A stretch of DNA of 32,289 bases. It comes from Sphingomicrobium sp. Lineage in GTDB: Bacteria > Pseudomonadota > Alphaproteobacteria > Sphingomonadales > Sphingomonadaceae. Of this stretch, positions 1 through 32,289 are shown in pieces. The DNA lies in contig JANWLR010000052.1 in the NCBI GenBank assembly GCA_025450755.1, forward strand, positions 1 to 32,289. The letters are read 5' to 3'. Below the pieces are notes generated by a model. The model saw only the letters and a list, made by a program, of their open reading frames with translations. It had not been told where the DNA came from and ran no database searches. A program made the translations under genes and the position numbers. Every line of letters starts with the position of its first letter. The stretch's first letter is position 1.

Positions 1-111
1 GAGCTCGAGCGCCAGGCGGGCGCGATGCGCCGATTGGGCTTCACCGAAGACTATCGGGAAGGTGTCACCGCCTTCCTCGAGAAGCGGCCGCCGAAATTCA
101 GCGGGCGCTAG
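1..111 (+). CDS. Enoyl-CoA hydratase/isomerase family protein, C-terminal end (partial)
   Basis: Only the last 36 residues are in the window, with the frame open from base 1. The C-terminus reads ...[21 protein letters not shown], the usual ending of crotonase-fold enoyl-CoA hydratases (an EG-AFLEKR-P-F motif). Members act on enoyl-CoA thioesters in fatty-acid or related acyl-CoA catabolism, which fits the acyl-CoA dehydrogenase, phosphotransferase and PaaZ genes nearby. The TAG stop (109-111) shares bases with the stop of the convergent dehydratase gene (CTAG at 108-111). Catalytic residues lie outside the window, so the exact substrate cannot be judged. Confidence 0.7.
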
Positions 112-1064
112 GCCGTCACCAGCTCGGCGAACTTGTCGAGGTCGATGTTCCCGCCTGAGACGATGCAAACGATCGGGCCTTCGAGTGTCTCGTCGGAAAG
201 TGCCGCTGCAAGCGCGAGCGCACCAGCGCCCTCGGCAACCACCCGCGCCTTCTCCGCCATAAGGCGCATCGCGTCGCGCACCTGATCCAGGGTGACAGTG
301 ATCGTCCCATCAACGACTGCCTGCATCCGTTGCCACATCCGTTCGGTGACGCTCTTGCCGCCGGCACCGTCGACGAAGGATGCCTGCCAATCAGGAAAGC
401 GCTGCGGCCCTCCGTGCTCGAGCGAATAAGCGTAAGGCGCGGCGGTTTCCGGCTCGGCACCGATTACGCGCACCTCTGGCCGAAGCGCCTTCACAGCGCT
501 TCCGACGCCGGTGATCAGGCCGCCACCACCAATCGCCGCAATCAGGGTGCGCACTTCGGGCAAGTCCTCGACGATCTCTAGGCCCATCGTGCCATGTCCC
601 GCGATAAAATCGTGGTTGTCGAATGGGTGGACGAAGGTGCCGTGCATTCCTTCGAACGAATGACTTTCCGCGGCCACCCAAGCCTGCTCGTAGGAGACCG
701 GCACGATTTCCGCGCCAAGCGCCCGCATTCGATCGAGCTTGGTCTGCGGGGCCGTCTCGATCGCAACCACGGAGCAGAGTACGCCGAACTCGCGCGCTGC
801 ATAAGCTACGCCTTGTCCCGCATTGCCCGCACTGATCGTCCATACCCCGCGGGAGCGCTCCTCGTCGGACAGCCGCGCAACCGCATTGGCGCCGCCGCGA
901 ATCTTGTAGGCGTTGGTCGGCTGCAGGTTTTCAAGCTTCAGGTAGATCTCGCGATTGCCGCCCACGTCTAGCTTCACCAGCGGGGTCCTCAGCACGGTTG
1001 CCGAAATCCGCTTGCGGGCATCTTCGATGTCAGCGAGCGCAATGGGCCTGACAGGTTCGATCAT
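108..1064 (-). CDS. PLP-dependent threonine/serine dehydratase (ammonia-lyase)
   Basis: A 318-aa fold-type II PLP enzyme. The Schiff-base lysine is K54 in [10 protein letters not shown], a substrate-loop motif SAGNAGQG lies at about 78-85, and the phosphate-binding glycine loop GGGGL is at 179-183. The family deaminates threonine or serine to a 2-oxo acid plus ammonia; some members are serine racemases or 3-hydroxyaspartate ammonia-lyases. There is no C-terminal ACT regulatory domain, so this is the short form rather than long biosynthetic IlvA. The ATG at 1062-1064 is chosen because GGAGG lies just upstream on the minus strand; the frame stays open another 53 codons but that part overlaps the divergent DUF3309 gene. 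Substrate preference cannot be settled from sequence alone. Confidence 0.88.
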
Positions 1065-1155
1065 TTCGCCCTCCTCCCACGCGCGCCAAACCGCTGCAAC
1101 CCTCGCAGCGCTCCGTTCGTTGCGCTTGACAAACAGCCATAAGAGGAGAGCACCC

Positions 1156-1308
1156 GTGGGTCTCATCATCGTCATCATACTCATTCTGCTGCTGGTCGGC
1201 GCGGTACCGCATTGGGGATACAACAGGGGCTGGGGTTATGGACCGTCGGGTCTGCTGGGCCTGATCCTGATTATTGTCGTCATCCTGCTATTGATGGGTC
1301 GCCTGTAG
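1156..1308 (+). CDS. DUF3309 family small membrane peptide
   Basis: A 50-aa peptide starting with GTG at 1156, preceded by AAGAGGAGAG as ribosome binding site. It has two hydrophobic helices (about residues 2-17 and 33-49) separated by the loop HWGYNRGWGYGPSG. The aromatic, glycine-rich loop with W-G-YGPSG is the hallmark of DUF3309, a family of tiny proteobacterial membrane proteins of unknown function. It is divergent from the dehydratase gene (91 bp between starts) and convergent with the phosphotransferase gene (3-bp gap between stops). Family assignment is good; function is unknown. Confidence 0.82.
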   Translation: MGLIIVIILILLLVGAVPHWGYNRGWGYGPSGLLGLILIIVVILLLMGRL

Positions 1309-1311
1309 TTC

Positions 1312-2331
1312 TCAGGCGCCCGCCTTCAGCGCAAAGCCCCAGGCGGCTTTGGCGAGCATCGGCACGCGCTTGGCCATTTCCGCGGCCTGCGCGTGCGATG
1401 CCGTGCCATCGAGGACGCGCTTCTTGATACCCTGGACGATGCCGGCGAGACGGAAAAGATTGTAGGCGAAATACCAGTCGAGCTTCGCTGCGACCGGTAC
1501 GCCCGATCGAGTCGAGTAGAGCTCGACGATTTCGTCCAGGCCCGGAATGCCGAGCGCTTCTAGGTCGAGGCCGGCGAGGCCCGCCCCTCCGTCCGCAGGC
1601 ATCGTCCATTGCATGGCGAGATAGGAGAAATCAGCGAGCGGATCGCCGAGCGTCGCAAGCTCCCAGTCGAGCACGGCGGTGAGCGTTCCGTCACCATCGA
1701 ACACTACATTGTCGATGCGATAGTCGCCGTGGACAATCGAGGTGCGCGACTGCTCCGGAAGAGTTTCCGGAAGAAAGGCGATCAGCCGCTCCATCTCCGG
1801 GATATATTCGGTTTCGGAGTCGCGATACTGCCGTGTCCATCGCGCCACCTGTCGCTCGAAATAATTGCCGGGGCGCCCGAAGTTGGCGAGGTCCGCGGCG
1901 ACCGGATCGATATTGTGCAGGTCGGCGAGCGTTTCGACCAACTGCTCATACATCCGCTGCCGCGTCCCAGGATCGAAATCGGGCAGCGCGCCATCCGCAT
2001 AGGGCCGTCCCTTCGCCATCTCCATGATGTAGAAGATCGCGCCGATCACCTCGGGATCGCTGCATAGCGCGAGCGGCTCCGGCACCGGGAAGCCGAGCGG
2101 ATGGAGTGCGGACAGGAGCCGATACTCCCGGTCCACCGCATGCGCCGAAGGGAGCAGTTGCCCGAAAGGCTTGCGGCGCATGACGAAATCGCCGGACGCT
2201 GCCCGGATCCGGTAGGTCGGGTTCGACTGCCCCGATGCGAATTTGGTCAGCGTGAACGGTCCGGCAAATCCTTCGACGTTTGCTGCCAGCCAGCTGCCCA
2301 GCGCAACTTCGTCAATCTGCTGATCGCTCAC
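1312..2331 (-). CDS. Phosphotransferase family protein (APH/choline-kinase fold, ACAD10-like partner)
   Basis: A 339-aa aminoglycoside-phosphotransferase-like kinase. The catalytic Brenner motif [12 protein letters not shown] and the metal-binding [14 protein letters not shown] are both intact, so it is probably an active kinase. Family members of this subtype sit next to acyl-CoA dehydrogenases in many proteobacteria, and the two are fused in mammalian ACAD10/11, which phosphorylate 4-hydroxyacyl-CoAs so that the hydroxyl can be removed. Here the start overlaps the stop of the upstream acyl-CoA dehydrogenase by four bases (ATGA, 2328-2331), implying translational coupling. The hydroxyacyl-CoA role is inferred from the partner gene; resistance to aminoglycosides is not implied. 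Confidence 0.88.
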
Positions 2332-3563
2332 CGGTGCTTCTTATACTCCAGCCGGGCGATCGCGCGGCGGTGCACCTCGTCGGGGCCATCGGCGAGCCGC
2401 AGCGTGCGGATCGAGGCATAAGCGCGCGCCAACCCAACGTCGTCCGAAACTCCGGCGGCGCCAAACGCCTGGATCGCGTCGTCGATAATCTTCAGCGCCA
2501 TGATCGGCGCGGCGACCTTGATCATCGCGATCTCGCCCTGAGCAGCCTTGTTGCCAGCGCGGTCCATCATGTCGGCTGCCTTGAGGCAGAGAAGACGCGT
2601 CATCTCGATGTCGATGCGGGCATTGGCGACCCGCTCCTCCCACACGCCCTGCTCGGCGATCGTCTTGCCGAACGCGGTGCGGCTCATGAGCCGCTTCACC
2701 ATCGCATCGAGCGCTTCTTCGGCCGCGCCAATGGTGCGCATGCAATGGTGGATGCGCCCCGGTCCCAAGCGACCCTGCGCGATCTCGAACCCCCTGCCGT
2801 CACCCAGCAACATGTTCGACGGCGGCACGCGCACGTCGTTGAGCTCGATCTCCATGTGGCCGTGCGGCGCATCGTCGTAGCCGAACACCGGCAGATGCCG
2901 CTTGATCGTCACCCGCTCGGCGTCGAGCGGGACCAGGATCATCGACTGCTGCTTGTGAATGTCGGCCGAGGGGTCGGTCTTCCCCATCAGGATGGCCACC
3001 TTGCAGCGCGGATCGCCAGCCCCGCTCGACCACCATTTGCGGCCGTTGATGACATATTCGTTGCCGCGCATCTCGATCCGGCACTTGATGTTCGTGGCAT
3101 CGGACGAAGCGACATCGGGCTCGGTCATCAGGAAGGCGGATCGGATCTCCCCGTCCATCAAAGGCTTCAGCCACTCGTCCTTCTGATAGCGCGTGCCGTA
3201 GCGGTGGATCACCTCCATGTTGCCGGTGTCGGGCGCGGAGCAATTGAAAACCTCGGACGCCCAGCCGATGCGCCCCATCTCCTCGGCGCAGAAGGCGTAT
3301 TGGAGGTTCGACAGCGCCGGGCCGTCAAATTCGAAGCTGTCGTCCACCGGCGTCGCACCGTGCGACGGCGGCATGAACAGGTTCCACAACCCTTCGGCGC
3401 GGGCCTTTGCCTTCAGCTCCTCGATGACCGAAAGCACCTTCCAGCGATCGCCCTCGCGCTGCTGCGCGTCATAGTCGGGAACGCGGGGACGGACCTCACG
3501 CTGGATGAAGTCTCGGACGCGGTCGCGCCAATCGGTCTCTGCCGCCCCAAGGCTGAAATCCAT
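2328..3563 (-). CDS. Acyl-CoA dehydrogenase family protein
   Basis: A 411-aa flavoprotein of the acyl-CoA dehydrogenase superfamily, with the N-terminal helical domain, the middle beta domain ([24 protein letters not shown]) and the C-terminal helical domain ([13 protein letters not shown], then [12 protein letters not shown]). The ending [17 protein letters not shown] is typical of the ACAD10/11-like group. It should oxidise an acyl-CoA at C2-C3 using FAD and pass electrons to ETF. It is the first gene of a two-gene operon with the phosphotransferase and is divergent from the SDR gene 46 bp away, so their promoters share a very short space. The physiological acyl chain is not evident. Confidence 0.93.
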
Positions 3564-3609
3564 GGCCCGCGGCCTATCAGCAACAATGTCAGTTGGCTAT
3601 GAGGCGCGC

Positions 3610-4362
3610 ATGACAAAGCTCGCGGGCAAGGTAGCGATCGTGACGGGCGCCGCTTCGGGCATCGGCAAGGCGACCGTCGAGCTGGTCCGCAGGGCAGGCG
3701 CGACCGTCATCGGAGCCGCTGTCAGCGAAGGTGCTGATGCGATCTGCGATGCTGGGAACGAGGCGGAGGTCCACACGCTCGTCGAGCAGGTGGCGCGCGA
3801 ACATGGCGGCCTCGACATCTTTTTCGCCAATGCCGGTATTTCCGGCGGGTTCGCGACTATCGCCGAGCAGACAGCCGAGGACTGGACTGAGATCCTCCGC
3901 GTCAATCTCATTGGTCCGTTCCTGGCAGTCAAGCTTGCAGCACCGCTGATGAACTTGCGGGGCGGCGGCTCGATCATCTGCACGGCAAGCGTCGCCGGCC
4001 TGCGTGCCGGTGCAGGAGGCGCGGCCTATTCGGCATCCAAGGCGGGCGTGATCAATCTGGTGCAATCGGCTGCCCAGCAACTCGCCGGCAGCGGAGTTCG
4101 CGTCAACGCCATCTGCCCGGGCCTGATCGAAACCGGAATGACGCGTCCTATCTATGAGATGGCTCGGGCCAGCGGACAGGAGCAGCGGCTAGGCGAGCTC
4201 AACCCGCTGCGCCGCGGCGGCGAGCCGGAGGAAATCGCACAGGCGGCCTTGTTCCTCGCATCTGACGATTCGAGTTACATGAATGGCACGGCCCTGGTCG
4301 TCGATGGTGGGCTCTCATCCAGCCATCCGACGACGCGAAAGTTCGAACTGCGAATGCTTTGA
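3610..4362 (+). CDS. Short-chain dehydrogenase/reductase (SDR)
   Basis: A 250-aa classical SDR. The Rossmann cofactor motif TGAASGIG is at 12-19, NAG at 74-76, and the catalytic set is S127, Y140 and K144 (YSASK). The family catalyses NAD(P)-dependent oxidoreduction of alcohols and ketones. ATG 3610 is chosen because the protein then begins [16 protein letters not shown], the normal SDR start; the frame is open upstream with an ATG at 3586. The ending [13 protein letters not shown] is slightly longer than usual. It is divergent from the acyl-CoA dehydrogenase and could be the hydroxyacyl-CoA step of the same pathway, but this is inference. Confidence 0.9.
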
Positions 4363-4369
4363 GCATTTT
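4353..4369 (+). terminator. Weak intrinsic terminator at the SDR stop codon
   Basis: AATGCT (4353-4358) and AGCATT (4362-4367) form a 6-bp stem with a 3-nt loop, followed by two further T. The stop codon TGA (4360-4362) lies within the structure. The T-tract is short, so efficiency is doubtful. Confidence 0.3.
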
Positions 4370-4370
4370 C

Positions 4371-4396
4371 GTCATCCGGGCCTTGAGCCGGGAGCC
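4371..4396. repeat. Dispersed intergenic repeat-like sequence (GTCATCC-GGGC-CTTGA-CCGGGA type)
   Basis: The sequence resembles a degenerate copy of the short GTCATCC-C-GG-CTTGA-CC-GGGA intergenic repeats common in alphaproteobacterial genomes. CCGG is repeated around CTTGA, giving a weak palindrome. Only one clear copy is in the window, so this rests on remembered pattern rather than internal duplication. Confidence 0.35.
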
Positions 4397-4457
4397 GCCT
4401 TGTTCTTAGCTGGTAAAGCTAGTTGCCGCACTCTCCAACCCCACAAGTGCGGATCGC

Positions 4458-4487
4458 GAATGTCCGCTTCAAACTTTGCAGACATTC
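4458..4487. repeat. Inverted repeat GAATGTCCGC-N10-GCAGACATTC
   Basis: Arms at 4458-4467 and 4478-4487 are complementary at 9 of 10 positions around a 10-nt spacer. It resembles the 'AATGTCCGC...GC(A/G)GACATT' repeats scattered between genes in sphingomonads (recalled pattern, not verified). It could form an RNA hairpin in a read-through transcript or be a repeat-element relic. Confidence 0.5.
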
Positions 4488-4668
4488 GGGCGCAGTGGAC
4501 GCGAACCTTTCAATGTAGGAATTCATCTGCCACCCTCCGGCCCATGGCGCTGCTGCCGTCGAGCATTGGAATCCTGACATGCCCGAACGCGCTTAAGTTC
4601 ACACAAAATAGCGACGCATCGCCTGACTTTAGTGACTTTACGCGAGTCTTCCCTCACGGACCGACCCC

Positions 4669-6690
4669 ATGAAAACTCCCCAGCTTCTGAATTACGAGCG
4701 CGACCGGTGGGTCGCTGGCGATGGCAACCTCACCGAGATCCCGAGCGCGATCGACGGCGCTCCAGTCGCGACGACCGGCTCGGGCGGAATCGATTTCGGC
4801 GGAATGCTTCAGCATGCGCGCGAGGTCGGCGGCCCGGCGCTGCGCAAGCTGACGTTCCACGACCGTGCGCGCATGATCAAAGCGCTGGGACTAGCGATTA
4901 TGGCGCGCAAGGAGGAGCTCTACGAGCTCAATTACCTGACCGGCGCGACGCGCAAGGATGGGTGGATCGACATCGAAGGCGGCGCCGGAACACTCTTCTC
5001 CTTCTCGTCCAAGGGCCGGCGTGAGCTTCCCGACGCGCACGTGTTGCTCGACGGACAGCTCGAAGTATTGTCGAAGCACGGCACCTTCGTCGGCCAGCAT
5101 ATCTATACGCCCCTGCAGGGCGCGGCGGTGCATATCAACGCATTCAACTTCCCCGTCTGGGGAATGCTCGAGAAGCTGGCGCCGACGCTGCTGGCTGGCG
5201 TTCCCGCGATCGTCAAACCGGCGTCAGCGACCGCCTACCTCACCGAAACTGCCTTCAAGATCATGGTCGAGGCCGAGATCCTGCCGCCGGGCGCCATCCA
5301 GTTGATCGTCGGAGGCGTCGGCGACCTGTTCGACCATCTCACGGGGCAGGACGTCGTCAGCTTCACCGGCTCGGCCCACACTGCGCTGAAGCTGAAATCA
5401 CACCCGACTGTCGTAAGAGAATCCGTCAGGTTTGTTGCGGAACAGGACAGCCTGAACGCCTCGCTGCTCGGTCCCGATGCCGCGCCCGGGACGACCGAGT
5501 TCGAGCTCTTCATCAAGGAAGTCGCGACCGAGATGACGGTGAAGGCAGGCCAGAAATGCACCGCGATTAGGCGCGCGATGGCGCCTGCTGAATATCTCGA
5601 TGCGGTTCAGGAGGCACTTACCGAGCGGCTGGCGAGAACCAAGGTCGGTGATCCACGCGCCGAAGACACGCGCATGGGCGCGCTCGTCAGCGTCAGCCAG
5701 CGCGAGGATGTGAAGCAGAAGATCGCCGAGCTCGAAGCGGCGGGAGCGCGGGTCGTCGCAGGCGATCCCAATGCCGAGCCGCCGATTCCAGGCGGGGCGT
5801 TCCTGCTGCCCGTGCTCCTGCGCTCGGACGATCCCTGGGGCGCGGCAGCGGTCCACGACTGCGAGCCCTTCGGCCCGGTCGCTACAATCATGCCGTACCG
5901 GGACATGGGCGACGCGATCGCGCTTGCGAATCGCGGCAAGGGCAGCCTTGCGCTGTCGCTGTTCACCCATTCGCCCGAAGCGGCGCGCGAGTTCGTCCGG
6001 GGGGCGGCCGCTTATCATGGGCGCATGCTGGTGCTGAACCGCGACAATTTCGTGGAATCGACTGGTCATGGCTCGCCGCTGCCGGTGCTAGTCCACGGCG
6101 GCCCCGGCCGCGCCGGCGGAAGCGAGGAGATGGGCGGCACGCGCGGTGTCAAGCATTACATGCAGCGCACCGCGCTGCAGTCGACGCCGGCGATGATCTC
6201 GGCGATCACCGAGCAATATGTGCCCGGCGCTCCCAAGCACATCGTCGACGTGCACCCGTTTCGCCGGAAGATGAGCGAGCTTCACATCGGAGACACGTGG
6301 AAGACCGGCAGCCGCACGGTCACGCTCGAGGATATCGAGCATTTCGCCGAGTTCACGGGCGACAAATTCTATGCGCACATGGATGAGGAGGCGGCCAAGG
6401 CGTCACTGATCTTCGAAGGGCGTGTTGCACACGGATATTTGATCCTGAGCTTCGCCGCCGGTCTGTTCGTCGATCCCGATCCGGGCCCTGTTCTCGCCAA
6501 TACGGGCCTCGAAAATTTGCGCTTCCTGACGCCGCTTTATCCCGGCGATTCGATGCGCGTGGAGCTCACCGTCCGCTCCATGTCCCTCAAAAGCGATGAA
6601 ACGGGCGTAGTGCGCTGGGCCGTCGAAATCTTCAACCAGAAGGACGAACTGGTCGCGACCTATGACCTTCTGACCGAGAACGTGCCGTAA
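4669..6690 (+). CDS. paaZ: Bifunctional oxepin-CoA hydrolase / 3-oxo-5,6-dehydrosuberyl-CoA semialdehyde dehydrogenase
   Basis: A 673-aa two-domain fusion, close to the E. coli PaaZ length. Residues 1 to about 515 are an aldehyde dehydrogenase with catalytic C297 (GQKCTAIR) and general base E258 (FVAEQDSLN). About residues 530-673 are a MaoC-type (R)-hydratase with the dyad D565 and H570. PaaZ opens the oxepin ring of the phenylacetyl-CoA pathway and oxidises the released semialdehyde. All key residues of both domains are present, offset slightly from the E. coli positions. No paaABCDE oxygenase genes are in the window, so either they lie elsewhere or the enzyme serves a related ring-cleavage route. 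ATG 4669 gives the standard PaaZ N-terminus. Confidence 0.93.
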   Translation: MKTPQLLNYERDRWVAGDGNLTEIPSAIDGAPVATTGSGGIDFGGMLQHAREVGGPALRKLTFHDRARMIKALGLAIMARKEELYELNYLTGATRKDGWIDIEGGAGTLFSFSSKGRRELPDAHVLLDGQLEVLSKHGTFVGQHIYTPLQGAAVHINAFNFPVWGMLEKLAPTLLAGVPAIVKPASATAYLTETAFKIMVEAEILPPGAIQLIVGGVGDLFDHLTGQDVVSFTGSAHTALKLKSHPTVVRESVRFVAEQDSLNASLLGPDAAPGTTEFELFIKEVATEMTVKAGQKCTAIRRAMAPAEYLDAVQEALTERLARTKVGDPRAEDTRMGALVSVSQREDVKQKIAELEAAGARVVAGDPNAEPPIPGGAFLLPVLLRSDDPWGAAAVHDCEPFGPVATIMPYRDMGDAIALANRGKGSLALSLFTHSPEAAREFVRGAAAYHGRMLVLNRDNFVESTGHGSPLPVLVHGGPGRAGGSEEMGGTRGVKHYMQRTALQSTPAMISAITEQYVPGAPKHIVDVHPFRRKMSELHIGDTWKTGSRTVTLEDIEHFAEFTGDKFYAHMDEEAAKASLIFEGRVAHGYLILSFAAGLFVDPDPGPVLANTGLENLRFLTPLYPGDSMRVELTVRSMSLKSDETGVVRWAVEIFNQKDELVATYDLLTENVP

Positions 6691-6709
6691 CGGCGGGAAC
6701 GCCGCTTTC
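6691..6709 (+). terminator. Short hairpin after paaZ, possible terminator
   Basis: CGGCG (6691-6695) and CGCCG (6700-6704) pair around GGAA, a GNRA-type tetraloop, followed by CTTTCC. The stem begins directly after the paaZ stop. The T-run is poor, so termination would be weak. Confidence 0.35.
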
Positions 6710-6754
6710 CGACCGTTCGTTTTTCACGGTGGATTTCCCGAAAGGAGAGCAGCC

Positions 6755-7183
6755 ATGAAAGTCAGCGAAGTGATGACGCGCGACGTCCGGACGGTTCGGC
6801 CCGATCAGCCGGTGCAGGAAGCCGCATCCTTCATGCTCAGTGCCGACGCGGGCTCCATCCCGGTCATCGACGGCGACCGCCTGATCGGCATGATCACAGA
6901 TCGCGACATTGCCGTGCGCGGGGTCGCGAAGGGTTATGGACCTGACACTCCCGTACGCGAGCTAATGACCGACGATCTCGTTATTGCACGGCTTGATGAT
7001 GACACAGACGACGTCGCTTCGCGCATGAGCAACGCGCAGGTTCGCCGTCTGCCAGTGATCGATGATCAGCAGCGGCTTTGCGGAATCGTCAGTCTCGGGG
7101 ACCTCACCCAGAAAGGCGACGACGGTGCGGCCGAGCAGGCACTCGAAGGCGTAACTGAGCCGGGCGGCGAGCACCGGCAGTAA
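6755..7183 (+). CDS. CBS domain-containing protein
   Basis: A 142-aa protein consisting of two CBS repeats (about 1-60 and 68-130). Motifs are MKVSEVMTRDVRTV, GSIPVIDGDRLIGMITDRDIAVR, then VRRLPVIDDQQRLCGIVSLGDL. CBS pairs bind adenine nucleotides and usually sense energy charge or act as stress-related regulators; no output domain is fused here. An excellent ribosome binding site (AAAGGAG) precedes the ATG. The gene converges on atpF with only 3 bp between stop codons and no terminator between them, so the 3' ends of the two transcripts probably overlap. The target is unknown. Confidence 0.92.
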   Translation: MKVSEVMTRDVRTVRPDQPVQEAASFMLSADAGSIPVIDGDRLIGMITDRDIAVRGVAKGYGPDTPVRELMTDDLVIARLDDDTDDVASRMSNAQVRRLPVIDDQQRLCGIVSLGDLTQKGDDGAAEQALEGVTEPGGEHRQ

Positions 7184-7186
7184 AGG

Positions 7187-7729
7187 TCAACGACCCGCGA
7201 ACTCCTTGATCGCCAGGTCTACGAGCTTTGCATCGCTGGATGCATCGTGACGCTCGGCGATAATCTTGGCGGCTGCCTTTGCAGCGGCGTCGGCGGCCAC
7301 GGAGCGCAGCTGCTCCACCGCTGAGCGCTCCTCGGCGGCGATCTTGTCCTCGGCCATCCGCGTGCGCCGCTCGATCAAAGCTTCGGCATCCGTCCTCGCC
7401 TTGGCAACGATCTCCCCGGCTTCGTGATGCGCTCGCTCGAGGAGCGCTTCGCGGTCCTTCTCGGCCGATTTCGACTTCGCCTCATATTCGGCTTTCAGCG
7501 CCTCGGCTTCCTTGCGCAGGGACTCAGCTTCGGCGAGCTGGTCGCGGATCAGCGCAATCTTGCTGTCGAGCGCCTTGCCGATCGCATGGTGGACCTTTTT
7601 CCAGGCCAGGAGAGCAAAGACGATCAATACGGCGAGTGCCACCCAGCCGCCAGGATTGAGCCAAAACGCCGTGGGTTCTGCGGATTGAGGAGCGGGTGCC
7701 GCGGCCGCAATCATGAGGAGGCTAGACAT
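7187..7729 (-). CDS. atpF: F0F1 ATP synthase subunit b
   Basis: A 180-aa peripheral-stalk subunit: a short alanine/proline-rich N-terminus, one membrane helix at about residues 27-45 (GGWVALAVLIVFALLAWKKV), then a long charged, alanine-rich coiled coil to the C-terminus. It is the last gene of the F0 operon and overlaps the end of the b' gene by 8 bp. b and b' form a heterodimer linking the a subunit to F1 delta in alphaproteobacteria and phototrophs. The F1 genes are not in this window, which fits the usual split of F0 and F1 operons in alphaproteobacteria. Confidence 0.93.
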   Translation of the reverse strand: MSSLLMIAAAAPAPQSAEPTAFWLNPGGWVALAVLIVFALLAWKKVHHAIGKALDSKIALIRDQLAEAESLRKEAEALKAEYEAKSKSAEKDREALLERAHHEAGEIVAKARTDAEALIERRTRMAEDKIAAEERSAVEQLRSVAADAAAKAAAKIIAERHDASSDAKLVDLAIKEFAGR

Positions 7730-8213
7730 TGAACTCGGCCCTCACTGCTTCGGCGGCCTGCTTGCTGTCGACTGTGATGCCGGTCAGCCGTTGCACCATC
7801 TCTTGTGCCGCTTGCGCAGCGAACGTCTCGATCTCTGCACGAGCTGCCTGGCTTGCCTCACGAATCTTGTCTTCCGCGGTCTCGATCTTCCGATGGAGCT
7901 TGTCCGCCGCAGCCTTGACCTTCTTCTCGGTCTCGTGAGCGCTCGCCTGCTTGGCTTCCTCGGCAATGCGAGCGGCGTCGACACGCGCCAAGTCCATTCG
8001 CGCGCGCCACGCCGCCTCGGTTTCGTCTGCCGCAGCTCGGGCCTTCTGAGCCGCCTCGAGGTCCCCGGCGATCTTACTCTCACGCGTTTCGACGGTGGCC
8101 TGGATCTTCGGAACCATTCCTCGAGCGATCACGAAGAAGATGAAGCCGAGCGCTATCGCCAGCCACAGGAACTGCGACAGATAGACTTCGGAGAGCTGGG
8201 AAAGTTGCGGCAT
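7722..8213 (-). CDS. atpF': F0F1 ATP synthase subunit b'
   Basis: A 163-aa b-type subunit. The N-terminus MPQLSQLSEVYLSQFLWLAI leads into a single membrane helix (about 10-32), followed by a charged coiled coil. The 'Q-L-x-Q-x-WL-I' entry to the helix and the C-terminal GITVDSKQAAEAVRAEF are typical of the b' paralogue. It lies between atpE and atpF in the canonical alphaproteobacterial order. The stop overlaps the atpF start by 8 bp, favouring coupled translation and balanced stoichiometry. Confidence 0.92.
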   Translation of the reverse strand: MPQLSQLSEVYLSQFLWLAIALGFIFFVIARGMVPKIQATVETRESKIAGDLEAAQKARAAADETEAAWRARMDLARVDAARIAEEAKQASAHETEKKVKAAADKLHRKIETAEDKIREASQAARAEIETFAAQAAQEMVQRLTGITVDSKQAAEAVRAEFNV

Positions 8214-8251
8214 CGTGCGCTCCTGGGGAGCTTATCCTTGCTCTTGTAGTC

Positions 8252-8479
8252 TTAGAAGGCGAACAGGATGAGCATGGCAACGGCGAACGCCATCAGGCCG
8301 AGAAGCTCGGCAGCGGCGAAGCCGATGTACAAGCGGCCCTGCTGGCCGTCCGAAGCCGCGGGGTTACGAATGGCGCTCTGGAGGAACGATCCGAAGACGT
8401 AACCGACGCCGGCCGCGGCGGCGCCGACACCAATGGCGGCAAGACCAGCGCCGATAAGCTTTGCGGAAGCGACATCCAT
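8252..8479 (-). CDS. atpE: F0F1 ATP synthase subunit c
   Basis: A 75-aa hairpin of two membrane helices forming the rotor ring. The glycine-rich first helix (IGAGLAAIGVGAAAAGVG) and the proton-carrying carboxylate E58 in GFAAAELLGLMAF are intact. The polar loop around residues 38-47 (RNPAASDGQQ) contacts the F1 stalk. A glutamate rather than aspartate is usual for alphaproteobacteria. The helix-2 context lacks the extra polar ligands typical of Na+-type c subunits, so proton coupling is expected. Confidence 0.95.
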   Translation of the reverse strand: MDVASAKLIGAGLAAIGVGAAAAGVGYVFGSFLQSAIRNPAASDGQQGRLYIGFAAAELLGLMAFAVAMLILFAF

Positions 8480-8506
8480 GATTGAACTCCTTTGAAGAAC
8501 TGACGG

Positions 8507-9286
8507 TTAGTGAAGATTTACGGCTTCGCCGATGTAAAGCGACGTGAGGATTGCAAAGACGTAAGCCTGGATCGCCGCCACAAGCAGCTCGATCATGCTC
8601 ACGAACATGATGAAGGCCATGGACAACAGCCAGATGCCGATTCCGCCTGCGCTGTGGCTGTTCAGCGCCTGGACGACGAAATTGCCGAATACGTCGAGGA
8701 GGACGTGACCGGCGAACATCGCGATGAAGGGCCTGAGGCCGAGGCTGAAGGGCCTGACGAGAAAGCTTACGAGCTCGATCGGCGCAATGACGAACTTGAA
8801 GACGAGCGGCGCGTCCTTCGGCACGAACAGCGAAAAGAAGTGAAGCCCGTGCTTCCAGAAGCCGACTCCGAGCACGATCGCGAACGTGATTAGCGACATG
8901 ACGCCGGTGAAGGTGAACTGAGCGGTGATCGTGAACGGATGTGCCGGCGCGTAAATTCCGAACGGCATGTTGCCGATCAGGTTCGCGAACAGCAGGAACA
9001 CGAAGGCGGTAAACACCCACGGCAGGAACTTCTTGCCTTCAGGGCCAATGCTGACATTGACCATGTCGTCGACGAAGGAGATCAGCCCTTCGACCGCGAC
9101 CTGCCAGCGTCCCGGGATGAGCTCGCGCTTCATGCCGCCGAACATGAAGATCCAGATCGTGCCGAGCACAATCAGAGTCCACAGTGCGCTGTTGGTGAAA
9201 ACAAAGGGATTGTTGTGCCCGAACGAACCGAAAATCGGCTCGATCACGAACTGGTGCATCGGGTCGATCTTGCCGCCGGCAGCCAC
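8507..9286 (-). CDS. atpB: F0F1 ATP synthase subunit a
   Basis: A 259-aa polytopic membrane protein providing the proton half-channels. Conserved features include FPWVFTAFVFLLFANLIGN-like helix sequence (about 88-106) and the essential arginine R185 in SLGLRPFIAMFAGH. The residue after that arginine is proline, where most homologues have leucine, and the same R-P-F triplet occurs seven residues earlier (R178), encoded by an exact 12-bp direct repeat. The rest of the helix aligns well with the family and the frame is intact, so the gene is probably functional. It lies between atpI and atpE. Confidence 0.93.
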   Translation of the reverse strand: MAAGGKIDPMHQFVIEPIFGSFGHNNPFVFTNSALWTLIVLGTIWIFMFGGMKRELIPGRWQVAVEGLISFVDDMVNVSIGPEGKKFLPWVFTAFVFLLFANLIGNMPFGIYAPAHPFTITAQFTFTGVMSLITFAIVLGVGFWKHGLHFFSLFVPKDAPLVFKFVIAPIELVSFLVRPFSLGLRPFIAMFAGHVLLDVFGNFVVQALNSHSAGGIGIWLLSMAFIMFVSMIELLVAAIQAYVFAILTSLYIGEAVNLH

Positions 9287-9295
9287 TGTCTTTCC

Positions 9296-9631
9296 CTATT
9301 CCCGTTCGCCCAGAGCTTTGCTCTGAGCCTTGTTTGAAATCCGAATGACGTTCCAGATGCCGACCGCGAAACCGAGGAACAGCATCACCAACATCAGCCA
9401 AGGCTTCGTGCCGAACCAATGATCCAGCAGCCAACCGATGATGCCGCCCCCAAGAGGACAGCCGACGAGCTGGCTCAGGATCAGCTGGCCAGCCTGATAA
9501 CTGGCATCAGGCTGCCTTTTTGCGGTCCGCTTGGCTTCCGCCTGTTGCAGACGGTCGAGCCGCTGATCGAGCGATTCGAGCCGCACGTCTGGTGGAAGCT
9601 TCGGGACCTCGTCGGCATCGTCCTCAGCCAT
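9296..9631 (-). CDS. atpI: AtpZ/AtpI family F0 assembly protein
   Basis: A 111-aa protein with a charged cytoplasmic N-terminus rich in D, E and R (about 1-50) and two membrane helices, QLVGCPLGGGIIGWLLDHWF and then LMLVMLFLGFAVGIWNVI. The G-G-xxG-x-LD-xxG signature is that of AtpZ/AtpI, proposed to help c-ring assembly or Mg2+ supply. It is the first gene of the F0 operon, 9 bp upstream of atpB. The N-terminal half is longer than in many homologues. Confidence 0.88.
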   Translation of the reverse strand: MAEDDADEVPKLPPDVRLESLDQRLDRLQQAEAKRTAKRQPDASYQAGQLILSQLVGCPLGGGIIGWLLDHWFGTKPWLMLVMLFLGFAVGIWNVIRISNKAQSKALGERE

Positions 9632-9701
9632 GTCTCTCCCCTGTGCGTCGCCCCTGCTGAAACTCTCGGGGGCCAGGCAGGGACGAGGAACATGGCGGAA
9701 A

Positions 9702-9722
9702 GCGGCACCGCCAAGGCGCCGC
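9702..9722 (-). promoter_or_regulatory. 5'-leader hairpin of the atp operon
   Basis: On the minus strand GCGGCGCC and GGTGCCGC pair over 8 positions (one G-U) around a 5-nt loop, followed by CTTTCC. It lies just downstream of the predicted atp -10 element, so it would sit at the very 5' end of the transcript. Alternatively it terminates the upstream ydbH-ynbE-ydbL transcript. Confidence 0.4.
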
Positions 9723-9724
9723 CC

Positions 9725-9752
9725 CTTTATGAACGAGGTTGTGACAAGTCAA
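9725..9752 (-). promoter_or_regulatory. Predicted housekeeping promoter of the F0 operon
   Basis: Reading the minus strand, TTGACT (9747-9752) is followed after 16 bp by ATAAAG (9725-9730), a plausible -35/-10 pair about 95 bp upstream of atpI. It lies in the 137-bp gap after ydbL and separates the two same-strand operons. It is a match to consensus only. Confidence 0.5.
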
Positions 9753-9768
9753 CCGGCGCAGAGCCCGC

Positions 9769-10134
9769 TCAGCGGCAGCGATCGGGAACCGGCGGAGGCT
9801 GACCCGGCGCGCGTCGCCGCCAGGCGCCATCGGCCAGCAAATAGGCCTCGCCCACCGGTATACGCCCAAGCAGCTCGCAGCCGGTCGCGATGCCGACGAT
9901 CTCGGGCGTAACATTCCGCCGCGAAGCCAGTTCGATGTAGAGGTTCCGGCGGCGGATATTGATCGCCTGGACCTGGCGCCTCAGCTGCGGCGACGCCGCG
10001 CCAACAACGCCCATATAACCATCGTAGCGCTCACCCGCCTGGCCCGCCGCGATCGCGCTTTCCACTACCGAGGACGGCTGCGCCATAACCGGCACTGCGA
10101 GCAGCGCGACCGTGAAGACTAATGGCAATCTCAT
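9769..10134 (-). CDS. ydbL: YdbL-like periplasmic protein (DUF1318)
   Basis: A 121-aa secreted protein. The N-terminus MRLPLVFTVALLAVPVMAQ is a signal peptide with probable cleavage after VMA. The mature part has the DUF1318 pattern GERYDGYMGVV, then RR-Q-INIRRRNLYIELA-R-NVTPE-VG, then a region ending in PVGEAYLLADG. The start is the ATG overlapping the ynbE stop (10131-10134). In E. coli YdbL is a periplasmic partner that modulates the YdbH-YnbE intermembrane bridge. It is the last gene of a three-gene coupled operon. Family and context agree well. Confidence 0.87.
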   Translation of the reverse strand: MRLPLVFTVALLAVPVMAQPSSVVESAIAAGQAGERYDGYMGVVGAASPQLRRQVQAINIRRRNLYIELASRRNVTPEIVGIATGCELLGRIPVGEAYLLADGAWRRRAPGQPPPVPDRCR

Positions 10135-10349
10135 GGCTTGGTCGGAGCCGGCGGGAAGGCCTGCGGGTTCTTCTGGATCATCTGTTGCACGTCGGATTGC
10201 AGCCTGACCAGCACCTCCTGCTTGATATCGACGTTCAAGTTCACGTCGATCGGTTTGTCGGGCGCCTTGACGGTGATGCAACTCGTCAGCGGTACCGCCA
10301 CCGCGATTCCGGCCGCCAGCCGTGCGGCTCTTTTCAATGCCTTATTCAC
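10131..10349 (-). CDS. ynbE: YnbE-like outer-membrane lipoprotein
   Basis: A 72-aa lipoprotein with a basic N-terminus, a hydrophobic stretch and the lipobox LTSC (cysteine at about residue 24). The mature part contains IDVNLNVDIKQEVLVRLQ, the YnbE signature, which in E. coli continues the beta-strand groove of YdbH to reach the outer membrane. Its start overlaps the ydbH stop and its stop overlaps the ydbL start, each as ATGA, so the three proteins are translationally coupled. Confidence 0.9.
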   Translation of the reverse strand: MNKALKRAARLAAGIAVAVPLTSCITVKAPDKPIDVNLNVDIKQEVLVRLQSDVQQMIQKNPQAFPPAPTKP

Positions 10350-13300
10350 TTGCTTCCTCCGGGTGGTGGTGACTGGTTGGCCGGCGTCGTCTTTGCTGCC
10401 GGCTGGGTGTGCTGCTCTTCATTCTTGGTGGTGCTGAGCACGTCGACCTTGAGCGCGGGAGAATCGACCGGGAACGGCATCACCGGAGCGATCGCCTGCG
10501 TCGGGTCCTTGAACGCCTTGGCCATTTGGATGAGCGCCCGGAACGGCCCGTTGATGTTCACGTTCAGCCGCAGCGGAATCTGCGAGAACACCTTGTGCAC
10601 GAGTCCGGCGACGAAGCCGTGGGTCGGACCAAGCGATGGCCCCTCAATCGTCATCTTGGTCGCAAATTCGCCCGCGAGATCGCCGTTCAGTCGGACGATC
10701 ATCGATTTGTAGCGGATGTTGCTGAACAGATCGAAAGCGACCCCTGCTGCCGTGCCGGCGGGCTTGGTTCCGCTATATTTGAGTTCGCCGCCGGGCGGCC
10801 GCGAATCCAGCCTCCCGCCGACGATTCGTCCGCCATTTTCGTCGAAGATCATGGGGAGGACGCCGTCGAACGTGCCGGTGAGCTCGATTCCGGAAAAGCC
10901 GAGGCTGTCGACGAACTGCTTGGCGTCGAAGCCCTGGAGCTCGAATGTCAGCCGCTTCGCGCTCGGGCTTCCAAAGTTCAGCACCGACTCATGGAGGATC
11001 AGCCGGCCGCCCATGAACGGCCATTCGCCGCGTTCGATGCGGACAAAATCGTTGGGCAGGATTTGGTAGTGGATCACACCATTCTCGACGATAATGCCGG
11101 GGTTGATCGAAGCGACGGTCGCGACCTGGTGCGGCGCCGTCTCGAGTTTTAGCAGGTCGGTGAAATGCATCGTTGTGTTGAGGCCGGTGACCGGCCCGAA
11201 CGGCGCAGCCAGGTCCATGTTGAGCATCGAGAAGTCACCCGTAGAGCTCACCTTCCCGCCCGCGGCCCAGTCGATGCGGCCCTGCCCCTTGAGGGTGCCG
11301 TTGACCAGCGCAACCACGCCCTCGGTCAGCCGCGTCAGCTGTTCCGGCTGGAAGTTGGGCCCGAACGCCAGTCCCGGAACGTCGAGGGTCGCGTGACCTG
11401 CGCCCGTTGAGAGCTGATGCTCGAGGCTGACGTCGGTGATGAGCGCGCCGTTTGCGGGAAGAAACAGCGCACCTGATGCGCGGACATAATCGCCGGCGAT
11501 GGTGAAGTGCGTATTATCGCTTCTCACCGGATAGAAGCGCGGGTTCGGGTCCTTGTCCGAAACCGTCAGCGCACTGTTCACCGCCAGGTCCTTGTTGCGG
11601 TAGAGCCAGCTGCCTTTCGCATCGCTGATCTGCAGCGGCACCTTGCCGATCAAGGCGGTGGCGCCCGCGAAATTGCCGTGCAGGTTGCCGGCGATGCTGC
11701 CGGTGAGCCGCGCCGTGTCGAACAGTACCGGCGACGTCGCCATTCCCACCCGCATGGAAAACCGGTCGAAATCGAATTGCCGGCCAATCAGCTGCCCGCC
11801 CGCCGCCTGCAGATGCAAAGGCGAGCTGCCTAGCCGGCCATTCAGCACCGGGTTGGTGAGACGCGCGCTCCAGGCGACGGGAGTGCCGGGCCGCTTATAA
11901 ACCAGCGCAGGACCGATCGGGCACACCGGAAGCCGTGTCGGCCCGAGCTGTAACGCACTCATTTGCAGGTAATTGAAGCTGACCACCGCGCAGGCGGTGC
12001 CGACGGCGAAAGCGCCGCCGGGCCCAAGATGCCCCTCGACCGGAAGCCGAAGCGCAGTGACTCGCCCGTTCGGGAATGGTCCGTCGAGCTGAGCGACGGT
12101 ACTGACCGCGGTGGATCCGCCTGGCCCTGGCCCGAAATGAATGGGTTCCAGCGCCAGCCGCTCTCCGGCCGCACCATAAGGCCCGAAGACTGCGACGCCG
12201 CTCAGCGGACCATTTGGGCGCGCCTGGGCAAGATTGACGCGCCCATTCGGCAGGCCGCCGCCGCCCATCTTGATCGAGCTGTCGATCCTCAGCGCACCCG
12301 CCGGCCAGTAATAAGTGACTCCACTTCCGCCCAAGATGCTGGCGCGCGCTCCGGCCGGTCCGACGACGTCGGCACTGGTGATCCGCGCAGCGCCGCCGCC
12401 GGGAAAGTTCACGACCGTGATGTGTCCGCCGATATTGAAATTATGCGCGGTTCGGCTGAGCGCGCCCGCGATGCTGGTCGCAACCGGGGCGATCGGCGTG
12501 CCATTGGTCGCCTGAAGGGGGGCAACCACCCCGGCGATCATCGACGGATCGAGCGTCGAATTGTCGGCCGCGAATCCGCCCAGCATCGTGAACGTGCCGG
12601 CGCGCAGGCCGAGGCGATAAGCACCGTCGAGCTGGGTTCGGTCCGCATAGATGGTCGCCAGCCGCGACCTTTGCGCTGCCAGTTTGACTCGTCCCCGGAC
12701 ATCATTCAGCGCGCCTTTGTAGGTGAGCTCGCCGGTGAAGGCAGTGAGGCCATTGGCACCGGCCGTCAGCGTGCTGATCGCCATCCGGCCGCTGCCGTCG
12801 ACGCTGGTGAACGCTTCGTTGAAGCTCGCCTTCGCATCGAAACGCGGGCCGACCGCATAGAAATTGCTGACAGGACAATTGAAGGTGTCGAGCGTCACAG
12901 GCCCTTCGACTTGCGGGTGCCGCGCCACGACCGCGAGTGCGACATTGACGTGAAGGTCGATGGCAGCGCAGCGGCCGGGAACCAGCTTCGGGCTGACCAC
13001 GGCGGCGCGGCCCTTGAAGCCGCCGCTCAGCATCCCGCTCCCCTGGAGGGCGATTCCCACCGGCCCGAATGGAGTGGCCAGCGAGATGCTGCTGTCTGCC
13101 ACGTCGAGCACGATGTTGGGAAGAGCGAACGGCTTGTTGCTCGGCGGCGGCATCAGCTTGTCGATCTGGCCCCAGCTGACCTTGCCGTGTATCAGCCGGC
13201 CACGCAGACGCACTCCGCGCGCGACGATTCGGTACACTTCGAAATTGCCGTTCAGCCGGAATCGCATCTGGATTTGCGCAAAACGGGCGACGAGGTCCGG

Positions 13301-13570
13301 GCGATGCGGATCGCCGATGACGAGATTGCTGACCTGCTGGGTCCTGAGGCCCACGCGGTCGAGATGGTAGCTCGCGGCGACTCCGCGGCGTTGGAATTCG
13401 CCTTTCAGATAATGGGTCGCGATCGGGCGGCGCTGAATCCAGATAATCGCGACGCCGATCAGCAGAAGGAGGAGCAGCGCTATGGCGATGATCGCAGAGA
13501 TTCGCGCGAACAGCGGCGTCCGCTGCTTCACGACAATCACTTCGCCTTCGTCTCTTGGCCGCTCAGCCAT
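10346..13570 (-). CDS. ydbH: YdbH family AsmA-like intermembrane lipid transport protein
   Basis: A 1074-aa protein with one N-terminal inner-membrane anchor (about residues 22-46, AIIAIALLLLLLIGVAIIWI) and a long periplasmic region rich in alternating beta strands, as in AsmA/TamB/YdbH bridge proteins. The C-terminal third (about 740-1010, including GRLILHESVLNFGS, FDAKQFVDSLGFSGIELTGTFDGVLPMIF and GGRLDSRPPGGELKYSG) matches the YdbH-type domain. YdbH with TamB and YhdP moves phospholipid from inner to outer membrane in E. coli. It heads the ydbH-ynbE-ydbL operon with ATGA overlaps. The long open frame on the opposite strand is a codon-bias shadow. Confidence 0.9.
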   Translation of the reverse strand: MAERPRDEGEVIVVKQRTPLFARISAIIAIALLLLLLIGVAIIWIQRRPIATHYLKGEFQRRGVAASYHLDRVGLRTQQVSNLVIGDPHRPDLVARFAQIQMRFRLNGNFEVYRIVARGVRLRGRLIHGKVSWGQIDKLMPPPSNKPFALPNIVLDVADSSISLATPFGPVGIALQGSGMLSGGFKGRAAVVSPKLVPGRCAAIDLHVNVALAVVARHPQVEGPVTLDTFNCPVSNFYAVGPRFDAKASFNEAFTSVDGSGRMAISTLTAGANGLTAFTGELTYKGALNDVRGRVKLAAQRSRLATIYADRTQLDGAYRLGLRAGTFTMLGGFAADNSTLDPSMIAGVVAPLQATNGTPIAPVATSIAGALSRTAHNFNIGGHITVVNFPGGGAARITSADVVGPAGARASILGGSGVTYYWPAGALRIDSSIKMGGGGLPNGRVNLAQARPNGPLSGVAVFGPYGAAGERLALEPIHFGPGPGGSTAVSTVAQLDGPFPNGRVTALRLPVEGHLGPGGAFAVGTACAVVSFNYLQMSALQLGPTRLPVCPIGPALVYKRPGTPVAWSARLTNPVLNGRLGSSPLHLQAAGGQLIGRQFDFDRFSMRVGMATSPVLFDTARLTGSIAGNLHGNFAGATALIGKVPLQISDAKGSWLYRNKDLAVNSALTVSDKDPNPRFYPVRSDNTHFTIAGDYVRASGALFLPANGALITDVSLEHQLSTGAGHATLDVPGLAFGPNFQPEQLTRLTEGVVALVNGTLKGQGRIDWAAGGKVSSTGDFSMLNMDLAAPFGPVTGLNTTMHFTDLLKLETAPHQVATVASINPGIIVENGVIHYQILPNDFVRIERGEWPFMGGRLILHESVLNFGSPSAKRLTFELQGFDAKQFVDSLGFSGIELTGTFDGVLPMIFDENGGRIVGGRLDSRPPGGELKYSGTKPAGTAAGVAFDLFSNIRYKSMIVRLNGDLAGEFATKMTIEGPSLGPTHGFVAGLVHKVFSQIPLRLNVNINGPFRALIQMAKAFKDPTQAIAPVMPFPVDSPALKVDVLSTTKNEEQHTQPAAKTTPANQSPPPGGSK

Positions 13571-13721
13571 CTGGCAATGAACCCTCGCCCGCGATCACCG
13601 TTCCAGAGGCGGCATGACCTCAAGCCAAACGGCGGCTTTCTGTGGTCAAACGACACTGCTCGGGTGGCGGCGTAAAGGAGCGGCACTGCACGGGCGCGTC
13701 TCAACTCCCCCAGCCCACGAC

Positions 13722-13955
13722 TTGAGCGACCATCGCGCGCGCCTCAGGCAGCGGCTGTTTGACGGCGGCGAGAAGGCTTGGCTCGATCATGAGCTGGTCG
13801 AATATCTGCTCGCGCTTTTCGATCCCGCGCAGCGACACCACGGCGCAGGCGAAGGAGCTAATCGCAGCATTCGGCAACATTGGAACCGCTGCTTTGGGAC
13901 AGCGCCGGTTGCCTAAGCGCTTCGGTGATCGGGGCTGAAGATCGCGCGATGGCGG
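13722..13955 (+). pseudogene. radC: radC remnant (frameshifted and truncated)
   Basis: In one frame 13722-13820 encodes LSDHRARLRQRLFDGG followed by AWLDHELVEYLLAL, a clear match to the N-terminal region of RadC (UPF0758). At about 13815-13822 the reading frame shifts by one base (probable extra base at CTTTTCG), after which IPRSDTTAQAKELIAAFGNIG continues the RadC pattern to about 13884. Similarity fades toward LPKRFGDRG, and a further frame change gives LKIAR at 13935-13949. The C-terminal MPN/JAB domain with its HNHPSG motif is absent. No valid start is evident. The flanks (13571-13721 and 13956-14096) hold no recognisable gene apart from the presumed ydbH and purB promoters. Confidence 0.75.
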
Positions 13956-14059
13956 ACCATCGGACGATGACTTGGTGCACATGTTCGCGGAAAATGAACA
14001 ATTTGCCGCTCCGTCAATAACAGCGCTCATTCTCCCAAAGTGGCCGCTACCGGCCTGAT

Positions 14060-14088
14060 TTGATGCGCCGCAGTACCTCTGCTAGCCG
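14060..14088 (+). promoter_or_regulatory. Predicted purB promoter (possibly giving a leaderless mRNA)
   Basis: TTGATG (14060-14065), a 17-bp spacer and TAGCCG (14083-14088) would place transcription start at about 14095, almost on the purB ATG at 14097. No Shine-Dalgarno sequence is visible before that ATG. The -10 match is poor, so this is tentative. Confidence 0.35.
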
Positions 14089-14096
14089 CCTGCCGC

Positions 14097-15422
14097 ATGG
14101 TTCCCCGCTATTCGCGTCCAGAGATGACGGCTATCTGGTCGGCCGAAAACCGCTATCGCATCTGGTGGCAGATCGAGGTCTTCGCCGCCGAGGCGATGGG
14201 CAGGATCGGGATGATCCCGGCCGAGGACGCGGCGACGATCCGCGCCGCCTACGACTGCGATGCGCTCGGCGAAATCGACATCGAGGCGATCGACCGGATC
14301 GAGGCGGTCACCAAGCATGACGTGATCGCCTTCCTGACCTGGGCGGGCGAGAAGCTGGGGCCCGAGCGCCGCTGGCTCCACCAGGGCATGACCAGCTCCG
14401 ACGTGCTCGACACGACGCTTGCGGTGCAGCTGACGCAGGCGGCGGACCTGTTGATCGCGGGCATCGACGCGCTGCTTGCGGTGCTGAAGCGTCGTGCGCT
14501 GGAGCACAAGCTCACGCCGACGATCGGCCGAAGCCACGGTATTCATGCTGAGCCGGTCACATTCGGCCTCAAGCTCGCGCAGGCCTATGCAGAGTTCTCG
14601 CGCAACCGCGAGCGCCTGGTTTCGGCCCGCGACGGCGTCGCGACTTGCGCCATTTCCGGCGCGGTCGGCACCTTCGCCAATGTCGACCCGCGCGTAGAGG
14701 CGCATATCGCCGCGGCGCTGGGGCTCAGCGTCGAGCCGGTTTCGACCCAGATCATCCCCCGCGACCGGCACGCCATGTTCTTCGCGACGCTCGGCGTCGT
14801 CGCCTCGTCTATCGAGCGGATGGCGACCGAGATCCGCCACCTCCAGCGCACCGAGGTGCTTGAGGCCGAGGAATATTTCTCGCCCGGTCAAAAGGGCAGC
14901 TCGGCCATGCCGCACAAGCGCAATCCGGTGCTGAGCGAGAATTTGACCGGCCTCGCGCGAATGGTGCGCGGCTACGTGACGCCTGCACTGGAGAATGTGG
15001 CGCTGTGGCATGAGCGGGACATCTCCCACTCTTCGGTCGAGCGGTTCGTCGGTCCGGACTCGACGATCACGCACGACTTCGCGCTCGCGCGTCTCACCAG
15101 CGTCGTCGACAAGCTCGTCGTCTACTCGGAGCGGATGCAGAAGAATCTCGACCGCATGGGCGGCCTCGTCCACTCGCAGCGAGTGATGCTGGCGCTAACG
15201 CAGGCAGGCCTCAGCCGTGAGGAAGCCTATATGATCGTCCAGCGAAACGCGATGAAGGTTTGGGAATCCGACGGCCAGCTGTCGCTTCTCGACCTGCTGA
15301 GCGCCGATCCCGAAGTGTCGCAGCGCCTTTCGGGCGACCAGCTTAACGACCTGTTCGACCTCGGCTACCATTTGAAGCACGTCGACACGATTTTCGACCG
15401 GGTGTTCGGCAACGCCGACTAA
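14097..15422 (+). CDS. purB: Adenylosuccinate lyase
   Basis: A 441-aa member of the fumarase/aspartase superfamily. It carries the three conserved blocks: QGMTSSDVLDT (about 98-108), TIGRSHGIHAEPVTFG (about 142-157, with the catalytic histidine) and the signature GSSAMPHKRNPV (about 264-275, with the mobile-loop serine). PurB removes fumarate from SAICAR and from adenylosuccinate in purine synthesis. Length and start MVPRYSRPEMTAIWS are standard. The gene lacks an obvious ribosome binding site. It stands alone on the plus strand after the radC remnant. Confidence 0.96.
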   Translation: MVPRYSRPEMTAIWSAENRYRIWWQIEVFAAEAMGRIGMIPAEDAATIRAAYDCDALGEIDIEAIDRIEAVTKHDVIAFLTWAGEKLGPERRWLHQGMTSSDVLDTTLAVQLTQAADLLIAGIDALLAVLKRRALEHKLTPTIGRSHGIHAEPVTFGLKLAQAYAEFSRNRERLVSARDGVATCAISGAVGTFANVDPRVEAHIAAALGLSVEPVSTQIIPRDRHAMFFATLGVVASSIERMATEIRHLQRTEVLEAEEYFSPGQKGSSAMPHKRNPVLSENLTGLARMVRGYVTPALENVALWHERDISHSSVERFVGPDSTITHDFALARLTSVVDKLVVYSERMQKNLDRMGGLVHSQRVMLALTQAGLSREEAYMIVQRNAMKVWESDGQLSLLDLLSADPEVSQRLSGDQLNDLFDLGYHLKHVDTIFDRVFGNAD

Positions 15423-15501
15423 TCGTTTTGCAGAGCACAATTTCCTAGTGCACTGCGCAAAAGAGCGGCTATTCTGCTTTTCGAACCGGAGCCGGGGGGC
15501 G

Positions 15502-16359
15502 ATGGAAACGATCGAGGAAGTCCAGAGCAAGACTGTCGAACCGCCCAGCGACCGGGGCGTACGCATCCAACCGGGCAGTTACCTGCTCGAGCTATCGCTC
15601 GACTGGATCGTGCTTCGGTCGTCGGAGAACATCCATCACCTGCTCCGCGAATCACACGTCACTTTGATTGACGAGCCGCTTGGTCGCTTCGTTCATTCAC
15701 AGGCGCTGCACGATTTGCGCAATCTGTTTTCGAAGCTCAGCGGGACGACGGGGATCGGCAGGGCCTATGCAGTCCGGCTCACCGACGACCACGATCTCGT
15801 CGACATTGCGTTCCAGCTGAGCGAGGGCCGCGTGCTTCTCGAAGCCGTTCCCTCCACGGGATGCTTCGGCGAGTGTTTTGGCAGCGTTGGCGGCCTCGTC
15901 GCCGGCATGGCAAACAGCCGCGGCCAGGCGCTGCTGGACGGCGGCGCGCGCCGAATGCGTGCGCTCACTGGATACGACCGGGTTACCCTGACGATCGGCG
16001 ATCGCACTGCCGAGAGCAGCCGGGGCGCGTTTGCCGTTCCGGCAGATCCTGCGGACCTACCAAGCATTATCGCCGATACCCAGGCCCAGGGCATCGCCTT
16101 GTTTCCGCGCGATTGGGACGAAACTTCCGCCGATGCCGCGCTGATGCGCGCGCCTGATGACGAAGACCGGCGCAAACTCGAGCAACAGGGCATTCGCGCC
16201 ATGCTCCGCATCCCGTTCCTTGCCGATGGGACAAACTGCGAATTTTGCTGTGAGAGCCGATCGCCGCGCGAGGCAAATTTCGAGCTCCACGCCGCTGCCG
16301 AACTGTTCGCGCAATTGTTCGCGATGCGCCTCGAGATCGACCAGCTCAAAAACCGATAG
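15502..16359 (+). CDS. Phytochrome-like PAS2-GAF protein lacking PHY and kinase domains
   Basis: A 285-aa protein resembling the N-terminal half of bacteriophytochromes. Residues about 20-110 fit a PAS2 domain (RIQPGSYLLELS, then SSENIHHLL), and about 125-280 fit the phytochrome GAF domain (RRMRALTGYDRV, LEQQGIRAMLRIPFLADG, AAELFAQLFAM). Key chromophore features are degenerate: IQPHG is IQPGS, the PASDIP motif is PADPADLPS, the histidine expected before the 'L--MG-RASL' segment is absent, and no N-terminal cysteine is present with the ATG start at 15502. A GTG at 15448 in the same frame would add 18 residues with two cysteines, but ATG has the G-rich element upstream. There is no histidine kinase or GGDEF output. 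A bilin-free sensor or partner protein is the simplest reading. Confidence 0.65.
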   Translation: METIEEVQSKTVEPPSDRGVRIQPGSYLLELSLDWIVLRSSENIHHLLRESHVTLIDEPLGRFVHSQALHDLRNLFSKLSGTTGIGRAYAVRLTDDHDLVDIAFQLSEGRVLLEAVPSTGCFGECFGSVGGLVAGMANSRGQALLDGGARRMRALTGYDRVTLTIGDRTAESSRGAFAVPADPADLPSIIADTQAQGIALFPRDWDETSADAALMRAPDDEDRRKLEQQGIRAMLRIPFLADGTNCEFCCESRSPREANFELHAAAELFAQLFAMRLEIDQLKNR

Positions 16360-16394
16360 AAAACAAGACAGGCGTCCGCCCAACGTCAAAAGTG

Positions 16395-16423
16395 TTGACT
16401 GTTTGGTAAGTCAAGACTAACAG
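16395..16423 (+). promoter_or_regulatory. Promoter with overlapping inverted repeat before the ArsR-type gene
   Basis: TTGACT (16395-16400), a 17-bp spacer and TAACAG (16418-16423) form a -35/-10 pair. The -35 is also the left arm of an inverted repeat TTGACT-N8-AGTCAA (right arm 16409-16414), so a dimeric repressor bound there would block the promoter; ArsR-type autoregulation is the obvious guess. Transcription would start at about 16430, on the GTG codon itself. Confidence 0.5.
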
Positions 16424-16429
16424 TAAGCT

Positions 16430-16756
16430 GTGACTAACGCTGCTCGACTCATCTCCGCACTCGCCGACCCTACGCGACGCGCCGTCTTCGAAAGACTGAA
16501 GGAAGGACCGCGTCCGGTCGGCGAAATTGCCAGCGGCCTGCCGGTCACCCGGCCCGCCGTCTCGCAGCATTTGAAAGTCTTGAAGGACGCCGGGCTCGTG
16601 GCCGACCGAAGCGTCGGCACCCGGCGCATCTACTACATCGATCCGAAGGGGCTCGGGGCCATGCGCGCCTGGCTGGATCAGTTCTGGGAAGCGTCGCTCG
16701 ACGCATTCAAGCTCGCCGCCGAAGCGGGAGCAAAAAAAACGAAGGAGGAAGAATGA
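16430..16756 (+). CDS. ArsR/SmtB-family transcriptional regulator
   Basis: A 108-aa winged-helix regulator. The HTH is VGEIASGLPVTRPAVSQHLKVLKDAGLV (about 25-52), followed by the wing VGTRRIYYIDPKGL. There are no cysteine metal sites, so it belongs to the metal-free subgroup found with SRPBCC (AHSA1) genes. GTG at 16430 is taken as start; no ribosome binding site is seen, consistent with a leaderless message. The stop overlaps the next gene's start as ATGA (16753-16756). It probably represses its own three-gene operon through the palindrome at 16395-16414. Confidence 0.9.
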   Translation: MTNAARLISALADPTRRAVFERLKEGPRPVGEIASGLPVTRPAVSQHLKVLKDAGLVADRSVGTRRIYYIDPKGLGAMRAWLDQFWEASLDAFKLAAEAGAKKTKEEE

Positions 16757-17223
16757 GCACGCAGATCCGACCGGCGCCGGTACTCAGAAGCATCTTCGTC
16801 AATGCCCCCCAGGCTCACGCTTTCGAAGTGTTCACCAGCGGCATTGGCAGTTGGTGGCCCAAAACGCATGCGATTGGCGATGCCGAGCTGGACAAGCCGG
16901 TGATCGAACCGCGCTTGGGTGGCCGCTGGTACCAGCTCGGGATCGACGGTTCCGAGTGCGATATCGGCAAGGTGATGGCGTGGGAGCCGCCGTCGCGCCT
17001 GCTGCTCGCGTGGCAGCTGGACCCGGATTGGAAGTTCGATGCCAACCTTGTGACCGAAGTCGAAGTGACGTTCATGCCCGAAGGCGAAGGCACGCGTGTC
17101 GATCTCGAGCACCGCAACCTCGAGCGCATGGGTGATCGTGCCGAAGAGATGATCGAAAAGGTCGGCTCTCCCGGCGGCTGGACCGCAGTGCTGCAGCTCT
17201 ATTCCGAAGCTTCAGAAAAATAG
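16753..17223 (+). CDS. SRPBCC (AHSA1-like) domain protein
   Basis: A 156-aa protein with the START/Bet v1-like helix-grip fold of the activator-of-Hsp90 (AHSA1) family. Typical motifs are APQAHAFEVFTSGIGSWWP, then LGGRWYQ and G-V-AWEPPSRLLLAWQ, and a closing helix GGWTAVLQLYSE. These domains bind hydrophobic ligands. It is translationally coupled to the ArsR gene, a very common arrangement in which the ligand and function remain unknown. A ribosome binding site (AAGGAGGAAG) is embedded in the end of the upstream gene. Confidence 0.9.
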   Translation: MSTQIRPAPVLRSIFVNAPQAHAFEVFTSGIGSWWPKTHAIGDAELDKPVIEPRLGGRWYQLGIDGSECDIGKVMAWEPPSRLLLAWQLDPDWKFDANLVTEVEVTFMPEGEGTRVDLEHRNLERMGDRAEEMIEKVGSPGGWTAVLQLYSEASEK

Positions 17224-17233
17224 GGGATATGCG

Positions 17234-17887
17234 ATGTCGAATATTGAAATTTACGGCATTCCGGGAAGCCCGTTCCTCCGCAGCGTCGAAGTCACACTCC
17301 ACGAAAAAGGTCTCGACTATCAGCTCCGCGCGATGAAGCCGGGCGAACACAAGCAGCCAGAGTATCTCGCTCGTCATCCATTCGGACGCATACCGGCCTT
17401 CGAGCACGCGGGCTTCGCAATCTATGAGACGCAGGCAATTCTCCGCTACGTCGATGACGTTTTTCCCACGCCCCCGCTGACGCCGGGCAATCCCAAGGCT
17501 CGCGCCCGAATGAACCAGATGATCGGCATCCTCGAATGGTATTATTTCCCCAAGGCCGCGGCGCCGATCGGATTCAACCGGATCATCGGCCCCAGGCTGC
17601 TCGGCATGGCTGGAGACGAGGCTGCAATCGCCGAGGCCATGCCGATGGCGCGTACTTGCTTTGCCGAGTTCGACAATCTGCTTGGCGACAAATTCTATTT
17701 GACTGGGGACAGCGTCAGCCTCGCCGATATCATGCTCGCTTCACAGCTCGCCCTGCTCGGCGAATGCGCTGAAGGGCGCGAACTGATTGGAGAAACGGCG
17801 GCCCTGAGCGGTTGGCTGAGGCGTATGGTGGCGCGGCCGAGCTTCGCTGCGACCCAGCCGCCGGCAGTGCTGAGGGAAGCCGCCTAG
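17234..17887 (+). CDS. Glutathione S-transferase family protein
   Basis: A 217-aa cytosolic GST. The thioredoxin-like N-domain begins IEIYGIPGSPFLRSVEVTLHEKG and contains the glutathione-contact segment GRIPAFEHAGFAIYETQAILRY with the E-[ST]-x-AI motif (ETQAI). The helical C-domain includes LTGDSVSLADIMLASQL, the N-capping box region. It follows the SRPBCC gene by 10 bp with AGGGGA as ribosome binding site, so it is the third gene of the ArsR operon. Its TAG stop directly abuts the dnaJ stop within a 14-bp perfect palindrome (17881-17894). The substrate is unknown. Confidence 0.92.
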   Translation: MSNIEIYGIPGSPFLRSVEVTLHEKGLDYQLRAMKPGEHKQPEYLARHPFGRIPAFEHAGFAIYETQAILRYVDDVFPTPPLTPGNPKARARMNQMIGILEWYYFPKAAAPIGFNRIIGPRLLGMAGDEAAIAEAMPMARTCFAEFDNLLGDKFYLTGDSVSLADIMLASQLALLGECAEGRELIGETAALSGWLRRMVARPSFAATQPPAVLREAA

Positions 17888-19000
17888 CTAGGCGAAATAG
17901 TTGCGCGCGCGGGCGAAAAAGCTCTTCGCCGCGGGGCATTCGTCGCCGGTCTCGGTTGAGCGGAATTGTTCGAGCAGCTTCTTCTGCTCCTTGGACATCC
18001 GCGTCGGCGTTTCGACCAGGATCCGTGCGACAAGATCGCCCCGCCCGCGACCGTTCAGGACAGTCATGCCTGCCCCTCGATGCCTCAGTTGCTCACCCGA
18101 CTGGAGACCGGCCGGAATCTTAAGTTCGACAGCATTGCCGTCGATGCCCGGGAGGCTGATCGCGCCGCCGAGTGCCGCCGTCGTGAAACTGACCGGGCAC
18201 TCAGCAACGAGCGTCGTTCCCTCTCGCGCGTAAATGGCGTGACGCTTCATGTGAACGAATAGATAGAGGTCGCCGCTTGCGGCGCCGCGCACTCCCGCTT
18301 CGCCTTCTCCGGCGACGCGGATCCGCGTGCCCTCGTCCACGCCCGCCGGGATTTTCACCAATAGCTTCCGCTCGGTCAGCGCGCGGCCTTCGCCATGGCA
18401 GTTGCGGCATGGGTCGGTGATCACTTCGCCCGAGCCCCGGCATGTTGGACAGCCGCGCTCGACCACGAAGAATCCCTGCTGCGCCCGAACCTTTCCCATC
18501 CCGCCGCAGGTTTGGCAGGTGCTCGAGCAATGGTCGGCGCGCACGCACCCGCGACCATGGCAGCTTTCACATCGCGCCATCGCCTGCACGGTGATGGTCT
18601 TCTCGACCCCGCTGAATGCTTCTTCGAGCATCAACTCAAGATCGTAACGCAGGTCGGCGCCGCGAGCGGCATTCTGCTGCGCGCGCGGATCCATGAATTC
18701 GCCGAAAATGGTCGAAAAGATGTCCGAGAAGCCGTTGAAGCCGGCCTCCGCAAAAGGGTCATGGCCGCCGCCGTTCTGGAACGCCGCCTTGCCGAATCGG
18801 TCATAGGCCGCTCGCTTCTGAGGGTCCTTGAGGATGTCATAGGCCTCGTTGATAGCCTTGAACCGCGCCTCGGATTCCTTGCAGCCATTCTTGCGGTCGG
18901 GGTGATGTTCCTTGGCGAGCTTGCGGTAGGCGGCCTTGATCGCAGCATCGTCGGCGCCGCGCTGGACCCCAAGCAGCTCGTAATAATCCTGCTCGCCCAT
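17888..19000 (-). CDS. dnaJ: Chaperone DnaJ (Hsp40)
   Basis: A 370-aa type I J-protein. It has the J domain with HPD at 33-35 (KEHHPDRKNG), a short G/F region, four zinc-ribbon repeats (CESCHGRGC, CQTCGGMG, CPTCRGSG, CRNCHGEG) and the C-terminal substrate-binding domains. It delivers unfolded clients to DnaK and stimulates its ATPase. ATG 19000 is preferred over the TTG at 19003 and has GGGGAG five bases upstream. It lies 64 bp downstream of dnaK in the same direction, with a strong hairpin in the gap. Confidence 0.96.
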   Translation of the reverse strand: MGEQDYYELLGVQRGADDAAIKAAYRKLAKEHHPDRKNGCKESEARFKAINEAYDILKDPQKRAAYDRFGKAAFQNGGGHDPFAEAGFNGFSDIFSTIFGEFMDPRAQQNAARGADLRYDLELMLEEAFSGVEKTITVQAMARCESCHGRGCVRADHCSSTCQTCGGMGKVRAQQGFFVVERGCPTCRGSGEVITDPCRNCHGEGRALTERKLLVKIPAGVDEGTRIRVAGEGEAGVRGAASGDLYLFVHMKRHAIYAREGTTLVAECPVSFTTAALGGAISLPGIDGNAVELKIPAGLQSGEQLRHRGAGMTVLNGRGRGDLVARILVETPTRMSKEQKKLLEQFRSTETGDECPAAKSFFARARNYFA

Positions 19001-19029
19001 CAATGCTCCCCGCTACGCCCTACAGGATT

Positions 19030-19059
19030 GGGCGCCGCCCCTGAAATGTGGCGACGCCC
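19030..19059 (-). other. Hairpin in the dnaK-dnaJ intergenic region
   Basis: On the minus strand GGGCGTCGCC and GGCGGCGCCC pair over 10 positions (one U-G) around a 10-nt loop. It lacks a T-tract, so it is unlikely to be a full intrinsic terminator. A transcript-stabilising or processing structure that lowers dnaJ expression relative to dnaK is plausible. Confidence 0.55.
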
Positions 19060-19064
19060 GATCA

Positions 19065-21011
19065 TCAGCCCTTGTTTTCGTTTTCGTCGACCTCGGAGAA
19101 TTCCGCGTCGACCACTTCTTCCTGGCCCGGCTGCTCCTCGGCTCCCGGGCCAGAGGATCCCGCATCCGCCCCAGCTGCAGTTTCGGTCTCTCCCTGCTGG
19201 GCCTTGTACATCGCCTCGCCGAGCTTCATCGCCGCCTGCGTCAGCGCAGCCGTCTTCTGCTGCATTTCGTCGGCATCGCCGCTCTCGACGGCGGTCTTGG
19301 CCTCGGCCAGCGCCTTCTCGATTTCACCCTTCACGTCGGCTGAAACCTTGTCGCCATGTTCGGCGAGCTGCTTCTCGGTCGAGTGGATGAGGCTTTCGGC
19401 ATTGTTCTTCGTCTCAGCCGCACCGCGCCGCTTCTTGTCCTCGTCGGCGAACTGCTCGGCTTCGCGGACCATCTTCTCGATGTCGCTGTCCGAAAGACCG
19501 CCGGAGGCCTGGATGCGGATCTGCTGCTCCTTGCCGGTGCCCTTGTCCTTGGCCGACACGTTGACGATACCGTTAGCATCAATGTCGAACGTGACCTCGA
19601 TCTGCGGCACGCCGCGCGGCGCGGGGGGAATGCCAACCAGGTCGAACTGCCCAAGCAGCTTGTTGTCCGCAGCCATCTCGCGCTCGCCCTGGAAGACGCG
19701 GATCGTGACCGCATTCTGATTGTCTTCAGCGGTCGAAAAGACCTGGCTCTTCTTCGTCGGGATGGTGGTGTTGCGATCGATCATCCGCGTGAACACGCCC
19801 CCCAAAGTCTCGATTCCGAGCGACAGCGGGGTCACGTCAAGCAGGAGCACGTCCTTGACGTCGCCCTGAAGAACGCCAGCCTGGATCGCCGCGCCCATGG
19901 CGACGACTTCGTCTGGGTTCACGCCGACATGCGGTTCGCGGCCGAAGAATTCCTTCACCTTCTCGCGCACCTGCGGCATCCGGGTTTGCCCGCCGACGAG
20001 CACAACATCCGCGATGTCCTTCGCCTCGATGCCCGCGTCCTTAAGTGCCTTCTTGCAAGGTTCGATCGTCCGATCGACGAGGTCTCCGACGAGCTTCTCG
20101 AGCTCGGCGCGCGTCAATGTCACTACGAGATGCAGCGGCGTCGTTGCGCCACCTTCCATCCGCGCCGTGATGAACGGCTGGTTGATCTCGGTCGTCTGGG
20201 CCGAAGACAGCTCGATCTTGGCCTTCTCGGCCGCTTCCTTCAGCCGCTGCAATGCCAAACGGTCAGAGCGGAGGTCGATGCCCTCCTTCTCCTTGAACTT
20301 GTCGGCGAGCCAGTTGACGATCTTCGCGTCAAAGTCCTCGCCGCCGAGAAACGTGTCGCCATTGGTCGACTTCACCTCGAACACGCCGTCGCCAATTTCG
20401 AGGACCGAGACGTCGATCGTGCCGCCGCCAAGGTCATAGACCGCGATGGTCTTGCCCTCTTCCTTCTCGAGGCCATAAGCGAGCGCCGCCGCCGTCGGCT
20501 CGTTGATGATGCGGAGTACCTCAAGGCCGGCGATCTGACCGGCGTCCTTGGTCGCCTGGCGCTGCGCGTCGTTGAAATATGCCGGAACAGTGATCACCGC
20601 CTGGGTGACCGTCTCGCCGAGATAGGCCTCGGCCGTTTCCTTCATCTTCTGGAGGATGAAGGCCGAGATCTGCGACGGCGAATAATCCTTGCCGCCCGCC
20701 TGCACCCAGGCGTCGCCATTCGTGCCCTTCACGATCTTGTAAGGCACCAGCTCGGTGTCCTTCTTGGTGATCGGGTCGTCGAAGCGGCGGCCGATGAGGC
20801 GCTTCACCGCGAAAATCGTATTGTCAGGATTGGTGACCGCCTGGCGCTTCGCCGGCTGGCCGATCAGGCGCTCGCCGTCCTTGGTGAACGCAACGACCGA
20901 AGGCGTGGTGCGCGCGCCTTCGCTATTCTCGATAACCTTCGGCTTGCCGCCTTCCATGACTGCGACGCAGCTGTTGGTCGTGCCCAAGTCGATTCCAATG
21001 ACCTTGGCCAT
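19065..21011 (-). CDS. dnaK: Chaperone DnaK (Hsp70)
   Basis: A 648-aa Hsp70. It begins [21 protein letters not shown] (phosphate-1 loop), with [21 protein letters not shown] (phosphate 2) and [14 protein letters not shown] (adenosine motif), the linker region [16 protein letters not shown], a beta-sandwich substrate domain and a helical lid ending [16 protein letters not shown]. It is an ATP-dependent folding chaperone and part of heat-shock control. It is preceded by a near-ideal alphaproteobacterial heat-shock promoter and followed by dnaJ. Full length and intact. Confidence 0.98.
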
Positions 21012-21080
21012 GTGTCTTCATCCCTCTTCTTACAGCCCCTCTCGGCCCCTTGACGGCGACCGAAAATTTTCCGTTCACGC

Positions 21081-21111
21081 CGGATATAGGTGGCGCGATT
21101 GCGACGACAAG
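21081..21111 (-). promoter_or_regulatory. Heat-shock (RpoH/sigma-32) promoter of dnaK
   Basis: Minus strand: CTTG (21108-21111), 17-bp spacer, CCTATAT (21084-21090) and then CCG (21081-21083). This fits the alphaproteobacterial heat-shock consensus CTTG-N17/18-CYTATNTNNG at every defined position (consensus from established knowledge). Transcription would start near 21075, about 60 nt before the dnaK ATG. Confidence 0.85.
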
Positions 21112-21136
21112 GACTGCAGTAAGAGAGGCTTAAGCC

Positions 21137-21877
21137 TCACGGCATTGCCATGCCGCCGTTGACGTGCAGCGTCTGCCCGGTGACGTAGCCGGCCTCGCGG
21201 CTGGCGAGATAGACGCAGGCCGCGCCGATATCGTCACCGCTGCCCATCTGACCCAGAGGAATTCGGCTGAGGATACCCTCGCGCTGCTGCTCGTTGAGCG
21301 CATCAGTCATCGCCGAGATCATGAAGCCAGGAGCAACCGCGTTGACCGTGATTCCACGGCTGGCGAGCTCCTGTGCGACCGATTTGGTCATGCCGATCAG
21401 CGCCGCCTTGGACGCGACGTAATTGGCCTGACCGGGATTACCGGTCACGCCGACCACGGAAGTGATCGAGATGATGCGGCCGAAGCGCGCCCTCATCATC
21501 GGCTTGGCCGCCGCGCGCATCAGGCGGAACGCGGCTTCGAGGTTGATCCGAATGACCTCTTCGAACTCCTCGTCCTTCATCCGCATTAGGAGATTGTCGC
21601 GGGTTACGCCGGCATTGTTGATGAGGATATCGAGCTTGCCGCCAAGCGCCTCGACCGCCTGCGGCACCAACTGATCAACGGCAGCACCGTCGGAAAGATT
21701 GCAGCAAAGCGCGACATGATCGCCGCCGAGGGAGGCGCGGAACGCCTCCAGCTTCTCGACATTGCTTCCCGACACGGCGAGGCGCGCGCCCTGTCCCGCG
21801 AGCGCCTTGGCAATCGCGCTTCCGAGGCCGCCGCTCGCGCCCGTCACGAGCGCGGTCATGCCGCTGAGGTCGAACAT
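21137..21877 (-). CDS. fabG: 3-oxoacyl-[acyl-carrier-protein] reductase
   Basis: A 246-aa SDR reductase of type II fatty-acid synthesis. The cofactor motif TGASGGLG is at 12-19, NNAG at 87-90, and the catalytic S140, Y153 and K157 (YVASK) are present. The segment VTRDNLLMRMKDEEFEEVI and the ending GYVTGQTLHVNGGMAMP are diagnostic for FabG among SDRs. Its ATG directly abuts the fabD stop codon without an intervening base, so the two are one transcriptional unit and probably translationally linked. No acpP or fabF is in the window. Confidence 0.95.
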   Translation of the reverse strand: MFDLSGMTALVTGASGGLGSAIAKALAGQGARLAVSGSNVEKLEAFRASLGGDHVALCCNLSDGAAVDQLVPQAVEALGGKLDILINNAGVTRDNLLMRMKDEEFEEVIRINLEAAFRLMRAAAKPMMRARFGRIISITSVVGVTGNPGQANYVASKAALIGMTKSVAQELASRGITVNAVAPGFMISAMTDALNEQQREGILSRIPLGQMGSGDDIGAACVYLASREAGYVTGQTLHVNGGMAMP

Positions 21878-22804
21878 CTATGCAATCTCCTTGGCAAGCG
21901 CCTCGACATCCTCGATCGTGACGACGCTCGTGACCGTCGCGTCGGGCGTGATGCGCTTGACCATGGAGCCCAGCACCTTGCCGCCGACCTCGACGAACTC
22001 GTAAACGCCAGCATCGAACAGGTTGGCGACGCTTTCGCGCCAGCGGACCATGCCGGTGACCTGCTCGACGAGCTGGTTGCGGATCGTGTCGGGATCGGTT
22101 GCGGGCTCAGCCGTCACGTTCGAAAATACCGGCACCGCTGGAGGCTGGAGGACGACGTAGCTCAGCGCATCAGCCATCGCCTCGGCAGCTGGCTGCATCA
22201 GCGGGCAGTGGAACGGCGCGGACACCGGCAGCAGCACGGCTCGCTTCGCGCCCATGTCCTTGGCAATCTGCACCGCCCGGTCGATCGCACCCTTTGCGCC
22301 GGAGATCACCACCTGCGATGGGTCGTTGTCGTTGGCCACGGTGCAGACCTCGCCCTCGGCTGCTGCGTCGGCGATCTTCTGCGCGAGGGAGAGATCGGCG
22401 CCGAGCAGCGCCGCCATGGCGCCCTCGCCCACCGGCACCGCCTCCTGCATCGCTTGTCCGCGGAGCCTGAGCAGTTTGGCCGTGGTCGAAAGATCGAACG
22501 AGCCCGCCGCGCACAGCGCCGAATATTCGCCCAGGCTATGGCCCGCGACGAAACTTGCCACGTCGGCCAGCCGAACGCCCATCGTCTTCAAGACCGCGAT
22601 CGAATTCGCCATGATTGCCGGCTGCGCATTCTCGGTTAGCTTGAGCTCCTCCTCGGGTCCCTCGCGCATCAGCCGAAAAAGATTCTGTCCAAGCGCCTCG
22701 TCGACCTCGTCGAACACGTCCTTCGCGGCGCGGCTTGCATCCGCAAGCGCGGCCCCCATGCCGACGGCCTGACTGCCTTGCCCTGGAAAGATGAATGCGC
22801 GCAT
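21878..22804 (-). CDS. fabD: Malonyl CoA-acyl carrier protein transacylase
   Basis: A 308-aa acyltransferase. It begins MRAFIFPGQGSQAVGMG, with the nucleophile S90 in GHSLGEYSAL, the conserved helix LRGQAMQEAVP and catalytic H199 in VSAPFHCPLM. FabD loads malonyl groups onto ACP for chain elongation. It is the first gene of the fabD-fabG pair. A TTGACC hexamer on the minus strand (22854-22859), about 50 bp upstream of the start, could be its -35 element, but no good -10 follows. Confidence 0.96.
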   Translation of the reverse strand: MRAFIFPGQGSQAVGMGAALADASRAAKDVFDEVDEALGQNLFRLMREGPEEELKLTENAQPAIMANSIAVLKTMGVRLADVASFVAGHSLGEYSALCAAGSFDLSTTAKLLRLRGQAMQEAVPVGEGAMAALLGADLSLAQKIADAAAEGEVCTVANDNDPSQVVISGAKGAIDRAVQIAKDMGAKRAVLLPVSAPFHCPLMQPAAEAMADALSYVVLQPPAVPVFSNVTAEPATDPDTIRNQLVEQVTGMVRWRESVANLFDAGVYEFVEVGGKVLGSMVKRITPDATVTSVVTIEDVEALAKEIA

Positions 22805-22951
22805 CGAAGCCCCTCACTGAACCGGCGCGCCGCTTGGCCCCTGAAGTCCAATGGGTCAAGCAGCCGTCGGAACGTCCCGGCGCAGCCGTCAGCGCCGTTG
22901 CGCCCCGGCACGTGACCTGCGACATGCGTTCCTTCGCTGGGGAGCGGTCAC

Positions 22952-24340
22952 ATGGCAACGACGAGTGAAGTCGCGGACTACATAGATCCTGCAATTAACC
23001 TCGACCCGCCGGCCGACGAGCGGCAGCTGGGCCTTGCGATGGCGACCGCACTCGTCGTTGGAAACATGATCGGCGCGGGCATCTTCCTGCTTCCGGCCGT
23101 CCTCGCACCCTTTGGCGCAAACGCGACCTACGGCTGGCTCGTGACGATCGCCGGCGCGCTGTTCATCGCGGCCACATTCGGAATTCTCTCTGCGCACATG
23201 GAAGGCGGTCCATTCGTCTACGTCGAGGAGGCATTTGGCTCCGAAATCGCGTTCGTGGTCATGTGGAGCTATCTCGTCTCCATCTGGACGACAGTTGCCG
23301 TGCTGCCGATCGCGGCGGTCAGCAATCTCAGCCATGTCGCCCCTGTCCTGGGTCATCCGATCGTCGCCCCGCTCGTCTCGATCGGCTTTGCGTGGCTGCT
23401 GATGCTTGTGAACGCCACTGGCGCGCGCACCGCAGGCGCAGTCCAGGTCGGGACTTCATTCCTGAAGGCCCTTCCGCTCATCGCCGTCATCGTCGTGGCA
23501 GCGATCTACCTCGGACGCGGAGCGCACCCGGCAGAGACAATGCCAGTCGCCGTTTCAACCGGCTCAATTGCCGGAGCTGCATCGCTGGCTCTCTTCTCAA
23601 TGCTTGGGACAGAGTCCGCCGTCGTATCGGCTGACAAGGTCAGGAATCCGCGCCGTAATCTGCCCATCGCATCTGTTCTGGGGGGCGCACTGACCGGCGC
23701 CATCTACCTCGGCGCTACATGGGCTGTGCTTTACCTGCTTCCGGGGAAGCAGGCGGCCGCGTCTCCCTCGCCATTCGCGGATGCAACGCAGCCGTTCATC
23801 GGTTCTGTCGCCGGCTCGGCAGTCGCCATTTTCGCTGCGATCAGTGCGCTCGGGTGCCTCAACGGCTGGATCCTTTGCGTGGGCGAAGTCCCGCTCAAGC
23901 TGGCGCGTGATGGGGCGCTCCCCGCGTGGTTTGCAAAGACGAGCGGCCGCGGGACTCCGGTCCGCGCCCAAATGGTCGGCTGCGTGGTCGGCACCCTTCT
24001 CATCGCAATGAACTACAGCAGTTCGCTGGCTGTCGCGTTCGCCTTCATCACGCTTATCTCGGTCGTCTCGACGCTCGTACTCTACACCGGCTGCACGGCA
24101 TCCGCCCTATGGCTGCTGGCGCGGCGGCGGCTCAAGAGCGCGCTGCTCGGAGTGTGCGCGACACTGGGGCTTCTATTCTCGCTCTGGTCCTATTGGGGCG
24201 CGGGAGAGGAGCCGACCTTGTGGGGCGCGGCACTGGTGGCGACGGGGATTCCAATCTTGATTGTGATGAAGCGCAGCAAGTCTAACGCCGGGAGACCCAG
24301 CCGGGCGGCGGAGGGGACGCCAGCCGCGCCTCGGGAATGA
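22952..24340 (+). CDS. APC superfamily amino acid/polyamine permease
   Basis: A 462-aa transporter with about 12 hydrophobic helices. The first helix contains VVGNMIGAGIFLLPAVLAPFG, the unwound G-x-G-I-F substrate-binding segment of APC carriers, and helix 6 contains LFSMLGTESAVVSADKVRNPRRNLP, matching the AdiC/PotE-like basic amino acid/polyamine antiporter group. GGGGAG precedes ATG 22952. It is divergent from fabD. Its last 59 bp overlap the Rieske gene on the other strand (24282-24340). No decarboxylase or other metabolic partner is adjacent, so the substrate is not assigned. Confidence 0.9.
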   Translation: MATTSEVADYIDPAINLDPPADERQLGLAMATALVVGNMIGAGIFLLPAVLAPFGANATYGWLVTIAGALFIAATFGILSAHMEGGPFVYVEEAFGSEIAFVVMWSYLVSIWTTVAVLPIAAVSNLSHVAPVLGHPIVAPLVSIGFAWLLMLVNATGARTAGAVQVGTSFLKALPLIAVIVVAAIYLGRGAHPAETMPVAVSTGSIAGAASLALFSMLGTESAVVSADKVRNPRRNLPIASVLGGALTGAIYLGATWAVLYLLPGKQAAASPSPFADATQPFIGSVAGSAVAIFAAISALGCLNGWILCVGEVPLKLARDGALPAWFAKTSGRGTPVRAQMVGCVVGTLLIAMNYSSSLAVAFAFITLISVVSTLVLYTGCTASALWLLARRRLKSALLGVCATLGLLFSLWSYWGAGEEPTLWGAALVATGIPILIVMKRSKSNAGRPSRAAEGTPAAPRE

Positions 24341-25451
24341 GGCCGCGAAGCTTCCTGGCAAAGCTCCTCAGACAGACCTCGCTGGTGCCCAGCGGGCCGG
24401 GCTTGTAGCTGGAGCTCTGCATGCCGAGCTGGACGCGTGTGATCAGCTCCGTGTCCTCCGCGTTCACCCGGCGATTGATCCGCCAGTTGAGGTGCCGTGC
24501 CGCCGTCATCTCGCGTTGCTCGTCTGGAATTGCATAGCTGATCTCGCGGATCACGGTCTCGGTTGCGGAGACCGGCAGGAACTGCATGAAATCGACCTGG
24601 TCGGGATAGATGTCGAACGCGACGTTCGGGAAGAGCTTGTAATAAAGCCATTTGCGCTGGTGGCTTTCAGGTAAGTGTTCGATCCGCGGAAGTAGGCGCT
24701 GATAAGCGCGTTCAGAAGGGTTCGCCGAATTCTTTTCGACGAGGTCACCCTCCATCCGGTCGACATGTTTCCCGGCCTCGATCCGGTAGTTGCGCTCGAA
24801 CAATCGAGTAAGACCCGGATGGCCGACCGGAATGTGAAGATGGTCGGAATAATTGTCGGCGATCGTCTTCCAGTTCAGCGGACGCGGCCGCAGCGTGACT
24901 CGGCCCATCACGCGCAGGCCTTCGAAACGATAGGGTGTCACCTCGGACTCGTACGAAGCCATCATCTCTCCGACGGACGGCGCGCCCGGCTCGAGAGTCA
25001 CGAACAGGAAGCCGTGCCAATTCTCCAGCGCAACCGGGAACAGCCCGTAGTCCTCGGTCCTCAAGCCTGGATATTCATTGCGGTGCGGCACCCCGATCAG
25101 CCGCCCGTCACGCGCATAGCTCCACGCATGATAGGGACAAGTCAGCACCTTCGTGCAGCCGCCGGCGCCGTCCACGAGACGCGATCCGCGATGGCGGCAC
25201 ACGTTTGAAAACGCCCTCACCACTCCATCATCGCCGCGGATGACGATCACGCTTTCGCCTAGATAGTCGAGGCTGCGCCACTCGCCGGGCGCGGCGATTT
25301 CGCTTTCGTGGCAAACCACCTGCGGCGCGGCGCGCAGGAACGCCTTCTTCTCCGCCTCGAAGAATTCCGGGTCGAAATAGAGCCAGCCCGGAAGGCTCAT
25401 GCCGTCGAGCGGATCCGTTTCCGGAGCGATATCGCGCAATATCGTGGCCAT
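24282..25451 (-). CDS. Rieske-type aromatic ring-hydroxylating dioxygenase, alpha subunit
   Basis: A 389-aa oxygenase. The Rieske [2Fe-2S] ligands are C85-x-H87 and C105-x2-H108 (CRHRG and CPYHAW), and the catalytic domain has the mononuclear iron site with H206 and H211 in DNYSDHLHIPVGHPG. It should hydroxylate an aromatic or quaternary-amine substrate using electrons from a separate reductase. Neither a beta subunit nor ferredoxin or reductase genes are adjacent, which is common for the homotrimeric alpha-only group. The C-terminal codons overlap the convergent permease gene. Confidence 0.92.
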   Translation of the reverse strand: MATILRDIAPETDPLDGMSLPGWLYFDPEFFEAEKKAFLRAAPQVVCHESEIAAPGEWRSLDYLGESVIVIRGDDGVVRAFSNVCRHRGSRLVDGAGGCTKVLTCPYHAWSYARDGRLIGVPHRNEYPGLRTEDYGLFPVALENWHGFLFVTLEPGAPSVGEMMASYESEVTPYRFEGLRVMGRVTLRPRPLNWKTIADNYSDHLHIPVGHPGLTRLFERNYRIEAGKHVDRMEGDLVEKNSANPSERAYQRLLPRIEHLPESHQRKWLYYKLFPNVAFDIYPDQVDFMQFLPVSATETVIREISYAIPDEQREMTAARHLNWRINRRVNAEDTELITRVQLGMQSSSYKPGPLGTSEVCLRSFARKLRGLIPEARLASPPPPGWVSRR

Positions 25452-25460
25452 TTTCGCCTT

Positions 25461-25634
25461 TTATCGCGGCAAATCCTCGTCGCACAACTTTATGCAATCG
25501 GCGGCGAGCAGCGGCGAGGACTCGATTCACTTTCCCACGCCATCGACCGCGGCTGGCTCAACAGGGTGGGCACATTCAACGATGGCAGCCTTTCCGTGCC
25601 GGACATCGCCCATGAGCGGCATTTGAGCCCCTGA
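25461..25634 (+). pseudogene. Possible remnant of a TPR-type protein C-terminus
   Basis: The frame encodes AQLYAIGGEQRRGLDSLSHAI, then DRGWLNRVGTFNDGSLS and PDIAHERHLSP before TGA. This resembles the end of TPR-repeat proteins ('ALLALG-RE-AL-LLE-AV-RGW-N...DP-F--L'). There is no start codon or upstream coding context, as it lies directly before the Rieske gene's start on the other strand. A fragment left by deletion is the likely explanation, but chance similarity is possible. Confidence 0.3.
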
Positions 25635-25865
25635 TCGGGACCCCACCGTTCTCAGGAGCTCAGAGGCCGAATGGAGTCCGTGTACGCGCACGAACGCGCA
25701 AAGATGGTGGTTCAGCCGACAGGGACGCAATCGTTCGCCGCGCCAGTAATCTCGGCTTTGGGCCGAACCCAGTCATGACCTCGGCCGCTGCCGAGCGCGA
25801 CTCCTGGACCCCCGGCTTTCGCCGAGGAGGGAAAGATCGAACAAAAAATGCGCTCAGCAGCTCGT
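25635..25865. other. Rest of the 414-bp non-coding region between the Rieske gene and the lipoprotein gene
   Basis: No supported gene. A segment at about 25800-25830 (GGACCCCCGGCTTTCGCCGAGGAGG) resembles the 'ACCCCGGCTTTCGCCGGGGT' intergenic repeats of sphingomonads and contains a short inverted repeat (CGGC-TTTC-GCCG). On the minus strand a run of six T follows the lipoprotein stop (25841-25846), but no good stem precedes it. Confidence 0.4.
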
Positions 25866-26381
25866 TCAGTAATGCGGCGCGAACTGGGCTTGGATGATTG
25901 TACCGGTCGGAAGCTGGCACCTGCCCGCTCCGCCGCCGCTCATGCCGTAACTCGGCCGCATCAGGCGGAAGTCACAGCGCATGAACCCGCCGGGACCTTG
26001 GAGGTTGGCAAGCACCTGGCCGCTATAATTGGTGATGGTCTGCATGGAGGGACCCCACGGGCCCCATCCGCCCCAGCCCCAACCCCAGGCTCTGCCGCCC
26101 CAGCCGAAACCCCAACGCGATCCGGGGCCCCAGCCGTTCCATAGCGGGTCGTAGTCGGCGACGCTTTCCGAGGTGATCTGGAAAAACGGACCCTGGAATA
26201 CCTCGCCGTTGCTGAGCTGGGCGACCATCGTGCCATGGGTCCCGCCTGTTTCACTCCACGTGAAGGTCGCTCCAAGGTTGCCTCTGGTGGCCTGTCCATA
26301 GCCGACACCTGTCGTCGTGCAGCCTGCGATGGAGATCGCCAACAGCGACGCCGCTGCGGCCTTGATCGATCGTGCAGTCAT
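25866..26381 (-). CDS. Glycine/tryptophan-rich putative lipoprotein
   Basis: A 171-aa exported protein. ATG 26381 has the ribosome binding site GAAAGGAG, and the N-terminus is a lipoprotein signal peptide with lipobox SIAGC (cysteine near residue 20). The mature protein has a beta-rich part ([34 protein letters not shown] pattern, about 32-65), then a low-complexity G/W segment (about 80-110) and a conserved-looking end ([35 protein letters not shown]). This arrangement occurs in uncharacterised proteobacterial lipoproteins; no function is recognised. It is divergent from rpsF. Confidence 0.8.
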
Positions 26382-26490
26382 TGTGTCGCTCCTTTCGGGG
26401 TTAAAACGGACAACTCCCCCTCGCGGCTCCCTTGGCCGATCAAGTTCATTCATTTGTAAGCGTAAGGCTGGCGGAAGTTCATGGCCTCGC

Positions 26491-26519
26491 TTGCCTTTTC
26501 GGGCATGTTCCGCCATAGG
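26491..26519 (+). promoter_or_regulatory. Predicted promoter of the rpsF-rpsR-rplI operon
   Basis: TTGCCT (26491-26496), a 17-bp spacer and CATAGG (26514-26519). The TTGCC/ATAGGC style is common for strong sphingomonad promoters (recalled pattern). It would give a 5' leader of about 140 nt, long enough for the RNA structures described below. Confidence 0.45.
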
Positions 26520-26554
26520 CGCCGCGCTGGCGCACGGCCCTGCCGCTGCGCCGG

Positions 26555-26598
26555 TTTTGCATGCTCGCTGGTCCCCCGGACGAGGTGCACATGCAAAA
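26555..26598 (+). promoter_or_regulatory. rpsF leader stem-loop, candidate S6:S18 autoregulatory RNA
   Basis: TTTTGCATG (26555-26563) pairs perfectly with CATGCAAAA (26590-26598). Inside, CTCG (26564-26567) can pair with CGAG (26581-26584), leaving a five-base bulge GTGCA and an apical segment containing CCGG. A stem, a bulge and a CCG trinucleotide are the elements of the known S6:S18-binding leader motif; the match here is by eye and the exact placement of CCG in the bulge is not established. Confidence 0.4.
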
Positions 26599-26617
26599 TT
26601 TGGAAGACAGTCGGAGG

Positions 26618-26638
26618 GGCTTGCCATTGGGGCAAGTC
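26618..26638 (+). promoter_or_regulatory. Second hairpin in the rpsF leader
   Basis: GGCTTGCC (26618-26625) and GGCAAGTC (26631-26638) pair over 8 positions (one G-U) around ATTGG, ending 29 nt before the rpsF start. It may contribute to translational control or mRNA stability. Confidence 0.4.
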
Positions 26639-26667
26639 AGCGATCGGCCAAAAGAGAGAAATTAAAC

Positions 26668-27069
26668 ATGCCGCTCTACGAGCATGTTTTCCTCGCGCGC
26701 CAGGACCTTGCACAGGCCCAGGTCGATGCGCTCGCGGAAAACGCTACCAAAATCATTGAAGATAATGGCGGGAAGGTCGTCAAGACCGAGGCGTGGGGCC
26801 TTCGTTCGCTCGCCTACCGGATCGCCAAGAATCGCAAGGCGCATTACGTGGCTCTCGACCTTGATGCCCCGCCGGCCGCGATTGCCGAGCTGGAGCGTCA
26901 GTCGAACATCAACGAGGATGTGATCCGTTTCCTCACCATTCGCGTCGACGAGCTTGAGAAGGGCCCGTCCGCGATGATGCGGCGTGGCGATAAGGAGCGT
27001 TCGCGCGGCGACCGTGGTGATCGCGATGACCGCCCCAACTTCCGTGCTCGTGAAGAGGAGGTCGAATAA
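26668..27069 (+). CDS. rpsF: 30S ribosomal protein S6
   Basis: A 133-aa S6 protein beginning [22 protein letters not shown], with the ferredoxin-like core [34 protein letters not shown] and [12 protein letters not shown]. The C-terminal tail (about 110-133) is highly charged with RGD/RDD repeats. ATG 26668 gives the standard S6 start, with AAAGAGAGAA before it. The stop overlaps the rpsR start by one base (TAATG). S6 binds the 16S central domain as a heterodimer with S18. Confidence 0.97.
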
Positions 27070-27293
27070 TGGCTCGCGCATTCTTTCGCCGCCGCAAGTC
27101 GTGCCCCTTCTCGGGCAAGGACGCGCCGAAGATCGATTACAAGGACGTGCGCCTGCTCCAGGGGTTCGTCTCCGAGCGCGGCAAGATCGTTCCGTCGCGC
27201 ATTACGGCCGTCTCATCCAAGAAGCAGCGCGAGCTTGCGCGCGCGATCAAGCGGTCGCGCCACATCGGCCTGCTTCCCTACATCGTGAAGTAA
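27069..27293 (+). CDS. rpsR: 30S ribosomal protein S18
   Basis: A 74-aa S18 protein. Conserved elements are the N-terminal [22 protein letters not shown], then [21 protein letters not shown] and [21 protein letters not shown]. Its start shares one base with the rpsF stop, ensuring coupled production of the S6/S18 pair. One cysteine (SCPF) survives of the zinc-ribbon ligands of C+ S18 proteins, so it is the zinc-free form usual in this group. Confidence 0.97.
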
Positions 27294-27305
27294 GGAGAAC
27301 GACCC

Positions 27306-27926
27306 ATGGAAGTGATCCTGCTTGAGCGCGTCGAGAAGCTCGGCGCCATCGGCGATGTGGTGAAGGTGAAGGACGGCTTTGCCCGCAATTACCTGCTACC
27401 GCGCAAGAAGGCGCTGCGCGCCAATGAGTCCAACCGCAAGCTGTTCGAAGTCAACCGCGCGCGGATCGAGGAAGAGAATGCCAACCGCCGTTCGGAAGCC
27501 GAGAAGTCGGCCAAGGGCGTCGAAGGCAAGACCGTCCAGCTGATCCGCCAAGCTTCGAACACTGGCCAGCTCTACGGCTCGGTGAGCGCGCGCGACATTG
27601 CCGACGCACTCGAATCCGAAGGAGCAAAGGTCGCCAAGAGCCAGGTCGTGTTGGATCGGCCGATCAAGGCGATCGGCATGCACGAGGTGAAGCTCGCGCT
27701 GCACCCCGAGGTTTCTGTTACGGTGAAGGTCAATGTGGCGCGTTCGCCGGAAGAAGCTGACCTTCAGGCGCAGGGCGTAGATGTCATGGCTCAAATGTTC
27801 GAACGTGACACGGCTGTTTTCACGGAAGAGGTCGAGCCAGGCGTTGAGCCGGGAATTGCTGCGGCGCCCGAAGACCGGGGCATGCCGGCCGGAGCCGAGG
27901 TTGGCACCAGCGACGAGCAGGCCTGA
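27306..27926 (+). CDS. rplI: 50S ribosomal protein L9
   Basis: A 206-aa L9. The N-terminal RNA-binding domain (MEVILLERVEKLGAIGDVVKVKDGFARNYLLP) and the long connecting helix lead to the C-terminal domain (GKTVQLIRQASNTGQLYGSVSARDIADAL). The usual L9 is about 150 residues; here an extra acidic, alanine/glycine-rich tail of about 45 residues follows (FTEEVEPGVEPG...). Extended L9 tails are known in alphaproteobacteria. It is the last gene of the operon and is followed by a strong terminator. AGGAGAA precedes ATG 27306. Confidence 0.97.
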   Translation: MEVILLERVEKLGAIGDVVKVKDGFARNYLLPRKKALRANESNRKLFEVNRARIEEENANRRSEAEKSAKGVEGKTVQLIRQASNTGQLYGSVSARDIADALESEGAKVAKSQVVLDRPIKAIGMHEVKLALHPEVSVTVKVNVARSPEEADLQAQGVDVMAQMFERDTAVFTEEVEPGVEPGIAAAPEDRGMPAGAEVGTSDEQA

Positions 27927-27955
27927 GGCTTCTCACCTTGTCATGACATAGATCG

Positions 27956-27986
27956 GGCCGCCGCTCCTTGGAGCGGCGGCCTTTTT
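27956..27986 (+). terminator. Strong intrinsic terminator of the ribosomal protein operon
   Basis: GGCCGCCGCTCC (27956-27967) and GGAGCGGCGGCC (27970-27981) form a perfect 12-bp stem with a 2-nt spacer (in practice a 4-nt loop), followed directly by TTTTT (27982-27986). It ends 3 bp before the stop of the convergent GST gene. Confidence 0.95.
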
Positions 27987-27988
27987 CT

Positions 27989-28642
27989 TCAGCCAGGCTC
28001 TGTTGCCAGCAATGCCGTTTCGCGCTTGATCCAGGAGGCGAAGCTGGCGCGCGCTAGGATCGAATCGATATACGCATAGACCCGCCCATGCCGCGCGCGG
28101 TCGCGACCGCAGTTCAGATGCTCAAGGTTCACGAACTGGGTCGCGACCGCGATATCGGCAAGTGTGATCCGCTCACCGACCAGGAACTCGCCGGCTTGGG
28201 GTACGACTGTCTCGAGATAGTCGAGCACCGGTGGCAGCTCGTCGCACTCGGCGGTGCTCGCAGCCTGCTCATCGCCAGATCTCCCGAAGAATCGCGGTAG
28301 GACGACGCGGTTGTAGAACATCTTGGCGCCGCAGGATGCGAGCACTGTGTCGCCATATTCCTCGAACCAAATGACTTGACCGCGCATCTTCGGGTCAGAC
28401 GGGATCAGTTGCGGCTCCAGAAAACGGGCTTCGAGATACTGGATGATCGCGCTTGAATCCGCGAGCGTGTAACCCTCGTCGCGCAGGGCCGGCATCTTCC
28501 GTAACGGACTTGCTTCCAGGAACTCGTCGCTCGGCTGCCCCGGCTTGCCTGTCGGCTTGAGCTCGAGCTCGATCCCCTTTTCGGCTGCATATGCAAGAAC
28601 CTTGCGCACGAATGGCGACAGCGAGGAACCGTACAAAATCAT
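27989..28642 (-). CDS. Glutathione S-transferase family protein
   Basis: A 217-aa GST. The N-terminal domain starts MILYGSSLSPFVRKVLAYAAEKG with a serine near the expected catalytic position, and LRKMPALRDEGYTLADSSAIIQYLE carries the glutathione-binding DSSAI motif. The C-domain has FLVGERITLADIAVATQF. It is only distantly similar to the other GST in this window (17234-17887), so it is not a recent duplicate. It is a single gene, convergent with rplI. The substrate is unknown. Confidence 0.92.
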   Translation of the reverse strand: MILYGSSLSPFVRKVLAYAAEKGIELELKPTGKPGQPSDEFLEASPLRKMPALRDEGYTLADSSAIIQYLEARFLEPQLIPSDPKMRGQVIWFEEYGDTVLASCGAKMFYNRVVLPRFFGRSGDEQAASTAECDELPPVLDYLETVVPQAGEFLVGERITLADIAVATQFVNLEHLNCGRDRARHGRVYAYIDSILARASFASWIKRETALLATEPG

Positions 28643-28729
28643 GGCGAACCGCCTCCATCTGGACGGCGAGCGGCGGAGACCAGGCGGCGCTCGCCCGTTT
28701 GGTGTCGCCAGCGACTAGAAGAGGACATC

Positions 28730-28879
28730 ATGCGCAGCAACAGCGGCAAGGATGAATCACGCGACAACCTGCAAGATCCCACCATGCGCGATCCGACGCA
28801 GCAGCGGAAGGATCCCCATCGATCCCACAAGAGCCATGGAACAGTTCCGGCCGATGACCGCGCTAGCCGCACGGACTAG
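28730..28879 (+). CDS. Small hydrophilic protein, 49 aa
   Basis: ATG 28730 is preceded by GAAGAGGA at good spacing. The peptide is very polar (MRSNSGKDESRDNLQDPTMR..., rich in D, R, S, H and T) with no hydrophobic segment, as in small disordered stress-type proteins. The TAG stop shares CTAG with the convergent 58-aa gene (28876-28879), the same architecture seen at two other sites here, which mildly supports that it is real. No family is recognised. Confidence 0.5.
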   Translation: MRSNSGKDESRDNLQDPTMRDPTQQRKDPHRSHKSHGTVPADDRASRTD

Positions 28880-29052
28880 CGGGTCTTGTAATAAATCAGT
28901 CGGCTGACGAGCTCCAGCGCAAACAACCAGCCAAGCGGCGACTCCGCCAGGTCGACTGCGACCGGTTTCGGCTCGCCAGCTTCGCGCTGCTCCGAGGCAA
29001 TCCCATTCTCAATTGCGCGTTCAGTGATCAAGCGCTGACCAGTGGTTTTCAT
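28876..29052 (-). CDS. Small protein with AESPLGWL motif, possibly a truncated DUF6456-type protein
   Basis: A 58-aa protein from ATG 29052. It contains VDLAESPLGWLFA (about 33-45), which resembles the start of DUF6456 proteins ('..ESPL-WL-RR...'), but the family's following 'aGERLR-D' helix is missing and the protein ends LVSRLIYYKTR. It could be a truncated relic or a distinct short protein. The IS element ends 28 bp upstream of its start, so its original promoter, probably shared with the XRE gene beyond the element, has been displaced. A TTG inside the IS end is also in frame. No good ribosome binding site is seen. Confidence 0.5.
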   Translation of the reverse strand: MKTTGQRLITERAIENGIASEQREAGEPKPVAVDLAESPLGWLFALELVSRLIYYKTR

Positions 29053-29072
29053 TCCGACACCACATAATTGCC

Positions 29073-29080
29073 CCTCTCTT
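29073..29080. repeat. Target-site duplication, left copy (CCTCTCTT)
   Basis: Eight bases identical to 31753-31760, directly flanking the element. Eight-base duplications are the rule for the IS1595 family. Confidence 0.9.
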
Positions 29081-29105
29081 GGCAATTATATACTTGACTT
29101 AGCAA
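29081..29105 (+). repeat. Left terminal inverted repeat (IRL)
   Basis: GGCAATTATATACTTGACTT plus AGCAA; compared with the right end it differs at positions 4, 18 and 20. On the minus strand it contains TATAAT facing outward toward the 58-aa gene. Confidence 0.9.
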
Positions 29106-29140
29106 GCATCCAGAGGGGTAGGCCTCGCAAGAGGCAAGCC

Positions 29141-30052
29141 ATGAACATCACAGACCCTATCTTCTTCGACGAAGCCAAAGCAGCCGCCCATATTGAGCAA
29201 TCGCGTTGGCCGGACGGAGAACCCGTATGCCCATTCTGTGAGAGCACCGGCATCACCCGCATGGGCGGCAAAACCCAGGCGGGAATGTTCCTCTGCAATG
29301 TCTGTCGCCAGAAGTTCACTTGCCGAACCGGAACGGTGATGGAGCGTTCGCATGTGCCTCTCCACAAATGGCTTCTGGCAACGCATCTGATCGCCGCGTC
29401 CAAGAAGGGCATGAGCGCGAAGCAGCTCGAACGTATGCTTGGCGTGACCTACAAGACGGCTTGGTTCCTCGCGCACCGCATCCGTGAGGCGATGGACGAA
29501 GCCAACAACCCGCATGAGCCGCTTGGCGGTCCCGGCAAGGTGATTGAAAGCGACGAAGCCTTCGTTGGCGGCATCAAAAAGAAGCGCCTGTCGGGCAAGG
29601 TCGCTCCCAAGAAGAAAATCGTGACGCTGATCGAGCGCGGCGGTCGCGCCCGTTCGTTCCACATCACGCATATCGACCATACGAACATTCGCGCCGCGCT
29701 GGTCACGAACGCGCACCGCTCGTCGCATCTGCGCACGGACGATGCCCGTTTCTACAACAACATCGGCCTAGAGTTCGCGAGCCACAAAACCACGCTTCAC
29801 AGCAACCGCGAATTTTCGCGCGGCGACGGCAACCACAGCAACACGGCGGAGAACTTCTTTAGCATCCTGAAGCGCGGCGTTGTCGGCACCTATCACCACA
29901 TGAGCGCCACCCACATGCACCGCTATCTCGCGGAGTTCGACATGCGCTATTCAACCAAGACGACAACGGACGGTGAGCGCGCCGCCCTCATCCTCAAGGG
30001 GATGGAAGGGCGTCGTCTCACCTATCGACGGCCTCACGACCTCGCAGCCTAA
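29141..30052 (+). CDS. IS1595-family transposase
   Basis: A 303-aa transposase. A zinc ribbon with C30-x2-C33 and C52-x2-C55 precedes a helix-turn-helix-like segment (MSAKQLERMLGVTYKTAWFLAHRIREAM, about 91-118). The catalytic core has D138 in ESDEAFVGG, D200 or D201 in LRTDDARFY, and N234/E237 in HSNTAENFFSILKRGVVGTYHH, the DDNE/DDE signature of this family. All key residues are present. The ATG 29141 follows AAGAGG and begins 60 bp inside the element; the frame is open upstream to 29042 but that would cross the element end. Confidence 0.95.
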   Translation: MNITDPIFFDEAKAAAHIEQSRWPDGEPVCPFCESTGITRMGGKTQAGMFLCNVCRQKFTCRTGTVMERSHVPLHKWLLATHLIAASKKGMSAKQLERMLGVTYKTAWFLAHRIREAMDEANNPHEPLGGPGKVIESDEAFVGGIKKKRLSGKVAPKKKIVTLIERGGRARSFHITHIDHTNIRAALVTNAHRSSHLRTDDARFYNNIGLEFASHKTTLHSNREFSRGDGNHSNTAENFFSILKRGVVGTYHHMSATHMHRYLAEFDMRYSTKTTTDGERAALILKGMEGRRLTYRRPHDLAA

Positions 30053-30175
30053 GTACTTCGAGCCGCCAGCTTGGATTGGCGAGCGCCGTATCCGCTGGAC
30101 TCAGCCCTGACTCGGCTCGTCGCATTATGAGACGGCGGAACCTCCAAAAGCTGGACCCGTTAAGGGGAATGTAAT

Positions 30176-30199
30176 AACCTAGACCGTACTTAGGTTTTT
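30176..30199 (+). terminator. Possible terminator after the transposase
   Basis: AACCTA (30176-30181) and TAGGTT (30191-30196) form a 6-bp stem with a 9-nt loop, running into TTTTT (30195-30199). It would isolate the cargo genes from transposase transcription. The stem is short. Confidence 0.4.
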
Positions 30200-30214
30200 G
30201 GTTATGCACCGTGC

Positions 30215-30520
30215 ATGGGTACGGTGTTCACGAGCGTAAGAAGGTACCGCGTCACGGTAAACTCGAACGATCATTGGCCGCGTCACGTTCATGCAATGAC
30301 TAGAGGCCTGAATGCACGTTTCAAGTTGCGATGCCCGAAGGGAACGGCTGTATTCTGGGACATTGTTCGGGGCGATTGGGACGACAAGCATCTGAACGAG
30401 CTTGGACAAGAGATCACTGACGAGATGAAGGCGTGCTGCGAAGAATGGAGTAGGATTCATGGCAAAGTTCCGCCCTATCAGCGAAGCGGCACTGAAAAAG
30501 GCGAAGGCAAAAGCGGCTGA
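30215..30520 (+). CDS. DUF4160-like small protein (cargo gene, possible toxin-like partner)
   Basis: A 101-aa protein. It contains YRVTVNSNDHWPRHVHAMTRGLNARFKL, close to the DUF4160 pattern '...NDH-PPH-HA....A---', followed by W-D-HLNELGQEITDEMKACCEEW, a helix similar to the 'L-EI---V-E-' end of that family. The last 62 bp overlap the next gene in another frame, so expression is likely coupled. DUF4160 genes are often paired with DUF2442 genes and such pairs have been suspected of being toxin-antitoxin modules; no activity is shown by sequence. ATG 30215 lacks a strong ribosome binding site and GTG 30224 is an alternative start. Confidence 0.65.
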   Translation: MGTVFTSVRRYRVTVNSNDHWPRHVHAMTRGLNARFKLRCPKGTAVFWDIVRGDWDDKHLNELGQEITDEMKACCEEWSRIHGKVPPYQRSGTEKGEGKSG

Positions 30521-30869
30521 GAACCCCACGCCGCGTGCGACTACCATCAGCTTCAATCGCACTGTCGATATGATCAATATTGAACTCAATACGGGCGCAA
30601 CCGTGTCGTTTCCGCCGGAGAAGATTGAGGGAATAAAAGGAGCGCGCCGTGCCGATCTTCTTGATGTGAGGAGCGAAGGCGGCGGCACTGCGATTTGGTT
30701 CCCTAGCCTTGACGTCTATCTCTCCGTCGCCCCCCTCCTCGAGCAGTTTTTTGGCCCGATGGAATGGGGTCGCAAGGAACGCAGGGCGGCGGCGTCTCGC
30801 GCGAATGGCAAGCGTGGCGGGCGCCCTCCTTCCAAGGCCACACATACGGAGCGCGCGCTCGCCTGCTAG
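30459..30869 (+). CDS. DUF2442-like protein (cargo gene, possible antitoxin-like partner)
   Basis: A 136-aa protein from ATG 30459 with GGAGTAGGA upstream. The core VDMINIELNTGATVSFPPEKIEGI followed by EGGGTAIWFPSLDVYLSVAPLLEQFFG fits DUF2442 ('-L---F-DG-...I-WP--D-D----L'). The C-terminal ASRANGKRGGRPPSKA basic motif, resembling 'A-RANG--GGRPRK', is frequent in these proteins and could contact DNA. It overlaps the DUF4160-like gene by 62 bp and shares CTAG (30866-30869) as stop with the convergent small gene. A regulatory or antitoxin role is inferred. Confidence 0.7.
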   Translation: MAKFRPISEAALKKAKAKAAENPTPRATTISFNRTVDMINIELNTGATVSFPPEKIEGIKGARRADLLDVRSEGGGTAIWFPSLDVYLSVAPLLEQFFGPMEWGRKERRAAASRANGKRGGRPPSKATHTERALAC

Positions 30870-30997
30870 GGCTTCCGCCTGCGACCTAGCTTGCTGTCCT
30901 TCTGCCGCTTCGGCGGCGTCGCCAGCATCCGCTTCAACGCCGCTTCCCGCCGCGCTACAGTTTCTTCTTGGGTATATGTCTCATGGCTATCCGACAT
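30866..30997 (-). CDS. Small basic protein, 43 aa, antitoxin-like (cargo gene)
   Basis: ATG at 30995-30997 (minus strand) with AGGA eight bases upstream. The peptide reads MSDSHETYTQEETVARREAA and continues LKRMLATPPKRQKDSKLGRR plus RKP. An acidic helix 'EE--ARR-AALKR-L-TPPK' followed by a basic tail is a pattern seen in many short alphaproteobacterial genes near toxin-like genes (recalled pattern). It is divergent from the 195-aa gene (14 bp between starts) and convergent with the DUF2442-like gene, with which it shares CTAG as stop. Confidence 0.6.
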   Translation of the reverse strand: MSDSHETYTQEETVARREAALKRMLATPPKRQKDSKLGRRRKP

Positions 30998-31011
30998 CTG
31001 GGATTTCCTAA

Positions 31012-31599
31012 ATGACCGACCAAGCAGACTTATACGGCGGCCTGATAACGGAAGCCAGATTTCGGATTGAAGCAGTAGAGCGCCTATTGGCGCGCTCGAA
31101 TATGCCTCCCCGCATCATTGAAGAGCTTTGCTATCTCCAACTGAGGTTGCTTTGCGAGGTGATTGCGCTCGGCTGCCTCGTCGCACACGGAGACATACGC
31201 ACCCGAAAGATGATGCGCGAAAGTAAGCCAGGAATTATCTTCAAACAGTTGGAGGCGCTGCACCCCAACTTCTACCCAAAAGCCGTCATACTATCGTTGC
31301 GAAACGGCGGCCTGCACGTCGAGCCCCGACCGGGCCCTTGGTTGTCCAAGGACGATCTAAAAACTCTCTGGAAGAAATCAGGCAATGAGCTTCACAGAGG
31401 GAACGTGGCACGCCTTCTGTCCGGCCCTAATCCAGCGCCCGTCAACCTCGCTGCGGTGCGAACGTGGGTGCAGAAGATCCGCAACCTCCTACACAATCAC
31501 CAAATCTCGTCGCGCGACAACAAACGACATTACCTCGTTCTGCTGTCCGACGCGGACAATGGGGGCAACGCAGGCGTAATTACTGCCGCTTCCCCTTGA
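31012..31599 (+). CDS. Cargo protein of unknown function, 195 aa
   Basis: The N-terminal half is helical (ITEARFRIEAVERLLARS, then IIEELCYLQLRLLCEVIALGCLVAHGDI, about 12-62), followed by LEALHPNFYPKAV, a polar middle, and WKKSGNELHRGNVARLL (about 118-134). The end HYLVLLSDADNGGNAGVITA looks like beta strands. I recall similar uncharacterised proteins in alphaproteobacteria with the same 'YLQLR-LCE-IALGCLVAHGD' and 'G-ELHRG' blocks, but know no function. GC is visibly lower than in chromosomal neighbours. A weak GGGA precedes ATG 31012. It is the last gene before the right end of the element. Confidence 0.7.
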   Translation: MTDQADLYGGLITEARFRIEAVERLLARSNMPPRIIEELCYLQLRLLCEVIALGCLVAHGDIRTRKMMRESKPGIIFKQLEALHPNFYPKAVILSLRNGGLHVEPRPGPWLSKDDLKTLWKKSGNELHRGNVARLLSGPNPAPVNLAAVRTWVQKIRNLLHNHQISSRDNKRHYLVLLSDADNGGNAGVITAASP

Positions 31600-31727
31600 T
31601 CCCGACAATTCACCAAACTTCGGGTGAGTCAGAGAATCTAATGCTCCCGCCGCGCCTCAAGGCAGCGGAGCTAATCACCCCTCTGGTTACCGGCCTGTCA
31701 CGCTGGTTTTCCATAGCGAATCACCTT

Positions 31728-31752
31728 TTGCTCATTCAAGTATATAATCGCC
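31728..31752 (-). repeat. Right terminal inverted repeat (IRR)
   Basis: Reverse complement begins GGCGATTATATACTTGAATG and ends AGCAA, matching IRL at 22 of 25 positions. On the plus strand it contains a perfect TATAAT (31743-31748) facing the XRE gene. Confidence 0.9.
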
Positions 31753-31760
31753 CCTCTCTT
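31753..31760. repeat. Target-site duplication, right copy (CCTCTCTT)
   Basis: Identical to 29073-29080 and directly adjacent to IRR. Confidence 0.9.
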
Positions 31761-31773
31761 GCCACAGCGGCAA
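31759..31773. promoter_or_regulatory. Candidate operator TTGCC-N5-GGCAA upstream of the XRE regulator
   Basis: A perfect 5-bp inverted repeat with a 5-bp spacer, starting within the target duplication. It lies about 55 bp before the XRE start, in what was the divergent promoter region before insertion. A second palindrome, AACCGGTT, is at 31798-31805. Either could be an autoregulatory site; this rests on symmetry alone. Confidence 0.35.
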
Positions 31774-31828
31774 AAGTGTAGGACAGATAGGAAACCAAAC
31801 CGGTTCGTTAGGAAGATGGGTTGAGGTC

Positions 31829-32289
31829 ATGATCACACGCATTCGCGAGGTCCGCCGTGCACGTGGAATGACACTCGACGACGTTGCTCGAAATTGCGAT
31901 CCGCCGACGACTCCTCAGACAGTTGGCCGGCTCGAGACGGGCACGCGGACGGTGTCGGTGGGTTGGCTCAACCGCATTGCCAGCGCGCTTGGCGTCGAGG
32001 CGCAGGATCTGGTTCGGGGAAGTGAGAGCGCGGAACTCAACGTCGCCGCGATTCTTGGGCCCGGCGGCGCCGCCGCTCCCAGGAAAGCCACGATCGTCGT
32101 TCCGCCACGCGTCGAGCAGGCCCAGATTGCCGTTCTCGTCGGCGCAAGCCTGGGTGATTATCGCACTGGCGATGAGTTATGGTGCGAAACGCTTGACCCC
32201 GGCTCTTTCGCCCTTGCGCTCAACCGCGATGTGCTCGTGCCGCGACCGGCCGGGCGCTTCCTCTTCGGCCGGCTCATCAATCGCGACGA
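31829..32289 (+). CDS. XRE-family HTH transcriptional regulator (partial, runs off the window)
   Basis: ATG 31829 with TGAGG upstream; 153 codons are visible and the frame is open at the end. The N-terminus is a helix-turn-helix (ITRIREVRRARGMTLDDVAR, then PQTVGRLETGTRTVSVGWLNRIASALGV, residues 2 to about 60). The following region (KATIVVPPRVEQAQIAVLVG, then TGDELWC-LDPGSFALALNRDVLVPRPAGRF) resembles a LexA/S24-like ligand or dimerisation domain without enough sequence to check a catalytic serine-lysine pair. Before insertion of the IS element it was divergent from the 58-aa gene with under 100 bp between starts. Confidence 0.85.
   Translation, partial: MITRIREVRRARGMTLDDVARNCDPPTTPQTVGRLETGTRTVSVGWLNRIASALGVEAQDLVRGSESAELNVAAILGPGGAAAPRKATIVVPPRVEQAQIAVLVGASLGDYRTGDELWCETLDPGSFALALNRDVLVPRPAGRFLFGRLINRD

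Follow-up and report, generated by a model that had tools for sequence, protein, structure and literature searches.

Is the segment at positions 29,073 to 31,760 of the window, the 32,289-nucleotide stretch of Sphingomicrobium DNA analysed here, an intact transposon with passenger genes, and why does it lie at this particular point of the chromosome? Members of the IS1595 family are bounded by terminal inverted repeats and an 8-bp target duplication, their transposases share a D, D, E...K active-site pattern, and members with passenger genes are known. The original prediction placed the segment in this family. Our comparisons with related genomes show repeated insertion, by a single IS1595 lineage, at the TT/GCCA junction of a conserved promoter-like motif before the gene of an XRE regulator.

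The transposon and its ends

The element and its flanking duplications comprise the following features, to which the cargo genes listed further below are to be added:

29081..31752, + strand: IS1595-family transposon, 2672 bp, recognised by its ends, duplication and transposase
29081..29105, + strand: left inverted repeat, 25 nt
31728..31752, - strand: right inverted repeat, 25 nt
29073..29080, no strand: left 8-bp target duplication, CCTCTCTT
31753..31760, no strand: right 8-bp target duplication, CCTCTCTT
29141..30052, + strand: IS1595-family transposase, 303 aa, recognised by NCBIfam and Pfam matches and an active-site alignment

The inverted-repeat arms are complementary at 22 of 25 positions (88%) and were listed first among the 73 inverted pairs of the region. 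The transposase matches the NCBIfam IS1595 profile NF033547 (E = 3.5e-48, 164 bits, cut-off 75) as well as the Pfam families DDE_Tnp_IS1595 (PF12762; 83 bits, cut-off 27) and Zn_ribbon_IS1595 (PF12760; 37.6 bits, cut-off 25.4). All catalytic residues are present, as had been predicted, with D138, D200, E237 and K244 invariant in eight aligned sequences. Together with the duplication and four non-transposase ORFs, these ends and domains bear out the description of an intact IS1595-family transposon with passenger genes. Its ends and duplication are as well defined as had been claimed, but the interval 29073-31760 takes in both duplications and the element itself is 29081-31752.

Similar ends with identical 8-bp duplications are also present in elements of relatives. 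Among 46 loci of named genome contigs, 29 had an end on either side together with exact 8-bp duplications; 19 of these were new and ten belonged to genomes compared before, and the other 17 of 46 were left out. The recurrence of such ends and duplications indicates that the element of the window is not a chance arrangement. The host genome of the transposon, a draft of 2.19 Mb rated 84% complete, contains a single copy, and all matches from a search of plasmid and phage collections for close relatives of the transposase were below 60% identity.

Repeated insertion at one chromosomal site

The surroundings of the insertion contain four features:

31759..31786, + strand: promoter-like conserved motif TTGCCA...TGTAGGACAG, defined by base frequencies over orthologous sites, its TT lying within the duplicated target
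31829..32287, + strand: XRE-type HTH regulator adjoining the insertion site, running past the window end
27989..28642, - strand: putative glutathione-S-transferase-like gene, named from its sequence rather than a family search, which flanks the site opposite the regulator and lies beside it in many relatives
29064..29072, no strand: ATAATTGCC, just outside the left duplication, probably left over from the terminus of an element that occupied this site before

The regulator has HTH-family matches that are all below cut-off, and of the 71 genomes of the genus, 65 contain an ortholog. That a single chromosomal site is re-used to the base emerges only from comparison with other genomes, since the window by itself gives no sign of it.

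In 65 genomes, including that of the window, we found 66 orthologous sites, of which 9 were occupied, 56 were empty and one (G033) was undecidable because its contig ends there. Occupancy was read by eye, with L026 counted as occupied and G017, the second copy of G090 and G093, without the regex motif, counted as empty. The empty site that the original prediction asked about does exist in related genomes, and nowhere did we see the cargo at this locus without the transposase and ends.

In all nine occupied sites 8 bp separate the end of the element from GCCA, so that the inserted end falls at the identical base. The duplications match at 8 of 8 positions in each of the eight occupied genomes with both ends readable (G081 is outside this count, as its far end lies off its contig), and no two of these genomes have the same duplication. 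Five elements have the transposase directed towards the regulator (G000, G084, G015, G090, G030) and four have it directed away (G007, G014, G076, G081). Cargo differs between the elements occupying the site, and G014 contains two different elements in tandem, with AAGAGGCG common to both. A comparable history is suggested for the window by ATAATTGCC, which equals the nine terminal bases of many intact ends.

In the transposase tree, the ten on-site copies (nine occupied sites, one of them holding two) form a single clade with two other sequences (support 97/96). The on-site label requires 3 changes on this tree compared to a shuffled mean of 9.0, and none of 500 shuffles was as low, a test that addresses clustering only. 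The two off-site members of the twelve are a copy in G034, whose two outer 8-mers differ, and one in a viral contig (GGGGCCAC). Sister transposase lineages of the same genus sit at other locations. At the 46 loci of named genome contigs no regulator match was found beside elements outside the genus, and the site preference is thus specific to this clade.

One ancestral insertion, inherited vertically, lost in most species and later altered by cargo swaps through recombination, would also give on-site copies that share one orthologous site and one transposase clade. It would not be expected to leave duplications that are perfect within genomes and different between them, insertions in both orientations, or two different tandem copies in G014. 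Nor does the distribution among hosts favour it. On a regulator tree of 64 rows (without G010, whose ortholog has a stop, and G020, which is cut; G033 scored as not occupied and G090 as two rows), occupancy in 9 genomes requires 9 changes, compared to a shuffled mean of 8.6, with 500 of 500 shuffles as low, although strongly supported branches force only 4 changes. Since the count resembles that in shuffles, occupancy is not clustered by descent. The differing duplications and scattered occupancy make vertical inheritance of a single insertion very improbable. Repeated insertion, in turn, follows from the distinct perfect duplications, mixed orientation, differing cargo, single transposase clade and scattered hosts. 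We consider it likely that the lineage of this intact IS1595 transposon has come to favour a single chromosomal target strongly within the genus (Sphingomonas/Sphingomicrobium). In the part of the literature covered, we found no earlier report of an IS1595 lineage inserting repeatedly at such a site.

Selection of the target

In the scenario we propose, an 8-bp staggered cut would be made at N6TT directly 5' of GCCA by the transposase, acting by itself or with host proteins at the site as guides. This point belongs to the promoter-like region that precedes the conserved XRE regulator by about 60 bp. Because the TT lies inside the duplicated 8 bp, the regulator-side motif is rebuilt on insertion, and insertion is therefore probably harmless. 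The transposon would be retained and spread with exchangeable small cargo.

The intact motif after insertion, along with the small size of the host genomes, would also suit a permissive safe harbour, where insertion is broad and selection leaves only the copies at this spot. However, permissiveness alone would not account for insertion at the same base in either orientation, copies at neighbouring intergenic positions should survive too, and the sister lineages of the genus persist at other places; we regard this alternative as unlikely. An ORF-length test on the empty targets placed 8 of 19 sites outside the genus in an ORF longer than 300 aa, which says little about gene disruption because on-site targets, presumed to lie between genes, gave 178-282 aa in four of five cases.

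The transposase itself may select the site. It is also possible, if somewhat doubtful, that a host protein or RNA polymerase at a promoter class sets the target instead of recognition of DNA by the transposase; such targeting is a mechanism within repeated insertion and compatible with it. The base beside the cut starts a strongly conserved motif, and 44 of 57 sites have GANTC within the preceding 40 bp, its first base usually at -15 to -17 (the 57 include G033 through its 8 visible bases; the motif regex missed L026). The off-site target tests covered, within the genus, 6 elements inserted elsewhere (without G034) and, outside it, 19 further elements; TGTAGGA was within 40 bp of 2 of the 6 (shuffled mean 0.07). 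On the other hand, 40 of the 249 genomes of the family contain the motif, including 37 outside the genus, yet among the 46 loci of named genome contigs no element from outside the genus lay beside the regulator.

Promoter targeting by host factors has a model in the Mutator-type elements TnGBS, ISLre2 and ISKra4, which insert 15-17 bp upstream of the -35 box, TnGBS in fixed orientation (PMC3942029). The present element shares an insertion aimed at a promoter region, but it is of IS1595 type and uses the upstream region of one gene; its cut abuts the motif, and its position is fixed while its orientation is mixed 5:4, unlike the TnGBS pattern.

The site may also be compared with attTn7, which Tn7 uses as a safe single chromosomal target. 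The site works in a similar way, but the element has one transposase gene only and no target-selector protein was recognised in it. To our knowledge, DDE elements with a single transposase rarely show true single-site specificity.

Modular cargo around a small constant gene

The remainder of the element consists of four ORFs:

30215..30520, + strand: DUF4160-like protein, 101 aa, putative DhiT-type toxin (weak Pfam match; gene order as in dhiTA)
30459..30869, + strand: DUF2442 protein, 136 aa, putative DhiA-type antitoxin (Pfam and PDB 3k8r matches)
30866..30997, - strand: p43, 43-aa ORF, a marker of this transposon group that recurs in related elements
31012..31599, + strand: p195, 195-aa cargo of the distal slot, from a family without a name, with relatives inside such elements

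A common layout recurs among related elements: the transposase, a variable slot A, the reversed p43 of about 40 aa, and a divergent distal ORF (slot B), which in the window is of the p195 family. Slot contents vary even between close relatives. Elsewhere slot A holds DUF3892, an NYN protein, or an HTH protein together with a HigB-like toxin; the sister element at the same site in G076 has a HigB-like toxin and an HTH_3 protein. The ends of the examined elements enclose cargo, and none was seen to enclose only a transposase. The expectation that the four cargo genes recur as one combination failed, as the exact set is absent from 19 other elements; no ORF in these (one is incomplete) matched the DUF4160 or DUF2442 protein of the window at E = 1e-4.

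An HEPN-RNase-like motif, R[NDH]xxxH, which agrees with the Rx4-6H signature of the HEPN superfamily in having a polar residue after R, is present in 25 of the 34 distal ORFs, or 24 if the window is set aside, compared to a mean of 2.07 and a maximum of 7 in 1000 shuffles, a count that includes chance matches in the window's p195 and many interrelated ORFs, so that these are not 25 independent cases. The 34 ORFs come from 36 elements, two of which have no distal ORF. Pfam DUF4145 was matched by the slot-B protein of G088 (26.3 bits, cut-off 23.1) and, below cut-off, by that of G014a (21.4 bits). Several slot-B clusters were joined by hhalign (best probability 96%), which linked neither p195 nor the DUF4145-like group to other slot-B clusters at more than 20% probability.

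Relatives of p195 in three other genomes of the genus are every one inside such an element. The protein had no match in Pfam or NCBIfam, and searches of viral contigs and of PDB by sequence gave nothing useful. A conserved Rx4-6H motif is absent, as the three relatives do not share RNGGLH or RDNKRH with the protein of the window. Foldseek searches with predicted models of p195 and one clear RNxxxH protein gave no match at E ≤ 0.001; for p195 the HEPN toxin 7ae6 ranked 26-27 (E = 1.6). Lacking a conserved motif, a PDB sequence match and a significant fold match, p195 is not recognised as an HEPN protein.

In contrast to the slots, p43 is constant and common to many related elements. A sequence pattern found it in 23 of the 36 elements and tblastn in at least seven of the remaining 13 (G014b, L173, L176, L178, L184, L185, L210), and 28 of 30 fetched p43 loci had an IS1595 transposase match, some of them partial; a search of plasmids gave nothing useful. 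In 16 of the 23 elements its start codon overlaps that of the divergent distal ORF. We rejected p43 as antisense noise: pN/pS is 0.285 in its own frame, 0.345 in the best other frame and above 1.2 in the remaining four, which favours coding, though only narrowly when set against the mirrored frame. Constancy beside varying neighbours fits poorly with a specific antitoxin, and p43 may be a core accessory protein of the transposon group.

The element resembles other IS1595 elements with passengers in its transposase domain, zinc ribbon, related ends, 8-bp duplication and cargo downstream of the transposase, but differs in belonging to one clade with recurrent exact-site insertion and in its fixed architecture of p43 and a divergent, mostly HEPN-like slot.

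The first two cargo ORFs plausibly encode a DhiT/DhiA-type toxin-antitoxin pair that would act as an addiction module. The 101-aa ORF aligns with DUF4160 from position 2 to 64 of its 65, scoring 19.3 bits where the cut-off is 23, and the 136-aa protein matches DUF2442 (31.3 bits, cut-off 23.9) and the uncharacterized protein PDB 3k8r (E = 8.1e-11). These domains form the pair tested as toxin and antitoxin (dhiTA) in Dickeya dadantii (PMC8198452) and a persistence module of Thermus plasmids (PMC12724237). As in dhiTA, the toxin-like gene comes first and the ORFs overlap, here by 62 nt; unlike dhiTA, the pair is sited between IS1595 ends, has a weak DUF4160 match and has a function predicted from sequence. 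Tn3-family transposons also carry small toxin-antitoxin pairs, including one HEPN-MNT case (PMC7157771), but with a different transposase family; in the elements studied here we recognised no MNT partner, and their small gene, p43, is transcribed divergently.

The cargo may act in addiction or anti-phage defence, in line with the addiction or defence module of the original prediction; the dhiTA likeness makes an addiction role plausible. Cargo that serves neither, with slots holding neutral passengers or regulators of transposition, would agree with a constant p43 tied to the transposase, as expected of a transposition accessory gene, and with PADLOC matching 1 of 10 cargo proteins, weakly (E = 0.027). 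We find this rather unlikely, as the slots hold two toxin-antitoxin families and HEPN-like proteins that differ between close relatives.

These results lead us to speculate, tentatively, that the IS1595 lineage has become a site-specific cassette shuttle, a single-transposase element homing to one regulator promoter. It would be a replaceable and sometimes tandem platform on which toxin-antitoxin pairs and HEPN-type immune genes are carried, and p43 would be dedicated to assisting either transposition or the HEPN partner. The insertion site marks a strongly conserved motif upstream of an XRE regulator. The presence of a site-specific clade beside sister lineages inserting elsewhere makes the specificity mappable by comparison of transposases, and the panel of occupied and empty species is a natural experiment on the movement and persistence of small toxin-antitoxin and HEPN-like genes.

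The element and its passenger genes

The original prediction of an IS1595-family transposon, intact and carrying four passenger genes, holds: the ends, the 8-bp duplication and the transposase are all present. The features of the element and its surroundings are the following.

29081-31752: whole element, present once in its own draft genome
29081-29105 and 31728-31752: inverted ends, 22/25 matching
Flanks of the element: 8-bp target duplication CCTCTCTT, read in the window
30215-30520 and 30459-30869: DUF4160-like and DUF2442 ORFs, putative DhiTA pair
30866-30997, minus strand: p43, a 43-aa ORF
31012-31599, plus strand: p195, the 195-aa distal ORF
31829-32287, plus strand: XRE-type HTH gene (the regulator), running off the window

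The 36 elements examined are built alike: the transposase is followed by a variable cargo slot (slot A), then by p43, which is read from the other strand, and by a distal ORF divergent to p43 that is present in 34 elements and 158-279 aa long. p43 was recognized by pattern in 23/36 elements and tblastn adds at least 7 more; in 16 of the 23, p43 and the distal ORF start from a shared CATG, in which their start codons overlap; in the window 14 nt lie between them. With a pN/pS of 0.285, p43 evolves like a protein. A search of 396 genomes of the order found it in 39, and 28 of 30 fetched p43 loci have a transposase match, partial in some cases.

Slot A carries a HigB-like toxin with an HTH_3 protein in genome G076, DUF3892 in genome G068 and an NYN protein in a more distant element (G030b), while that of some other elements has a membrane-protein look by eye. 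Small slot A ORFs of G014a, G064 and L198 have an NQGRVSEVxxGKR-like sequence in common; they are short and HTH-like by eye. In the window the two ORFs, DUF4160-like and DUF2442, share 62 nt. As the DUF4160 match (19.3 bits) lies below the Pfam cut-off of 23, their assignment as a dhiTA-type toxin-antitoxin pair is likely rather than certain. PMC8198452 shows dhiTA (DUF4160/DUF2442) to work as a toxin-antitoxin system in Dickeya dadantii and in E. coli; PMC12724237 describes the same domain pair on Thermus plasmids as a persistence module, the second ORF of which apparently neutralises the first, and a table in PMC12654330 annotates it as toxin-antitoxin. A DUF2442 relative at E <= 1e-8 turned up in 6 of the 296 genomes searched in the order, one of them the window's own. 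As a DUF4160-like match adjoins DUF2442 at three of the five other loci, and none of the five has an IS1595 transposase, the pair exists independently of the transposon and was probably acquired by it.

Among the 34 distal ORFs, 25 contain R[NDH]xxxH, compared with a shuffled mean of 2.07, a count that includes p195 through chance matches only. The HEPN motif has this form in PMC3710099, which also lists DUF4145 as a HEPN family; the G088 distal ORF has a DUF4145 match above cut-off. The p195 family (the window's genome G000, G014b, G066 and G076) has a conserved LHxG in place of the motif, and a structure search with p195 gave no significant fold match. Within the genus p195 relatives occur in 4 of 71 genomes, the window's included, and lie inside such elements; in other genera there are relatives whose fetched surroundings show neither an IS1595 end nor an IS1595 transposase. 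Some Tn3-family transposons have integral toxin-antitoxin pairs, in one case HEPN-MNT, according to PMC7157771.

The target site upstream of the regulator

A regulator ortholog is present in 65 of the 71 genomes. Its upstream region was read at 66 loci, of which 9 were occupied, 56 empty and 1 undecidable. At all 9 occupied sites 8 bp lie between the inserted end and GCCA, giving a target of N6TT|GCCA. CTT|GCCA at the cut and the downstream TGTAGGACAG are near-invariant across 57 element-free sites, with the C at 93%; the last bases of the G015 duplication are ATT. The regulator starts 55-88 bp (median 60) after the cut, and GANTC occurs within the 40 bp preceding the cut at 44/57 sites against a shuffled expectation of 11%.

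At 31758-31786 of the window and at orthologous loci, the strongly conserved region upstream of the regulator reads CTTGCCA-N-TGTAGGACAG followed by AACC-N5-GGTT, and GANTC, the CcrM methylation site in alphaproteobacteria, stands about 16 bp before CTTGCCA. Of 249 genomes of the family, 40 have the strict motif (two of them twice), and a regulator match was present at 9 of 12 fetched motif loci. The G090 draft genome, possibly a mixed bin, has two regulator orthologs (contigs C72 and C80; 75% and 66% identity to the window's gene). One site is occupied and the other empty.

Repeated insertion by one transposase lineage

The eight occupied genomes in which both ends can be read have perfect duplications, no two of them the same, and the nine occupied sites are split 5 and 4 in orientation. 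All ten on-site copies belong to one 12-member clade (97/96) of the transposase tree, whose remaining two members are off-site. Over the regulator tree, the occupied genomes, nine in number, are as dispersed as shuffled labels (9 changes, 4 forced by strongly supported branches). A single ancient insertion fails to explain the transposase clade together with the scattered hosts, whereas one site-loyal lineage inserting many times explains both.

In G014 two different IS1595 elements stand in tandem on-site (L024, 754-5680), with one common 8-bp sequence present three times and transposases 63-64% and 82% identical to the window's. In the window, ATAATTGCC (29064-29072) abuts the left duplication and equals the final 9 bases of an element end. 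A previous tandem copy at this spot would leave such a sequence, and we infer that it is a trace of that copy. The stretch before a small upstream ORF (28876-29053, minus strand) lacks the GANTC and CTCC-type bases of relatives, as if the earlier copy and some native sequence had been deleted.

Proposed mechanism and extent of the target habit

The transposase would make cuts 8 bp apart, immediately before GCCA. The duplication gives TT back to the regulator side, so that the motif survives, which would make the site safe for insertion. The site could be chosen either by direct DNA recognition or via a protein bound at the motif.

Transposase relatives (E <= 1e-30) occur in 28 of the 71 genomes of the genus. 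Among named genome contigs, 46 transposase loci were found (by title 43 Sphingomonadales, 2 Brevundimonas and 1 Solirubrobacteraceae MAG), 29 of them with both ends and an identical 8-bp duplication; named carriers include Sphingomonas cremea, S. rhizophila, S. segetis, S. edaphi and S. caseinilyticus. A viral contig (L002, 3938-6136) carries an element with its own 8-bp duplication and a transposase 90% identical to the window's; phages may move such elements. The G034 element (L131, 4188-6539) has unlike 8-mers outside its two ends, which suggests recombination between copies or an adjacent deletion.

Within the genus, two of six off-site insertions have TGTAGGA no more than 40 bp away (shuffled mean 0.07), a hint that sister lineages too sense the same promoter class; in other genera 1 of 19 has (shuffled mean 0.21). 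Elements outside the genus in the 46-locus scan have no regulator match beside them, and the target habit is therefore not general. Promoter targeting is known for TnGBS-type elements (PMC3942029), but with a geometry other than that of the window's lineage. Neither this element group nor any site-specific IS1595 appeared among the literature matches listed, weak evidence given the few subscription papers covered.

The window's element is real and intact, a known kind of transposon in a new variation. What is notable is that a cargo-bearing IS1595 lineage has re-used one chromosomal site repeatedly, exactly and in a clade-specific manner.
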